From NCBI GenBank assembly GCA_019636675.1, contig JAHBXC010000001.1, positions 992,001-1,056,000 on the forward strand: a stretch of DNA of 64,000 nucleotides. The letters are read 5' to 3'. Under the pieces are notes generated by a model. It did no database searches. It had not been told where the DNA came from and saw only the letters and a program-made list of their open reading frames with translations. The stretch is from Phycisphaeraceae bacterium (GTDB taxonomy: Bacteria; Planctomycetota; Phycisphaerae; Phycisphaerales; UBA1924). Each line of letters opens with the position of its first letter. Position 1 is the stretch's first letter. This document shows positions 1 through 64,000 of this stretch, in pieces. The position numbers were made by a program, and so were the translations under genes.

Positions 1-276
1 TGGACGCGGAAGGTGTGGCGCACGCACACCGGGCGCGACACCGCCGTGCCCTTCGAGCACCTGGACACGGGCGACCAGCTCCGCCTGTACAAGGCGACGC
101 TCGCCATCTACCGCAAGTGCGGCGTGCCGCGCGAGGCGGAGGAGCGCGAGCTCGAGGCGACGGGCATCCCCCATTACTACCCCAGGGGCAACCGTCGCGG
201 CGACGCGGGCGTCAGGGTCCGCCCTGCGAAGCCCGCGCCCGATGACTGGGCCGACGACGGCCTGCTCCCTGTGTAG
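1..276 (+). CDS. C-terminal fragment of an unidentified protein (5' end outside window)
   Basis: The frame is open from the first base and ends at TAG 274-276, so about 91 residues of a C-terminus are visible. A GTG at 13 would also give an 87-residue ORF, but the open upstream codons make a truncated longer gene more likely. The fragment is charged, has no membrane segment and ends in a Pro/Asp-rich tail. I do not recognise the family. It lies 126 bases before the VWA-domain gene on the same strand and could share its transcript. Confidence 0.5.
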   Translation, partial: WTRKVWRTHTGRDTAVPFEHLDTGDQLRLYKATLAIYRKCGVPREAEERELEATGIPHYYPRGNRRGDAGVRVRPAKPAPDDWADDGLLPV

Positions 277-402
277 CGCAGACCGCGGCGTCGGGGCCGG
301 ATTCCCGGCCCTGTTGCCGACTGTCGCCGGGTGTTATTTCCAAAAACCCCCAACCCCTATCGCGCGAGTGCGCACCCCGCGCCTCCCCCCCTACCCTTCC
401 CC

Positions 403-1596
403 GTGCGTTACGAGTACGGCGAATTCGACGGCGAGCACGGGAAGTTCCTCTCCCCCGATGAGCTGTTCCCGCCGCCGGGCCTGATCGAGCTCTTCCTCGA
501 GTTCGGACAGCAGGCCCTCGACGCGCTCCCTTCGATGGACGAGCACATCCAGGCGCTCCTCCAGGAGATGCTCGCGTCGGGGCTGCTCGAGCGCGACGAG
601 AAGACCGGGCAACTGCGCATCACCCCTCGCATGCTCCGCGGCATGCAGCACAGCGCGTTCCTCGAGATCTTCCGCCAGCTCAAGCCCGGCGTGCGCGACG
701 GGCACGACTCGCCCGACCCCGGGCGCGCCGGCGAGCGCGCCGACGGCACGCGCCCCTACCAGTTCGGCGACCCCCTCTCCGACATCGACGCCAACGCCAC
801 GGTGCGCAACGCCCTGCAACGAACGATGCTCGACGCGCGCGACGACGCGGACCGCGCCGCGAGCCCCTTCCCGCTGCGCCTCTCGCTCGACGACCTCGAA
901 GTCCACAACCTCGAGTCGCGCACCGACGCCGCTGTGTGCGTGCTGCTCGACCTCTCGGGCTCGATGGCGCGCTACGGGCGCCACATGGCCGCCAAGCAGG
1001 TCGCGATGGGCCTGAGGGGTCTCATCCGGCGGAAGTTCCCCCTCGACAGCGTGGACTTCATCGGCTTCGCGTCGGTGGCGCGCCCGCTGAAGGAGAGCGA
1101 GATCCCGCTGGTGATGCCCGAGCCGATCACGACGCACGAGTGGGAAGTGCGCGTGCGCGTGCCGCTGTCGCAGGCCGACCAGACGCACCCCCACATGACG
1201 AACCTGCACCACGCGCTGCGCCTGGCCCGCTCGACGCTGATGCGCCGCGGCGCCGCCAACAAGCACGTGTTCATCATCACCGACGGACAGCCGACGGCGC
1301 ACCTGACCGACACCCCGGCCGGCCCGGGGGGCGAGATCCTGAACCTGATCTATCCCCCGGCGCGCCAAACCGCCGAAGCGACGCTGCGCGAGGCGTTCCT
1401 GCTCCACCAGATGGGCGTGCGCTTCTCGAGCTTCGCGCTGATCGAGGAGTACTACACGATGGACTGGATCGGGTTCATCGACCAGCTCACCCGGCTGACC
1501 CGCGGCGTGGCGTTCTACTGCACCGCCGGCGACCTGGGCGCCGCAGTGATGGAGAGCTACCTCACCGGGAAGCGCACGAAGAAGGCGCTGCGCTAA
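403..1596 (+). CDS. VWA (von Willebrand factor A) domain protein
   Basis: A 397-residue protein whose C-terminal half is a VWA domain. The MIDAS metal site is visible as DLSGSM at about residues 183-188 (DxSxS), followed by a conserved Thr in TNLHHAL and an Asp in the ITDGQP strand. The N-terminal half is mostly helical and begins MRYEYGEFDG. I chose GTG 403 over a further-upstream in-frame start at 331, because the 24 residues between are Pro-rich and unlike coding sequence. Cytoplasmic VWA proteins of this type often work with MoxR/Mg-chelatase-like AAA ATPases in complex remodelling. No such ATPase is visible here, but the upstream gene is cut off. The exact role is unknown. Confidence 0.8.
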   Translation: MRYEYGEFDGEHGKFLSPDELFPPPGLIELFLEFGQQALDALPSMDEHIQALLQEMLASGLLERDEKTGQLRITPRMLRGMQHSAFLEIFRQLKPGVRDGHDSPDPGRAGERADGTRPYQFGDPLSDIDANATVRNALQRTMLDARDDADRAASPFPLRLSLDDLEVHNLESRTDAAVCVLLDLSGSMARYGRHMAAKQVAMGLRGLIRRKFPLDSVDFIGFASVARPLKESEIPLVMPEPITTHEWEVRVRVPLSQADQTHPHMTNLHHALRLARSTLMRRGAANKHVFIITDGQPTAHLTDTPAGPGGEILNLIYPPARQTAEATLREAFLLHQMGVRFSSFALIEEYYTMDWIGFIDQLTRLTRGVAFYCTAGDLGAAVMESYLTGKRTKKALR

Positions 1597-1600
1597 AGCG

Positions 1601-1632
1601 AAAAACAACGCTCCCCAAAAACAACGCTCCCC
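1601..1632. repeat. perfect 16-bp tandem duplication after the VWA gene
   Basis: The 16-mer AAAAACAACGCTCCCC occurs twice in a row (1601-1616 and 1617-1632), four bases after the VWA stop codon. The second copy's CGCTCCCC can pair with GGGGAGCG at 1651-1658, giving a hairpin without a T-run. It may be a weak terminator or a replication-slippage duplication. Confidence 0.6.
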
Positions 1633-1811
1633 AGTGGCGTTTCCGCGACCGGGGAGCGGGAGGAAGAGAGGAAACAGGGGAGTTGTTGCCCTCCCGGGGG
1701 AGGGCGATCCGCGGGTGTGTGCGGCCGCGGAGAAGTTCGCTGTCAGCCCGTTCTACGAGGGCGAGGCGCGCCGTGTTCGCGCCCCTTCTTCGGGCCGGCG
1801 CGGGATTTCTT

Positions 1812-2225
1812 TCACCCGGCGGACACGGGGATCCGGCGCGGCCTGGCCCGCTCGGACTTGGGCAGGGTGACGGTGAGCACGCCGTTGGCGTAGGTCGCGT
1901 TGATCGCGCCGGCGTCGATGTCGCCGTGCACGCGGAAGCGCCGGTGGAAGGAGCCCACGCCGTATTCGACGCGGTGCGCCTCGGCGTTGGGAGCGACGCG
2001 CGGCTCGACGCCGGCGTCGACGGTGAGGACGCCGTCCTCGAACGCGACGCTCACCCGCTCAGCCGACGATCCCGGGGCGTCGGCGACGATGCGGTACGCG
2101 TTCTCGGTCTCGATCACGTCCACCGTCGGGCGGAAGGTCCACTCGGCGGCGCGAGAGGTCGCGCCGGCGGGCGTCTCGCAGCCGCAGGCGTCGGTCGTGC
2201 AGGTCATAGAGGCGTTGCGTGCCAT
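1812..2225 (-). CDS. Hsp20/alpha-crystallin small heat-shock protein (downstream copy)
   Basis: A 137-residue ATP-independent holdase chaperone. After a short N-terminal arm containing TDACGCE it carries the alpha-crystallin beta-sandwich from about residue 33. The characteristic late motif is ANGVLTVTLPK (consensus ANGVLxIxxPK), followed by a short C-terminal extension. TGGAG lies about 9 bases before ATG 2225. It follows another Hsp20 gene by 124 bases on the same strand, so the two probably form one heat-inducible unit. No CIRCE-like inverted repeat was seen upstream. The cysteine-containing N-terminus is unusual for the family and might bind metal or be redox-sensitive, which is inference. 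Confidence 0.9.
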   Translation of the reverse strand: MARNASMTCTTDACGCETPAGATSRAAEWTFRPTVDVIETENAYRIVADAPGSSAERVSVAFEDGVLTVDAGVEPRVAPNAEAHRVEYGVGSFHRRFRVHGDIDAGAINATYANGVLTVTLPKSERARPRRIPVSAG

Positions 2226-2349
2226 GGTCAGAACTCCAGATCAGGAGCGCGCCGGGCCAGGGCGTTTCAACGGCCCGGTCGCGCGGGGTGTTCGGTCGGG
2301 AAGGGATGGGGTGTTCGTTGGTGTTCACTTCGGGCGTTGTGTCCCACGG

Positions 2350-2802
2350 TTAGTTGGCGGTCACCTGCACGCGCCGCGGCAGGACGGCCTGCGCCTTGGG
2401 CATCGTGACGGTGAGGACGCCATCGCGCAGGGTCGCGCTGACGCGCTGGGCGTCGATCTCGACGGGCAGGGCGACGCTGCGCTCGAACGCGCCCGCGGCA
2501 CGCTCGGTGCGGATGACGCGCTCGTTCTCCTCGCGTCGAGCGACCTCGCGCGAGCCGCGGATCGTCAGCGAATCGGTGGTCGCGAGGACCTCGATGTTGT
2601 CCATCGCGACGCCGGGCAGCTCGGCCTCGGCGTAGAGCGCGCCCTCGTCGGACCAGATGTTGAGAGGCGGCGCTCCCCAGCCCTTGTTCGCCAGCGGGGC
2701 GAGCGTGACGCCGGCGCGCGGCGTGAGGGTCTCGAAGAGGCGGTCCATCTCCCGGGTCATGCGGGCGAAGGCGTCGTTGGTGAGCATGGTTCGTGCGAGC
2801 AT
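2350..2802 (-). CDS. Hsp20/alpha-crystallin small heat-shock protein (upstream copy)
   Basis: A 150-residue small heat-shock protein. The N-terminal region MLARTMLTNDAFARMTREMD resembles that of bacterial class A sHsps. The alpha-crystallin domain spans about residues 43-145, with PGV in the early strand region and RDGVLTVTMPK late. A strong AAGGAGA lies 8-9 bases before ATG 2802, which decides the start against longer upstream in-frame options. It is the first gene of a two-gene Hsp20 unit and is divergent from the S9 peptidase gene. The two Hsp20s differ well beyond a recent duplication. Confidence 0.92.
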   Translation of the reverse strand: MLARTMLTNDAFARMTREMDRLFETLTPRAGVTLAPLANKGWGAPPLNIWSDEGALYAEAELPGVAMDNIEVLATTDSLTIRGSREVARREENERVIRTERAAGAFERSVALPVEIDAQRVSATLRDGVLTVTMPKAQAVLPRRVQVTAN

Positions 2803-3196
2803 TCGTGTCTCTCCTTGCTGGTTCTCAATGGCCGCGGCGCGGGGCGTTTCATCCGCGACGCGACGAGAGGGGAAAGGCAACCGCCGTGCCACGCGGAAAA
2901 ACCGCCCCCCGGGCCCCGGGAGCCGGTTCGGGCAGAGCCCGCCCGGCGCCGCCCTGACAACCGCGCCATGCCACGCTGCCGCTTTGGCGCCCGACCGGCG
3001 ACGGCGTTCGATCGTTGTTCGCGCCGAGAACGCAACCGGTCGGGCCCGCGTCCCAAGAATCAACGGAACGGACGCGAGCCGCCCCCCCTGCCGTGGGTGC
3101 GTCAATGGCTCGTACACTCCCCATCTCGTGGAATCGTCGTGCCGGCGCCGAGCCGGCCCCGACGCGTCTCTGAAGCCAGCAAGGAGTCTCTTGGAT
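2803..3196. other. 394-bp divergent intergenic region (Hsp20 / S9 peptidase)
   Basis: The region holds the ribosome-binding sites of both divergent genes (revcomp AAGGAGA next to 2803 and AAGGAG at 3181-3186). It must hold their promoters. No confident -35/-10 pair, CIRCE element or RNA gene could be picked out in this GC-rich stretch. Confidence 0.5.
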
Positions 3197-5245
3197 ATGA
3201 CACGACCCCGTCTCTGCCCCGCGCTGCTCACCGCCGCGGCCCTGTCGGTCTCGTTCGCCTCGCCGGCCCTCGCGTTCCAGCCAGTCGAGCCCGCGCCGCT
3301 GATCGAGCGCGATGTGCTCTTCGGCAACCCCGATCGCGCCGCGCCGCAGATCAGCCCCGACGGCACGCGCATCGCGTTCCTGGCGCCCTGGGGCGGCGTG
3401 CTGAATGTGTGGGTCGGCCCGGCCGACAACCCCGACGCCGCCCGCCCGGTCACGAGCGATCGCGTGCGTGGCATCCGCATCTTCTCGTGGGCGCAGAACA
3501 ACGACCACATCCTGTTCATGCAGGACAAGGGCGGCGACGAGAACTTCCATGTCTTCGCCGTCGACCTGACCAAAGCCAACGAGATGCGCGACCTGACGCC
3601 GTATCCGGGCGCGCGCGCCGCGATCCAGGAGGTCAGCCGCGAGTTCCCCGACGAGATCCTCGTCACCACCAACAACCGCGACCCGCAGGTCTTCGATGTG
3701 CACCGCGTCAACATCCGCACCGGCGAGTCGAAGCTCATCGAGCAGAACGACCAGATGTTCGCCGGCTACCTCACCGACGAGCAGTTCCGCGTGCGCATGG
3801 CGTCGCGCTTCAACCCCGACGGCGGGATGACCCACTTCCTGCGCGCGCAGAGCAACGAGTGGGAACCCCTCATGACCGTCGCGATGGAGGACGCCAACAG
3901 CACCTCGCCCCTTGGCTTCAGCAAGGACGGCAACACGCTGTACCTCACCGACAGCCGCGACAGCAACACCAGTCGCCTCATGGCGTTTGACCTGAAGACC
4001 CGCGAGGCGACCGCCATCGCCGCCCACGACAAGGCCGACGTCAGCGGCGCGATCGTCAACCCGATCACGCAGAAGATCGAGGCCGTCTCGTTCAACTACA
4101 CGCGCAACGAGTGGGAATACCTCGACACCGCGATCGGCGCCGAGTTCGACGCGATCCGCTCCCGCGTCGGCGACGGCGAGATCTCGCTCACGAGCCGCTC
4201 GAAGGACGACACGCGCTGGACGATCGCCGTCAGCAAGGACAACGGCCCCGTCCGCTACTACCTCTACGACCGGAAGACCAAGACCCCGACCTTCCTCTTC
4301 ACCAACAACAAGCGTCTCGAGGGCCTCACGCTCTCCACGATGCACCCCGTCGTGATCCCCTCGCGCGACGGGCTCGAACTCGTCTCCTACCTCACCCTGC
4401 CCTCCTGGCTCGACAAGGACAACAACGGCGTGCCCGACAAGGGCTCCATCCCCATGGTCCTGCTCGTCCACGGCGGCCCCTGGGCCCGCGACGCATGGGG
4501 CTACAACTCCCAGCACCAGTGGCTCGCCAACCGCGGCTACGCGGTCCTCAGCGTCAACTTCCGCGGGTCCACCGGCTTCGGCAAGGACTTCCTCAACGCC
4601 GGCAACCTCGAGTGGGGCAAGAAGATGCACACCGACCTCCTCGACGCCGTCGACTGGGCGGTCGAGCAGGGCGTCGCCCAGCGAGGCAAGGTCGCCATCA
4701 TGGGCGGGTCCTACGGCGGGTACGCCACCCTCGCCGGGCTCACCTTCACGCCCGATGTCTTCGCTTGCGGCGTGAGCATCGTCGGCCCCTCCAACCTCAA
4801 CACGCTCCTCAACTCCATCCCGCCCTACTGGGGCCCGATGCGCGAGATCTTCTACAAGCGCATGGGAGACCCCAACACCGACGAGGGGCGCACCCTCCTC
4901 GAGGAACGCTCGCCGCTGAACTACGTCGATCGCATCACGCGCCCGCTGCTCATCGGACAGGGCGCCAACGACCCGCGCGTGAAGCAGGCCGAGAGCGACC
5001 AGATCGTCCTCGCGATGCAGGAGAAGGACATCCCCGTCACCTACGTGCTCTACCCCGACGAGGGCCACGGCTTCGCCCGCCCCGAGAACCGCATGTCGTT
5101 CTTCGCCGTCGCCGAGTCGTTCCTCGCCGAGCACCTCGGCGGGCGCGCCCAGCCGATCACCGAGAAGGACTTCGAGGGATCGACCATCAAGGTCCCCGAG
5201 GGCAAGGACGGCGTGAAGGGCCTCTCCGACGCGCTGAAGCGCTGA
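3197..5245 (+). CDS. secreted S9 family prolyl oligopeptidase-type serine peptidase
   Basis: A 682-residue exported peptidase of the S9 (acylaminoacyl/dipeptidyl peptidase) family. The start at ATG 3197 is set by AAGGAG at 3181-3186 and by the signal peptide that follows (hydrophobic core [13 protein letters not shown], then ALA before FQPVE). The middle is a beta-propeller built from WD40-like/PD40 repeats ([10 protein letters not shown] is typical). The C-terminal alpha/beta hydrolase domain has the catalytic triad Ser505 (GGSYGGYA), Asp592 (GANDPRV) and His624 (GHGF). It probably digests peptides in the periplasm. Transcription ends at the hairpin at 5278-5311. Confidence 0.95.
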
Positions 5246-5277
5246 CACGCTGACATCGACACACCCGCACGACCAGA

Positions 5278-5311
5278 CGCCCGCGGCAGACCGCGGGCGT
5301 TTCTTGTTTTT
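5278..5311 (+). terminator. rho-independent terminator of the S9 peptidase gene
   Basis: A perfect GCCCGCGG / CCGCGGGC stem with a 4-base loop (5279-5298) is followed by the T-rich tail TTTCTTGTTTTT. It lies 33 bases after the stop codon. The tail runs up to the stop codon of the converging flavoprotein gene. Confidence 0.9.
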
Positions 5312-6446
5312 ACGCCGGCTTCCCCGACAGCGCCCAGAACGCGCGGATCAGCGCGTCCGACGCGCCGGGCGCCTCGAGCAGCGGCCACGCGGCGCGCAGC
5401 AGCGAAGGACGCATGAGCACTCCCGCCGCGAGCAGGCACGACGGGCGCCGGATCCGCACCCGCTGCCGGTAGCGGCGCGCGTACTCCCGCTGCGCCCGCG
5501 CGATCGACGCGTCGTCGCGCGGGTCGAGGATCTCGCCGAGCGTTGCGCCGCTCCACAGCGCCAGTCCGATGCCCTCGCCCCCCACCGGCTCGACCGCCGC
5601 CGCCGCGTTGCCGACCCGGAACGACCTCGGGTTCCCCGGCTCGATGTACGCGCTCCCCGCGACGCCGCAGACGTGCCACGCGCCGACGCGCCGACGATCC
5701 GCGAACGCGGGCCAGAGCGCGCGGGTCATCGCGTCGAGCGCCGCGTCTCGCGACCCGTGGGCCGGGTCGTTCACGAACCGCGACACGACCGCGTCTCGCA
5801 CCGTCATCGCGCAGGTCGCCAGCCCGCGCTCGACGCCGACCGTGCCGAGGTACGCGCCGTCGCACGCGCGCATCCGCACGCCCACGACGGGCTCCCCCGG
5901 GGGCGGCGTGTAGTGGCACTTCACGCCCAGCACGCCGACGCGCATCGGCGTCGGCCCGGCCGGGTCGAACCGCCCGGAACCATCGGCGTGCACGACGACG
6001 CACGCCGCGATCGGATCGTCGCGCCCGGAGACAAGCACTCGCACGCCTCCGTCGTCATAGTCGACGGCGCGCACGCCGGCCGGCTGCAGCACCTCGACGC
6101 CGGCTTCGCTCGCTTTCGTCGCGAGCGCCTGATCCAGCGCGGCGCGGCTCAGCGCCCACGCCGGTCGGGGCGTGGCCCACTCGACTGACCGATCGCCCAG
6201 CTCGATGGCGTACAGATTTAGCACGCGCGCGCCGGCGGCGCGAAGCTCCCCCGGCGACAGCAGCGATTCCAGCACGCCCGTCGACGCCGGCGAGACGCAC
6301 TCGCCGCAGACCTTGACGCGAGGGAACGCCTTGCGTTCGACGAGCGCGACGCGCATGCCGCGACGCGCCAGCGAGATCGCCGCCGCGCACCCGGCGGGGC
6401 CCGCGCCGAGGACCGCGGCGTCGTAGGGTGGGCGGCTCGTGGTCAC
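5310..6446 (-). CDS. FAD-dependent oxidoreductase, geranylgeranyl-reductase-like
   Basis: A 378-residue flavoprotein. The Rossmann FAD-binding motif GAGPAG is at residues 14-19, and the CGECVSP segment (Cys47, Cys50) is typical of the geranylgeranyl reductase / halogenase-like group. A later GNAAAAVEPVGGEGI segment matches the second FAD-contact motif. The start is GTG 6446, which overlaps the methyltransferase stop as GTGA and so suggests translational coupling. Family members reduce isoprenoid double bonds or hydroxylate aromatic polyketides. Paired methyltransferase/oxidoreductase genes often sit beside type III polyketide synthases, but none is present here, so the substrate cannot be named. 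Confidence 0.85.
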   Translation of the reverse strand: MTTSRPPYDAAVLGAGPAGCAAAISLARRGMRVALVERKAFPRVKVCGECVSPASTGVLESLLSPGELRAAGARVLNLYAIELGDRSVEWATPRPAWALSRAALDQALATKASEAGVEVLQPAGVRAVDYDDGGVRVLVSGRDDPIAACVVVHADGSGRFDPAGPTPMRVGVLGVKCHYTPPPGEPVVGVRMRACDGAYLGTVGVERGLATCAMTVRDAVVSRFVNDPAHGSRDAALDAMTRALWPAFADRRRVGAWHVCGVAGSAYIEPGNPRSFRVGNAAAAVEPVGGEGIGLALWSGATLGEILDPRDDASIARAQREYARRYRQRVRIRRPSCLLAAGVLMRPSLLRAAWPLLEAPGASDALIRAFWALSGKPA

Positions 6447-7177
6447 GGAAGACTCCACGCGCCTTGGCGTTCGCCCGACACGACGAATCGCTGCGCGAAG
6501 AACATCAGCCGGTGCGTGCAATAGGCGAGCCCGACGCGACGGGCGATGTCGAGCGCCTCGGCGCGGGTGAACCCCGCTTCGACGCTGACACGCGCGTCGT
6601 GGCGCACGATCGGGGGCGCCCCCAGCGTCAGCGCTCGCACGCCCACGCGCGCGAAGGGCGACCTCGCCAGATCGTTCCAGACCACGCCCCTCGACGCCAG
6701 CCGGTCCATGATGCGCAGCGCCGTCAGAACCTCCAGGTCGTCGAGGTGATGCAGGAACATGCCGGCGTGCGCGTAATCGAACGAACCGGGCGCGTAGTGG
6801 TCGGTCAGGCGCAGGGCGTCGCGCAGCTCGAGCGTGACGCCCTCGCGGATCGGCGCCGGCTGGCGGGACAGGTGCTCGCGCGCCAGCTCGAGCGTGGTCT
6901 CGTGCGCGTCGATCGCGGTGATACGCAGGTCGTATCCCCTCGACAGCGCCCACGCCCGGGCGGCGATGGGGATATCCGCAGAGCCGGTCGCGACATCCAG
7001 CAGCGTGACGGGCCGATCCGTCGGCCATCTCGTGCACCATCGCGACAGGCAGGCGATGAGCGCCCGAGACCCGCCCAGGCGCCTGTTCACGAAGCGGATG
7101 AACCGGAGCGCCGAGTCCAGCTCGTCGCGCCGGACGCCGGGGGCGTCCATCAGTTCTGGTGTGCGCACGCGGGGCAT
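6443..7177 (-). CDS. class I SAM-dependent methyltransferase
   Basis: A 244-residue methyltransferase. SAM-binding motif I is LLDVATGSADIP at about residues 59-70, an acidic strand (AIDAHE) follows, and FDYAHAGMFLHHL is the post-motif typical of small-molecule (quinone or polyketide) methyltransferases. It overlaps the downstream flavoprotein gene by 4 bases, so the two products probably act on the same metabolite. An internal ATG at 7150 (MDAPGVRR) is an alternative start; neither has a strong ribosome-binding site. Confidence 0.85.
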   Translation of the reverse strand: MPRVRTPELMDAPGVRRDELDSALRFIRFVNRRLGGSRALIACLSRWCTRWPTDRPVTLLDVATGSADIPIAARAWALSRGYDLRITAIDAHETTLELAREHLSRQPAPIREGVTLELRDALRLTDHYAPGSFDYAHAGMFLHHLDDLEVLTALRIMDRLASRGVVWNDLARSPFARVGVRALTLGAPPIVRHDARVSVEAGFTRAEALDIARRVGLAYCTHRLMFFAQRFVVSGERQGAWSLP

Positions 7178-7232
7178 GACGGGAGCGTATCCGACGGCGC
7201 GTGGCGCCGGGATTCACCCGCCGCCCGCCGGG

Positions 7233-8213
7233 TCAGCTGGCGCGTCGAAGCCGGTTGTCGTTGTCCCGTGGCGGGTCGTCCGAGAGGTCGTCGACGGACT
7301 CGATCCCGTCCTCGTCGAGCGTGTCGGCGCTGTCGCTGGCTTTGCCCTTGCGCTTGCGCTTCGGGGGGTCGACGTAGGAGAATGGCTTGTCGTCCTCGAG
7401 CCGCTGCCCGAGTTTCTTGAGCGCCTCGCACTCGATCTGGCGCACACGCTCGCGCGTCAGCCCGATCTCGGCGCCGATCTCTTTGAGCGTCAGGGGCGTC
7501 TGGCCGTCGAGCCCGAAGCGAAGACGCAGCACGGTCGCCTCGCGGTCGTCGATCGCGTCGAGCAGCCGGAACACGGTGTTGATCTCGTCGTGGCGGACGA
7601 CCTCTTCCGCCGGGCCTTCGTGCCGGGTGTCGGGCAGGATGTCGCTGACCGACAACGACTCACCCTGCGCTCCGGAAGGGCCCTGCGTGGGCGCGCCCAT
7701 CGCCTTGATGGCTCGCCGGATGACCCGAACCTTGCGCGGCGGGAGGCGCATCGCGCCGGCGACCTCCGCCGTCGTGGGGGGACGCCCCAGTTCCTCTTCG
7801 AGCGAACGCACGACCTGCTTCCACTTCGCGACGAGCTCGACCATGTAGGCCGGCACGTGGATCGGCTGGACGGCGTTGATGAGGGCCCGCTTGATCGCCT
7901 GCTTGATCCACCACGAGGCATAGGTGCTGAAGCGCGCGCCCTGCGCAGGGTCGAAACCCTCCACGGCGCGGATCAGGCCGAGGTTGCCCTCTTCGATGAG
8001 GTCGGTGAGCGACAGGCCGCGGTTCGCGTAGTTCTTCGCGATCGAGACGACCAGGCGCAGGTTCGCTCGAACCAGACGGTCTCTCGACTCCGGGCAATCG
8101 TCGTTGATGATCGCCCAGCCGAGGGTCTTTTCCTCGTCCGCGTTCAAGAGGCCGATCTCGTTGATCTGCCTCATGTAGAGCTGAAGGTCGGTCTGGAGTT
8201 CGGACTTGCCCAT
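7233..8213 (-). CDS. RNA polymerase sigma-70 family factor, RpoD/SigA-like
   Basis: A 326-residue sigma factor with regions 1.2 ([15 protein letters not shown]), 2 ([19 protein letters not shown], then [13 protein letters not shown] for -10 recognition), 3 ([14 protein letters not shown]) and 4 ([20 protein letters not shown], the -35 helix-turn-helix). It lacks the long acidic region 1.1 of full-length RpoD and ends in a Lys-rich then acidic tail. It is therefore a group 1/2 sigma factor. Whether it is the housekeeping factor cannot be decided here. It is divergent from the UVR-motif gene across 377 bases. Confidence 0.93.
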
Positions 8214-8590
8214 CGGATTTCTCAGGCCGGCGGCCGGATGCCGGGAGCCGGCCTTCTTCGCGCTCCCGCAGGGGGTGGGCCCCTCGTGGGGGGTTCCTCA
8301 GGGTTCCATTCGCGTCTGTTCGGTCGCGGTTCCATCGACCAGCGCCCGTCGCTGCTTGAGGGCGACAATCCTCCGAGCAAACGCACAACCACCTACCAGA
8401 CTTGCGTTTGCGTGCGAAATTACCCAGTCGGCGCCCGCGGCGCCCCGCGCTCCCAACCCGGCCGCACGATCGCGTCGGGCGCCGGACTTCCGTATAGTCT
8501 TCGTTTCGGATCTGACGCGCCGCTGGATGGCGTTTTTTCGGTCCGTTCCTCGCCCGCGTGCCGCCCATGGACGAAAGAACCAAGGAGACG
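8214..8590. other. 377-bp divergent intergenic region (sigma factor / UVR-motif gene)
   Basis: The region holds the promoters of two divergent genes. On the + strand TATAGT at 8493-8498 is a plausible -10 for the UVR-motif gene, but no good -35 lies 16-18 bases upstream. Nothing else was recognised. Confidence 0.4.
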
Positions 8591-9346
8591 ATGTCGTACG
8601 ACCTGACCAAGATCCTTCAGGATTGGCCCTTTGAGCCCGGGCAGATCAATGTCCGGCTGGTTCAGGGCGACGATGGCCTCCCGAAGGTCCAGATGCGCGT
8701 CGACCTGGGGATCCTCCAGATGGAGACCGAGGGGCGCCCCGACGGCCAGCGACCCATGGGCTACGACAGTCTGCTCGACTACCACGAGTCCCGGCTCGAA
8801 GACCACCTCGCCGAGCACTCCGCCCCCGAGGGCTTCACCCTCGACGAAGAGGCCTGCCGCATGCTCCGCGAGGAGTCGGTGCAGTACTACCACCGCTATA
8901 TCAGCCTGCTCGTGCTCGAAGACTTCGAGGGCGTGGTCCGCGACACGACCCATAACCTGCGCGTGCTCGACCTCTGCCGCGAGTTTGCGCAGGAGGACGA
9001 CGACCGCGCCGTGCTCGAGCAGTTCCGCCCGTACCTCGTGATGATGCGAACCCGGGCCCTCGCAAGCGCCGCCGTCGCTGCCAACGAGGCCAAGCTCGCG
9101 ATGTTCCACATCGACGACGGGCTCGACCAGATGCGCACCGTCTTCGAAGAGGGCGGAGCCCCGCCCGAAGCGTTCGACCAGAGCCACGAGGCCCAGGTCC
9201 TCCGCGGCATGCGCGACCAGCTCGCCCCCAAACTCCCCGTCAGCCAGCAGGAAGAACTCCGCAAACGCCTCCAGGAGGCGCTTCGCAAAGAGAACTACGA
9301 ACTCGCGGCCATCCTGCGAGATGAGCTGCGGTTGTTGGCAGAGTGA
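8591..9346 (+). CDS. UvrB/UvrC-motif (UVR domain) protein
   Basis: A 251-residue cytoplasmic protein that begins MSYDLTKILQDWPFEPGQIN and is acidic and helical throughout. The C-terminus (about 219-250) matches the UVR coiled-coil hairpin motif through which UvrB and UvrC interact. Here it contains EELRKRLQEAL and NYELAAILRDELR. Similar proteins are common in planctomycetes, but their role is not established; a protein-protein contact function is likely. ATG 8591 follows AAGGAG closely. An earlier ATG (8567) or GTG (8558) would add 8-11 residues. Confidence 0.8.
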   Translation: MSYDLTKILQDWPFEPGQINVRLVQGDDGLPKVQMRVDLGILQMETEGRPDGQRPMGYDSLLDYHESRLEDHLAEHSAPEGFTLDEEACRMLREESVQYYHRYISLLVLEDFEGVVRDTTHNLRVLDLCREFAQEDDDRAVLEQFRPYLVMMRTRALASAAVAANEAKLAMFHIDDGLDQMRTVFEEGGAPPEAFDQSHEAQVLRGMRDQLAPKLPVSQQEELRKRLQEALRKENYELAAILRDELRLLAE

Positions 9347-9450
9347 GGGAGCAGGGAATAGGGAGCGGGGAGCAGGAAGAGACAACCACCCGGATGCGGC
9401 AGTGAGCATCTCCCCCTGCTGCCCGCTGCCTGCTCCCTACTGCCTTCCCC
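9347..9450. repeat. G-rich GGGAGCAGGGA-type repeats in inverted orientation between convergent genes
   Basis: Purine-rich near-tandem units (GGGAGCAGGG, TAGGGAGCGGGGAGCAGG) at about 9347-9381 are mirrored by the complementary form (CTGCTGCCCGCTGCCTGCTCC) at about 9416-9450. They fill the whole gap between two converging genes and can fold into a long imperfect hairpin, possibly a bidirectional terminator. Related units occur near 27014, 40338, 41460 and 46283. Confidence 0.7.
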
Positions 9451-9798
9451 TTAGACGGTCTCATCCTCGAGCTGCAGCGACGCGATGGCGCTGGCCGGGT
9501 CGGGGGCGAAGACGAAGACCTTGTCCAGCCCGGTCACCAGGAACAGCTGCCAGACCGAGTCGGCGATCGAGCAGAGACGCAGCGAGCGCTGACGCTCTCG
9601 CAGTTCGCGGCGCAGCGTGAGGAGCTGCGCGATATTCGACGAATTGAGATACGTCACGTCGCGCATGTTCAGAACGACATGCGGCGCGGTCTCGCTCTCC
9701 CGGTTCAGTCGCGCCACGACCGCGTTGATCTCTTCCGAGAGCGCCGGCTCGTCCGCGAGTTCCGAGAGCAGGATGTCGTCTGACCATTCAGTAGGCAT
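9451..9798 (-). CDS. STAS-domain protein (anti-sigma factor antagonist-like)
   Basis: A 115-residue single STAS domain of the SpoIIAA/RsbV type. Members bind anti-sigma kinases and are switched by serine phosphorylation. The core strand VVLNMRDVTYLNSSNIAQLL aligns with the family's phosphorylation loop, although the usual DSSG is NSSN here. The start at ATG 9798 has GGAG about 9 bases upstream. It lies 125 bases downstream of gyrA on the same strand. No kinase or phosphatase partner is adjacent. Confidence 0.82.
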   Translation of the reverse strand: MPTEWSDDILLSELADEPALSEEINAVVARLNRESETAPHVVLNMRDVTYLNSSNIAQLLTLRRELRERQRSLRLCSIADSVWQLFLVTGLDKVFVFAPDPASAIASLQLEDETV

Positions 9799-9923
9799 AG
9801 AAACGCTCCGCGTTGCCACAGCGTACCGCGCCGAGGCGGCGGCGTGGCGCCCCACACCGGGGTTTTCCACAATCAACCTTTCCGCCCGCGCCCGCCGCGC
9901 GGTTCCGATGATCTCGCCACGGT

Positions 9924-12605
<2,682 letters not shown>

Positions 12606-12789
12606 CGCGGCGGCGTCTCCGAACGACGCGCCGGGACAGCGCCGCAGGCGCGCGCTCGGGGGCGTCGGGGGGTTGCTTCTCGTCTCGCGTCGGCCGGATC
12701 GGCCCCTGCGCGGCGAGGGGTCGAAGCGACCACTCCCGCAGGTCGTCCGCGAGCACGGATACTAGCAGATTGCCCCGCGTTTTTCCCGC

Positions 12790-14022
12790 TCAGCGACGCG
12801 CCGAAACCGCGCCCACCGGGGCCGGCAGCGCCCTCGCCAGAAGGGGCGCCGACAGGGCGATCAGCAGCCCGGGCGCCAGCCAGAACCAGCGCCCCTCGAT
12901 GAACCCCGTCCAGAACATCGGCGCCGCCAGCCCGACGCAGAACAGCGCCGCCAGCGTGGCGCGACGGTCGTCCCGGCGCGACGCCGACCAGGTCCACAGC
13001 AGCGCCGGGAACAGCAGCCCGTAGAACGCCATGAACGCCCGGTAGATCCCGTCCATCGTCGTCAGGGGCTCCAGCGCCGTCCCGGAGAACAGCTTTCCGG
13101 CCAGGGCCGTGGAGGGCGCCAGCCCCAGCGCCACACCGGTCAGCATCGCTGTCATCGTGGTGCGAGCGCCCGGGTCGGGCGAGGTGTCGCGGAGCCCGCG
13201 CAGGTGCATGCCGATCGTGAACGAGGACTGCAGCGCGATGTGCGCGACGATGTAGAAGCTCATCGTGCGCGAGTCGATCCAGGGCTGGGCGTACACCAGC
13301 GTCCCGGCGACCATCGCCAGAAAGAGCGCCCCGAACCCGAGGACGAACGCGCGGTCCCCTGCCTTGCCCGGCGTCTCTCGACGGGCCCGGTGGATGGTCA
13401 GGTCGAGATACGGGCACAGCGCAAAGCCGAACACCAGCACCGGCGCAAGCCACGCGAGCTCAGCCAGGGGCGTGTCGCCCACGGCCTGAGGCCACGCGCG
13501 CGTCGAGGGGGTCGTCTGGACCGCCAGCGCAAGCAACGCGACGCTCGACACCCACACCACCCCCGCCGCGATGCACGCGTGCGCGAACCGCAGCTTCGAA
13601 AGCGCCCAGCCCGCGGCCCAGGCCGTCAGCGCGAACGAGATCGCCAGGATCCCGCCCGTCGGCACGCGCGTGCCGGGAATCGTCGTGGGCAGCCCGGGCA
13701 GCGACCACACCAGCGGCATGAACCACGACACGAGCCATGTCAGCACGAATGCGTGCAGCGCGATCGTCACCTTGCTGAAGGCCCGCATCGCACGCACGCG
13801 GCGAGCCACGAACGCCTCGCTCTGCTCGCGCGTCCGATACACCAGCCCCACGCTCATCGCGCCGACTACATTCGGCACAACGAACGCGACCCACCCCCCC
13901 CACCCGAAGTGACGCACCAGGATGACGGGCAGCCACATGCCCACCACCCACGTCCACGAGCACGCGAGGAAGAGCGCCGAAGGAATGAAAGATGTCCTGC
14001 TGGTTGGTGCGCCGTCGGCCAT
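12790..14022 (-). CDS. polytopic inner-membrane protein of unknown function
   Basis: A 410-residue protein with about 10-11 hydrophobic segments spread through its length (for example FALTAWAAGWALSKL and LGFGALFLAMVAGTLVY) and short loops. The first segments resemble sodium/solute symporter-like layouts, but I see no diagnostic motif. It follows the DUF4442-like gene by 9 bases on the same strand, which suggests co-transcription. Function unknown; a transporter or sensory membrane protein is possible. Confidence 0.7.
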   Translation of the reverse strand: MADGAPTSRTSFIPSALFLACSWTWVVGMWLPVILVRHFGWGGWVAFVVPNVVGAMSVGLVYRTREQSEAFVARRVRAMRAFSKVTIALHAFVLTWLVSWFMPLVWSLPGLPTTIPGTRVPTGGILAISFALTAWAAGWALSKLRFAHACIAAGVVWVSSVALLALAVQTTPSTRAWPQAVGDTPLAELAWLAPVLVFGFALCPYLDLTIHRARRETPGKAGDRAFVLGFGALFLAMVAGTLVYAQPWIDSRTMSFYIVAHIALQSSFTIGMHLRGLRDTSPDPGARTTMTAMLTGVALGLAPSTALAGKLFSGTALEPLTTMDGIYRAFMAFYGLLFPALLWTWSASRRDDRRATLAALFCVGLAAPMFWTGFIEGRWFWLAPGLLIALSAPLLARALPAPVGAVSARR

Positions 14023-14031
14023 GCGGTCAGA

Positions 14032-14736
14032 TTACCGCTCGGCCTTCATCCGTGCCTTGCGCGCCTTCACATCGATCTTGGGCGTGCAGTGGAAGGTCGC
14101 CTCGCAGCGACCCACGCGCACCTCGCGCCCCTTCCGCCCCTCGGGGCGGTTGATCGGGAGTTGCTGCACGATCTCGATGTCGATGTCGATGTTGAACTCG
14201 CGCTGGGCGCCGACGAGCTCCGCGACGTCCTGGCGGGGCGTGATCTTGTACAGCGCAGGCCCGAAGCACGGACGCAGAAAGCGGTAGCTCAGGCGCTTGC
14301 AGACGACGGTGTAGTCGCCGCCCGCGACGCCGAACACATACATCCCGCCGCTGATCTCGCTGTTGGCGAGCAGGGCCGCGCCGGCCATCGCGTTGTACCA
14401 GTTGCGGTTGAACCGCTTGAAGGGGAGCACCGCGGTGAAGGTGCTGCTGTCGAGGCGCTTGACCTTGATGCCCGAGCGGAACGCGTAGGGCAGCCAGATC
14501 AGCGAGGTCACGCGATGCCAGAAGTTGTTGCGCGACGCGAGCCGGCTGATCCATGCCTCGACGCCGTCGAACCAGGTCTTCTTCACCGCCGGCGCCGTGC
14601 GCAGCGCCTCGCGCCCCTGGGTCGGGTCGGGCACCGGGAGCATCGCCCCCTCGGGAGCGGCGCAGGACGAGCCGTTGCTCTCGCCGTCGCGTGGATCGAT
14701 GGTCGGCGTCGGGCTGTCCGTGGCTGTGCGGGGCAT
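14032..14736 (-). CDS. DUF4442 / PaaI-like hot-dog fold protein
   Basis: A 234-residue protein. The first 60 residues are low-complexity and Pro/Gly-rich. The rest matches the DUF4442 hot-dog pattern, with a long helix containing NWYNAMAGAALLANSEISGG followed by strands ending in GRCEATFHC. Relatives are thioesterase-like and act on acyl-CoA or acyl-ACP, but the catalytic residues are not conserved enough to state a reaction. The gene is nine bases upstream of the membrane-protein gene. Confidence 0.7.
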   Translation of the reverse strand: MPRTATDSPTPTIDPRDGESNGSSCAAPEGAMLPVPDPTQGREALRTAPAVKKTWFDGVEAWISRLASRNNFWHRVTSLIWLPYAFRSGIKVKRLDSSTFTAVLPFKRFNRNWYNAMAGAALLANSEISGGMYVFGVAGGDYTVVCKRLSYRFLRPCFGPALYKITPRQDVAELVGAQREFNIDIDIEIVQQLPINRPEGRKGREVRVGRCEATFHCTPKIDVKARKARMKAER

Positions 14737-14775
14737 CTCTCGCTGAAGTGTAGCGGGGGCGCCCCCCCTCGCGCG

Positions 14776-15690
14776 TCAGCCCTGCGGCGTCAGGAGGTGC
14801 TTCCCCGGCTTGTCGGGATCAGGACTTACGAGGAACACCGCCGCTTCCCCCGGTTCGTGGTCGAGGCAGAGCAGCCACCCGTTGGCGGCCGCAAGGTCGA
14901 GCAGGGCCCGGCGCTGCAGCATCGAGACATACGGCTCGACGTCGTAGGCCATGTTGGCCGTGGGCGAGGCGTGCCACGCCGTGGGCATGACATCGGGGAC
15001 ATAGACCAGCGTCCGCCCGTCGTCGCACGCGATCTTGACCGCCTGCTGGCCCCAGGTGTGGCCCGGCACGCGAAAGACCTCGATCCCGGGCAGGACCTCC
15101 GTGAACTCGAACCACCGGTCGGGCGCCGGCAGGCCCTCCCGGTCGCTGGTCGGGGGCGCTTTGCCGTCCACGAGCACCAGGCGCTCCGCTACCTCGGGCG
15201 TCAGGTGGTCGGGCAGGTAGGTCGCGTGCATCGTCGAGCGGTTCGCCTTCGCGTCTTCCCACTCCACGAGCTGGCTCACGACCTTCGCGTTCGGGAACGC
15301 CAGGGGAGGGCGTTTCGGGTCGCCCGATTCGCCCGGACGCGCCAGCCGGGTCAGCCCCCCGGCGTGGTCGAAGTGCAGGTGCGTCACGACGACATGCCCG
15401 ATGTCCTCCGGGCGGCAATCGGCCTCACGCAGCGCGTCGAGCACCGACCGACGCTCCAGCTCGTAGATGTCGCGCAGTTTGTCGGGCGTCTTGTCGCCGA
15501 TGCCCACCTCGACGAGCACGAGCTGCCCATCCCGCTCCAGGAGCAACGAGTTGCACTGCAGGGGGATGCGATTGCGCTCGTCGGGCTGGACCAGTCGCGT
15601 CCAGACCGGCTTGGGCAGGACGCCGAACATCGCGCCGCCGTCGAGTTTGAACCTGCCGCAGCGCAGCATTCGCCAGGACCATCCGCTCAT
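14776..15690 (-). CDS. MBL-fold metallo-hydrolase
   Basis: A 304-residue metallo-beta-lactamase fold hydrolase. The zinc-binding motif THLHFDHAGG (HxHxDH) is complete, a later His lies in PGHTWGQ and an Asp in VPDVMPT, followed by a C-terminal His (LDHEPG). The overall pattern resembles lactonase-like or quorum-quenching members, but the substrate is not determined. I chose ATG 15690 (MSGWSWRMLRCG) with a GAGG about 7 bases upstream. Longer starts would add a low-complexity extension. It is divergent from the lipoprotein gene. Confidence 0.88.
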   Translation of the reverse strand: MSGWSWRMLRCGRFKLDGGAMFGVLPKPVWTRLVQPDERNRIPLQCNSLLLERDGQLVLVEVGIGDKTPDKLRDIYELERRSVLDALREADCRPEDIGHVVVTHLHFDHAGGLTRLARPGESGDPKRPPLAFPNAKVVSQLVEWEDAKANRSTMHATYLPDHLTPEVAERLVLVDGKAPPTSDREGLPAPDRWFEFTEVLPGIEVFRVPGHTWGQQAVKIACDDGRTLVYVPDVMPTAWHASPTANMAYDVEPYVSMLQRRALLDLAAANGWLLCLDHEPGEAAVFLVSPDPDKPGKHLLTPQG

Positions 15691-15810
15691 CGCACGCCTC
15701 GCTTCCGCCGGGGGTAAGGACTCGCAGAACCCTAGCGGCTGGCCGGCGCCAGCGAAACCGGGCGTACCGTTCCCGGAAGAACCGGCGATCCCCACGAAGA
15801 GAGGCAGCCC

Positions 15811-16212
15811 ATGTCAGACGTGTCCCCGGTCCGTTCCGTTGTCATCCCGCTCGCCAGGGTCGGCGTCGTCGCCGCGCTCATCGCCGTTGCCGGGGCCGCG
15901 ATGCCCGGCTGCATCGTCGTCAAGTCCGAGCGCGTCATCGTGAGCTACGCGGCTGTCCCGAACGCCCGACTCGACCAGATCACGCTCCACTCGACCACCG
16001 AATCCGAGGTCCGCGCGCTGCTCGGGCAGCCGGCGTCGCGCGAGTCCCTGGGCGACAACCGCCAGCTCTGGACCTACCGGGGCTCGTCGTCCACCCGCGG
16101 CACGGTCGTCGTCATCGAGGACGGCGAGGAGATCCGCACCACCAACTCCGCGAGGGGTCGTGTGCAGATCGAGCTGACCGACGGCGTCGTCACCGCCGTG
16201 CGCCGTGAGTAA
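15811..16212 (+). CDS. BamE/SmpA-like outer-membrane lipoprotein
   Basis: A 133-residue predicted lipoprotein. A signal peptide (VGVVAALIAVAGAAMPGC) ends in the lipobox-like MPGC, with Cys35 as the lipidated residue. The mature part contains TTESEVRALLGQPASR and LWTYRG, the conserved pattern of the SmpA/OmlA/BamE domain. BamE is part of the beta-barrel assembly machinery, but many small planctomycete lipoproteins share the fold, so a role in outer-membrane assembly is only suggested. It lies 39 bases upstream of ruvB. Confidence 0.8.
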   Translation: MSDVSPVRSVVIPLARVGVVAALIAVAGAAMPGCIVVKSERVIVSYAAVPNARLDQITLHSTTESEVRALLGQPASRESLGDNRQLWTYRGSSSTRGTVVVIEDGEEIRTTNSARGRVQIELTDGVVTAVRRE

Positions 16213-16251
16213 CCCCGCCCTCGGAGCGTCCGCTACACTGGCCTTCCAAGG

Positions 16252-17277
16252 ATGGCCACTCAGCGCATCATCGCGTCCACGCCCGATTCGCCGCTCGACG
16301 AGCAGCAGAACTGGTCGCTGCGCCCCACGCGTCTGGCCGAGTACATCGGCCAGCCCGACCTGGTCGAGCGCATCCAGATCGCCGTCGCCGCCGCCAAACA
16401 CCGCGCCGAGCCGATGGAGCACGTCCTGCTGCACGGCCCGCCCGGGCTCGGCAAGACCACCCTCGCGCATGTCATCGCCGCCGAGATGGGCGCACGCGCG
16501 TTCGTCACCAGCGGGCCCGCGCTGACGAAAGCGGCTGACCTCGTCGGCGCGCTCACGCGACTCGACGCGGGGGATGTCCTCTTCATCGACGAGATCCACC
16601 GGCTGCCCCCCGCCGTCGAGGAGTTCATCTACCCGGCGATGGAGGACTTCCGCATCGATGTCACGGTCGAGGGCGGGATGCACGCGCGCACCGTGTCACT
16701 GACGCTCAAGCCCTTCACGCTCATCGGCGCCACCACCCGCGCCGGCATGGTGAGCGCCCCGCTGCGCAGCCGTTTCGGCATCGGCCACCACCTGCGCCAC
16801 TACACGAGCGCCGACCTGCTGCTCATCCTCGAACGCTCGTCGCACCTGCTTGGAGTGGGCGACTGCGAACGCGGCGCGCTCGACCAGATCTCGCATCGCA
16901 GCCGAGGCACGCCGCGCGTCGCCAACCGCCTGCTCCGGCGCGCGCGCGACTACGCGCAGGTCCGCACGAACGGGCGCATCACGAACGCGTGCGTGGAAGA
17001 GGCGCTCGCGCTCGAGGGCGTCGATCGCGCCGGGCTGGAGGAGCTCGACCGCACCTACCTGAAAGTCATCGCGACGACCTACCGCGGCGGGCCCGTCGGG
17101 CTCGAAGCGGTCGCCGCCACGATGAACGAGGACGCCGGCACGCTCGAGGACGTCGTCGAACCGTTCCTCCTCCAGCTCGGCTTCGTCGCGCGCACGCGGC
17201 GCGGGCGCCAGCTCACCAAGGCCGGCGCCGACCACATCGGCATGCCCGCCGCCGCCCCTGCCGAGTTGTTCGAGTAA
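16252..17277 (+). CDS. ruvB: Holliday junction branch-migration ATPase RuvB
   Basis: A 341-residue hexameric AAA+ motor that, with RuvA, drives Holliday-junction migration for RuvC cleavage. Walker A GPPGLGKTT is at about 62-70, Walker B LFIDEIH at about 110-116 and the sensor/arginine-finger segment GATTRAG follows. The C-terminal winged helix contains GGPVGLEAVAATMNED. Length and N-terminus fit the family. ruvA and ruvC are not next to it. The 3' region holds a GCGTCCTCCGCG-type repeat. Confidence 0.96.
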   Translation: MATQRIIASTPDSPLDEQQNWSLRPTRLAEYIGQPDLVERIQIAVAAAKHRAEPMEHVLLHGPPGLGKTTLAHVIAAEMGARAFVTSGPALTKAADLVGALTRLDAGDVLFIDEIHRLPPAVEEFIYPAMEDFRIDVTVEGGMHARTVSLTLKPFTLIGATTRAGMVSAPLRSRFGIGHHLRHYTSADLLLILERSSHLLGVGDCERGALDQISHRSRGTPRVANRLLRRARDYAQVRTNGRITNACVEEALALEGVDRAGLEELDRTYLKVIATTYRGGPVGLEAVAATMNEDAGTLEDVVEPFLLQLGFVARTRRGRQLTKAGADHIGMPAAAPAELFE

Positions 17278-17321
17278 AGACAGCGAACGCTCGCGCGCGC
17301 ACCGTATCTCTCCCACCCTCC

Positions 17322-17365
17322 CCCCCTCCGCGTCCTCCGCGCACTCCGCGGTGAATCTCTTCTCT
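17322..17365. repeat. CTCCGCGTCCTCCGCG...GGTGAATCTCTTC repeat, copy 1
   Basis: Near-tandem 7-8-mers (CTCCGCG, TCCTCCGCG, ACTCCGCG) are followed by GGTGAATCTCTTCTC. It fills the gap between ruvB and the converging plsC. Copies with the same order lie at about 47745-47780, 47838-47875 and 51369-51410. Confidence 0.8.
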
Positions 17366-18115
17366 TCATCGCTCTCGCTCGTTGGCGGCGAGCAGCGCGC
17401 CGATCGTCGCCTCGAGGCGCTTCACCGCCGCGTCGCCGCCGTCTTTCATCAGGTCCTCGTGCGAGATCGCCTCGCCGAAGCGCACCACGACGCGCCTTGG
17501 GAAGAGCCGTGGCCGGCTGCCGCGAGGCCACGCCTCGAACACGCCGCTGACGCCCACCGGGAGCACGGCGCACTTCGATCGCTTGAGCAGCACCGCGACG
17601 CCTCGCTGGAAGGGCTGGAGCTCGGGCGAGTTCGCGCGCGACCCCTCGGGGAAAAGCAGCACGGGGTGGCCCCGATCGAGCTGTTCGAGCACAGTGCGGA
17701 TGGCTTTCACGTCGCCGCCGCCCGCCGCGTCTGCGCCCCGCGGCGCCCGGTCCGAAGCCCGCTCCACCGGGAACGCCCCGAGCCCGGCGATCAGCGCACC
17801 AAAGCCCTTGTTGCGAAACAGCGTCGACCTCGCCATGAACCAGCACCGGCGCGGCAGACTCACCGCGATCAGGGGCGGGTCGAGGTAGCTCGTGTGGTTC
17901 GACACGATCAGCAGCCCGCCCTCGCGCGGCACGCCCCTCGCGCCGACCACGCGCGTGCGCAGCCATACCTTCAGGAACACCCACACGATCTTCTGCACGA
18001 CGAGATAGAGCCCGGGCTGCCACCAACGATCACGCAGGATCGCACGGTCGATGGCGTGGTCATGGCCTCTCGGGCGCGATTCGGACTGAACGGGCGGCAC
18101 ACGCTCGTCGCTCAC
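17366..18115 (-). CDS. plsC: 1-acyl-sn-glycerol-3-phosphate acyltransferase
   Basis: A 249-residue membrane-associated acyltransferase that makes phosphatidic acid from lysophosphatidic acid. The HX4D catalytic motif is NHTSYLD (73-79), and the substrate-binding block LLFPEGSRAN lies at about 153-162. A hydrophobic segment (LYLVVQKIVWVFLKVWL) precedes the catalytic motif. The start is GTG 18115, overlapping the cmk stop as GTGA, so its translation is probably coupled to cmk. The gene order cmk-plsC is also seen in other bacteria. Confidence 0.9.
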   Translation of the reverse strand: MSDERVPPVQSESRPRGHDHAIDRAILRDRWWQPGLYLVVQKIVWVFLKVWLRTRVVGARGVPREGGLLIVSNHTSYLDPPLIAVSLPRRCWFMARSTLFRNKGFGALIAGLGAFPVERASDRAPRGADAAGGGDVKAIRTVLEQLDRGHPVLLFPEGSRANSPELQPFQRGVAVLLKRSKCAVLPVGVSGVFEAWPRGSRPRLFPRRVVVRFGEAISHEDLMKDGGDAAVKRLEATIGALLAANERER

Positions 18116-18897
18116 CGACGCCCACTCCCCTCGCCCTGCTCGCGCGCGATCGCGTCGCGCACCATGCCCACCACCGTCGCGACAACCTCCTCGAAACTCA
18201 TGTCCGACGTGTCGAGCACCGCCGCGTCGATCGGGCACATCAGTGGCCCGACGGCGCGCTCGCGGTCCGAGCGGTCGCGCTGTTCGAGCTCGCGCGCGAT
18301 GCGCGCCTCGTCCACCGGCGCCGAGGGGGACGCGCCGCGCAGCTGATCGGCGCGGCGCTTCGCGCGCGCGTCGACGCTGGCCTCGAGGAAGATCTTGATC
18401 AACGCGCCGGGGAACACCACCGACCCCTGGTCGCGTCCTTCCGTCAGCAGGCGCGGGTGCTCACGCCCGATCCTCTGCTGCATCTCGACCATCAGCTCGC
18501 GCACGCGAGGAAGCCCGGCGACCGACGAGACATGCGCGTCAACATCCGGGTCTCGCAGTCGCCTGCCCACCGGGCGCCCGAAGGCCATCAGCGTCGGGGG
18601 GTCGCTCGTCCAGTCGAATCGCAGGTGCGCGTCGCGCGCCATCTGCACGACGCGATGCTCATCGTCGAGCGACACCCCGTGGTCCAGCGCGATCGCCGTC
18701 GCGGCCCGGTACATCGCGCCAGTGTCGAGGAAGTCGAGCCCCAGCCGGCGCGCCGCTTCGCGCGCCACGCTGCTTTTGCCGGTGCCGGCCGGGCCGTCGA
18801 TGGTGATGATCACCTCTCGCGGGCCCGAAGGCGACGAGCGCGCGGAGCGTCCCGCGCTCCCCTCGGCTCGCGCGTGTTGCTGGTCGCTTCCGGTCAT
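18112..18897 (-). CDS. cmk: cytidylate kinase
   Basis: A 261-residue CMP/dCMP kinase of pyrimidine nucleotide metabolism. The P-loop DGPAGTGKSS is at about 34-43, followed by FLDTGAMYRA (nucleotide binding) and a LTEGRDQGSVVFPGA segment matching the family's GRDxGTVVxPxA. The N-terminal 25 residues are a Ser/Ala-rich extension. The start ATG 18897 overlaps the stop of the upstream epimerase-like gene by one base (TGATG). Middle gene of a three-gene coupled operon. Confidence 0.95.
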   Translation of the reverse strand: MTGSDQQHARAEGSAGRSARSSPSGPREVIITIDGPAGTGKSSVAREAARRLGLDFLDTGAMYRAATAIALDHGVSLDDEHRVVQMARDAHLRFDWTSDPPTLMAFGRPVGRRLRDPDVDAHVSSVAGLPRVRELMVEMQQRIGREHPRLLTEGRDQGSVVFPGALIKIFLEASVDARAKRRADQLRGASPSAPVDEARIARELEQRDRSDRERAVGPLMCPIDAAVLDTSDMSFEEVVATVVGMVRDAIAREQGEGSGRR

Positions 18898-19688
18898 CAC
18901 TTGTTCGCCGCCGCCTCGATCGCTGCTTCCAGCGCGTTCTTGATCGCGCGGACGCCCTCCGCCGGGTCGCCCTTGCCTCGGTATTCGACCGCCAGAAGCG
19001 CGTCGTAGCCGACAGCGATCAACGCGTCCATGCACTTCGACAGATCGTAGGGCTTGTGCTTCCCGGCTTCGTCCAGATCACCGGCCGAAGCGACCACGGC
19101 GCTCGCGTACGGCACGATCTTGCGCAGCGTCTCGGTCACGTCCGGGCCCTGCCCGGCCGCCTGCTCGAAGTCAGGCAGCGAGCCGATCCGGAACCCTCCG
19201 ACCTTCTTGATCAGCCCCGTCATCCCCTCGGGCGTGCTCGTCAGCCCCTTGCAGGGAACCAGCAGCAGATTGATCTGCATCCGGTCGGCGCGATCCAGAA
19301 GCCGGCGAGTCCGTGCCGCGATCAGCTCGAACTCGCTCTCGGCGCTGGGCGCGAGGATCGGCGCCCCCACGGCGTTGCAGCCCAGGCGCTGGCCCGCCTT
19401 CAGCACACGCGAGATCCGGTCCAGCGCCGCTTCGTACGCCGCCTCGCTGCCGCCGATGTTCTGGGGGTCGTTCTCGACCAGCACCAGGCAGGGGCACTCG
19501 GCCTTGTCCGCCTCGTCGCGGAAGCGATCGATCGTCTTCGCGTCGGCCCCTGCAAAGAACGAGGTCGGCATCATGACCCCGTGCAGATCCAGCTCGGTCC
19601 TCGCGTAGCGGGGCAGGTCGAGGAGCGCAAGCCCGGTCTTGGCCTTGACTTTGGCTCGCAGCGAGTTGGCGGAGAGGATCAGCAGCAT
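18897..19688 (-). CDS. sugar phosphate isomerase/epimerase-like TIM-barrel protein
   Basis: A 263-residue protein of the xylose-isomerase-like TIM-barrel (AP endonuclease family 2) type. It has an early LHGVMMPTSFF segment, a central CPCLVLVEND strand and a late ALLAVEYRGKGDP strand with the expected Glu. The exact substrate is unknown. It is the first gene of the operon with cmk and plsC and overlaps cmk by one base. This pairing is probably organisational rather than functional. Confidence 0.75.
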   Translation of the reverse strand: MLLILSANSLRAKVKAKTGLALLDLPRYARTELDLHGVMMPTSFFAGADAKTIDRFRDEADKAECPCLVLVENDPQNIGGSEAAYEAALDRISRVLKAGQRLGCNAVGAPILAPSAESEFELIAARTRRLLDRADRMQINLLLVPCKGLTSTPEGMTGLIKKVGGFRIGSLPDFEQAAGQGPDVTETLRKIVPYASAVVASAGDLDEAGKHKPYDLSKCMDALIAVGYDALLAVEYRGKGDPAEGVRAIKNALEAAIEAAANK

Positions 19689-20094
19689 CAGGTAAAGTCA
19701 CGCCGAGCCCGGGGCGGGGCTTCGCCCGCCCGGCGCGGCCACTGTAGCCAACCGTTCGGGATCGGCAAGCCGCTCCGCGCCGGCGTCCCCATCCCTGCCC
19801 CAAAAACGCCGCCACGCCACTCGGCGCGGGCTCCGGAGGACTTCTCGGCCTCAGACCCTGTCATCGCGAGCGGCGCGGCTGGCTGTTCCCGCCGGAGAAC
19901 CCTGCGGTGGAGAGAAACTGTTCGCGTCATCGATTCATACGACCCCCCTCTCCCGGCGGTTTCGTGCATACGCCAGTTTCCGCCCTGCGCTCCGGCCCTC
20001 GGTTGCCGATCGCGTCACGACCGATAGCATGACGCCCCGCCGCCGGCACACCGGCGACGACCGATCCACCCCAGACCCCCGAGAGACCCTCCCG
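19689..20094. other. 406-bp divergent intergenic region upstream of gcvH
   Basis: The region separates the epimerase operon (-) from gcvH (+). I looked for a glycine riboswitch before gcvH. The segment GCGGTGGAGAGAAACTG at about 19904-19920 is weakly reminiscent, but the paired glycine-aptamer cores are not there. A TCATCGCGAGCGGCGCGGC stretch (19861-19879) resembles dispersed repeats in other bacteria, but no second copy occurs in the window. No gene was found. Confidence 0.4.
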
Positions 20095-20469
20095 ATGAAG
20101 AGCCCCGCCGACCGCAAGTACACCGAGACCCACGAGTGGCTGCGCGACGAGGGCGAGGTCATCACCCTCGGGCTCACCCAGCACGCCGTCGACGAGCTCA
20201 CCGACATCACCTATGTCGAGATGAAGGCCAAGGGCTTCTCTTTCAAGCCCGGCGACATCGTTGGAGAGGTCGAGTCGGTCAAGGCCACCAGCGACATCTA
20301 CTCCCCGGTCGGGGGCGAGATCGTCGAGGTCAACACCGCCCTCGCCGACGATCCCTCCCTCGTCAACTCCGACCCCTACGGCGGCGGCTGGCTCGTGCGC
20401 ATCAAGCCGACCGATAAGGCCCCCATGAACAAGCTCATGGACGCCGGCGCCTACGACAGCAAGCACTGA
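20095..20469 (+). CDS. gcvH: glycine cleavage system H protein
   Basis: A 124-residue lipoyl carrier that shuttles the aminomethyl group between the P, T and L proteins of the glycine cleavage system. The lipoylation site is Lys63 in VESVKATSDIYSP, and the family start motif YTETHEWLR follows residue 9. ATG 20095 is preferred over an upstream in-frame start at 20029, which adds 22 Arg/Pro-rich residues. It is a single-gene unit with its own terminator. gcvT and gcvP are not in the window. Confidence 0.95.
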   Translation: MKSPADRKYTETHEWLRDEGEVITLGLTQHAVDELTDITYVEMKAKGFSFKPGDIVGEVESVKATSDIYSPVGGEIVEVNTALADDPSLVNSDPYGGGWLVRIKPTDKAPMNKLMDAGAYDSKH

Positions 20470-20496
20470 ACAACCCGCGGCAACCGGAACAACCAG

Positions 20497-20535
20497 CGGG
20501 AGACCCCGGCGCTGCCGGGGGTCTCCCGTGTTTTT
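20497..20535 (+). terminator. rho-independent terminator of gcvH
   Basis: A long GC-rich stem, CGGGAGACCCCGGC / GCCGGGGGTCTCCCG (one bulged G, 3-base loop), is followed by TGTTTTT. It lies 27 bases after the gcvH stop. Confidence 0.92.
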
Positions 20536-20641
20536 GCACGCCGCGCTGGCCGCCCCCTCTTCGTGTGCCGATACACCCCGCTCAGGGATCACACCGGCGC
20601 GCGGAATCGCCGCACGCCGCGAACACACGGAGGACCTAGAG

Positions 20642-21454
20642 ATGACCACCCGCCTCGGCGCGATCGTTCTTGTCTGCGCGCTCGCCACCCCCGCGATCGC
20701 CGCTGTTTCCGTCGACGCCCTCTCGCGCCCCTCCGGCGTGATGCGCGGCGTCACGATGGACTCCAACTTCATCGGCTTCGAGACCGTCGAGGGCTACACC
20801 GTCGGCGACCTCAACGCGCAGAACGGCTGGCAGGTCTTCAATAACTACCCCTTGGGAACCGATGTCGCGCTCCGCGCCGACAACAACGGCCAGGCCATGC
20901 GACTCACCGGCACGACCGCCGCCCCGGCGGGCGACTTCGTGGGCGGGTTCAGCCCCACCTTCAACCCCGTCGGTCCTTCGTATGTGTTCACCATCGACAC
21001 GCTCATCGATGACAACGGCGGCGCGAACTACGACATCGTCGGGCAGGCCCCGGCCAGCAGCGCGCTGCTCACCTTCCGCGTCTCCTTCGACTATCTCGGC
21101 AGCATCTTCATCCTCGATCAGACCGCCCCGGACGTGTTCGAGTTCATCGACACCGGCGTCTCCTGGGTCGAGAACCAGTGGAACACGCTCACCGTCACCG
21201 TCGACGCCGACAGCGACACCATCGAGTACGCGTACGGCGGCTCGGTCATCTACTCGTCGTCGATCTTCGCCGGCTCGCTCGTCGAAGAGGTCGTCGTGTT
21301 CTCAGACAACTTCCAGTTCTTCGGGGGCGGCTCGTTCTCCGGGGGCCCCGCCGCCGGCTGGTTCGACAACATCGACCTGCTCGTGCCGGCGCCGGCGACC
21401 GGCGCGGCAGCGCTCGCGGCGATGACGCTGCTCCTCGCGCGCCGGCGTCGCTGA
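20642..21454 (+). CDS. secreted PEP-CTERM-like protein
   Basis: A 270-residue exported protein. The signal peptide is MTTRLGAIVLVCALATPAIA. The body is Gly/Asp/Thr-rich and beta-strand-like, with the laminin-G/concanavalin-like look of many planctomycete surface proteins. The C-terminus is VPAPATG, a short hydrophobic stretch (AAALAAMTLLLA) and a basic RRRR tail. That is the tripartite layout of PEP-CTERM sorting signals, with PAP in place of PEP. Such tails are cut by an exosortase, and no exosortase gene lies in the window. An AGGA lies a few bases before ATG 20642. Confidence 0.75.
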   Translation: MTTRLGAIVLVCALATPAIAAVSVDALSRPSGVMRGVTMDSNFIGFETVEGYTVGDLNAQNGWQVFNNYPLGTDVALRADNNGQAMRLTGTTAAPAGDFVGGFSPTFNPVGPSYVFTIDTLIDDNGGANYDIVGQAPASSALLTFRVSFDYLGSIFILDQTAPDVFEFIDTGVSWVENQWNTLTVTVDADSDTIEYAYGGSVIYSSSIFAGSLVEEVVVFSDNFQFFGGGSFSGGPAAGWFDNIDLLVPAPATGAAALAAMTLLLARRRR

Positions 21455-21569
21455 GGACCAGGAGGCGGGCTCGTGACGCGCTGATTCTCTCGTCGCCCGC
21501 AACCCGGGCGGCGACGAGCCCAACAACCTACCGAACGCTCCGAAGCCCGCCCCGCCTACCCTCCACACC

Positions 21570-22319
21570 GTGTCAGCGCTCATCCACGCCCTCGAAGTCC
21601 ACAAGTCCTACCGCCTGGGCGATCGCTCGATCGACGCGCTCCGCGGCGCCACGCTCTCCATCGACGAGCCGGGCTTCTACGCGATCATGGGCCCCTCCGG
21701 CTCGGGCAAGTCCACGCTGCTCCATCTGCTCGCCGCGCTCGACACGCCCGACAAGGGCGAGCTCCATGTCGCCGGGCGGCGCATCGACACCCTCTCCGAG
21801 AAGGAGCTCACGCTGTTCCGGCGGCGCGAGATCGGCGTGGTGTTCCAGCAGTTCAACCTCATCCCCACGATGACGGCGCGCCAGAACGTCGAGCTGCCCG
21901 GCCTGCTCGCGCGCGAGCCGGCGTCCTTCCTGCGCGAGCGCTCGCGTGAACTCATGGAGACGCTGGGGGTCTGGAAGCGCGCCGACCACCGGCCCGACGC
22001 CCTCTCGGGCGGCGAGCAGCAGCGCGTCGCCATCGCGCGGGCCCTGCTTTTCTCCCCGAAGGTGCTGCTCGCCGACGAACCCACCGGCGCCCTCGACTCG
22101 AAGAACTCCGAGATCCTCTGGCGACTCCTCGCCGAACTGGCCGACGCGCGAGAGATGACCATCGTCATGGTCACGCACGAGCCGGCGGCGGCGGCCCACT
22201 GCCGCGAAGTCTTCATCCTCCACGACGGGCGCGTCACCGGGCGCGTCGATGTCCAACGCGAGAACCTCGATGCCGCCGGCCTGGCGACTCGCTCTCAACA
22301 GTCTGGACGGACGGCGTAA
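21570..22319 (+). CDS. ABC transporter ATP-binding protein, LolD/MacB-like
   Basis: A 249-residue ATPase. Walker A GPSGSGKSTL, Q-loop VVFQQFNLIPTM, signature LSGGEQQRVAIARAL, Walker B VLLADEPTGALD and the switch His (VMVTHEPAA) are all present. It starts at GTG 21570. It overlaps the FtsX-type permease gene by about 50-70 bases and pairs with it as one exporter of the MacB/LolCDE superfamily. Substrate unknown; lipoproteins or small molecules are the usual options. Confidence 0.92.
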   Translation: MSALIHALEVHKSYRLGDRSIDALRGATLSIDEPGFYAIMGPSGSGKSTLLHLLAALDTPDKGELHVAGRRIDTLSEKELTLFRRREIGVVFQQFNLIPTMTARQNVELPGLLAREPASFLRERSRELMETLGVWKRADHRPDALSGGEQQRVAIARALLFSPKVLLADEPTGALDSKNSEILWRLLAELADAREMTIVMVTHEPAAAAHCREVFILHDGRVTGRVDVQRENLDAAGLATRSQQSGRTA

Positions 22320-24828
22320 GCGCACCGCGCTGCTGTCCCTCGCCGTCGCGCTCGCCGCGTCGCTCATCGCCGCCGTCGCGTGCGCCAGCAGCACCGTGAC
22401 CGCGACGCTCGCCAAGCGCGTCGAGACCACCGTGGGCGCCGCCGATGTCCGCTTCCGGCGCACCGACGACAAGCCATTCGACGCGTCGATCCTCGAACTC
22501 GCTCGCGCCTGGACCGAGACAAAGATCGCCGCCCCGCGCTCGCGAGGGCCCATCCCGCTCTGGAACGAGGCGAAGGACACCCGCGCCGTCACCGTGGGCC
22601 ACGGCATCGACCCGCCCTCCGAATACGCCCTTCGCTCGCTCGAGCTCGAAGAGGGCCGGCGCGTGACCGCCGACGGCGAGATCGTCATCGACCAGGCCCT
22701 GCAGGACGAACTCCAGGTCCAGGTCGGCGACACGCTCGAGGTCGAACGCTTCGGCGAGCAGATCACTCTCACGGTGGTCGGCGTGCTCGCGCGTAAACCC
22801 ATCGGCACGCTCGCCGCCGCCCACCGCTTCGAGGCCTATGTCACCCTCGACGACCTCTGGGAGATCACCTCCCGCCCCAACCGGCTCGACCAGATCGACA
22901 TCGCGTTGCGCAACCCCGACGCGGCCATGACCATCGCACCGCCCGAGGGGATGCCGGCCGACATCATCGTGCAGCCGACCGAGAAACTCACGAGCGGGCT
23001 CGACAAGTCGGTCAACTCCTCGCGATTCGGGCTGCTGATCGCGGCGGTGCTGACCTTCATCTGCGCCGCGTTCATCATCCTGACCGGCCTCACGACCAAC
23101 CTGCTGGAGCGCACGCGCGAGCTGGCGATGATGCGCTGCATCGGCGCGTCGCGCGGGCAACTGGCGCGAGCGCAGGTGGTCGTGGGCGTGATCGTGGGCG
23201 CCGGGGGCGGGCTGCTCGGCGCGCCGCTCGGCGCGGCGCTGGCGTTCGTGCTCGCGGTGATCTTCCGCGATCGCCTGCCCGCCGGGTTCGTGCTGTCGTG
23301 GTACGGGCTGTCGCTCGCGTTCGTCGGCTCGCTGCTCGCCGGGGTGATCGGCTCGTCGTGGCCCGCGTGGAGCGCGTCGCGCGTGAGGCCCCTGCGCGCC
23401 CTGGCCGCCCGGGCCGCGAAGCCACGCCCGAAGGTCCTCGTGCTCTCGATGATCGTGGCGCTGGCCCTGCTCTCGGCGCAGGCGCTGATCGTGGCGACCG
23501 CGCAGGACGGGCAGCGCCTGTTCTGGCTCTACACCACGCTGGCGATGCCGCTGATGATCGTGGGGTACTTCCTGATGGGCCCCCCGGTGGTGGCGTCGAT
23601 CACGCTCGCGCTCTCGCCGATCATCGACCGCGCGATGAACCTCCCGCGCGGACTCGTGCGCTCGAGCGTGCTGGCCACGCCCTTCCGGCAGGGCTTCACC
23701 GCCGCCGCCCTGATGGTCGGGCTGGCGATGATGACCGCCCTGTGGACCGAGGGACGCGCGTTCCTGGGCTGGGCCGATCGCATCCAGTTCCCCGACGCCT
23801 TCGCGCACGGGTGGCTTGGCATCGACGACGACGCGCGCGCGCGCGTCGCCAACCTCCCCTTCGTCGAGAACACCTGCGCGATCTCGCTGCTCAGCATCGA
23901 TTCCGAGTTCGGCGTCCGCGCGCTCAACCCGCTCAAGACCTCGTTCATCGCCTTCGAGCCAGAGCCGTTCTTCGCTATGACCCGCCTGACCTGGGACGAG
24001 GGCTCCGTCCAGACCGCGCTCCCGAAACTCAAGGCCGGCGGCGCGATCCTCGTCGCGCGCGAGTTCAAGATCGCACGCGGCTACGGCGTGGGCGACACCT
24101 ACACCGTCAACCACAACGGGCAGCAGCACGACTTCGAGATCGTGGGCGTCATCTCCTCCCCAGGGCTCGACATCGCCAGCAAGTACTTCGACATCGGGCA
24201 GGAGTACTACGCCCAGGCCATCCACTCGGTCTTCGGCACCCGCGAGGACATGCGCGACCGGTTCGGCGTCGACCGCGTCAACCTGATCCAGATCGACCTC
24301 AGCGACGAGGTGACCGACCGCGAGGCGATCCGCGAGATCCGCAAGGCGCTCGGCTCGTCGCTGCTGGTGGTCGGCTCCGGGCGAGAGATCAAGGACCTGA
24401 TCGATTCGGTCGGCGGCAGCACGCTGCGCGTGATGTCCTTCGTCGCCGTCGGCGCGATGCTCATCGCCTGCCTGGGCGTGGGCAACATCGTCGTCGCCGG
24501 GATCGAGGCCCGACGGTTCGAGTTCGGCGTGCTGCGCGCCATCGGGGCCGACCGCACGCTGGTCACGCGCCTCGTGCTCGCCGAGGTGCTGCTGCTCGCG
24601 CTGGGCGCGTGCGTGCTGGGTTCGGCGCTCGGGCTGCAGCACGCGTGGGGCGCCGCCGCGATGAACCGGCTCCTCGCCGGGCTCGAGCTGCGCCTGCAGC
24701 CACCCGTGGGCCCCATGCTCGTCGGGTGCGTCATCCTCGTCACGCTCGCGCTGCTCGCGGCGGCGGCGCCGGTCCTGGCGCTCTCCCGGCTCAAGCCCCG
24801 CGAACTGCTCGGCAGCGTACGCGGCTGA
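22249..24828 (+). CDS. ABC transporter permease with two FtsX domains
   Basis: An 859-residue permease. A first membrane segment (about 28-46) is followed by a large MacB-type periplasmic domain, then a FtsX three-helix block (about 260-370). Two more helices, a second periplasmic domain and a final FtsX block (about 725-850) follow. This gives about ten membrane spans, the duplicated layout seen in DUF214-type and lipoprotein-type exporters. ATG 22249 overlaps the ATPase gene by 71 bases; ATG 22270 (MPPAWRLALNSL) is an equally good start. It works with the preceding ATPase. Confidence 0.9.
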   Translation: MSNARTSMPPAWRLALNSLDGRRKRTALLSLAVALAASLIAAVACASSTVTATLAKRVETTVGAADVRFRRTDDKPFDASILELARAWTETKIAAPRSRGPIPLWNEAKDTRAVTVGHGIDPPSEYALRSLELEEGRRVTADGEIVIDQALQDELQVQVGDTLEVERFGEQITLTVVGVLARKPIGTLAAAHRFEAYVTLDDLWEITSRPNRLDQIDIALRNPDAAMTIAPPEGMPADIIVQPTEKLTSGLDKSVNSSRFGLLIAAVLTFICAAFIILTGLTTNLLERTRELAMMRCIGASRGQLARAQVVVGVIVGAGGGLLGAPLGAALAFVLAVIFRDRLPAGFVLSWYGLSLAFVGSLLAGVIGSSWPAWSASRVRPLRALAARAAKPRPKVLVLSMIVALALLSAQALIVATAQDGQRLFWLYTTLAMPLMIVGYFLMGPPVVASITLALSPIIDRAMNLPRGLVRSSVLATPFRQGFTAAALMVGLAMMTALWTEGRAFLGWADRIQFPDAFAHGWLGIDDDARARVANLPFVENTCAISLLSIDSEFGVRALNPLKTSFIAFEPEPFFAMTRLTWDEGSVQTALPKLKAGGAILVAREFKIARGYGVGDTYTVNHNGQQHDFEIVGVISSPGLDIASKYFDIGQEYYAQAIHSVFGTREDMRDRFGVDRVNLIQIDLSDEVTDREAIREIRKALGSSLLVVGSGREIKDLIDSVGGSTLRVMSFVAVGAMLIACLGVGNIVVAGIEARRFEFGVLRAIGADRTLVTRLVLAEVLLLALGACVLGSALGLQHAWGAAAMNRLLAGLELRLQPPVGPMLVGCVILVTLALLAAAAPVLALSRLKPRELLGSVRG

Positions 24829-24866
24829 GGGGCACGCGCGGCGCGATCCTAGAATCGCACACCCGC

Positions 24867-27011
24867 ATGGCCTTCCAACCCCGATCCTTCGAACTCGTCT
24901 CTCCCTTCAAGCCCACCGGCGACCAGCCGACCGCCATCGCGCAGATCGTCCAGCGCTTCCGAGCGGGAGAACCCGCGGTCGTGCTCCTGGGCGCCACCGG
25001 CACCGGCAAGACCTTCACGATGGCCAACACCATCGCGCAGATCAACCGGCCCACCCTCATCATCAGCCACAACAAGACCCTCGCGGCGCAGCTCTACGAA
25101 GAGATGCACGATCTCTTCCCGCGCAACGCGGTGTCGTACTTCGTCTCGTACTACGACTACTACCAGCCCGAGGCGTACATCCCACAGCGCGACATCTATA
25201 TCGAGAAGGACTCGTCGCGCAACGACGATCTCGACCGACTGCGCCTGGCCGCGACGAGCAATCTGCTCTCGCGCAAGGACACGGTCGTCGTCGCGTCGGT
25301 CTCGTGCATCTTCGGCCTGGGCTCGCCCGACGCCTACCGCGACAAGGTGATGTCCGTGCAGATCGGCCAGACGCTCAACCGGCGCGAGTTCCTGCTCGGG
25401 CTGGCCGACATGCAGTACCAGCGCTCCGACATCGACTTCAAGCGAGGCACCTACCGCGTCGTGGGCGATGTGATCGAGCTCTACCCCGCCTACGAGCAGT
25501 TCGCGGTGCGCTTCGAGCTCTTCGGCGACGAGGTCGAGTCGATCCAGTTCATCAACCCCACCACCGGCGAGATCCTCGCCACCGAGAAGCATTTCTTCAT
25601 CTTCCCGGCGGTGCACTATGTGACGCCGGCCGACACGCTGCAGTCGGCGCTCGCGTCGATCCGCGCCGAACTCGACACGCGCGTGATGCAGCTCCGCCAC
25701 GAGGGCAAACTCCTCGAGGCCCAGCGCCTGCTCGCGCGCACGAAGTTCGACCTCGAGATGCTCGAAGAGGTCGGCACCTGCCCGGGCGTCGAGAACTACT
25801 CGCGCTATTTCGACGGTCGCCTGCCGGGCGAGCGCCCGTACACGCTGATGGACTACCTCCGGCGATCCGCCGAACTCGACGGCGGGACGCCCGACGACTG
25901 GCTCCTCATCATCGACGAGAGCCATGTCACCATCCCCCAGATCTCCGCGATGTTCAACGGCGACAAGGCGCGCAAGACCACCCTCGTCGAGCACGGCTTC
26001 CGCCTGCCCAGCGCGCTCGACAACCGCCCGCTGCGCTTCGAAGAGTTCGAGACCATCGTGCCGCGCTGCCTGTATGTGAGCGCGACTCCCGGGCCCTACG
26101 AACTCAAGCGCACCGGCGGCGAGATCGCGGAGCAGGTCATCCGCCCCACCGGGCTGCTCGACCCCGTCGTCGAGGTGAAGCCGGCGCGAGGCCAGGTGCC
26201 CGACCTGCTCGAACAGTGCAAGGAGCGCGTGGCGCAGGGCGAACGCGTGCTGGTGACGGCCCTCACGAAGCGCCTCTGCGAGCAACTCGCGACCTACCTC
26301 GACGAGCAGGGGATCAAGGTGCGCTATCTCCACAGCGACATCGAGACGCTCGACCGGCTCGAGATCCTCCGCGACCTGCGCACCGGCGAGTTCGATGTGC
26401 TCGTGGGCGTCAACCTGCTGCGCGAGGGGCTCGACCTGCCCGAGGTGTCGCTGGTCGCGATCCTCGACGCCGACAAGGAGGGGTTCCTGCGCTCGCCGAC
26501 GAGTCTCATCCAGTTGATCGGTCGTGCGGCACGCAATGTGAACGGGCGCGCGATCATGTACGCCGACGAGGTCACGCCCTCGATGCGTGCCGCGATCGGC
26601 GAGACCGACCGGCGGCGCGAGAAGCAGGTCGCCTACAACGAGTCGCACGGCATCACGCCCGAGACCATCCGCAAGGCGATCCGTCGCGGCATCGAGGACG
26701 AACTCCGGGGGCGCAAGACCGCGAAGCAGAATCTCAAGGCCGACGAGGAGTCGTTCGACATCGTCGAGTTGCGTAAGGACCTGGAGGGCGAGATGCTGGA
26801 GGCGGCGGTGCGCCTGGAGTTCGAGAAGGCCGCCGCCCTGCGCGACCAGGTCGAGACGATCAAGAAGATCCAGAAGGCCGACCCCTCTCGCACGCGCGTC
26901 AAGATGAGCGAACTCGAGCGCGAGTTGTACGGCGAGGAGGGCGCTCGCGCCACGCCGGGCAAGCCGGGGGCGGTCAAGCGGAAGCGCAAGCGGATGAAGC
27001 GGACGGATTGA
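24867..27011 (+). CDS. uvrB: excinuclease ABC subunit B
   Basis: A 714-residue helicase-like damage-verification subunit of nucleotide excision repair. Walker A GATGTGKTF lies near residue 40. The beta-hairpin is SYFVSYYDYYQPEAYIPQRD. Helicase motifs include LLIIDESHVTIPQ and LIGRAARN. The C-terminal UVR motif for UvrC contact (VRLEFEKAAALRDQ) is followed by a short basic tail. Start at ATG 24867 (MAFQPRSFELVSPF). It is followed by a small EamA transporter and uvrA on the same strand. Confidence 0.97.
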   Translation: MAFQPRSFELVSPFKPTGDQPTAIAQIVQRFRAGEPAVVLLGATGTGKTFTMANTIAQINRPTLIISHNKTLAAQLYEEMHDLFPRNAVSYFVSYYDYYQPEAYIPQRDIYIEKDSSRNDDLDRLRLAATSNLLSRKDTVVVASVSCIFGLGSPDAYRDKVMSVQIGQTLNRREFLLGLADMQYQRSDIDFKRGTYRVVGDVIELYPAYEQFAVRFELFGDEVESIQFINPTTGEILATEKHFFIFPAVHYVTPADTLQSALASIRAELDTRVMQLRHEGKLLEAQRLLARTKFDLEMLEEVGTCPGVENYSRYFDGRLPGERPYTLMDYLRRSAELDGGTPDDWLLIIDESHVTIPQISAMFNGDKARKTTLVEHGFRLPSALDNRPLRFEEFETIVPRCLYVSATPGPYELKRTGGEIAEQVIRPTGLLDPVVEVKPARGQVPDLLEQCKERVAQGERVLVTALTKRLCEQLATYLDEQGIKVRYLHSDIETLDRLEILRDLRTGEFDVLVGVNLLREGLDLPEVSLVAILDADKEGFLRSPTSLIQLIGRAARNVNGRAIMYADEVTPSMRAAIGETDRRREKQVAYNESHGITPETIRKAIRRGIEDELRGRKTAKQNLKADEESFDIVELRKDLEGEMLEAAVRLEFEKAAALRDQVETIKKIQKADPSRTRVKMSELERELYGEEGARATPGKPGAVKRKRKRMKRTD

Positions 27012-27060
27012 TTGGGGAAGGGAGCAGGGAGTGGGGAGTGGGGAGCAGGGGGAAGGGGAC
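27012..27060. repeat. G-rich GGGAGCAGGGAGTGGGG repeat after uvrB
   Basis: Directly after the uvrB stop, units of GGGAGCAGGGAGTGGGGAG are repeated with small variations. They are the same family as the repeats at 9347 and 40338. No clear terminator hairpin is formed. Confidence 0.75.
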
Positions 27061-27107
27061 GATCGCGGTCGCGGGCAGACCCGGGGCGGGTCGCTACGCT
27101 TCTCGTC

Positions 27108-27620
27108 ATGAAAGCGATCCTCTTCGCGGTTCTCGCCGGCGTCTGCTGGGGCGTGGGCGAGTTGTTCTCGAAGTCCGTCCTGAGCACCGGGAAGGTGGGC
27201 CCGATCACCGTGGCCGCCGTCCGGGCGGCGGTGGCGCTGCCGGCGCTGTGGATCGCGTACTACTGGGCGGTGCACATCGCGAAGATCGAGCCCACCGGCT
27301 GGCACAGGGCCGGGACGGGCACGATGCTCAAGCTCATCCTGGGCACGGGCCTGATCGCCGGCTCGCTGGCGTTGATCTTCTTCTACGCGGCCCTGAACTT
27401 CGGGGAGATCTCGGTCGTCAAGCCCATCTCCTTCGCGCTGGCCCCGGCCTTGGCGTTCGCGCTGGCCGTGCCCTTGTTCGGGGAGTCAGTGACGCCGAAG
27501 AAATTGATCGGGGTGGCGTTGATCGTGGTCGGGGTGGTGCTGTTGTCGAGCAAGAGCGTGAAGGTCGCTTCACCCGCGCCGGCGACCGAAGAATCACCTG
27601 TCGGCGCGGCGCCGAGGTAA
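27108..27620 (+). CDS. half-size EamA/DMT-family transporter-like membrane protein
   Basis: A 170-residue protein with about five hydrophobic helices. The first holds [14 protein letters not shown] and the last two hold [21 protein letters not shown] and [15 protein letters not shown], typical of one EamA repeat. Full DMT transporters carry two such repeats (about 300 residues), so this one would have to dimerise, as small multidrug-resistance-like half transporters do. Start at ATG 27108. It sits between uvrB and uvrA in the same direction. Substrate unknown. Confidence 0.8.
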
Positions 27621-27670
27621 AGGTCCGCTGGGGCTGACTCCTACCATTCGCCTCACGCGAATCCACGGGA

Positions 27671-30874
<3,204 letters not shown>

Positions 30875-30908
30875 CGGGCGGGCGGTCCCGGGCTACAAAA
30901 CCGTGCCG

Positions 30909-31475
30909 ATGGACGACCGCGTGACAGACATCAAGGACCGGCTCGCCAAGCCCAGCGGCGGGATGAACATGGATCTGGTGATCGTCGTGATCTTCACGGT
31001 CGATTTCCTGGTTGTGTTCGCGCTGTTGGCGGCGCTATCACCGGGCCAGGCGGCATGGGTCGTGCCGATCGTCCTCGGCGCTCCGATGGCGATTTTCTGG
31101 TTGCTCACCTGGCTGCTGTGGAAGCCGCTCGAGCGCCGCTACCCGGCGGCGCCGCAGTCGCGGGAGGCGGTGGTGAAACTCGGGCAGTCGGTGCTCTTCG
31201 GGAAGTTCTTCCGCTTCAACAACGCGCTCGCGCTGGCGGCGGACGAGGACCACCTGCACCTGATCCCCTTCATGCCGATGCGCTGGACGGGCGCGAAGGT
31301 CGTCAGCATCCCGTGGGAGCGGGTGACGGATGTCCAGCCCGCGCCCGGGCGCTACAGCATGCGACTGACGAAGGCGAAGGTCGACGGGCGCACGCTGGGC
31401 GCCCCGGAGTGGGCGATGAAGTTCGCGCGGGTGGAGGATTCCGTTCCAGACCCCGTGATCGACGAGACGGCGTAG
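30909..31475 (+). CDS. two-helix membrane protein of unknown function
   Basis: A 188-residue protein with two hydrophobic helices near the N-terminus (LVIVVIFTVDFLVVFALLAAL and WVVPIVLGAPMAIFWLLTWLLW). A soluble domain of about 110 residues follows, with the strand-rich pattern of a PH-like fold (HLHLIPFMPM, then VVSIPWERVTDV). I do not recognise the family. It ends 4 bases from the end of the converging SLC13 gene. GTG 30903 is an alternative start. Confidence 0.65.
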   Translation: MDDRVTDIKDRLAKPSGGMNMDLVIVVIFTVDFLVVFALLAALSPGQAAWVVPIVLGAPMAIFWLLTWLLWKPLERRYPAAPQSREAVVKLGQSVLFGKFFRFNNALALAADEDHLHLIPFMPMRWTGAKVVSIPWERVTDVQPAPGRYSMRLTKAKVDGRTLGAPEWAMKFARVEDSVPDPVIDETA

Positions 31476-31479
31476 CCCG

Positions 31480-33267
31480 TCATCCCTCGGGCCGCAGCGG
31501 CCACACGACCACGATCGCCGCGAGCCCGACGATCACATAGATCACCGTCAGGGGCACGCCCATGCGCGCGTAGTCGCCGAAGCGGTAGCCGCCGGGCGCG
31601 AGCACGAGCGTGTTGGACTGGTGCCCGATGGGCGTGAGGAACGCCGACGACGCGCCGAGGACGACCGCCATCAGGAAGGCGTCGACCGACGCGTTCATCC
31701 CTTCGGCGAGACGCACCGCGACGGGCGCCATGAGCACGGCGACGGCGGCGTTGTTGACCACATCCGACAGCAGCAGCGTCACGATCATCAGGATCGCCAG
31801 CGCCACGATCGGCGCGCGACCCTCGCCCAGCCACAGCATCAGATCGGCGATGCGCTGCGTGCCCCCGGTCGATTCGAGCGCGTCGCCCAGCGGGATCATC
31901 GCGCCCAGCAGCACGATCACGGGCCAGTCGACGGCGTCGTAGCCCTCGCGCAGGGTGACGACTTTCGTCAGCAGCATGAGCACGGCGGCGAGCACGAACG
32001 CGATCTGCACCGGCAGCAGACCGACCACGGTCGCGGCGACGGCGCAGACGAAGATGCCGGTCCCCAGCAGCAGGCGTCGCGGCTTGGCGAGATCGATGGC
32101 GCGCTCGGCCAGCGGCAGGCAGCCAAGCATCGAGAGCGTCTCGCTCGTGTTGTCGGCCGGGATGTGCAGCATCAGCACATCGCCCGTCTGGAGTCGCGCG
32201 TCGCGCAGGCGCCCTCGCACCCGAGAGCCCTGGCGCGAGACGCCCAGCAGGTTCACGCCGTAACGCCAGCGCAGATTGAGCTGCGCCGGCGTGCGCCCGG
32301 CGAGGACGGAACCGGGCCCCACGATCGCCTCGACCACGGTCAGGTCCTTCGCGGCGTCCGTCTCGTCCTCCTTGGCGTTGTCCTCGCCGGCGAGTTCGAA
32401 GTTGCCGGCGTCGCGCAGGGCCTTGATTGCTTCGTGGTCCGCGGCGACGAGGATGGTGTCGCCCTTGTGGATGGTTTCGAACCCGCTGGGCGCTGAGAGC
32501 CGGCGCTCGCCGCGGAGGATGGCGAGGATGACGAAGTCTGCGTCGACGGCGGTGGCGAGTTCCTGGATGGTGGCGTCGTGGAACTTGGAGTCTTCGGTGA
32601 CGGTGAGTTCCGCGGTGTATTCGGCGATGTCGAAGCCGATCGTGTCGCCGTTGGCGGGTTTGCGATCGGGGAGGAGACGCCAGCCGAGGAGCGCGATGAA
32701 CGCGATGCCGACGATCGTGACGCCTGCGCCGACCGGTGCGAAGTCGAAGAAGCCGAAGGGCTCACCCGTCGCCTGCCTGCGCATGGACGAGACGATGATG
32801 TTGGGGGGCGAGCCGATCAGCGTCATCAGCCCCCCCAGCAGCGAGCAGAACGCGAGAGGCATGAGCAGATACGCCGGCGATCGCTTGGCGCTGCGCGCCA
32901 TGCGCAGGGCGACGGGCATGAGCAGCGCGAGGGCGCCGACATTGTTCATGAACGCGGAACAGATCGCGGCGGTCGTCCCGAGCGCGCCGACCTGCACCGT
33001 CGGGCGGTTCCCGACGCGTTTGAGCGCCTTGGCGATGATGTCCACGACGCCGGCGTTCTGCAGCCCCTTGCTGACGGCGAGGATCGCGGCGACGGTGATC
33101 ACCGCCGGGTGCCCGAATCCCAGGAACGCGACGGCGGGGTCGACGAGCCCGAGGATCGTGACTGCCAGCAGCGCCATCATCGCGACGAGGTCGTAGCGGA
33201 CGCGACCCCAGACGAACATCGCGAGCGTGACGCCCAGAACCGAGAAGATCAGGATCTCGTCGCGCAT
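31480..33267 (-). CDS. SLC13/DASS-family permease with internal TrkA-C domains
   Basis: A 595-residue membrane transporter. An N-terminal half of about five helices contains the SPPNIIVSS motif (consensus SxPN(I/L)). Two central soluble regulatory domains of TrkA-C/RCK-C type (about 210-290 and 300-385) follow. The C-terminal half of helices ends with GASSAFLTPIGHQSNTLV, the second inverted-repeat SNT-type motif. Such proteins carry anions such as sulfate, or dicarboxylates, coupled to sodium. The substrate cannot be read from the sequence. The gene stands alone, converging with the two-helix protein. Confidence 0.88.
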   Translation of the reverse strand: MRDEILIFSVLGVTLAMFVWGRVRYDLVAMMALLAVTILGLVDPAVAFLGFGHPAVITVAAILAVSKGLQNAGVVDIIAKALKRVGNRPTVQVGALGTTAAICSAFMNNVGALALLMPVALRMARSAKRSPAYLLMPLAFCSLLGGLMTLIGSPPNIIVSSMRRQATGEPFGFFDFAPVGAGVTIVGIAFIALLGWRLLPDRKPANGDTIGFDIAEYTAELTVTEDSKFHDATIQELATAVDADFVILAILRGERRLSAPSGFETIHKGDTILVAADHEAIKALRDAGNFELAGEDNAKEDETDAAKDLTVVEAIVGPGSVLAGRTPAQLNLRWRYGVNLLGVSRQGSRVRGRLRDARLQTGDVLMLHIPADNTSETLSMLGCLPLAERAIDLAKPRRLLLGTGIFVCAVAATVVGLLPVQIAFVLAAVLMLLTKVVTLREGYDAVDWPVIVLLGAMIPLGDALESTGGTQRIADLMLWLGEGRAPIVALAILMIVTLLLSDVVNNAAVAVLMAPVAVRLAEGMNASVDAFLMAVVLGASSAFLTPIGHQSNTLVLAPGGYRFGDYARMGVPLTVIYVIVGLAAIVVVWPLRPEG

Positions 33268-33344
33268 GGTGGCTCCGGTGCGTCCGGGCCGACAGCGCCC
33301 GAGCGTCCAGCGTAGCGGGCCGCGCGCGTGAAAGCCGGTTCAGG

Positions 33345-33863
33345 TCAGAATCGCTCGAGGCCCTTGACCTTCAGCGAGTCGGGCGAGAACGACCCGCCCA
33401 GCGCGATGCCGCCGGGGAGGGTGGTGTAGAGCTCGATCGCGATCTGCGAGAACGGGCCTCCGTCGGGGCCGGGCTTGTCTTTGGTTGCCGGGGTGACCGA
33501 CGCGATGCAGAGGACGGGGACATCGTCGGGGACATCGGCCATAGGCTCCATGGCTTCTGGCGCCATGTTGGCGAAGCCCTCCATCACGCCCCGGTGCATG
33601 TCGGAGTAGTACCAGCGTTTGGCGGCCTCTTTGTTCTCGAACCACGCGAAGATGACGTTCTTCCCGGTGGTGGTTCGCGCGACCTCGACGCCCAGCACGC
33701 CCTGGGTCTCGCGCAGGCCAGAGGCGAGATCCGGGAAGCCGGGGGCGCCGTTGTTCGCCTGGGCCGGGGCGCCGGGCTGCTGGGCGACGACGCTGGAGAC
33801 CAGAGACGCCGACGCCGCGCCGATCGCAAGGGCCGCGGCCAGACCGAGCATGCTGCACTTCAT
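33345..33863 (-). CDS. secreted ABM-like (dimeric alpha/beta-barrel) protein
   Basis: A 172-residue exported protein. The signal peptide MKCSMLGLAAALAIGAASAS ends near VVAQQ. The mature part has a ferredoxin-like alpha/beta pattern (VLGVEVARTT, VIFAWFENKEAAKRWYYSDMH) resembling antibiotic-biosynthesis-monooxygenase or stress-responsive barrel proteins. A strong GAGGAAAGGGA precedes ATG 33863. Enzymatic function is unknown. Whether the exported form acts in the periplasm or at the surface cannot be told. Confidence 0.7.
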   Translation of the reverse strand: MKCSMLGLAAALAIGAASASLVSSVVAQQPGAPAQANNGAPGFPDLASGLRETQGVLGVEVARTTTGKNVIFAWFENKEAAKRWYYSDMHRGVMEGFANMAPEAMEPMADVPDDVPVLCIASVTPATKDKPGPDGGPFSQIAIELYTTLPGGIALGGSFSPDSLKVKGLERF

Positions 33864-33990
33864 GGGTTTTCCCTTTCCTCGTTCCGCCTGGTGCGCACCG
33901 ACAGAGGTGCGGCACAGGGTACCACACCGTTCGGGGAGGGAACGGGACGATTTCATCGCGTGGGGCCGGTGCTCGCTCGGACGCGCGCCG

Positions 33991-34362
33991 TCAGGAGACG
34001 ATCGAGCCGGGGGCGATGTCCTTCATCGGGGTCAGGACGACCACGTTGCGCTCGGTCTGGGGCGCCGAGGGGTCCTTGGGGGCGTCGCTGGCGGCCAGGA
34101 GCATGCCGCGGGATTCCTCGCCGCGGATCGTGCGTGGCTCGAGGTTGGCGACGATGACGATGTGCTTCCCGATGAGGTCTTCGGGGGTGTAATAGCCCTT
34201 GATTCCGGCGCAGATCTGCCGGGGAGTGCCGCTGCCGTCGTCGAGCTGGAGCTTGAGGAGGCGGTCGGCGTTGGGGTGGGGTTCGGCGTGGACGACCCTG
34301 GCGACGCGCAGATCGACCTTGGCGAAGTCCTCGAAGGCGATCATCGGCTTGGGCTCAGCCAT
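33991..34362 (-). CDS. tRNA-binding OB-fold protein (MetG C-terminal/CsaA-like)
   Basis: A 123-residue single tRNA_bind OB-fold, the domain found at the C-terminus of methionyl-tRNA synthetase and in Trbp111/CsaA. Motifs include KVDLRVARVVHAEPHPNADR, ICAGI and VIVANLEPRTIRGEESRGML. The start at ATG 34362 follows AAAGGA. Free-standing copies either dimerise and bind tRNA or complement MetG lacking this domain. metG is not in the window. It is divergent from the PBP4-type gene. Confidence 0.88.
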   Translation of the reverse strand: MAEPKPMIAFEDFAKVDLRVARVVHAEPHPNADRLLKLQLDDGSGTPRQICAGIKGYYTPEDLIGKHIVIVANLEPRTIRGEESRGMLLAASDAPKDPSAPQTERNVVVLTPMKDIAPGSIVS

Positions 34363-34532
34363 GGCGGGGGTCCTTTCGTGACGCGTCTGTGTGTGCTGGA
34401 ACAGTGGCGGCAAGTGTAGCCGGGCGCCCCATCGCTCCGATGACAAGGGGCCCCGTTGTGCGCCCCGGCGCGAACCGACCGGCGGCGCACGCCGTCAAAC
34501 GAGAGCCCGAACGAACCCCCGAGGAGAGACCC

Positions 34533-36026
34533 GTGACGACGAGGATCGCGACCCGTCGGCTGAGCCATCTCGCCGTGACGCTGCTGATCGCGGCGGTGCT
34601 GACCCCCCTCGCGTCGGCGCAGACGCTGCAGACGCGGATCGATCGCGTCCTGAGGGCGGCGGGTCTCGACCAGGCGCGCGTGGGCGTCGCGGTGCTCGAC
34701 GGCGACACGGGGCGGATGATCGTCTCGATCAACCCGGACGAGGCGCTGATCCCGGCGTCGAACATGAAGGTGCTCATCAGCGGCGCCGCCGCGACGATCC
34801 TGGGCGAGGACTTCGCGTTCCGGACCGAGTTGATCCTCGATGGAGAGCGCCTGATCGTGCGCGGCGCCGGCGACCCGGCGCTGGCCGACCCCGAGCTGCT
34901 GAAAGAGATGCGCTTGTCGGCCGACGAGTTTCTGCAGGTCTGGGTGGGCGCGATCACCAAGACCGGGCGCACTGTGCGAGAGATCGTGATCGACGACCGC
35001 GTCTTCGACCGCGAGCTGTTCCACGCGTCGTGGCCTCCCGACCAGCTCAACCGCTGGTACTGCGCGCAGGTCAGCGGGCTCAACTTCCACGCGAATGTCC
35101 TGTCGGTCTACGCCCAGCCGACGGCGGACGGCGCCGCGCCCTTTCTGACCTTCGAGCCCTCGGCGCCCTTCGTCGAGATGAACAACCGCGCCCAGACACG
35201 CACCGAGGGGCAGAACACGATCTGGGTGGCCCGGCCAACGCTCGCTAACCAGTTCTCGGTGCACGGCAACGTGCGCCACCCGCTGGCGCAGCCGGTCGAG
35301 GTCGCGCTGCACGACCCGGCGCGATTCGTGGGCGACATGCTCGCCGACCGGCTCTCGCGCGCCGGGCAGCCCAAGCCGACGGTGCGCCTGGCAGAGGAGC
35401 ACGAGCGGTTCGAGGGCGGGGAGGTCATCGCCGTCGTGCGCTCTCCGCTCGAAGTCGCGCTGCGCCGTTGCAATGTGTCCTCGCACAACCTCTACGCCGA
35501 GGCGCTGCTGAAGCGCCTCGCGCACGAGGTCACCGGCATGCCCGGCTCGTGGGCCGGCGGCGCGGCGGTGGTCCGCATGAGTCTGCAGCGCCGCCTGGGC
35601 CCGGCGCACGCGGCGAGCGTGCAGATCGCCGACGGCTCGGGCATGAGCCGCGACAACCGAGTGAGCGCCGGCGTGCTGGCGCGCTGGCTCGCGACCTTCG
35701 ACCCGGCCAACCCGCGCGAGCGCCTGTTCCTGGAGTCCCTGCCTCGCGCCGGGATGGACGGCACGCTGCGCAACCGCTTTCAGGGCAAGGACCCGACGCA
35801 CGAGATCCGCGCGAAGACCGGGTACATCCGCAACGTCTCGACGCTCTCGGGCTATGTCACCGATTCCGGCAGCGGCAGGCGCCTGATCTTCTCGATCATG
35901 GTCAACGACTTCCCCGCCAAGGTCTCGCTCGCGGCGATCCGGCAGGCGCAGGACGACATCGTGATGCACATCGATCGCGCGCTGACCGACCGCGTGATGG
36001 GCGACCGCGCGCTGGGCGGCGACTGA
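34533..36026 (+). CDS. dacB: D-alanyl-D-alanine carboxypeptidase/endopeptidase (PBP4 type, S13)
   Basis: A 497-residue periplasmic peptidoglycan hydrolase. The signal peptide ends at ASA-Q (about residue 29). The three active-site motifs of the S13 family are present: SNMK (Ser76-Lys79), SHN in SSHNLYAE, and KTG in RAKTGYIRN. A large insertion after the first motif is normal for PBP4. The start is GTG 34533 with GAGGAG at 34521-34526. An intact PBP gene is of interest because planctomycetes were long believed to lack peptidoglycan. It ends 10 bases from converging miaB. Confidence 0.92.
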   Translation: MTTRIATRRLSHLAVTLLIAAVLTPLASAQTLQTRIDRVLRAAGLDQARVGVAVLDGDTGRMIVSINPDEALIPASNMKVLISGAAATILGEDFAFRTELILDGERLIVRGAGDPALADPELLKEMRLSADEFLQVWVGAITKTGRTVREIVIDDRVFDRELFHASWPPDQLNRWYCAQVSGLNFHANVLSVYAQPTADGAAPFLTFEPSAPFVEMNNRAQTRTEGQNTIWVARPTLANQFSVHGNVRHPLAQPVEVALHDPARFVGDMLADRLSRAGQPKPTVRLAEEHERFEGGEVIAVVRSPLEVALRRCNVSSHNLYAEALLKRLAHEVTGMPGSWAGGAAVVRMSLQRRLGPAHAASVQIADGSGMSRDNRVSAGVLARWLATFDPANPRERLFLESLPRAGMDGTLRNRFQGKDPTHEIRAKTGYIRNVSTLSGYVTDSGSGRRLIFSIMVNDFPAKVSLAAIRQAQDDIVMHIDRALTDRVMGDRALGGD

Positions 36027-36036
36027 GCGACCCGGC

Positions 36037-37683
36037 TCAGCCCGCGAGCTCGCCGCTGAGCGACAGCGCGCTGCTCGAGGTGATCTTGACGCGCACGATC
36101 CGGCCGATCATGTCGGCCGCGGAACGCCCGGGCGGGCAGTCGAAGTGGACGATCGCGTCGGCGTCGGTCCTTGCCGCGAGCTGGACGGGCTCGGCGCTCG
36201 CCGGCTCGTCGACCGTCGCGGTCGCGCGGGGGTCCTTGCCCCCGATGGTGAGCGAGACGCCCGACGCGTCGGCGGCGCGCTTCGCGCGCCTGGCCTGCTT
36301 CTGGCTGACGCCCTCGACCATGACCTCGAAGGTCGACCCGACCAGCTCGCGCATCACGCGCTCGCTGACGCTCGCCTGGAGGGCGAGCATCTCGTTGTTG
36401 CGCCGGCGCTTCACCTCGTCGGGCACGTCGTCGGGCATCTTGTCGTACGCGACGGTGCCGGGGCGGGGCGAGTACTTGAAGATGAACGCGCTCTTGTAGT
36501 TGGCGCGTTCGATGAGTCGCATCGAGGCCTGATGGTCTTCCTCGGTCTCGGTGCAGAAGCCGACGATCATGTCGCCGCTGACCATGAGGGGGCGCCCGAT
36601 CTCGGGCTGGTGCAGGATCGAGCGCGCGCGATGGAGGAACTCGTCGTACTCGGCGATGGTGTACCCGCGGTTCATCGTCTTGAGCATGCGATCGCTGCCG
36701 CTCTGCGCCGGGACGTGCAGATAGCGACAGAGGCGCGGGTGGTCGCGGATGACCTCGAGCGCGTCGTCCCCGAAGTCGCGCGGGTAGCTGGTCACGAAGC
36801 GCAGGCGCTGGATGGCCGGGACCTCGTCGTGGATACGCGCGAGCAGGTCGGCGAAGGTCGTCACGCGCTCGCCGGCGAACGCGTCGCGGTTGTGCGCGCC
36901 CTTGTAGGTGCGTCCCTTCTGCGGCTGCACGACGCCCCCGACGCTGACGGCGGCGCCGTGCTCGAATCGGTAGTGGTTGACGGTCTGCCCGAGGAGCGTG
37001 ACCTCGAGGACGCCGGCGTCGGCGAGGCGCTTGCACTCGTCGACGATGTGGTCTGGCGGGCGGTGGATCTCGGCGCCGCGGGTGTGGGGCACGACGCAGT
37101 AGGTGCAGAACTTGTTGCACCCTCGCGTGATGCGCACGTAGGCGCTGCCGGCGTGGTCGGTGGGCGAGACGGCGCGAGACAGGTCGAGAAGTTCGAGCGT
37201 GTCCTCGGCGGCGGCGAGGGTGCTCGAGCGGCGCGACGCGGCGCCCTGGAGCGCCACCTGCTTGGCGCTGCGCGCCCAGTGATGGGGGTGCGACTCGTCG
37301 GCAAGGAGGGACTCGCGCGTGCGCACCGCGTTGTCGAGCAGCGACGGGAGCTTGTCGAGCTCGGCCGGGCCGCAGAGCACATCGACCTGCGGCATGCGCC
37401 GGAGGAGGTCGACGCCGTCGCGCTCCGCCATGCAGCCCAGCACGCCCACGACGACGTGGGGCTCGTGGATCTTGCGCTGCTTGACCTCGCCCAGGCGGCT
37501 CCAGACCTTCTGCTCGGCGTGCTCACGGACGGAGCATGTGTTGTAGAGGACGACGTCGGCGTGCTCGGGGGAGTCGACGAAGCGGTAGCCCAGCGATCGG
37601 AGCGCGCCGGCGACGAGCTGGGAGTCCAGCTCGTTCATCTGGCAGCCGAAGGTCTCGAGATAGACGGAGCGTGCGAGGGTCAT
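36037..37683 (-). CDS. miaB: tRNA-2-methylthio-N6-dimethylallyladenosine synthase
   Basis: A 548-residue radical-SAM methylthiotransferase that thiomethylates i6A37 of tRNAs. The N-terminal UPF0004 domain has three cluster cysteines (14, 50, 84). The radical SAM motif CNKFCTYC holds Cys189, Cys193 and Cys196, and a C-terminal TRAM domain follows. It is about 80-100 residues longer than typical MiaB. The extra length lies in a linker at about 124-170, a loop near VGGVVQPQKGRTYKG, and the TRAM region. The extras are not repeat-like. Confidence 0.93.
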   Translation of the reverse strand: MTLARSVYLETFGCQMNELDSQLVAGALRSLGYRFVDSPEHADVVLYNTCSVREHAEQKVWSRLGEVKQRKIHEPHVVVGVLGCMAERDGVDLLRRMPQVDVLCGPAELDKLPSLLDNAVRTRESLLADESHPHHWARSAKQVALQGAASRRSSTLAAAEDTLELLDLSRAVSPTDHAGSAYVRITRGCNKFCTYCVVPHTRGAEIHRPPDHIVDECKRLADAGVLEVTLLGQTVNHYRFEHGAAVSVGGVVQPQKGRTYKGAHNRDAFAGERVTTFADLLARIHDEVPAIQRLRFVTSYPRDFGDDALEVIRDHPRLCRYLHVPAQSGSDRMLKTMNRGYTIAEYDEFLHRARSILHQPEIGRPLMVSGDMIVGFCTETEEDHQASMRLIERANYKSAFIFKYSPRPGTVAYDKMPDDVPDEVKRRRNNEMLALQASVSERVMRELVGSTFEVMVEGVSQKQARRAKRAADASGVSLTIGGKDPRATATVDEPASAEPVQLAARTDADAIVHFDCPPGRSAADMIGRIVRVKITSSSALSLSGELAG

Positions 37684-37719
37684 GGGGCGTGGAGTGTAGG
37701 GGGAGGGCGGGAAATGAAG

Positions 37720-37749
37720 ACGGGCCGCCCGCGTTGGCGAGCGGCCCGT
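37720..37749 (-). terminator. hairpin downstream of the prepilin-type gene
   Basis: ACGGGCCGC (37720-37728) and GCGGCCCGT (37741-37749) form a perfect 9-bp stem with a 12-base loop, 40 bases after the stop of the minus-strand prepilin gene. On that strand it is followed by CTTCATTT, a weak T-tract. It is probably a terminator. Confidence 0.65.
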
Positions 37750-37788
37750 GAATTGTCAGACGGTTGTCAGACAGTGTGATAGGCGGGC

Positions 37789-38967
37789 TTAGTTGCCGAA
37801 GCCCCAGGAGGTCTTGCCGTCCCAGGTGGGGGCGTTGCCCTGCCAGTCGCCGGGGAACTGGCCGGAGCTCTGGATGGTGCCGAGGTTGCCCTGGCCGACG
37901 CTCTGGGCCCACTGACGCAGGTAGACGTTGGAGCGGCCGGAGGGGGTGAGGGCGCCCTCGTTGACTTCCCACTGCTCGTCGAAGAAGACGTTGTCCGGGA
38001 CCTGCTCCTCAGTGCCGCTGGAGCCGCCGAGGTAGGAGATGCGGACGTTCTGGGGGGTCGGGGAGTTGGAGAACTCGACGTGGTTGTCGTTGTAGCCGAG
38101 GTTGCCGGCCCACTCGCGCTTGCCGCCGTGGATCAGCAGGGTCGGGGACTGGAAGCCCATGAGAGCGAGGGGGTTGGCGCCGGCGCTGCCGCCGCTGGCC
38201 GGGGTGCCGATGAGCTGCCAGGTCTGGCTGAGGCGCTGGCCGGAGCCGCCGCCGCTGGTGGTGGACTCGATGTAGACGGGGCCGCGGTTGCCGATGACGA
38301 TCTCGCTGGCGCTGAAGCTGGAGCGCCAGTAGTTGAGGCGCTGGCCGCTCATGACCGGGGTGTGGGCGTAGGAGAAGTTGGAGCCGGCGCCGGCGGTGGT
38401 GATGTCGTCCTTACGGGTGCCCTGGCCGATCTGGCCGGAGTTGGGGAGCTGCCACATGCCGTCCTGCTGGTCGCGGGTGCCGACGAAAGCGGGGTCCCAC
38501 AGCGCGAGGGCGGGGTTGGCGGCGATGCCGGGCTGGCCGGTCTGGAAGTTGCTGTCGGGACGGATGGCGCCGTCGACCTCAGCGGGGGTGACAGCCATCT
38601 GGGGGACGACCTGACCCTCGAAGATGAGGATCGACATGATCGCCCCGGAGCGGTTCTTGATCTGCTGGGAGAGGTTGACGTTGGTCGAGGGCTGACCGGC
38701 GGTGCCGCCGATGTTCTCGGTGTTGTTGAGGCGGTCGAGGGTCGAGGGGATGGGGTAGTTCTCGTTGTTGTCCTGGGCGAAGTTGATGAGGCCGCGCTGC
38801 ATTTCGCGGACCTGCGTGCCGCAGGTGAGCTGCTGGGCCTGCTTGCGAGCGCGACCGAGCGCCGGGAGCAGGATGCCGATGAGCAGCGCGATGATCGAAA
38901 CGACCACCAGCAGCTCGATCAGCGTGAAGCCCGCCGCCCTCTTGGTCTTCTGGGCAAACGTGTTCAT
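37789..38967 (-). CDS. prepilin-type N-terminal methylation domain protein (pseudopilin-like)
   Basis: A 392-residue protein with a type IV prepilin leader. After a short basic head comes G/FTLIELLVVVSIIALLIGILLPALG, recognised by prepilin peptidase (Glu at +5). The long C-terminal region is Gly/Ser/Asn-rich and ends with a HGGKREWAGNLGYNDNHVEF-type segment, as in the large planctomycete prepilin-like families. CAGGAGA precedes ATG 38967. The long upstream region and the downstream hairpin suggest a single-gene, well-expressed unit. It may be assembled or exported by the gsp system at 56-64 kb, which is inference. Confidence 0.88.
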   Translation of the reverse strand: MNTFAQKTKRAAGFTLIELLVVVSIIALLIGILLPALGRARKQAQQLTCGTQVREMQRGLINFAQDNNENYPIPSTLDRLNNTENIGGTAGQPSTNVNLSQQIKNRSGAIMSILIFEGQVVPQMAVTPAEVDGAIRPDSNFQTGQPGIAANPALALWDPAFVGTRDQQDGMWQLPNSGQIGQGTRKDDITTAGAGSNFSYAHTPVMSGQRLNYWRSSFSASEIVIGNRGPVYIESTTSGGGSGQRLSQTWQLIGTPASGGSAGANPLALMGFQSPTLLIHGGKREWAGNLGYNDNHVEFSNSPTPQNVRISYLGGSSGTEEQVPDNVFFDEQWEVNEGALTPSGRSNVYLRQWAQSVGQGNLGTIQSSGQFPGDWQGNAPTWDGKTSWGFGN

Positions 38968-39427
38968 GTGCGAATCTCCTGAGTGACTGGGGCGAGTTCG
39001 ATGCACGATGCACCGCTCGCCGACGACTGAAAAAAACCCAATAACGGGGAACAACCAAGGCCGATCCGATTCGATGGACGCAGTCCATGCGCACGATTCG
39101 GATTCACACGCTCCGACGAAGCCCTCCCGGCGCTGGGACGCGATCGCGTCGACGCCGTGCTCGTTCGGGATCGCTCGCACTTTGATTCAGATCGCGAGCT
39201 TCGGGATGTCGTGGTGCGTGTCGGCCCTGGAATCAGTCAACGGCGAAAGCCGTCGTCAATCAGGGCATGGTGTGTGGTAATCTGGGCCTGCCCGCACCGT
39301 TCGGGATGTCGTAGCGATACGCTACAGCAAACGGTACGCAGGTCAACCCCGCTGGTTTCGGGAATTTCGACCCGCGTCTCGCCAATCCCGGTCACCCACC
39401 CCCCACTGCCGACGCACGGAACGCCTC
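38968..39427. other. 460-bp divergent intergenic region with nested inverted repeats
   Basis: It separates the prepilin gene (-) from the RidA gene (+) and is less GC-rich than its surroundings. At 39296-39335 an outer ACCGTT/AACGGT pair encloses a GTAGC-gatac-GCTAC palindrome (39311-39325), a possible operator. On the minus strand TTGACG and TTGACT lie within the segment at about 39235-39264, without a matching -10. No gene was seen. Confidence 0.5.
39296..39335. promoter_or_regulatory. nested inverted repeat, possible operator
   Basis: The outer arms ACCGTT (39296-39301) and AACGGT (39330-39335) enclose the palindrome GTAGCGATACGCTAC (39311-39325). It sits about 93 bases before the RidA start and about 330 bases before the prepilin start. 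Which gene it would control is unknown. Confidence 0.35.
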
Positions 39428-39937
39428 ATGACGCAACTGCCCCAGCCGCCCCTTGCCGTCCTGCCTTCCAAGCGCTTGGCGGATCTGGGGATATCGCTCG
39501 CCTCCCCGGCCCGCCCGGTGGCGGCGTACGTCCCGGCCCGGCGCGTGGGCGACCTGCTCTACATCTCCGGACAGATCCCTCTGCTGGACGGGAAGCTGCT
39601 CGCCCAGGGCGCCGTCCCCGGGCAGGTCAGCGTCGACGAGGCCCTGTCCTGCGCCCGGCGCTGCGCGATCAACGGGCTCGCCGCCGCCCACGCGTTCCTG
39701 ATGAACGAGGGCGGCGTCGACGCGATCGCCAGCGTGGTGCGCGTGGGGTGCTGGGTCGCGTGCGAGCCGGGCTTCCCCGACCAGCCCCGGATCGCCAACG
39801 CCGCCAGCGAACTGCTCATCGAAGTCTTCGGCGATGCGGGGCGTCACGTGCGCGCGGCGGTGGGGTCGATCGCCCTGCCGCTCAACTCGCCGGTCGAGAT
39901 CGAGTTCCTCTTCGAGATCCGTCGCCCCCCACAGTGA
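39428..39937 (+). CDS. RidA/YjgF family protein
   Basis: A 169-residue reactive-imine deaminase-like protein of the long RidA subgroup. It has the strand pattern LLYISGQIPLLDG, and the catalytic-type Arg lies in GRHVRAAVG near the C-terminus. RidA hydrolyses 2-aminoacrylate and related enamines released by PLP enzymes, but subfamilies beyond archetypal RidA often have unknown substrates. It is followed 13 bases later by a VOC-family gene on the same strand, so the two are probably co-transcribed. Confidence 0.88.
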   Translation: MTQLPQPPLAVLPSKRLADLGISLASPARPVAAYVPARRVGDLLYISGQIPLLDGKLLAQGAVPGQVSVDEALSCARRCAINGLAAAHAFLMNEGGVDAIASVVRVGCWVACEPGFPDQPRIANAASELLIEVFGDAGRHVRAAVGSIALPLNSPVEIEFLFEIRRPPQ

Positions 39938-39950
39938 GAAGGACCACGCC

Positions 39951-40337
39951 ATGAGCGAGACCCCTGCGCCGAGCTTCGGAACCGCCGGCTGGATGGACCT
40001 GACGGTCCCCAACGCCGACGAGGTGCGCGCGTTCTACGAGCGCGTGCTGGGCTGGAAGAGCCACCCGCTCGACATGGGCGGCTACAGCGACTTTGTCATG
40101 ATGCCGCCTCTTGGGGGAGAGAAGCCCGTCGGGGGCGTCTGCCACGCGCGAGGGGCCAACGCCGACCTGCCCCCGGTGTGGATGGTGTACTTCCTGGTCG
40201 AGGACATCGACGCGAGTCTGCGCGAGGTCGAGGCGCTGGGAGGCAAAGCGCTCACGCCGGTGAAGTCGATGGGCCCGTCGCGCTACTGCGTCATCCGCGA
40301 CCCGGGCGGGGCGGCGTGCGCGCTGTATCAGCCGTGA
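39951..40337 (+). CDS. VOC (glyoxalase/bleomycin-resistance) family protein
   Basis: A 128-residue single-module VOC protein made of two beta-alpha-beta-beta-beta repeats. The first runs from WMDLTVPNADEVRAFYERVLGW; the second contains WMVYFLVEDIDASLREV and ends VIRDPGGAACALYQP. Relatives are metal-dependent isomerases, dioxygenases or binding proteins for hydrophobic ligands. The usual metal-site His/Glu are only partly present, so a non-catalytic role is possible. AGAAGGA lies about 10 bases before ATG 39951. Confidence 0.85.
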   Translation: MSETPAPSFGTAGWMDLTVPNADEVRAFYERVLGWKSHPLDMGGYSDFVMMPPLGGEKPVGGVCHARGANADLPPVWMVYFLVEDIDASLREVEALGGKALTPVKSMGPSRYCVIRDPGGAACALYQP

Positions 40338-40376
40338 GGGGAAGGGAGCAGGGAAAAGGGAGTGGGGAGCCGGGAA
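40338..40376. repeat. G-rich GGGAGCAGGGAAAAGGGAGTGGGG repeat
   Basis: It follows the VOC stop codon immediately and belongs to the family at 9347 and 27012. It fills most of the 46-base gap before the converging hypothetical gene. Confidence 0.7.
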
Positions 40377-40383
40377 AGACCGC

Positions 40384-40680
40384 TCACGCCTTGCCGAACG
40401 GGTCGATCAGCCGGTGCTCGGGGTGCCAGCGCGGGATCAGGTCGCCCAGTGCGTCGTACTTCGGGTTGTCGGGCTCGAGGCGACCGTCGTGGCTGCGGAT
40501 GTGCCACGCGTAGTTCAGTTTTTCCTGAATGAACCCCATCATCGCGGCGATGTGCTCCGCGTCGCGGTCGAGTTCGAGCACGCCCGCTTCGACATCGTCG
40601 ATGAGCATCCCGGCCTGCACGACCATCCAGCCGAGCATGAACAGGAAGTCGTCCTTCTTTTGTTCCTGTGGCGACTTCAC
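40384..40680 (-). CDS. small conserved-looking hypothetical protein coupled to transaldolase
   Basis: A 98-residue cytoplasmic protein, mostly helical. A central hydrophobic-amphipathic helix ([20 protein letters not shown]) is followed by an acidic helix, [20 protein letters not shown], and a Pro-rich C-terminus. I do not recognise it. GTG 40680 overlaps the transaldolase stop as GTGA, so translation is very likely coupled. GC3 is high as in its neighbours, which supports real coding. Confidence 0.75.
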
Positions 40681-41324
40681 CCGCCGAACGCCTTCTTGTA
40701 GTCGGCGAGGAACTTCTCGAGGCCGGAATCGGTGAGCGGGTGGCTCATCAACTGCTTGATGACCGAGAAGGGGATCGTGGCGACATCGGCGCCCGCCAGC
40801 GCGCACTCGACGACGTGCTTGGGGCTGCGGATCGAGGCGGCGAGGATCTTGGTGTCGAAGCCGAAGTTGTCGTAGATCGCGCGGATGCGCGCGATGAGGT
40901 CCATGCCGTCCTCGGAGATGTCATCGAGGCGCCCGATGAAGGGCGACACGAGGAACGCGCCGGCCTTGGCGACGAGCATCGCCTGCATCGGCTGGAAGCA
41001 CAGCGTCATGTTCGTCGGGATGCCCTCGTCGGTCAGGTGCTTGCAGGCCTTCAGCCCGTCGACGGTGCTGGGGAGCTTCACGACGATGTTCTCGGCGATC
41101 TTCGCGCGCTCGAGGCCTTCCTTGACCATCGCCTTGAACTCGGTGGCGATGACCTCGGCGGAGACCGGGCCCTCGACGAGCTCGCAGATCTCGGCGAGGC
41201 GCTTGCCGTAGTCGATCTTCTCCTTCGCGATGAGCGAGGGGTTGGTCGTCACGCCGTCGAGGACGCCCATGGAGTGGGCCTCTTTGATCTCATCGAGGTT
41301 GGCGGTGTCGATGTAGAGTTCCAT
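40677..41324 (-). CDS. transaldolase / fructose-6-phosphate aldolase family (small type)
   Basis: A 215-residue class I aldolase TIM barrel of the TalC/MipB type. The motif [13 protein letters not shown] and the Schiff-base Lys83 in NIVVKLPST are diagnostic. Such enzymes act in the non-oxidative pentose phosphate pathway (transaldolase) or cleave fructose 6-phosphate. The short form is usually a transaldolase in bacteria without the long form. It is followed by a translationally coupled 98-residue gene. Confidence 0.93.
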
Positions 41325-41457
41325 CGGTGGCGGGCTCCGGCTCGGTCGGCGTGCGGGGGGCTGGGCGCGAACGATCGCGCCGGCGTGATCCTACCTCGCT
41401 CGCGGCGCGGATTCACCGCGCCCGGCGTCCGACTCCTTCGAGAGTATGGCTGTCCCC

Positions 41458-41496
41458 CCCTGCTCCCCGCTCCCTGTTCCCCGCTGCCTTCCGCTG
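41458..41496. repeat. CTGCTCCCCGCTCCCTGTTCCCCGC repeat (inverse of the G-rich family)
   Basis: Pyrimidine-rich units on the + strand, complementary to the GGGAGCAGGGA family, sit directly downstream of the kinase gene's stop (minus strand). As at 9347 and 40338, the repeat abuts a gene's 3' end. Confidence 0.7.
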
Positions 41497-42906
41497 TCAG
41501 GAAGTGACCAGCAGCACGATGTTGAGCGCGATGCTCGCGAGGGCGACGAGCAGGATGACCTGCACGACCGGGTGCGAGAAGGGCGAGGGCGCGCGGGTCT
41601 TGTCGCGCTGGATCTCCGACTCGGCCATCTGCACCTGCTGGAGCACCGCCGAGAGCGTCTCGGGCGCGCCCGAGAGCACCTTGTGCGCGTGGACCGGCTT
41701 GTCGCCCTTGCGGACCGCCTTCAGGTCGGTCAGCAGGTCGCTGACGTTCTGGTAGCGGTCCTCGGGGCGCTTGGCCATCATCATCTCGATGACCTCGCTG
41801 ACGTCCGGGGTCAGTCGCGGGTTGATGTGGTCGGGCGAGGTCAGCGGCGACCTGAGGTGCGCGCGCATCACGTCGCTTGGGTCCTTGCCCTCGAAGGGCA
41901 CGCGACCGGTGAGCATGTGGTAAAGCGTCGCGCCGAGCGAGTAGATGTCGGCGCGCTGGTCGACGTGCACCTCGCCTCGCACCTGCTCGGGCGAGATGTA
42001 GTAGGGCGTGCCGAAGGCCTTGCCGGCTTCCGCCTCGGCGGCTTCACGATCAGAGATCGCGCGGGCCAGGCCCATGTCGGCGAGTTTGACCACGCCTTCC
42101 TTCGAGATCATCACGTTCTTGGGCTTCACATCGCGGTGGATGAGGCCCTTCGCGTGGGCGTGCTCGAGCGCCTCGGCGACCTGGATGATGATGTCGAGCG
42201 CGTCGGCCTCGGTGAAGCGTTTGCGCTGCACGATCTGGTCGTAAACCGTCGCGCCTTCCACGTACTCCATGACGAAGTAGTGGAATTCGCCGGCCTTGCC
42301 GACGTCGTACGCCTGCACGATGTTGGGGTGGTTCAGCTGCGCCGCCGCTCGCCCCTCGGCGTAGAAGCGGTCGATGAAGTCGGGGTTGCTCGAGAACTTG
42401 CGCGGCAGCACCTTGATCGCGACGAGACGGTCGAGCGAGAGCTGGCGCGCCTTGAACACCGTCGCCATCGCGCCGGCGCCCAGCTTGCCCAGGATCGAGT
42501 ACCCGGGGATCGCCTGCCCGCTGCGCTCGGCGTCGACCTGCGCGCGCAGGCGGTCGAGCTGGCGCGCCGTGATGATCTGCTTCGCGACGAGGATCGTGCC
42601 CAGCGAGGTCTTCGCGGGCTCGGGCTCGCCGGCGGCGACCTTGGCCTGGATCGCCGCGAGGTGCTCGCGCTGGGCGGCCTTCACCTCGTCGGAGGTCGCG
42701 AAGTTCTGCTCGACCACGAGACGCGCGAGGATGCTGTCGGAGCCGCCGGCGCCCGCGGAGCCCGAACCGGATCGGCTCGCCTCGGCGCTCGCGCCGGGCG
42801 CGCGCGACATGCCCGCGCCGCTCGGCGCGCTCGTCGACGAGGGCGCCTTCGGCTCTCCCGCCATGCGCAGGGGCTTGTCGTCGGGTTGTGTCGGTCGCTC
42901 GGCCAT
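41497..42906 (-). CDS. membrane-anchored Ser/Thr protein kinase
   Basis: A Hanks-type kinase, 469 residues if it starts at ATG 42906. ATGs at 43152 and 43167 would add about 82-87 residues of lower-GC3, low-complexity sequence. Residues about 57-133 hold two short repeats (LVVEQNFATSDEVKAA and LVAKQIITARQLDRL), the GspE-N-like module seen ahead of planctomycete kinases. The kinase domain (135-398) has the Gly loop GKLGAGAMATVFKA, Lys165 in VAIK, HRDVKPKN (Asp259) and DMG instead of DFG (Asp277). One membrane helix ends the protein, so the kinase faces the cytoplasm. Confidence 0.88.
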   Translation of the reverse strand: MAERPTQPDDKPLRMAGEPKAPSSTSAPSGAGMSRAPGASAEASRSGSGSAGAGGSDSILARLVVEQNFATSDEVKAAQREHLAAIQAKVAAGEPEPAKTSLGTILVAKQIITARQLDRLRAQVDAERSGQAIPGYSILGKLGAGAMATVFKARQLSLDRLVAIKVLPRKFSSNPDFIDRFYAEGRAAAQLNHPNIVQAYDVGKAGEFHYFVMEYVEGATVYDQIVQRKRFTEADALDIIIQVAEALEHAHAKGLIHRDVKPKNVMISKEGVVKLADMGLARAISDREAAEAEAGKAFGTPYYISPEQVRGEVHVDQRADIYSLGATLYHMLTGRVPFEGKDPSDVMRAHLRSPLTSPDHINPRLTPDVSEVIEMMMAKRPEDRYQNVSDLLTDLKAVRKGDKPVHAHKVLSGAPETLSAVLQQVQMAESEIQRDKTRAPSPFSHPVVQVILLVALASIALNIVLLVTS

Positions 42907-43419
42907 CTGGCTCGTGCTTGGTTCGTTCGATCGCGCCGGGGGGGAGTGCAGTCGCGCCGGAGCGTCGGCTCGCGACGCCGAGTGCGCATCGGCTCCGTTC
43001 GCGAGGCGGGGCAGACTATTGGACCCCCCATGGGGTGTCAACGCCTCGGGTTGTGCGCCGGCGCGTCCGTTCAGCGTCCCGTTGACCCGAGCGTCGCCGT
43101 TCGCACGAACGGGCGAGTCGTCTGCGGCACGGACCGGTGTCTGGGGCTTCATCGGCTCTCTGCTCATCCGGCTTGCGAGTCGCGCGAGTCCACTCGGCGA
43201 TGCTCGCAAAACCACGGGGCGAACCGGGCTCCGCCCGGCGAAGGGACGCACACCGATACGCCCCCGCCGCGCCGGTGGATCCCCCCCGGGGGTGTCAAAC
43301 GGGGCAATCAGCCGGTCTGAACGATCCCTCACACTCCGGCGATTCCTGCGCGTCGCCGGGCGACAAGTTATCCACCATGTTTGCTCTTTGATAGGTTCTG
43401 GCGCCCCCTTGGGCGCACG
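42907..43419. other. 513-bp region upstream of the kinase gene
   Basis: It holds the kinase promoter and perhaps, if an upstream start is used, the first 82-87 codons of the kinase. A TTATCCACC at 43368-43376 resembles a DnaA box but is isolated. A GCGCCC-cctt-GGGCGC hairpin lies at 43401-43416 beside the GAPDH terminator. No gene was found. Confidence 0.4.
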
Positions 43420-43446
43420 AAAAAACCCCGGTCCGTCCGGCCGGGG
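43420..43446 (-). terminator. rho-independent terminator of the GAPDH gene
   Basis: On the minus strand a CCCCGG...CCGGGG stem-loop (43426-43446) is followed by six T's (43420-43425). It lies 43 bases after the GAPDH stop codon. Confidence 0.9.
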
Positions 43447-43489
43447 TCAGGAAGTCATCGCGGCACTTCGCCCGATCTCGCGCGAGCGG

Positions 43490-44503
43490 TCAGCCCTCGC
43501 GCGACGCCAGGAACTTCAGCATGTCCACGCAGCGCGACGCGTAGCCGAACTCGTTGTCGTACCACGACACGACTTTCAGGAAGCGGTCGTTGAGTTCGAT
43601 GCACGCGTCGGCGTCGAAGATGCTGCTGTGCGGGTCGCCGATGAAGTCGCTGCTCACCACCGGCTCTTCGGTGTACGCGAGCACGCCCTTCATCGGGCCG
43701 TCCGCCGCGGCCTTCATCGCCTTCTTCACCTCAGCCAGACTCGTCGCGCGCTCGGGGCGGAAGGTCAGGTCGACGCACGAGACATCGGCCGTCGGCACGC
43801 GGAACGACATGCCGGTGAGTTTGCCCTTGAGGGGGGGCAGGCAGAGCCCGACCGCCTTGGCGGCGCCGGTGCTGGCCGGGATGATGTTCATGTAGCCGTT
43901 GCGCCCGCCGCGCAGGTCCTTGCGCGAGGGGCCGTCCTGCGTGGGTTGGGTCGCGGTGACGGCGTGGATGGTGCTCATCAGCCCGCTCTCGATGCCGCAG
44001 AGGTCGTGGATAACCTTGGCGATGGGCGCGAGGCAGTTGGTGGTGCAACTGGCGTTGCTGATGATCTTCTCTTTGGACGGGTCGTACTGCTCGTGGTTGA
44101 CCTTGTAGGCGTAGGTCTTGATCTTGTCGTCGCTCTTGGTGGGCGCCGAGATGACGACGCGCTTGGCGCCGGCCTGGAGGTGCTTGCTGGCGCCGTCGAA
44201 GTCGGTGAAGAGGCCGGTGGACTCGAGCACATAGTCGACGCCCATGTCGCCCCAGCCGAGCTGGGCGGGGTCCTTCATGCTGAGGCACTTGGTCTTCTTG
44301 CCGTCGACGATGATGTTGTTCTCGTCGTGGGAGACCTGGGCCTTGAAGCGCCCGTGGACGGTGTCGTACTTGAGGAGGTACGAGAGGTTGTCCGAGGGCA
44401 CCAGGTCGTTGATCGCGACGACCTCGATCCCCTGCTGGTGCGCGATGCGATAGACCAGTCGACCGATGCGGCCGAACCCGTTGATGCCGACGCGGATCGC
44501 CAT
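43490..44503 (-). CDS. gap: glyceraldehyde-3-phosphate dehydrogenase (type I)
   Basis: A 337-residue glycolytic enzyme that oxidises glyceraldehyde 3-phosphate to 1,3-bisphosphoglycerate. The NAD motif [10 protein letters not shown] is at residues 7-16. Asp33 (INDL) points to NAD preference. The catalytic Cys153 lies in [12 protein letters not shown] and His180 in [15 protein letters not shown] precedes ATG 44503 and a strong terminator follows, as expected for a highly expressed single gene. A preceding 58-nt stretch runs into the repeat cluster at 44.5-44.9 kb. Confidence 0.97.
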
Positions 44504-44882
44504 CGAAGTTCTCTCCGTCTCGCGGCGGACCGCCGCGGGTAGTGCTGCGAGCGTCACGCTAGAGGGTCGGGGGGGGAAACTCCACCCTGGAGGGAGGTTC
44601 ACCGCGGAGGGGGGGAGAGACGGGGTGGCGTGGTACGGCCAAAGGCCGTGCCACGGGAGGTCAGGGTGGCACTGGCAAGCGAAGCTTGCCAGTGGTTGTG
44701 TTCACTTTCATCAGCGGGTGGCATGGTCAAGCGAGGTTTGGTCGTGCGAAACGAGCCCATGCGCTCGATCGAGGCGTGGTAGGGGAAGAGCCCGGGTCAG
44801 GAATGCCCCGGGGCACCGGAGTAGAGAGGGAGAAAAGGCAGAGAAAGAAGAGGGAAGCCCGGAGGACGGGTAGCCCTCATCT
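44504..44882. repeat. mosaic of palindromic repeats between GAPDH and the IS110 element
   Basis: The region holds no gene. In order it holds: GGTTCACCGCGGAGG (inverse of the CTGCGGTGAATC family); GGGTGGCGTGGTACGGCC-aaa-GGCCGTGCCAC (44623-44653); a perfect 11-bp palindrome CACTGGCAAGC-gaa-GCTTGCCAGTG (44670-44694); a GGTGGCATGGTCAAGCGAGG variant; and a GAGAGGGAGAAAAGGCAGAG...GTAGCCCTCATC unit at 44825-44881. That last unit resembles 47610-47678. Confidence 0.75.
44670..44694. repeat. perfect 11-bp palindrome with 3-base loop
   Basis: CACTGGCAAGC, GAA, GCTTGCCAGTG. It is one of several hairpin-forming elements in this cluster; no other copy was found in the window. Confidence 0.85.
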
Positions 44883-44897
44883 ATGAAAGCCCGTTGC
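44883..44897 (+). repeat. left inverted repeat of the IS110 element
   Basis: ATGAAAGCCCGTTGC; perfect inverse of 46198-46212. Confidence 0.9.
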
Positions 44898-45117
44898 GTG
44901 TCAAGGGGAGATCGCGTCGCCGGGGCCCATTCATCTATCCGAGCGTCGGGCGTGAGCCCTTGCCCATGGTGGCGCTTCCGAGCGGCGTGCGCGGCTGCCC
45001 TATCACCCGACGAGCGTCTGGCCCAGAGGGCTCTCGAGCTCGCCGCGCACAGCGCGGGCCCGGCGTGCGATGTCCGTTGTCGGTCGGGTCGTTGCGTCGC
45101 GGGTTCTTCCTGGGGCG
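44898..45117 (-). ncRNA. candidate bridge/seek RNA region of the IS110 element
   Basis: This is the 220-base non-coding stretch between the transposase stop and the left inverted repeat. It can fold strongly: CCGCGC-aca-GCGCGG at about 45042-45056 lies inside an outer GGCCC/GGGCC pair (45020-45060). In IS1111-type IS110 elements the guiding RNA is encoded on the transposase strand at this 3' end; that is established for other members. Here it is inference from position and structure. The targeting loops cannot be assigned by eye. Confidence 0.35.
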
Positions 45118-46131
45118 TCAGGTCATGGTGGGCTCCTGCATCTGGTGGTGGAGCCAGCGCACGAAGCGGTTGGCCACGGCGGCGGCGATCACGCAGGGGT
45201 GCTTGCCCGCCCGACGCAGACGCGCGGCCAGGGATCCCCAGCGTTGGTCGCAGCGGACGAGCCGATGGCCCAGCTCGATGAGCGTGGAGCGCAGCGTCGG
45301 GTCGCCGGCGCGGATCAGGCCCGAGTCGGCCACGCGATCGCCGCTGGAGGCGTTGCGCGGGCACAGGCTGCAGAACCGCGCGAGCTGCTTGCCGCTGCGG
45401 AATCGGTCGAAGCGTCCGACATGGGCGCGCAGCACCCACGCGGTGACCGGGCCCACGCCGGGCATCTCACGCAGGCGACGCACGACCGGGTCGTTGTGGG
45501 TGCGCCCCTCCAACGCGTGCTCGACACGCGTCAGCCGCTGAGTGAAGAAGGCGATCTGAGCAAGACACTCGTCGAGCACCAGACGCGACGCGTCGTCCAG
45601 GTCCAGCGTGTCGACCCACGCCAGCCAGGCGCGGGACCAGGGACGCGTCCGCACGCCCGCGGGTCGCCGGCGCAGGTCGCGGAGCAACGCGCGCAGACGG
45701 AGCCTCGCGGCGCGTCGCTGATCGATCAGGGTCTGACGCAGCCCCACGAGCCGACGCAGCTCGCGGATCGGGGCGGGCGCGAGCCAGACACGCGGGAGCC
45801 AGCCCACGCGGGTGAGCTCGGCGAGCACGCGTGCGTCGGCCATGTCGCTCTTGTCGGGGCTCTGCTTCATGCGTGCGACATAGCCCGGGTGCGCCAGGGC
45901 CACGCTCCAGCCGGCGTGCTCGACGAGCTCGTCGGCCAGGTCGGCTGCGCCGCAGCAGGCCTCGATGGCCACGCCGGCCACCGCCCCGCGTCCCGAGACG
46001 GCCTCGACCACCTCACGCCAGTGGTTGCCGCAGGGCCGGTTGTACAGGGCGCGGCCGGCGGCGTCGACCACGCACACACGGATGAACGACTGGTGATAGT
46101 CCAGTCCCACATACACTGAGGTCTTCTCCAT
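45118..46131 (-). CDS. IS110-family DEDD transposase (recombinase)
   Basis: A 337-residue transposase that moves the element with an RNA guide. The N-terminal RuvC-like DEDD domain shows Asp11 (VGLDYH), Glu57 (AIEACC), Asp96 and Asp99 (KSDMADA). The C-terminal Transposase_20 domain contains MPGVGPVTAWVL and the CPRNASSG segment, where the catalytic serine of this family lies (Ser262 or Ser263). AAAGGAG about 8 bases before ATG 46131 gives a strong start. The gene looks intact, so the element may still be mobile. Confidence 0.95.
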   Translation of the reverse strand: MEKTSVYVGLDYHQSFIRVCVVDAAGRALYNRPCGNHWREVVEAVSGRGAVAGVAIEACCGAADLADELVEHAGWSVALAHPGYVARMKQSPDKSDMADARVLAELTRVGWLPRVWLAPAPIRELRRLVGLRQTLIDQRRAARLRLRALLRDLRRRPAGVRTRPWSRAWLAWVDTLDLDDASRLVLDECLAQIAFFTQRLTRVEHALEGRTHNDPVVRRLREMPGVGPVTAWVLRAHVGRFDRFRSGKQLARFCSLCPRNASSGDRVADSGLIRAGDPTLRSTLIELGHRLVRCDQRWGSLAARLRRAGKHPCVIAAAVANRFVRWLHHQMQEPTMT

Positions 46132-46197
46132 GTCCGTTGCTCCTTTCGGTGAGTCGTTGTCACACAGGGACGGTGTACACCGCCCCACGACTCGGGA

Positions 46198-46212
46198 GCA
46201 ACGGGCTTTCAT
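46198..46212 (-). repeat. right inverted repeat of the IS110 element
   Basis: GCAACGGGCTTTCAT; perfect inverse of 44883-44897. Confidence 0.9.
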
Positions 46213-46214
46213 GC

Positions 46215-46353
46215 CATCACCCCGGCCCTCTCCCATTCGGCTGCGCCGAACAGGAGAGGGGGCAGAGAAGAGAGGGGACAAACCCACTGCCTGCTCCCTC
46301 TTCCCTGCTGCCTTTCTCCCGAATGCCTCGTGCCCTGTGCCCTGTGCCTTCTC
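46215..46353. repeat. REP-like palindrome plus pyrimidine-rich repeats
   Basis: It begins CATCACCCCGG and continues with the palindrome CCCTCTCC-TTCGGC-GCCGAA-GGAGAGGG (46226-46260, small mismatched joints). This is the same family as the 54092-54126 segment within tsaD. It is followed by CTGCCTGCTCCCTCTTCCCTGC (inverse of the GGGAGCAGGGA family, about 46283-46310) and CGTGCCCTGTGCCCTGTGCC (about 46328-46347), the inverse of the GGCACAGGGCACA unit at 51124. Confidence 0.75.
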
Positions 46354-47400
46354 TTACTTCTTCTTCGCCAATTCCCGCTTCAGCGCCTGCATGACCGCCG
46401 TCGCGCCCTTCGCGCCGATGGGTTCGCCGTGGTGGAGGAGTCGCCCGTCGCGCGCGACCAGGAGCATGTGGGGCGTGCCGCCGTCGGTCATCGCGATGAC
46501 GGGGGCTGTCTGCTCGCGCTTGTCGTAGGCGAGGGCGGGCCAGGGCATCTTGGCGTCCTGCATGTAGGCGAGCATCTCGCCCTTGCTCTTGTCGGCGCTG
46601 ACATAGATGATCTCGAAGCGGTCGCGCTGGGCGGCGTTCTCTTCGTAGAACTTCATGACATCGGGCATGATGCGCTTGCACCACCCGCACCAGCCGGCGC
46701 CGTGGAAGACGAGGAAATACTCGGCGGTTTCGCTGAGTTCGACCGGCTCGCCGGCGGCGTTGACGAGGTTGCCCTTCATCGCGCCGGTGAACCGCGTGCC
46801 GATCTTCTCGGGGTGGTTGAGCACGGTGTCGCGGATGCGGTCGACGAAGTCGGTGTAGGAGATATCGAAGTAGGTGCGCTGGATCTCGCCGCTCTCGGGC
46901 ATGTCGGCGTGGATGCCGAACATGGTGGCGCCGCCGCGGACCGCGACGATGCGCCCGGGGACGAACTCGGTCCCGACGGGGACGGAGCGCCCGTCGGTGA
47001 AATCAATGACCGTGGTGACGGCGAGGCGCTCGGGGAACAGGTCGTCGCGCTTGGCGAGGTCGGCGACGGTGAGCCGGCGCATGTCCTCGGGGAGTTTCTG
47101 CGCGATCGTGGCGGCACGCGCGCCGACATCGGTCCAGTCGTGCTGGAGCATCATCAGCTCGCCGTCGGGCATGACGACGACGACGCCCTGGGGCTCGAGG
47201 GAGTGGACCTTGAGGACATCGCCCTTCTTGATCTCGTTCACGCCGTCGGAGAGTTCGGTGTTGATGGTCGCCTCGCCCGGCCAGAGCAGGGGCAGGTTGA
47301 CGACCTGGGGGAAAGGCATCGGGCGGGGCGCGTCTTGGGCGACGAGCGCGGAGGCGGTGGCGAACGCGCAGAGCGCGACGGCGGCGGGCAGATGACGCAT
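46354..47400 (-). CDS. secreted thioredoxin-fold protein
   Basis: A 348-residue exported protein. The signal peptide is MRHLPAAVALCAFATASALVAQ. A first part of about 190 residues has an unrecognised SH3-like/beta-rich look (DVLKVHSLEPQGVVVVMPDG). The C-terminal thioredoxin-like domain has the active-site motif WCGWC and a cis-Pro-type segment (GGTPHMLLV). The CxxC suggests disulfide exchange or peroxide-linked redox work in the periplasm. GAGGAG lies about 10 bases before ATG 47400. It ends with a basic KRELAKKK tail. Confidence 0.87.
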   Translation of the reverse strand: MRHLPAAVALCAFATASALVAQDAPRPMPFPQVVNLPLLWPGEATINTELSDGVNEIKKGDVLKVHSLEPQGVVVVMPDGELMMLQHDWTDVGARAATIAQKLPEDMRRLTVADLAKRDDLFPERLAVTTVIDFTDGRSVPVGTEFVPGRIVAVRGGATMFGIHADMPESGEIQRTYFDISYTDFVDRIRDTVLNHPEKIGTRFTGAMKGNLVNAAGEPVELSETAEYFLVFHGAGWCGWCKRIMPDVMKFYEENAAQRDRFEIIYVSADKSKGEMLAYMQDAKMPWPALAYDKREQTAPVIAMTDGGTPHMLLVARDGRLLHHGEPIGAKGATAVMQALKRELAKKK

Positions 47401-47595
47401 GGGCGGGAGTCTCCTCGTTGGCCGCGCAGAGGGGCGGCTTCTCTTCCATGCGGAGTTTAGGGTGGTAGTCCGCAAAGTGGGTCGTGAAGACCCTCCCCCT
47501 GCCCCCTCGCGCGAGCGGGAGGGGGGACGGAATGAGAGAGAGTTGGGGAGGGAAGGCGGGAGAAGGGGGTAGCACCACACTTCGTGTGGTGGCAC

Positions 47596-47636
<41 letters not shown>

Positions 47637-47788
47637 CAGAGGTTGGGGAGGGAAGCCGGGAGTTGGGGTAGCCCTCATCCGTCTCACTGCGCGAGACACC
47701 TTCTCCCGGTGGGAGAAGGGGGAGAATCCCCCGCTTCTTCTTCCTTCGCGCCCTCCGCGTTCTCGGTGATGAATCGCTTCTGCGCGCC

Positions 47789-47825
47789 CGTGGCACGGCC
47801 TGTGGCCGTACCACGCCACCCCCCC
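47789..47825. repeat. GTGGCACGGC-GCCGTACCACGCCACCC repeat
   Basis: An imperfect palindrome. Copies lie at 44623-44653 (inverse), 51415-51447 and 55025-55056 (inverse), each ending with a CCACCC/GGGTGG tail. Confidence 0.8.
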
Positions 47826-47837
47826 ACCATCTCTTCT

Positions 47838-47875
47838 CTGCGCCCTCTGCGTCCTCTGCGGTGAATCTCTTATCC
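47838..47875. repeat. TCTGCGCCCTCTGCGTCCTCTGCGG repeat, copy next to aminotransferase
   Basis: Three near-tandem 7-9-mers (TCTGCGCCC, TCTGCGTCC, TCTGCGG) then TGAATCTCTT. It runs into the stop of the minus-strand aminotransferase gene. Same order as at 17322 and 51369. Confidence 0.85.
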
Positions 47876-49075
47876 GCGCATGAGTTCGGCGAGGATCGCG
47901 AGACCTTCCTGGAGTTTCGCTTCGGGCGCCGCGAAGGACAGGCGGAAGTGCGTGTCGCGCCTGCTGAACACCCCGCCGGGGATGATGAGCACGCGCCGCT
48001 CGATCGCCTTCTCGACGAACTGCGTCGCCGTCATGCCCAGCGAGGGCGGGACCTTCACGAACGCGTAGAACGCGCCGGAGGGGATCGCGAGTTCGGTCAG
48101 ATCGCCCAGCGCCTTGACGACGGTGTCGCGCCGGCGCACATAGCCGCGCAGCACGGCGCTGATGTCGGCCCCGAACGCGGCGACGCAGCCCCACTGCGCC
48201 ATGCTCGGCGCGCACACATAGGTGTACTGCTGCATCTTCGCCATCTGCTCGACGAGCGCCGACGGGCCCATGACATAGCCCATGCGCCAGCCCGTGGCGC
48301 CGTAGTTCTTCCCGAAACCGCGCACGACGAGCACGCTCTCCCAGGGCTTCGCGACGCGCTCGGTCACGCGCGCCGCGCTGGGCGCGCGTCCGGGCAGCTC
48401 CGTCGATCCCACCTCGGGGAACACGAAACTGTCGTAGATCTCGTCGCTGATGAGCACCACGCCCCTGCGCGCGCACAGCTCGGCGAGGTCGTCGCATTCC
48501 TGCTGGGTCATGGTGACGCCGGTGGGGTTGCCGGGCGAGCAGGAGAGGACGAACTTGGTCTTCTTCGTGATCAGCGGCTCGACGCGCTGCGCCGTCATCT
48601 TGAAATCGGGGTAGGTGTCGCAGAACACGGGCTTGGCGCCGAGGAGCTTGCCCATGTTGGGATAGAGCACGAAATAGGGGTCGGGAACGATGTACTCGTC
48701 GCCCGGGTCGAGCATCGCCATCGACGCGAGCATGAGCCCGCCGCTCGTGCCGGCGGTGACCATCGCGCCGAAGCCGTCGGCGACCATCGCGGCGGAACCG
48801 GGCGAGGTCTGCGCGGGCCAGCCCAGATGGGCGTGCGCGTCGTCGCGGATCTTCTCGAGCAGCGCCGGGATGCCCTGGGTGAGGGTGTACCCGTTGCGGT
48901 CCTGCTCGATCGCGTCGATCGCGGCCCGCTTGATCGCGTCGGGCACCGGGAAGTCGGGCTGGCCGATCGAGAGGTTGATCGGGTCCTTGAGTTTCGCGCC
49001 CAGTTCGAACACGCGCCGGATGCCCGACGCGTCGACGCCCTTCGCCCGATCGCTGATGATTGCCTGCAGGTCCAC
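47870..49075 (-). CDS. class I/II (aspartate-like) aminotransferase, PLP-dependent
   Basis: A 401-residue fold-type I aminotransferase. The N-terminus reads INLSIGQPDFPVP, CSPGNPTGVTM holds the Asn of the PLP site, and ISDEIYDSF holds the PLP-binding Asp. The Schiff-base Lys lies in GFGKNYGATGWRMGY. A C-terminal FRLSFA has the substrate-carboxylate Arg. The start is GTG 49075 with AAGGAG about 9 bases upstream. It probably makes aspartate, alanine or aromatic amino acids; the specificity is undetermined. Its stop is within a repeat cluster. Confidence 0.92.
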   Translation of the reverse strand: MDLQAIISDRAKGVDASGIRRVFELGAKLKDPINLSIGQPDFPVPDAIKRAAIDAIEQDRNGYTLTQGIPALLEKIRDDAHAHLGWPAQTSPGSAAMVADGFGAMVTAGTSGGLMLASMAMLDPGDEYIVPDPYFVLYPNMGKLLGAKPVFCDTYPDFKMTAQRVEPLITKKTKFVLSCSPGNPTGVTMTQQECDDLAELCARRGVVLISDEIYDSFVFPEVGSTELPGRAPSAARVTERVAKPWESVLVVRGFGKNYGATGWRMGYVMGPSALVEQMAKMQQYTYVCAPSMAQWGCVAAFGADISAVLRGYVRRRDTVVKALGDLTELAIPSGAFYAFVKVPPSLGMTATQFVEKAIERRVLIIPGGVFSRRDTHFRLSFAAPEAKLQEGLAILAELMRG

Positions 49076-49110
49076 GGGGGACGCTCCTTGCGATGCGCTG
49101 GAAGAACAAC

Positions 49111-49131
49111 GCCCGCGATGGGATCGCGGGC
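49111..49131 (-). terminator. hairpin terminator after the small basic protein gene
   Basis: GCCCGCGAT-ggg-ATCGCGGGC is a perfect 9-bp stem with a 3-base loop. On the minus strand it is followed by GTTGTTCTT. It lies 47 bases after the stop of the small basic protein gene. Confidence 0.75.
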
Positions 49132-49177
49132 GCACGGAGTTCGTTGGTTGGGCGCGCCGGTGTCGGCGCGGGCGGCC

Positions 49178-49348
49178 TTAGCCGACCTTGCCCTTGCGGT
49201 TCGCGGTCTTCAGCAGACCGAGAACGGGCTTGGTCTTGGGGTCGAAGCCCTTGGTCTCCTTGAGACGAGCGATGCGCTCGTCGCGAGTGAGAACATTGCG
49301 GTGCTGCGCCAGGCTGCCGGATGTCTTGAGACTGCGGTGGAGACTCAT
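49178..49348 (-). CDS. planctomycete-type small basic protein
   Basis: A 56-residue protein, MSLHRSLKTSGSLAQHRNVL at its start and NRKGKVG at its end, very rich in Arg and Lys. It matches the small basic protein family known from Planctomycetes, Verrucomicrobia and Chlamydiae (MSLHxSL start, LTRxERIxxLK core). Function is unknown; a ribosome or nucleic-acid association is plausible given the charge. GGAG lies 8 bases before ATG 49348, and a hairpin terminator follows. It is read from the DNA, as it is too short for most ORF thresholds. Confidence 0.9.
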   Translation of the reverse strand: MSLHRSLKTSGSLAQHRNVLTRDERIARLKETKGFDPKTKPVLGLLKTANRKGKVG

Positions 49349-49426
49349 CGCCTAACTCCAAACGGTGTCGTAGCCCAGGGACGCCCGCCCTGAGAGCCGG
49401 GATAGTAGGCCGCGGGTCCGGGGGCG

Positions 49427-50224
49427 TCAGCGTCCCGAGAAGCGCCGGGGGTACATGTCGCTGAAATCGGTCGGCCCGCGCTCCTGGAGGCGATACAGGC
49501 GCCCCAGTTCCTTGATCCGGGACTCCAGGCGCTGGCGTTCGGGGCCGGTGACCTCGCCCGCCGGGAAGCCGCGGGTCGCGATGACCTCCCGGAAGCGATC
49601 GCTCCCGGTGGGGACGACGGCGACATCGACGCCGTTGGCCTGGAGATAGGCCGCGGCCTTGCGCGCCTCGTCGGGCCCGAGCCGGGCGATGATCAGGTAG
49701 TTCAGGCCCGAGACGCGCGGGTCGCGCTCGAGGTCGCTGGGGCGCACGCCCGGGGGCGTGCCCGAGGGCGCCGAAGACCCGCCTGTCGGCGGCGCGCCCC
49801 CCGTCGGCTGCTGGGTCTGGGTGGGTGTGCGCGTGCCGCTGGGTGATCCGACCACGGGCTGCGTCTGCGAGGTCTGCGCGAGCGGCGCCCCCCCCGACCC
49901 GACATTCAGCGGGTCGAGCGAGGAATCCACGAGCGCCTGCCCCTCGCGGGCGCGCTGGGCGCGAGCGTCCTGCTCGGCGCGCTTGTACCCGATGAAGTAC
50001 CCCACGACGGTCAGCGCGAGCGCCAGGCCCGCCGCGACAAAGAGGTACCCCACCGGCAGGCGGACCGTGCGTGCGCCCATCTGCCACCACCCGGGGCCGC
50101 CCCCGGGATCGCTGGGCGCCGACGATCGCGAGGGCGCACCGCCGGAGGTCATCCGGAACGAGCCCCCGCTCGGGGGCTCGCGGATCAGTTCCAGCAACGT
50201 CGGTCCTCGTCGTTTCCGCGCCAT
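49427..50224 (-). CDS. single-span membrane protein with SPOR-like C-terminal domain
   Basis: A 265-residue protein. About 55 basic/low-complexity cytoplasmic residues precede one membrane helix (LPVGYLFVAAGLALALTVVGYFIGY). A long Pro/Thr/Gln/Gly-rich linker follows, then a C-terminal domain of about 80 residues (LNYLIIARLGPDEARKAAAYLQ, then VDVAVVPTG), whose beta-alpha-beta pattern is like SPOR domains that bind denuded glycan strands at division sites. Assignment to SPOR is by pattern only. It is just downstream of acpS on the same strand. Confidence 0.7.
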   Translation of the reverse strand: MARKRRGPTLLELIREPPSGGSFRMTSGGAPSRSSAPSDPGGGPGWWQMGARTVRLPVGYLFVAAGLALALTVVGYFIGYKRAEQDARAQRAREGQALVDSSLDPLNVGSGGAPLAQTSQTQPVVGSPSGTRTPTQTQQPTGGAPPTGGSSAPSGTPPGVRPSDLERDPRVSGLNYLIIARLGPDEARKAAAYLQANGVDVAVVPTGSDRFREVIATRGFPAGEVTGPERQRLESRIKELGRLYRLQERGPTDFSDMYPRRFSGR

Positions 50225-50278
50225 GTCTGGGATTATCGGTTCTCTGCCCCGCTTAGCAAACCGCTTCCGGGGACGATC

Positions 50279-50707
50279 TCACCGGGTCATCAGAATCGCC
50301 GATGCGATCGCCACAACGCCGGTGTGGCTCAGCGAGACAGCCCACACCGGCTCAGATCCCCCCGCATCGCGGCAGGCCTGACGCGCGAAGCGGTCCAGTT
50401 CCCCGGTCACCACCAGCGTCGGACGCCCGCTCGGCTCCACCACCACCTCGGCGTCGGTCCACGCGATCCCGCTTCGCCAGCCGGTTCCGACGGCCTTGAA
50501 CGCCGCCTCTTTCGCCGCGAACCGGGCCGCGAGGCGCTCGAACCGGCGCTTGCCCGACGCGTCGGCGTACGCGCGCTCCCCGGGCGTGAAGACGCGCTCC
50601 AGGAAGCGGTCCGCGTGTGCGCCCACGGCGCGCTCGATCCGAGCGACCTCGGCGAGATCGACGCCATGACCAACCACCCACGTTCCCTTGGATACAGGAT
50701 CAAACAC
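50279..50707 (-). CDS. acpS: holo-[acyl-carrier-protein] synthase
   Basis: A 142-residue phosphopantetheinyl transferase that activates ACP for fatty-acid synthesis. The Mg-binding motif GHGVDLAEVARIE (Asp17) and the FAAKEAAFKAVGTG motif are both present. Length is typical for AcpS. A slightly extended N-terminus (MFDPVSKGTWVV) precedes the domain. It is divergent from fliN. Confidence 0.93.
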   Translation of the reverse strand: MFDPVSKGTWVVGHGVDLAEVARIERAVGAHADRFLERVFTPGERAYADASGKRRFERLAARFAAKEAAFKAVGTGWRSGIAWTDAEVVVEPSGRPTLVVTGELDRFARQACRDAGGSEPVWAVSLSHTGVVAIASAILMTR

Positions 50708-50776
50708 GCCCCGATCCTACGGTCGACGCCCCGTCGCCTGCAGGCCGCGCCCCGTTTCTCCCGATAGAACAGGGCG

Positions 50777-51118
50777 ATGCCCTCGGAACTGAAGTCCATC
50801 CTGAAGCTCGAGGTGCCGGTGATCGTCGAGATCGGCAAGCGCCAGATGTCGGTGGGCGAGGTGATCTCGCTCGCCCCCGGCGCGATCATCGAGCTCCCCA
50901 AGCCGGCGGAGGACGAGCTGGAACTGCTCGTCAACAACAAGACCATCGGCACCGGCGTCGCGGTGAAGGTCGGCGAGAACTTCGGCATCAAGATCGCGTT
51001 CATCGGCCCCCTCGCCGAGCGCATCAAGGCGCTGGGCGCCCCCAAGCCCAAGTCCGAGGAACCCGCCTCCGACGACGAGGCCGCGGCCCTCGCCGAAGCG
51101 CTGCTCGCAGGGCAGTAA
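50777..51118 (+). CDS. fliN: FliN-type flagellar motor switch/SpoA-domain protein
   Basis: A 113-residue protein with one SpoA (C-ring) domain at about 10-80. LEVPVIVEIGKRQMSVGEVISLAPGAIIELPK is the typical FliN pattern, followed by KVGENFGIKIAFI. FliN normally forms the flagellar C-ring with FliM and FliG; SctQ proteins of type III secretion share the fold. No other flagellar gene is in the window, so this is a stand-alone copy. The C-terminal tail is acidic. Confidence 0.88.
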   Translation: MPSELKSILKLEVPVIVEIGKRQMSVGEVISLAPGAIIELPKPAEDELELLVNNKTIGTGVAVKVGENFGIKIAFIGPLAERIKALGAPKPKSEEPASDDEAAALAEALLAGQ

Positions 51119-51561
51119 GAAGTAGGCACGGGGCACAGGGCACAAGGCACAAGCAAAGAACACCGGGTGGCGTGGTGCACGCGCAGCGGGCGCCACGGCT
51201 GTGCGCACGCAGGCCGAGGAATTCAGTCAACACACTGAAGCACACCCCGGTCCCCCTCCCGCTCGTGGGACGGGCTAGGCGAGGCTCTTCCGAAGGTGGA
51301 CAGTTGCCAGTCCGCCCGCGCCCTGCCACCTCCCGCGAGGGGGGACCAGACCGCAGCCCGACTCTCCACCCTCCGCGTCCTCTGCGCCCTCTGCGGTGAA
51401 TCTCTTCTCCCGACATGGCACGGCTTCGCCGTACCACGCCACCCCCACCCTCTCCCCACCCGCGCTGAATCCCTCTTGCCCGGGTCCCGATCCCCTTGCC
51501 CACTTTGTCCGTACGATCTCCCGGCGGGCGCACGACGCGACCCGCGAGGAGACTGCATCGC
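51119..51561. repeat. 443-bp repeat-rich intergenic region upstream of the S41 protease
   Basis: It holds no gene. It contains GGCACGGGGCACAGGGCACA units (51124-51150); a degraded GGTGGCGTGGTG...GGCGCCACGG element (51167-51196); CCCTCCCGC/CTCCCGCGAGGGGGG elements (51256-51350); CTCCGCGTCCTCTGCGCCC...GGTGAATCTCTTCTCC (51370-51410); and GGCACGGC-ttc-GCCGTACCACGCCACCC (51417-51446). The protease ribosome-binding site GAGGAG is near 51546. Confidence 0.8.
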
Positions 51562-53217
51562 ATGAGCGCACGGCACATCGCGGCGGGAGCAATCGGCGGG
51601 TTTCTGGGCATGGGGGCGGCGGTGGTGGTCGGCGCCCTCGCCGGGGCGGCCGACGCGCCGCGCCAGGCCGGCGACCGCTACAAGTGGTTCGACCCCATCG
51701 TCGATGTCCAGTCCCTCATCGCCTCGCGCTTTGTCGACGAGCCCGACATGGAGGCCATGCAGCGCGCCGCCCTCGACGCCATGATCCAGGCGCTCGGCGA
51801 CCGCTACAGCGAATTCATCCCCGCCGCCATGGTCGCCGAGTTCGACAAGAACACCCGCGGCACGTATGTCGGCATCGGCGCCGAGGTCCGCATGCAGGAC
51901 TGCTGGCTCGTCATCGCCAGCCCGCTCGAAGACTCCCCCGCCTTCAAGGCCGGGCTCATGCCCGAAGACCGCATCAAGGCCATCAACGGCGAGAGCACCT
52001 GCGACCTCTCCCTCACCGAGTGCATCGCGCGCCTCACCGGTGAGCCCAACACCCCGGTCACCATCACCGTCGACCGATCGGGCGAGACCTTCGACCTCAC
52101 CATCGTGCGCCAGAAGATCGAGACCCCCACCGTCAAGGGCGTGCGCTACGCCGGCGACGGCTGGGACTTCTTCATCGACCCCACGCGCAAGATCGCGTAC
52201 CTCCGGCTGACGCAGTTCAGCATGGCGTCGTCGCGCGACCTCGCCGACACGCTGCGCGGGCTGACGAAAGAGGGCCTGAACGGGCTGGTGCTCGACCTGC
52301 GCTTCAACCCCGGCGGGCTGCTTGGCGCCGCGATCGAGATCTCCGACCTGTTCCTCACCGAGGGCGTGATCGTTTCGACGAAGGGGCGCTCCTACTCGGA
52401 GCAGCGCGCCGTGGCGCGCCGCCAGGGCACGCTGCCCGACTTCCCGATGGTCGTGCTGATCAACCGCAACAGCGCGTCGGCCAGCGAGATCGTCGCAGGC
52501 GCGCTCTCCGACAACGGGCGCGCCATCGTCGTGGGCGAGCGCAGCTTCGGCAAGGGCTCGGTGCAGGAGGTCATCCCCCTGCCCAGCGGCGCCGGGCACC
52601 TCAAACTCACCGAGAAGTACTACTACCTCCCCAGCGGGCGCAGTCTCCATCGCAAGGACGACTCCACCGAGTGGGGCGTCGACCCGACCGAGGGCTTCTT
52701 CGTCCCCATGACCGACGACGAGTGGCGCGAGATGACCCGCCTCCGGCGCGAGTCGGAGATCATCCGCGTGGGGAATAACGGGAACGCCGAGGACCGCTGG
52801 TCCGACCCGGCGTGGATCCTCGAGCGCCTGAAGGACAAGCAACTCGCGGCCGCCGTCGAGGCCCTGCAGATCAAGATCGACACCGGCGCGTGGAAGCCCA
52901 CCGGCCAGCAGGGCGACGACGGCACGCTCGCGACCGAGGAACTCCGCCGCAACAACGAGTACCGCGAGCGCCTGCTGCGCGAACTCGCGCGTCTGGACCG
53001 CCAGAGCGCGACGCTCGGCGCCGCCGCGGGCGAGGGCGCGGGCGAAGCCGCCGCCACCAGGCGCGTGGTCCCCGAGGGCGCCGAACTCGAAGGCGGCGCG
53101 ATCGACATCTTCGACGCGCAGGGCAAGAAGATCACCACGCTGCGCATCACCGGCAACGACCTCAACCGCTGGCTGTTCGACGCCCCCGTCGAGCCCGTGA
53201 AGAAGGACGGCGAATGA
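51562..53217 (+). CDS. C-terminal processing peptidase (S41), exported
   Basis: A 551-residue protease. An N-terminal uncleaved or cleaved signal helix (HIAAGAIGGFLGMGAAVVVGALAG) is followed by a PDZ domain (about 95-185, containing SPAFKAGLMPEDRIKAI) and the tail-specific protease core. The catalytic dyad is Ser306 (NRNSASASEI) and Lys331 (GERSFGKGSVQ). The final about 150 residues are a helical extension. CtpA-type enzymes trim protein C-termini in the periplasm. GAGGAG precedes ATG 51562. tsaD follows after 13 bases. Confidence 0.93.
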   Translation: MSARHIAAGAIGGFLGMGAAVVVGALAGAADAPRQAGDRYKWFDPIVDVQSLIASRFVDEPDMEAMQRAALDAMIQALGDRYSEFIPAAMVAEFDKNTRGTYVGIGAEVRMQDCWLVIASPLEDSPAFKAGLMPEDRIKAINGESTCDLSLTECIARLTGEPNTPVTITVDRSGETFDLTIVRQKIETPTVKGVRYAGDGWDFFIDPTRKIAYLRLTQFSMASSRDLADTLRGLTKEGLNGLVLDLRFNPGGLLGAAIEISDLFLTEGVIVSTKGRSYSEQRAVARRQGTLPDFPMVVLINRNSASASEIVAGALSDNGRAIVVGERSFGKGSVQEVIPLPSGAGHLKLTEKYYYLPSGRSLHRKDDSTEWGVDPTEGFFVPMTDDEWREMTRLRRESEIIRVGNNGNAEDRWSDPAWILERLKDKQLAAAVEALQIKIDTGAWKPTGQQGDDGTLATEELRRNNEYRERLLRELARLDRQSATLGAAAGEGAGEAAATRRVVPEGAELEGGAIDIFDAQGKKITTLRITGNDLNRWLFDAPVEPVKKDGE

Positions 53218-53230
53218 GCCGCGGCGGCGC

Positions 53231-54403
53231 GTGACGCTCATTCTCGGGATCGAGACCAGTTGCGACGAGACCGCCGCGAGCGTGGTCCGCGACGGGTCAC
53301 TCGTGCTGTCCAATGTCGTCGCGTCGCAGTACGAACTCCACGAGGAATACGGCGGCGTCGTGCCCGAGATCGCCAGCCGCGCGCACCTCGAACGCATCGC
53401 GCCCGTCGTACGCAGCGCGCTGCGCGACGCGGGCGTCACGATGAACGACCTCGACGCCGTCGCCGTCGGCAACCGGCCCGGGCTCATCGGTTCGCTCGTC
53501 GTGGGCGTCGCGGCGGCGAAGGCCCTCGCGTGGGCGAGCGGGAAGGCGCTGATCGGCGTGGACCATGTCCACGCGCACCTCGTCGCCGCTGACCTGCGCG
53601 ACAGTGAGGACGAGCCGGACGCGCTCACCGAGTATCCCGCGCTGGGTTTGGTCGTCAGCGGCGGGCACACCACGCTCTACCGCGTCGACTCGCCCCTCGA
53701 GATCACGCGCCTCGGCTCCACCATCGACGACGCCATCGGCGAGGCCTACGACAAGTGCGCCGCGATGCTCGGGCTCCCACAGCCGGGAGGCCCCTCGGTC
53801 GACGCCCTCGCGCAGCGCGGCGACGACCGCGCGCACGACTTCCCGGTCAGCCGGCTCGCGCCCGAGTCCCTCGACTTCTCCTTCAGCGGGCTCAAGACCG
53901 CTGTCCTCTACACCGTGCGCGGCCAGCCGGCGCGCGACGCGCAGGGGCAGATGCGCTTCGAGCGCACCAGCGACGACCTGAACGAGCAAGAGAAAGCGGA
54001 TATCTGCGCGAGTTTCCAGCGCGCGGCGGTGCGCGCCGTGATCCTCAAGATGGAGCGGGCGATGGATTCGTTCCGGGGGCCGGAAGAAGACCCCTCACCC
54101 CGGCCCTCTCCCCAGAGGGGAGAGGGGGCGGGAGAAAGACCCTCCCCCTGCCCGCTCCCGCGAGCGGGAGGGGGGAAAGACTCTTGCCGCTCGATCGTGA
54201 TCGGGGGCGGGGTGTCGGCGAACTCGCGCCTGCGCGACGAGGCGCAGGCGCTGGCGAAGCGGCGCGGGCTGGCGCTGCGCGTGCCGAAGATGAAGTACTG
54301 CATGGACAACGCCGCGATGATCGCGGCACTGGCGCATCACCGGCTTCTCGCCGGGGAAACCGACGATTTATCGCTCGCCGCCGCCCCGACCGCGGCGCGA
54401 TGA
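53231..54403 (+). CDS. tsaD: tRNA threonylcarbamoyladenosine biosynthesis protein TsaD, with repeat-derived insertion
   Basis: A 390-residue enzyme that transfers threonylcarbamoyl to A37 of ANN-decoding tRNAs with TsaB and TsaE. GIETSCDETAASVV starts the protein. The metal-binding His112 and His116 are in DHVHAHL. Other motifs are VSGGHT, FSGLKTAV, GGGVSANSRL and CMDNAAM. It is about 45 residues longer than usual. Most of the excess (residues about 284-318, Pro/Gly/Arg-rich) is encoded by two palindromes at 54104-54126 and 54155-54170, inserted in frame in a loop before the GGGVSAN strand. Start at GTG 53231. Confidence 0.93.
   Translation: MTLILGIETSCDETAASVVRDGSLVLSNVVASQYELHEEYGGVVPEIASRAHLERIAPVVRSALRDAGVTMNDLDAVAVGNRPGLIGSLVVGVAAAKALAWASGKALIGVDHVHAHLVAADLRDSEDEPDALTEYPALGLVVSGGHTTLYRVDSPLEITRLGSTIDDAIGEAYDKCAAMLGLPQPGGPSVDALAQRGDDRAHDFPVSRLAPESLDFSFSGLKTAVLYTVRGQPARDAQGQMRFERTSDDLNEQEKADICASFQRAAVRAVILKMERAMDSFRGPEEDPSPRPSPQRGEGAGERPSPCPLPRAGGGKDSCRSIVIGGGVSANSRLRDEAQALAKRRGLALRVPKMKYCMDNAAMIAALAHHRLLAGETDDLSLAAAPTAAR
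54084..54178. repeat. REP-like palindromes inserted in frame within tsaD
   Basis: First palindrome: CCCTCTCCCC-aga-GGGGAGAGGG, perfect 10 bp, 54104-54126. Second: CTCCCGC-ga-GCGGGAG, perfect 7 bp, 54155-54170, within GACCCTCCCCCTGCCCGCTC...GGGAGGGGGGA. The second unit is nearly identical to non-coding 47489-47527, and the first resembles 46219-46260. Together they add about 35 codons to tsaD without breaking the frame. Confidence 0.85.
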
Positions 54404-54453
54404 TGACCGTGACCGATCATGCCGACAAGGAATGACATGACGAGACGGACCGC

Positions 54454-55023
54454 ATGAAGGGCGAACGCGACTGGGTGGAGAAGGTGTTCGGGCCTCTCAA
54501 CGAGTTGGAGGCCGCGGCGGGCCCGCACCCGTCGTCGCTCGACGACGACACCATCCTGTCGCAGTGCGTCTTCGACCGCCAGAAAACCGGCGGGCCCGGG
54601 GGCCAGCACCGCAACAAGGTCGAGACGGCGGTCGTGCTCACGCACAGCCCCACCGGCATCCACGCCAAGGCCGCGGAGCGCCGGAGCGTGGTCGAGAACA
54701 AGCGCGTCGCGCTGTTCCGCCTGCGAGTGCGCATCGCGGTGGAGTTCCGCACGCGCGTGCCCCTGGGCGACCCGCGCTCGGCGCTGTGGAAGAGCCGCGT
54801 GAAAGACGGGAAGATCGCGCTGAACCCCGAGCACCGCGATTTCCCGGCGATGCTGGCCGAGGCGATGGATGTGCTCGCCGCCAGCAACTGGGAGCCCAAG
54901 GACGCCGGCCTGCGCCTGGAAGTCACGCCCAGCCAGTTGATCAAACTGCTGAAGGACGAGCCGACGGCGATGGTGCGCCTGAACGAAGAGCGCGCGAAGC
55001 GCGGGCTGCACGGGCTTCATTAA
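54454..55023 (+). CDS. release-factor-like protein with GGQ domain
   Basis: A 189-residue protein whose N-terminal half is a class I release-factor catalytic domain. The GGQ motif is at 49-51 in KTGGPGGQHRNK, followed by VVLTHSPTGIHAKAAERRSV. It lacks the codon-reading domain 2 of RF1/RF2, so like ArfB/PrfH-type proteins it may free stalled ribosomes by hydrolysing peptidyl-tRNA. The C-terminal part has a NPEHRDFPAMLAEAMDVL segment not seen in ArfB. It is 50 bases after tsaD on the same strand. Confidence 0.85.
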   Translation: MKGERDWVEKVFGPLNELEAAAGPHPSSLDDDTILSQCVFDRQKTGGPGGQHRNKVETAVVLTHSPTGIHAKAAERRSVVENKRVALFRLRVRIAVEFRTRVPLGDPRSALWKSRVKDGKIALNPEHRDFPAMLAEAMDVLAASNWEPKDAGLRLEVTPSQLIKLLKDEPTAMVRLNEERAKRGLHGLH

Positions 55024-55024
55024 G

Positions 55025-55056
55025 GGTGGCGTGGTACGGCGCAGCCGTGCCACGAG
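55025..55056. repeat. GGTGGCGTGGTACGGC-GCCGTGCCAC repeat after the GGQ gene
   Basis: Inverse copy of the family at 47789 and 51415. It fills the gap between the converging GGQ-domain and binding-protein genes. Confidence 0.8.
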
Positions 55057-55065
55057 GGAGCGCCC

Positions 55066-56115
55066 TCACCCCCACCGCTCCCACGGGAACCCCTCCGGGA
55101 TCAGCGAGGGGATGTCGTTGAGGTATCCAACGAGAAACTCGAACGCGTCGACCAGGCGCGGGCCGGGGCGGTTGAACATCTGGTTGCCGTCGACGAGCGC
55201 GACGCGCCCGCTGCGCGCCGCGGGCGTGTTCGCGAACCAGGGCTCGCGCGCGATCTTCGCTGTCTCTTCGCGCACCGTGTTCAGGTCGAGCCCGCACGGG
55301 CACACGATGATGACCTCGGGGCGGATCGCTTCGATCGCGTCTGTCGGCACGCGGATCGATTTCCCCGCGACGCGGAACGCGGCCTGCTGGCCCTCGCCTG
55401 CGCCGGCGCCTTCCATCGCGACGGTCGGGTTCAGCGGGTGGCTCGCGCCGGCGCGCTCGATGAGTTGCGGCGTCCAGTGCCCGCCGATGAACACCGGGTC
55501 GGTCCACTCGAGGAACACGACGCGCGGGCCCTGCGTGAACGGGTTCACGAAGTTCGCGGCCCGGAAATAGCGCTCGCGCAGCCGAGCCACGCGCTCCTCG
55601 CCCTGCGCCGACAGCCCCACGGCGTCGGCGACACGGTAGCAGTCGTCGAGCACATGCTCGAAGGTCGTCGGGTTGAGCGAGACGATCGTCGGGACGGGGT
55701 CCATCGTCGCGGCGACGGCCTGAACGGTGTTCAGGTCGATCGAGCAGACCTCGCAGAGATCCTGTGTGAGGATGACATCGGGGCGCAGGTCGCGCAGCAG
55801 CCGGGCGTTGAGTTTGTAGAGCCCGCCCTGGGCGATCCAGCCGTCGTCGGATTCGGGGAGACCCCCACCCCCGGATGGCAAGCCGGAGGGGTGGTCGGTC
55901 TGTGACGCGCAGGCAGAAAGTGCGCGGCGGACGGCCTGGTCCACCCCTGACGATCCTCCGGACTGGTGGAAGTCGACGATCTGGGCGGTGAGGATCGGGA
56001 GGTGATCCAGCCCCACGGGGAAATCGCACTCGTGCGAGCGACCGACGAGAAGATCGGAACCGCCCACGAAAGAGAGCGTCTCAGTGGCCGAGGGCAGCAG
56101 ACTGGCGACTCGCAT
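55066..56115 (-). CDS. cobalamin-type ABC substrate-binding protein (BtuF-like), with palindrome-derived insertion
   Basis: A 349-residue BtuF/FecB-like protein of the family annotated as cobalamin-binding. RVASLLPSATETLSFVG is the family start. VGRSHECDFP and VILTQDLCEVCSI are conserved segments, and the late strand VIIVCPCG follows. It has no signal peptide from ATG 56115, as is usual for this cytoplasmic-looking subgroup. Residues about 70-97 form a Gly/Ser/Pro-rich extra loop encoded by an imperfect palindrome (55865-55894). No cobalamin riboswitch or transporter gene is adjacent. Confidence 0.82.
   Translation of the reverse strand: MRVASLLPSATETLSFVGGSDLLVGRSHECDFPVGLDHLPILTAQIVDFHQSGGSSGVDQAVRRALSACASQTDHPSGLPSGGGGLPESDDGWIAQGGLYKLNARLLRDLRPDVILTQDLCEVCSIDLNTVQAVAATMDPVPTIVSLNPTTFEHVLDDCYRVADAVGLSAQGEERVARLRERYFRAANFVNPFTQGPRVVFLEWTDPVFIGGHWTPQLIERAGASHPLNPTVAMEGAGAGEGQQAAFRVAGKSIRVPTDAIEAIRPEVIIVCPCGLDLNTVREETAKIAREPWFANTPAARSGRVALVDGNQMFNRPGPRLVDAFEFLVGYLNDIPSLIPEGFPWERWG
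55865..55894. repeat. imperfect palindrome inside the BtuF-like gene
   Basis: CCACCCCCGG, 8-base spacer, CCGGAGGGGTGG. It falls in the segment encoding the family-atypical Gly/Ser/Pro-rich loop. No second copy was found in the window. Confidence 0.55.
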
Positions 56116-56254
56116 CGTTCCGGATGCTAGCGACGACACGAGCCACATCAGCGCACTACCCTCGCCCTGCGCACGAAATCCTGTGGACGGCTCCCCCCCG
56201 GCGACAGCGCCGGCGATCCCGACGCGCCAGTATCACCTCCGAGAGGCCGCTGCC

Positions 56255-59056
56255 TTGACCAGCACGCATCACGAAGAAACGACGAGTCTCCGCCCGCCCT
56301 GCGCGTCGCTGTCGCGTGCCGCCGGGCGAGCGTTCGGCCTGGCGCTGACCTGCTCGCTGGGGCTGAGCGTCGCGGCGTCGCCACTGGCGCTCGCCCAGCA
56401 GGAGCGCCAGCCAGCCGAGCAGGAGCGCGAGGGCGCCGGATGGCTGCGTCGGGGCTGGGGCGCGGTCCGCCCCCAGGACCAGCAGCAGGCCCCCGCCGCG
56501 CAGCCCACGCAGGCCGACGCGGCCCGGGCCCAGCAGCCGGTCGTCCCCGAGCGTGCCGCGACCCCGGTCGTCGCCCCCGATGACCTCATCCGTATCAGCA
56601 AGTCCTCCGAGCCGGTGTCGATCGTCGCGTTCGTGGACTGGGTCGCCGACCAGCTCAAGGTGAACATCTTCTCCGACCCGGGTCTCGAGGGGCAGTCCGT
56701 GCTCTTCAACGGCCCGCTCGAGGTGCGTCGCGACGAGTTGCTGAGTCTGCTCTCGATGTTCGTCGAGCAGCGCGGGTACGCGATCACCGCCGACCGGCCG
56801 GGCTGGTTCGTGATCAAGCCCAAGGGCGAGATCGCGGCGGCGTTCGGGCGCGACGAGCTGGCGACCACGCGCGTCATCACGACGCCGATGGTCCGCCCGA
56901 GCTCGCTGCAGGACGCGATCACGAAGGCTCTGGGCGGCGCTGCCGGCGGCGGCGCGGGCGCCGGGCGCGTGTCCTTCATCGACGAGCTGGGCGTGCTGGT
57001 CATCACCGACTCGCCCCGCAACATCCGCGCCGTCGAGGACGTGATCAACGCCGTCCTCGGGGAGCGCGACAGGATGTCGCTCCACCGCTTCGAGCTGATG
57101 CATCTCAGCGCCGAGGTGGCGCGAGAGAAGGTCCTCACCCTGCGCGGCGCCGGCGGGCAGAGCGGCTCGCTGCGCACGCCCACGCAGCCCCTTGGCGAGG
57201 GCGCCCAGCGCGGCGCGCAGCAGGTCCCGGGCGCTGGCGGCTCGCTCAGCAGTCTCCCCGACCGGCTGTTCATCGACCCGGCCAGCAACTCGCTCATCTT
57301 CCGCGGGTCTGAGTCCGAAGCCGCGTCGCTGATCGAGATTATCTCCGTCGTCGACACGCCCAGCCGCCTGATCGCGAACCGCTACGCGGTCGGTCCTGCC
57401 GCGATGCAGATCGCGCAGTTCGGCGAGGACGAGGGCCTGGGCCCGGTGCGCACGATCGGCTCGGGGGTTTCGGGCTCGCGCCAGTTCGGCTCGCAGCAGT
57501 TCCAGGGCCAGCAGCAGTTCACCGGGCAGCAGGCCGGGTCGCAGCAGGGCGGTCGCACGCAGAGCGGCCCGCGCTTCGTGCTCGAAGACAACATGGAGGC
57601 GTTCGTCTACTTCGGCACCGAGGCGCAGCACCGCAAGGTGCAGGACCTCGTGAACGCCTTCGCCGAGCAGGCGCGCGGCGCGCGCGTCGTCGTGGAGTTC
57701 TACAAGCTCCGCCACGCGAACGCCGAGCAGGTCGCCGAACTGCTCAACGCGATCATCCAGGACCCGGCCTCGCAGAGCGGGACCTCGCCCTTCCTGCCGC
57801 AGTCCGGGACGGGCACGCGCGCCGGGCGCCCGACGATCCCCGCGCCGTCCGAACTGGGCTTCGACACGCCCTCCGGGGGCGAGGGCGACATCGGCAACGC
57901 GCTGACGCCCACGATGGACATCACGATCCAGCCCGACGTCGCGCGAAATCAGATCGCGGTGCGCGCCCCTTCGCGCCAGCAGCGCGAGATCGCCAAGATC
58001 GTCGAGCAACTCGACCAGCGCCGTCCCCAGGTCTACATCGAGGTCCAGATCGTCTCCGTCACCGCGAACGACGACTTCCGCTTCGCGATCGAGTCGCAGT
58101 TCACGCCCGGGCAGAGCGTGCTGTTCACGAACTTCGGCCTGACGAGCGCGCCGCAGGGCGGTACGGCCACCGACCCGCGCGTCGTCAACCCCAACCTGCG
58201 CGGGCTGACCAGCGCCATCATCCGATCCGATTACATCCCCTTCGTCATCAACGCCTTCCAGGAAGTCGGCGACACGCGCATCGTCAGCAGCCCGCGCGTT
58301 CTGGTGAACGACAACGAAGAGGCCAACGTCATCAGCGAGCGCGAGGTGCCCTTCGCCGAGACCTCGCAGAACTCGAACACGACGATCACCTCCCAGGGAG
58401 GCACCGCCAACGCCGGCACCAAGCTCAAGGTCACGCCGCAGATCTCCGACGCCGGCATGCTCAACCTGATCTACGACCTCGAACTGTCGGACTTCGACGG
58501 CGCAGGCGGCAACGGGCTCCAGCCCCCGAAGCAGACCGAAAACTACAACGGCGTGGTCACCCTGCCCTCCGACGCCACCATGGTCGTGGGCGGCCTGGTC
58601 CGCGAGCGCAACAGCAAGACCGTCCAGAAGGTCCCCTTCCTGGGCGACATCCCGATCCTGGGCGAGTTCTTCAAGAGCACGGTCGACAGCAAGACGCAAG
58701 CGACGATCTATGTCTTCATCACGCCGCGCATCGTGCGAGACCCGACCTTCGCCGACCTGCGCCTGCTGACGCGCGGGCCGATGGAGCGCGTCGACCTGCT
58801 CGAGGACCTCCCCGAACTCGAGCCCGTGATGATGCCCACCAGCGGCGCCACGCTGCTGCTCCGCCCCGACGCCGAGCCCCCGGCGCTCGACCCGATCGAG
58901 GACCAGACCCCCGCCGTCGTCACGCCCCCGGCGCCGCTCACGCCCCTCGCCCCCGCCGCGGTCTCGGCGCCGGCGCGCCGCGACGAGCCGAGCGATCGCC
59001 CGCGCCCCATGGGCAGCGTGGTGATCGTCAAAGAGAAGGAGCCCGGCGAGCGGTGA
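56255..59056 (+). CDS. gspD: type II secretion / type IV pilus-type secretin (GspD-like)
   Basis: A 933-residue outer-membrane secretin. The signal peptide (FGLALTCSLGLSVAASPLALAQ) is reached from TTG 56255, which has GAGAGG 8 bases upstream. N0/N1 domains follow a Gln/Ala-rich stretch. A Gln/Gly-rich low-complexity linker lies at about 400-440. The secretin core (about 600-830) ends with VPFLGDIPILGEFFK, the family hallmark. A long Pro/Ala-rich C-terminal tail follows. First gene of the gsp operon; gspE overlaps by 4 bases (GTGA). Confidence 0.92.
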   Translation: MTSTHHEETTSLRPPCASLSRAAGRAFGLALTCSLGLSVAASPLALAQQERQPAEQEREGAGWLRRGWGAVRPQDQQQAPAAQPTQADAARAQQPVVPERAATPVVAPDDLIRISKSSEPVSIVAFVDWVADQLKVNIFSDPGLEGQSVLFNGPLEVRRDELLSLLSMFVEQRGYAITADRPGWFVIKPKGEIAAAFGRDELATTRVITTPMVRPSSLQDAITKALGGAAGGGAGAGRVSFIDELGVLVITDSPRNIRAVEDVINAVLGERDRMSLHRFELMHLSAEVAREKVLTLRGAGGQSGSLRTPTQPLGEGAQRGAQQVPGAGGSLSSLPDRLFIDPASNSLIFRGSESEAASLIEIISVVDTPSRLIANRYAVGPAAMQIAQFGEDEGLGPVRTIGSGVSGSRQFGSQQFQGQQQFTGQQAGSQQGGRTQSGPRFVLEDNMEAFVYFGTEAQHRKVQDLVNAFAEQARGARVVVEFYKLRHANAEQVAELLNAIIQDPASQSGTSPFLPQSGTGTRAGRPTIPAPSELGFDTPSGGEGDIGNALTPTMDITIQPDVARNQIAVRAPSRQQREIAKIVEQLDQRRPQVYIEVQIVSVTANDDFRFAIESQFTPGQSVLFTNFGLTSAPQGGTATDPRVVNPNLRGLTSAIIRSDYIPFVINAFQEVGDTRIVSSPRVLVNDNEEANVISEREVPFAETSQNSNTTITSQGGTANAGTKLKVTPQISDAGMLNLIYDLELSDFDGAGGNGLQPPKQTENYNGVVTLPSDATMVVGGLVRERNSKTVQKVPFLGDIPILGEFFKSTVDSKTQATIYVFITPRIVRDPTFADLRLLTRGPMERVDLLEDLPELEPVMMPTSGATLLLRPDAEPPALDPIEDQTPAVVTPPAPLTPLAPAAVSAPARRDEPSDRPRPMGSVVIVKEKEPGER

Positions 59057-60732
59057 GCGACACCCCCACCAACCTCGCCAGCCCCAGCGACCCGGGCGCA
59101 ACGCCCCCGGCGCGCGCACACACCGGGCTCTACGGCGCGATGCAGGTGCGCGACGAGCACCTGCGCGCCCTCGCGTCCGTCCCCGGCGCTGACGAAGAGC
59201 CCTGGGACGCGCTCCTCTCCACCATGGGCATGGACGAGCACGGCGCGCTGCAGGCCATCGCCAACCGCTGCGCGCTGCCCTTCGACAGCGAGCCCCTCTC
59301 GCACCCCTCGTCGACCGCCTTCTTCGAGAAGGTCCCGGCGGATGTCGCGCGTCAGCACCAGATCGCCGGCCTGCACACCGACGGCAAGACCATGACCGTC
59401 GTGACCTCGCAGCCCATGCAGCCGGCGGTCTTCGCCGCCGTCGAGCGCATGCTGGGCATGCCCATCACGATCGTGCTCTCGCCTCGCGCGCAGGTCGCGA
59501 ACCTGATCAACCGCGGCTACGAGCAGAAGCAGGACCTCGTGACCGAGATCGTCGAGGACATCCCCCTCGACGAGAACGCGCTGCAGAAGGCCGCCGGCAG
59601 CATCGGCAGCGGGACCGACCTCCTCCAGCTCGCGCGCCAGACGCCGGTGATCCGGCTCGTCAACATGATCCTCTTCGAGGCGCTGCGCCGGCGCGCGAGC
59701 GACATCCACATCCACCCCCTCGACGGGAAGCTGCTCATCCGCTTCCGCGTCGACGGCATGCTGATCGACGCGTTCACGCCCCCCCCCTCGCTCGGGCCGG
59801 CGATCTCGTCGCGTATCAAGGTCATGGCCGAGCTCGACATCGCCAACCGCCACTCGCCCCAGGACGGGCAGACGATGGTGCGCGTCGGCTCGCGCAAGAT
59901 CGACATCCGCGTGTCGTGCATCCCCACGATCTACGGCGAGCGCATCGTCCTGCGACTCCTCGACCAGAGCCAGACGCAGCTCACGCTGGGCGCCGTCGGC
60001 ATGACCGAGGAGATGCAGCAGGGCTTCCTCTCGCTGGTCAACCGGCCGAACGGGATGATCCTGGTCACCGGCCCCACCGGCAGCGGCAAGACGACCTCGC
60101 TCTATTCGGCGCTCGAGCGGATCGACCGCACCAGCCGCAATGTCATGACCATCGAGGACCCGGTCGAGTACCACCTCGAGAACGTCAGCCAGATGCAGGT
60201 GAACCCCAAGCGCGGCGTGACCTTCGCCGCCGGGCTGCGCTCCCTTCTGCGTCAGGACCCCGACGTGATCCTGGTGGGTGAGATCCGCGACGCCGAGACG
60301 GCGCAGCTCGCGATCCAGGCGTCGCTCACGGGCCACCTGGTGCTGGCGACGCTGCACACCAACGACGCCCCCAGCGCGATCTCGCGCCTCGAGGACATCG
60401 GCGTCGAGCCCTACATGATCAACTCGTCGCTGCTCGCGGTGATGGCGCAGCGACTGCTCCGGCGCGTCTGCAAGGCGTGCGTCGGGACGGGGCGCATCGG
60501 GGGCGTGCGCTGCGAGAAGTGCCTGGGGACGGGCTATTCCGGGCGCGTCGCTGTCTATGAGATCATGACCATGACCGACGAGCTGCGCGCCGCGACCGCC
60601 AAGAGCGCCGACGCCGTCACCATCCGCGAGGTCGCCCTCGCGCAGGGCTTCAAGCCGATGCGCGACGACGCGATGCTCAAGGTCCGACAGGGACTGACGA
60701 CCGAGGAAGAGATCCGTCGCGTGCTCGACTGA
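59053..60732 (+). CDS. gspE: type II secretion / pilus assembly ATPase (GspE/PilB)
   Basis: A 559-residue assembly ATPase. The N-terminal GspE-N domain (about 45-140) precedes the catalytic domain, with Walker A GPTGSGKTTS (Gly340-Lys346), the Asp box TIEDPVEY, Walker B DVILVGEIRD and the His box LATLHTNDA. A tetra-cysteine zinc motif is CKAC...CEKC near the C-terminus. It powers pseudopilus assembly at the inner membrane with GspF. It starts at GTG 59053, overlapping gspD as GTGA. Confidence 0.95.
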   Translation: MSDTPTNLASPSDPGATPPARAHTGLYGAMQVRDEHLRALASVPGADEEPWDALLSTMGMDEHGALQAIANRCALPFDSEPLSHPSSTAFFEKVPADVARQHQIAGLHTDGKTMTVVTSQPMQPAVFAAVERMLGMPITIVLSPRAQVANLINRGYEQKQDLVTEIVEDIPLDENALQKAAGSIGSGTDLLQLARQTPVIRLVNMILFEALRRRASDIHIHPLDGKLLIRFRVDGMLIDAFTPPPSLGPAISSRIKVMAELDIANRHSPQDGQTMVRVGSRKIDIRVSCIPTIYGERIVLRLLDQSQTQLTLGAVGMTEEMQQGFLSLVNRPNGMILVTGPTGSGKTTSLYSALERIDRTSRNVMTIEDPVEYHLENVSQMQVNPKRGVTFAAGLRSLLRQDPDVILVGEIRDAETAQLAIQASLTGHLVLATLHTNDAPSAISRLEDIGVEPYMINSSLLAVMAQRLLRRVCKACVGTGRIGGVRCEKCLGTGYSGRVAVYEIMTMTDELRAATAKSADAVTIREVALAQGFKPMRDDAMLKVRQGLTTEEEIRRVLD

Positions 60733-60763
60733 CCGACGCGCCGGACCGAACGAGACGAGACCC

Positions 60764-61981
60764 ATGGCCGCCCCGAGCGCGACTCCCAACCCGTTCTTCT
60801 TCGTCGCCGCCACGCCCATGGGCGCGCGCAAGATGGGGGTGCGCGCCGCGCCGAACGAGCCCGTCCTGTCGGAGATCCTGCGCAAGGAGCAGCTCCTGCT
60901 GCTGCGCGCCTGGAAGCTGCCCAGATGGGCCCAGACCAGCGAGTCGCTCACCATCCCGACCTCGGACGCGATGGCGATGAACGACCAGCTCTCCACGCTG
61001 CTGCCCCGCGGCGTGCCGCTGATCGAAGCCATGGAGGTCGTCGCGACCGTCGTCAAACCGGCCACGAAGACGCGCGTCGACAAGATCCGCGAGCAGGTGA
61101 CGAGCGGAGCGAGCTTCGCCGACGCCTGCCGCCGGGTCGGCGGGTTCGACGAGGTGACCATCGCGGTGTACCGCGCCGCGGAGCGCGCCGGCGACCTGGG
61201 CGGCGCCGCGGAGCGCCTGGCCGACTCGGCGCGCCGGAGTCTGGCGATCAGCCGCAAGGCGATCACGCTGCTGATCTACCCGGTCGTCGTGCTGGCGATC
61301 AGCGTGGTGGTGGTGCTGGGGATGCTGTCGCTGGTGGTCCCGCGCATCGGCGACGCGCTGAGCGAAGCGGGCGTGACGCTCCCCTGGTTCTCGGCGATTG
61401 TCTTCAGCGTCGGAGGGTGGTGCCGCGGGAACATCTTCTGGATCATTCTCGCGCTGCTGACCACCGTGGTGCTGGGCGTCGCGATGCGCCGCCAGCTTCT
61501 GGCGGTGTTCCTGCGCGCGATCCGGGTTCTCCCGGCGGTGGCGAACCTGCAGCTGGCGATCGAGAGCACGCGGTTCTTCGCCGTCATGGCCGCGATGAGC
61601 AAGTCGGGCGTGCCCATCGCCGAGGCGCTGGCGACGACGACGCCCTCGATCGCGCACCCGAAGCTGCGCGAGCAGCTCGAGACGATGCGTCGCAAGCTCG
61701 TCGAGGGCGGGCTGCTGCGCACGCTGCTGGACGAGGTGACCGCCCTGCCGGTGGCGACCCGGCGCCTCCTGGTCGCCGCGGAGCGAGGGGGCGACCTGGA
61801 GGAGGCGTTCGATTCTCTGGCCGGCGACATGGCGGAAGAGGTCGACACCCGCGCCGACCGGCTTCTGGCGCTCCTGGAGCCGGCGATCATCGTCGTGATG
61901 TTCGCGATCATCGGGGCGCTCCTGCTGGCGATCATGATCCCGCTCATCACCCTCAGCGGCAGCGCCGGGAGCCAGCTGTGA
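60764..61981 (+). CDS. gspF: type II secretion inner-membrane platform protein (GspF/PilC)
   Basis: A 405-residue protein with two T2SSF domains (about 70-200 and 275-400), each a helical bundle. Three hydrophobic segments are visible: LLIYPVVVLAISVVVVLGMLSLV, IFWIILALLTTVVLGV and PAIIVVMFAIIGALLLAIMIPLI. The repeated signatures are VTIAVYRAAERAGDLGGAAERLA and TRRLLVAAERGGDLEEAFDSLA. It is the membrane platform for GspE. It starts 31 bases after gspE. Confidence 0.93.
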   Translation: MAAPSATPNPFFFVAATPMGARKMGVRAAPNEPVLSEILRKEQLLLLRAWKLPRWAQTSESLTIPTSDAMAMNDQLSTLLPRGVPLIEAMEVVATVVKPATKTRVDKIREQVTSGASFADACRRVGGFDEVTIAVYRAAERAGDLGGAAERLADSARRSLAISRKAITLLIYPVVVLAISVVVVLGMLSLVVPRIGDALSEAGVTLPWFSAIVFSVGGWCRGNIFWIILALLTTVVLGVAMRRQLLAVFLRAIRVLPAVANLQLAIESTRFFAVMAAMSKSGVPIAEALATTTPSIAHPKLREQLETMRRKLVEGGLLRTLLDEVTALPVATRRLLVAAERGGDLEEAFDSLAGDMAEEVDTRADRLLALLEPAIIVVMFAIIGALLLAIMIPLITLSGSAGSQL

Positions 61982-62076
61982 ACCCGGGGAGGGAACCGGC
62001 GGGCGAGGGCGCCCGTCGAAGCGATAGAGTTGCGCGAGTTTCCCCCTCGCGTCCTTCAGGTTGGAGCGGCTTCTTC

Positions 62077-62490
62077 ATGGCTTCCTCACTCGCGTCCCGT
62101 CGTCGTCACCCCTCCCCCGTCGTTCGCGCGTTCACGCTGCTCGAGCTGATGCTCGTGCTCGTGATCCTGGGCGTCCTCGCCACGGTCGCGGCGATCGCCG
62201 TCACCGGCCAGGCCGACACGGCGCGCGAGAACGCCACAAAGACCAGCATCCAGACCATCGAGCGCGCGCTGCGCGCTTTCTATGTGCAGACCGGGGCGTA
62301 TCCGACGACCGCCGAGCAGCTCCAGCCGCTCATCCCTCGCTTCCTTGAGAAAGAGCCGCTCGACGGCTGGAAGAGGCCGTTCGTCTACTTCCACCCCGGC
62401 CAGCAGGGGCGCGAGTACGAGATCATCAGCAAGGGCAAAGACGGCGAGTACGGCACGGCGGACGACATCCGCTCGTGGGAGATCCAGTGA
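62077..62490 (+). CDS. gspG: type II secretion major pseudopilin GspG
   Basis: A 137-residue major pseudopilin. A basic leader of 18 residues precedes A/FTLLELMLVLVILGVLATVAA, with the +5 Glu. The calcium-site region DGWKRPFVYFHPG and the end KGKDGEYGTADDIRSWE are typical of GspG. The residue before the cut site is Ala, where Gly is nearly invariant. Start at ATG 62077 with GGAG upstream. It forms the pseudopilus shaft that drives substrate out through GspD. Confidence 0.93.
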   Translation: MASSLASRRRHPSPVVRAFTLLELMLVLVILGVLATVAAIAVTGQADTARENATKTSIQTIERALRAFYVQTGAYPTTAEQLQPLIPRFLEKEPLDGWKRPFVYFHPGQQGREYEIISKGKDGEYGTADDIRSWEIQ

Positions 62491-62491
62491 C

Positions 62492-63130
62492 ATGACGCAG
62501 GGGTCGGGCCTCATCCTGACCTCCCCGATTCGTCGCCCGGTGCGCCGAACGGGTGTCACCTTTCTCGAGGTCGTGTTCTCGGCGGTGATCCTCGCGATGG
62601 CCGCGGCCGCGATCACCGGGGCGTTCTCGCTCATCGAGCGCCTGTCGATGCGCGACGAGGCGCGCCTCGACGCGTACGAGGTGGCGCACCGGCTGATCCT
62701 GCAGTACATGGACGACCCGGACTCGCTGCCCCCCACCCACCTGCCCATCGAGATCGGGAACCGGCGGTTCCACTACGCGGCGGGCGCCGAGGCGCTGCTG
62801 CAGGAGCCGGGCGCGGCCGAGGCGGGCGTCGACCGGCGCGAGAGCCGCAATGTTGCGCAGCTCGATTCGACCGAGATCCTGCGAGGGCGCCTGCTGCTGA
62901 TCACGGTGCGCGTCGACTGGGAGAGGCCCGACGGCTTCCGCGACACGGTCGCCGTGCTCTCGCGCGTGTTCGATCCCTTCGGCGACGCCGACAGCATGCA
63001 GATGCTGACGCACCTGCGCAAGGCGTTCGAGAACCAGCCCGAGATGCAGATGATGATCGACCAGATGATCCAGACCCAGCGCCAGAAGGCCGAGCAGGAA
63101 CGCTTCGAGAGGCAGCTGCAGGGACGATGA
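62492..63130 (+). CDS. minor pseudopilin (GspI/GspH-like)
   Basis: A 212-residue pseudopilin-like protein. A 21-residue leader ends at G/VTFLEVVFSAVILAMAAAAITG, with Glu at +5. The C-terminal part is soluble and ends in a long charged helix (QKAEQERFERQLQGR). By position after gspG it should be GspI or GspH, but divergence prevents a firm label. It starts 2 bases after gspG and overlaps the next gene as ATGA. Confidence 0.8.
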   Translation: MTQGSGLILTSPIRRPVRRTGVTFLEVVFSAVILAMAAAAITGAFSLIERLSMRDEARLDAYEVAHRLILQYMDDPDSLPPTHLPIEIGNRRFHYAAGAEALLQEPGAAEAGVDRRESRNVAQLDSTEILRGRLLLITVRVDWERPDGFRDTVAVLSRVFDPFGDADSMQMLTHLRKAFENQPEMQMMIDQMIQTQRQKAEQERFERQLQGR

Positions 63131-64000
63131 CCCGACGCACGATCCATCCCGGCGCCCGGAGCGCGACGCGCGCGTCGCGGCGGGGCTTCACCGCGCTCGA
63201 GCTGATGATGGCCACCGCGATCGGCGCGGTCGTCCTGCTGGCGGCGATGGGCGTCTTCGGCATGATGGAGCGCATGGACCGCTTCCAGAGCGACCGCTTC
63301 CGCGAGGCGAGCGACACCGCCTTCGCCCACACCATCGTCCGGCGCGCGATGCAGACCATGGTCGCCAAAGCGCCCATCGACAGCGCCGAGATGATCGAGC
63401 GCTCCACCGGCATCAGCCGCGACGAAGCCCGACCCCGCGAGGAGCGACCCGACGACGGGAACAACGCCCTGCGCGACGAGATGGCCAAGCGCTTCAACCC
63501 GATGCTCCACGGCCTCCAGGGCCAGTACAAGGACGATCGCGGCAAGAACGAGCCGCTCACCCTCGACGGCTTCGGGCGCGTCATCTTCCCCAAGTCCATG
63601 TTCGTGCTCGAGCCCTCGGGCGTGCTCACCACCTCCAACGCCAACGCCCCCTCGCGCCTCGAACTCACCATGCTCGCCCAGCCCGCGCCGGGCGCGCCGG
63701 CGTCGGCGCTCTTCGTGCGAGGGGCCTTCGAGGTCGAGCCGCGGCGCAAGGGCTGGGCGCTCGTCTACAGGCCCATCCTCCCCGAGGGCGAGCCGATCGA
63801 CCTCCTCGACGGCGTCATGGCCCTCGAGTGGCAGGTCCTCGTGCGCGGCGACGAGGCCGGCAAGTCGCTCTTCACGCGAAACGCTCTCGGCAGAGGCCAG
63901 CCCGAAGACGACGACAAGGGCGGCGTGTGGAAGGCCGCGATCAGCGCCGAGACCCCGGCCGAGTTCCCCAAGGCCATCCGCCTGCGCGCGCTGCTCTCGA
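63127..64000 (+). CDS. pseudopilin GspJ-like (3' end outside window)
   Basis: The frame is open from ATG 63127 to the window end, at least 291 residues. The leader is basic (RRTIHPGARSATRASRR) and the cut site G/FTALELMMATAIGAVVLLAAM has Glu at +5. The region after the helix is soluble, with a proline-rich disordered stretch. Position after the GspI-like gene and size above 250 residues suggest GspJ or a GspK-like minor pseudopilin. The start overlaps the preceding stop (ATGA), so translation is coupled. Confidence 0.8.
   Translation, partial: MTRRTIHPGARSATRASRRGFTALELMMATAIGAVVLLAAMGVFGMMERMDRFQSDRFREASDTAFAHTIVRRAMQTMVAKAPIDSAEMIERSTGISRDEARPREERPDDGNNALRDEMAKRFNPMLHGLQGQYKDDRGKNEPLTLDGFGRVIFPKSMFVLEPSGVLTTSNANAPSRLELTMLAQPAPGAPASALFVRGAFEVEPRRKGWALVYRPILPEGEPIDLLDGVMALEWQVLVRGDEAGKSLFTRNALGRGQPEDDDKGGVWKAAISAETPAEFPKAIRLRALLS

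Follow-up and report, generated by a model that had tools for sequence, protein, structure and literature searches.

In-frame palindromic repeats in tsaD and other conserved genes of a Phycisphaeraceae bacterium, and DUF559 nucleases as candidates for their spread

The tsaD locus and its extra segment

The window, that is, the whole stretch of 64,000 nucleotides analysed here, contains an open reading frame whose product is TsaD (Table 1): it matches TIGR03723 at E 7e-113, above the curated cut-off, and PF00814 as well. A first-pass annotation had called this protein oversized, and the homologues bear this out. The span from FQRA to GGGVSA counts 69 residues here versus 33-47 in 116 of the 119 other homologues listed, the comparison covering the best 120 of 7606 scored. 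The roughly 35 additional residues are located between the last long helix upstream and the GGGVSAN strand, and the conserved motifs on either side are intact in the alignment, as had been stated. The remaining three long-loop proteins (P0043, P0093, and P0102), available as protein sequences only, have 61-68 residues in this span, with inserts that differ from the present one. The nearest TsaD proteins among the homologues listed, P0002 to P0009, share 66-69% identity with it and have a total length of 349-355 residues. Nor was the segment found in the 27 relatives' loci with a readable loop or in further loci, some of which escaped the search pattern; L032, the best tsaD match in other genomes, has 50 residues in the same span.

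What is this segment made of? It had been ascribed to two palindromes, and these are indeed present as units A and B; folding against dinucleotide shuffles gives each the z score listed in Table 1, and z -3.9 for the 95-nt segment as a whole. Unit B is, as claimed, almost identical to the copy at 47489-47527, two aligned positions being different. The resemblance of unit A to a copy given as 46219-46260, and delimited slightly differently here, stands for the arms and not for the loop. The dispersed B copy on its own folds no better than chance (z -1.1). All three forward frames of the 105-nt insert are open, as are two of the three on the opposite strand.

In the AlphaFold model, residues 284-315, nearly all with pLDDT <50, lie in the loop that links helix 252-281 to strand 321-325, and the remainder adopts a confident TsaD fold (TM-score 0.92 on 3zet_B); a surface loop of this kind had been anticipated. 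The extra segment of tsaD is confirmed as two copies of a genome-wide palindromic repeat inserted in frame. Two outcomes had been named beforehand as speaking against this reading, conservation of the segment in distant Phycisphaerae and absence of the repeat elsewhere; the segment was not found in the readable TsaD of relatives (119 proteins, 27 loci, and the further loci), and the repeat lies at dozens of sites.

Some side observations concern the same sequences. Directly after the dispersed B copy, a GA-rich tract of GAGAGAGA and GGGGAGGGAAG repeats occupies 47534-47668. The insert of P0043, GGGGTGVSPIVGAQVDAHGRNARSTG, sits in the same TsaD loop and resembles an unrelated repeat family. A second TsaD loop, before PALGLVVSGGHT, has long inserts in other genomes of the class (L101, L099, L103, L105, L104, L096, L100, L108, and L106); these read like other dispersed-repeat families, for example SEIRNPKSEI and GTRGQGDKEKNLPLSPCPLV, their dispersal being a candidate feature. 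That the TsaD loop is a hot spot for repeats is at most a tentative lead; of the 18 genomes with split TsaD matches, several have long inserts in this second loop.

Table 1. Features of the window, in-frame repeats elsewhere in the genome, and the palindrome beside E. coli ycjD. Positions are those of the window unless a locus or accession is given.
Feature	Position or locus	Strand	Remark
tsaD with in-frame palindromic insert	53231..54403	+	390 aa
Composite insert, palindromic units A + B	54084..54178	+	~105 nt net; encodes ~residues 284-318
Unit A (CCTCACC - 4 nt - CCCTCTCCCC - loop - GGGGAGAGGG)	54093..54130	+	z -2.1
Unit B (CCCTCCCCCTGCCC..CTCCCGCGAGCGGGAGGGGG)	54139..54176	+	z -3.4
Dispersed B copy outside tsaD	47489..47527	+	flanks without common coding frame
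Dispersed A-like copy	46219..46262	+	shares arms of unit A; loop differs
Degenerate B core	51252..51275 (contig 1043252-1043275)	-	3 mismatches; 24-nt core scan
In-frame repeat in dxr, argS	L169		
In-frame repeats, two sites, in HMG-CoA lyase gene (mvaB)	L157		
In-frame repeat in mutS	L155		
In-frame repeat in MmeI-like methylase gene	L003		
In-frame repeat in parB	L018		
In-frame repeat in deoC	L012		
In-frame repeat in ileS	L015		
In-frame repeat in MBL-fold metallohydrolase gene	L027		below NCBIfam cut-offs, above Pfam's
In-frame repeat in ligase-associated exonuclease gene	L158		
Palindrome beside ycjD	L324:1705-1741 = NC_000913 1351204-1351240		

The repeats across the genome and in other conserved genes

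With the tsaD insert as the query, its own genome gives 81 matches at E <=10 (40 of 97 first-look candidates were scored); composites of A and B are also present elsewhere, and identity between parts of the segment and dispersed copies reaches 100%. Allowing 3 mismatches at most, a genome-wide scan for the 24-nt core of unit B gives 57 forward and 63 reverse matches, i.e., 120 strand-matches in which a palindromic site is often counted on both strands, and the reversed control yields 0. Merging copies up to 150 bp apart leaves 59 sites in the loci examined, of which 47 are outside conserved genes with a shared open frame. From 51 distinct B copies, the consensus cCCtcCCCCtgcCCCCTCCCGCGAGCGGGAGGGGG was derived; 27 of these copies start with GAAGACCCTC. 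In short, these are stem-loops of 20-40 bp, in many copies and probably mostly extragenic, as is typical of REP-like sequences.

The in-frame sites were screened by scoring codon usage on both flanks and requiring a single open frame through the repeat. Fifteen of the 59 sites pass: twelve are in eleven genes, tsaD and those listed in Table 1, and three are in short frames without a named family (L122, L029, and L020), which were left out of the gene count. Because an open frame through both flanks was required for entry, the list is uninformative on how often insertions break a frame. For most of the in-gene inserts, NCBIfam or Pfam matches cover the insert or flank both of its sides; for example, the 92 profile positions of ParB_N are stretched over 105 residues, and the 84 of DXP_redisom_C over 105. 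The genome thus offers eleven conserved proteins carrying the same kind of invading peptide.

Palindromes of comparable behaviour are known from other bacteria. The likeness to Rickettsia palindromic elements, proposed from tsaD alone in the first-pass annotation, holds in that both are dispersed through the genome and enter many unrelated proteins in frame, here eleven conserved ones; intragenic repeats of R. conorii have been equated with RPE-4 and RPE-6, and RPE-1 has been noted in genes (PMC3733652). The likeness is one of behaviour; the present repeats belong to another phylum, have no CGTC tag, and are associated with a nuclease (see below). In-gene REPs have also been described in other bacteria, including in repair genes and tRNA synthetases (PMC3733652), just as mutS, argS, and ileS are hit here; that paper assigns no dedicated transposase to the CGTC REPs and was not one of the papers found to mention DUF559.

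Like REPs, BIMEs, and REPINs, the palindromes occur as singles, inverted doublets, and tandem groups. They differ in lacking the GTAG or CGTC tag, and their apparent partner is a PD-(D/E)XK/Vsr-like DUF559 protein rather than the HUH tyrosine transposase (RAYT). Among the 51 B copies, GTAG was found in 2 on the 5' side and in 0 on the 3' side, and CGTC in 4 and 6, respectively; as for the reverse complements, CTAC was found in 1 and 1, and GACG in 3 and 3. By both the tag and the flanks of the two RAYT-like (Y1_Tnp) loci, the repeats fall outside the GTAG and CGTC REP superfamilies.

DUF559 genes between shared repeats

The genome has four strong PF04480 (DUF559) matches and one weak one. The DUF559 gene at L174 has long direct repeats containing unit A on both sides, and the one at L173 is bracketed by a long inverted repeat of other sequence; the locus L172 fails the flank test described below. 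Two of the four strong genes, L172 and L173, have no A/B motif alongside. At L173 (G000:C3:228503, ~1100-2200), the gene is central in an inverted repeat with arms of >300 bp, which is either a real element or an assembly fold-back. The two Y1_Tnp genes (L061 and L062) appear, by eye, to be bordered by palindromes of their own (CCCGGGTCACTGC.. and GCCGCGTGCGGAAGCACGCGGC), which differ from units A and B.

How general is this arrangement? Among 120 Phycisphaerae genomes, 33 contain PF04480 at E 1e-12, and 38 of the 48 matches were examined, the omitted ones being nine in open frames of >800 aa and one partial match; some genomes contribute more than one locus (five from G078, four from G000). 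For each locus, the 400 bp on each side of the domain were compared, and a shared repeat was accepted above a score of 17, a threshold chosen after the scores were known. Such a repeat is shared between the flanks at 35 of the 38 loci, and 3 fail. The controls gave 1 of 45 for distinct tsaD loci (with flanks partly inside tsaD), 1 of 30 for PIN-domain genes of the same 120 genomes, and 1 of 25 for far flanks of the DUF559 loci, this last case (362 points) being taken as the long inverted repeat of L173. The strict A/B motif occurs within 300 bp of 21 of the 38 DUF559 genes versus 0 of 25 PIN genes and 2 of 56 tsaD loci, a set that includes 10 duplicates and this genome's own gene.

For a second set, named genomes were searched with six planctomycete DUF559 queries; of the 512 relatives, the best 80 were kept, and these come from Planctomycetota, Alpha-, Beta-, and Gammaproteobacteria, Chloroflexi, Cyanobacteria, Rokubacteria, and others. 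Two loci at contig ends were dropped, and 68 of the remaining 78 pass the flank test and 10 fail (66/76 without the two loci shared with the class set, both of which pass), versus 0 of 61 for the far-flank control. The shared repeats are present on both sides in inverted or direct orientation; by eye, most are a CCCTC(T/C)CCC-type hairpin accompanied, ~4 nt away, by a second arm-like tag, and variants and other sequences occur too.

The abundance of the repeats follows the presence of the nuclease. At least 5 copies of the pattern CCCTCMCCN{4,5}CCCTCYC are found in 19 of the 26 genomes of the class with a solo DUF559 versus 11 of the 94 others, which include seven with only large DUF559 hits (Fisher p 2.8e-9, uncorrected for phylogeny and base composition); 7 of the 26 have <5 copies. 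In most genomes the reversed control gives no or few matches; it nearly equals the count in G045, G140, and G167, and reaches ~70% of it in G000 and G053 (a range of ~68-100% across these five DUF559 genomes), which probably reflects that the B form reads almost alike backwards. The ratio of this control was used to assign each genome to subtype A or B, with two mixed and seven low-copy genomes left out. The DUF559 flanks agree with this assignment (p 8e-4): they are mainly of B type in 5/5 B-type genomes, and in the 12 A-type genomes they are A in 8, B in 0, and neither in 4.

The same trend appears in 14 named genomes scanned for CCCCTCCCGC..GCGGGAGGGG, where the counts include the flanks themselves. 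The seven with the hairpin at a DUF559 flank have 62, 51, 22, 14, 3, 47, and 18 sites, the 62 being those of the DUF559-bearing Sphingopyxis indica DS15, versus 0, 0, 5, 0, 0, 0, and 0 in the seven with other flanks; the reversed control gave 0 in all 14.

The closest contact between repeat and nuclease is seen in the HMG-CoA lyase gene of this genome, where a B doublet, a DUF559 domain, and a second B doublet form a block within a single open frame. The nuclease domain scores above the PF04480 cut-off, and both the lyase and the nuclease parts retain the residues that are invariant in the alignments. In the AlphaFold model (pTM 0.66), the lyase is confident and the nuclease domain fairly so, and the linkers between them (79-107 and 229-258, pLDDT <50) coincide with the repeats.

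PF04480 is present in 45 of the 120 best homologues of this chimera, a number that is not a frequency, the list having been drawn with a DUF559-bearing query that favours carriers. Some of these 45 (P0121, P0126, and P0127 are among them) are named merely "DUF559 domain-containing protein" in their sources. The position of the insert is constant in 60 alignment rows, and in most of them it is flanked by Pro/Gly/Arg-rich segments resembling this kind of repeat; a descriptive motif finds them in 31 of the 45. Of the 75 lyases without DUF559, seven have a repeat-like peptide at the site (P0123, P0124, P0130, P0178, P0182, P0187, and P0239), the motif search finds none in the other 68, and one was recognised by eye in P0235. 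One site in HMG-CoA lyase exists in three states: it is empty, holds a single repeat-like peptide, or holds repeat-nuclease-repeat, the solo state being seen at the peptide level. On a quick tree of the host part, the presence of DUF559 requires 17 changes, 13 of them forced by well-supported branches, whereas shuffled labels average 36. Identities of host and DUF559 parts correlate only weakly (rho 0.23; 43 sequences, 903 pairs), which favours neither pure descent nor pure homing.

As for the nuclease, the nearest PDB sequences are 3hrl, endonuclease-like (E 3.6e-15), and, more weakly, 3r3p, a mobile intron protein (E 0.005). The latter we take to be the structure of I-Bth0305I, an EDxHD homing endonuclease. 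Homing nucleases of this family have been described (PMC3943268). They resemble the present case in the insertion at a single site of a conserved host gene and, given the distant similarity to 3r3p, possibly in the nuclease domain; they differ in that here there is no intron or intein, and the insert is bounded by palindromes and translated within the host protein. Occupancy of the same lyase site is, as a sign of homing, only suggestive.

A last case comes from a model organism. E. coli K-12 ycjD is annotated as a DUF559 protein, and an A-form palindrome, CCCCTCACCCTAACCCTCTCCCC-AGA-GGGGCGAGGGG, is found 166 bp from it on one side only, so that the locus shares the A-form palindrome near a DUF559 gene with the cases above, differs in its one-sidedness, and fails the two-sided flank test. 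Places similar to this palindrome (E up to 10) occur in 5377 of 5426 E. coli genomes, with a median of 19. The repeat is probably what is called Box C. BoxC has been described as 56 bp long and present in 32 copies (PMC2267715). YcjD itself was earlier counted as a member of the PD-(D/E)XK superfamily, with a profile that detects Vsr (PMC1189080).

How the repeats may spread

Palindromes of the form CCCTC(A/C)CC-4nt-CCCTC(T/C)CCC-loop thus adjoin DUF559 genes in many phyla and occur in most E. coli genomes, and to our knowledge no enzyme has been shown to move them. This kind of repeat probably owes its spread to DUF559 endonucleases: in this genome and in several other phyla, their genes are often found flanked by such palindromes. 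The nuclease, Vsr/PD-(D/E)XK-like, would cut DNA at or near the palindromes or at a target site, and repair would copy the palindromes to new sites, with or without the nuclease gene. Solo repeats would then be non-autonomous derivatives, and copies within genes would persist only when they keep the frame and fall in surface loops, being translated there into disordered Pro/Gly/Arg-rich stretches while the host protein keeps working. Mobilisation of these repeats is thus a putative role of DUF559; that it may act on its flanking palindromes or on a target site is suggested by analogy with RAYT genes, which are located between two inverted REPs (PMC2817692).

Several observations weigh against this role: 7 of the 26 genomes with a solo DUF559 have <5 copies and 11 of the 94 others reach 5 or more, two of the four strong DUF559 genes of this genome have no A/B motif nearby, 3 of 38 and 10 of 78 loci fail the flank test, and E. 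coli ycjD has its palindrome on one side only.

The association could partly arise from a preference of DUF559 genes for palindrome arrays as landing sites. Taken to its limit, DUF559 would be a passenger that lands in or beside palindromes spread by something else, the in-gene copies being ordinary REP insertions. Insertion sequences are known to target REPs (PMC1525189), and the 11 of 94 genomes that reach at least 5 copies without a solo DUF559 fit such a passenger. We nevertheless consider it unlikely: the repeat is shared on both sides of the gene, inverted or direct, in an arrangement similar to that of RAYTs and REPs (PMC2817692), the subtype of the flanks agrees with that of the dispersed copies, and repeat-like segments border the DUF559 insert in many HMG-CoA lyases while most homologues without DUF559 lack them.

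A maintenance role, in which a Vsr-like repair or hairpin-processing nuclease keeps or tolerates the palindromes without moving them, is distinctly improbable. For Caulobacter VsrA, which has a DUF559 domain, a nuclease function in mismatch repair has been predicted (PMC12907096), which suits this role; however, maintenance leaves unexplained the position of the gene between repeats, its in-frame presence in HMG-CoA lyase, and its many gains and losses on the host tree.

Still less probable is movement by RAYT (Y1_Tnp) transposases, as is thought for the classical GTAG REPs. The genome does contain two Y1_Tnp matches, but their loci (3.2 kb each) contain 0 copies of motif A or B, which rules against RAYT as the mover, and the 51 B copies have no fixed GTAG or CGTC tag. 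It is hardly credible, finally, that the segment is an artefact of assembly or that low-complexity sequence has expanded in the TsaD loop of this lineage: the source is a draft genome of 8 contigs, yet parts of the segment recur in dispersed copies at up to complete identity, and the HMG-CoA lyase chimera, on a contig of 1,566,101 bases here, is found again at 97% identity as P0121 on a separate contig of 74,071 bases.

What is already known, then, is that REPs enter genes (PMC3733652); what is new here is the link between the DUF559 nuclease and the repeats, for which no literature was found in open-licence papers, and subscription papers may exist. Beyond their probable role in spreading the repeats, we lean, with less assurance, towards DUF559 proteins being a second, RAYT-independent class of REP-mobilising enzymes: a palindrome-nuclease-palindrome element spanning bacterial phyla, with E. 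coli YcjD and its Box C-like repeat as a probable member, that would shed solo palindromes into essential genes in frame and, in Phycisphaerae, reoccupy one HMG-CoA lyase site like a splicing-free homing element. If so, the DUF559 nucleases would acquire a function that can be tested, and REPs that spread without RAYT would gain a candidate enzyme, with ycjD as a case in a model organism.
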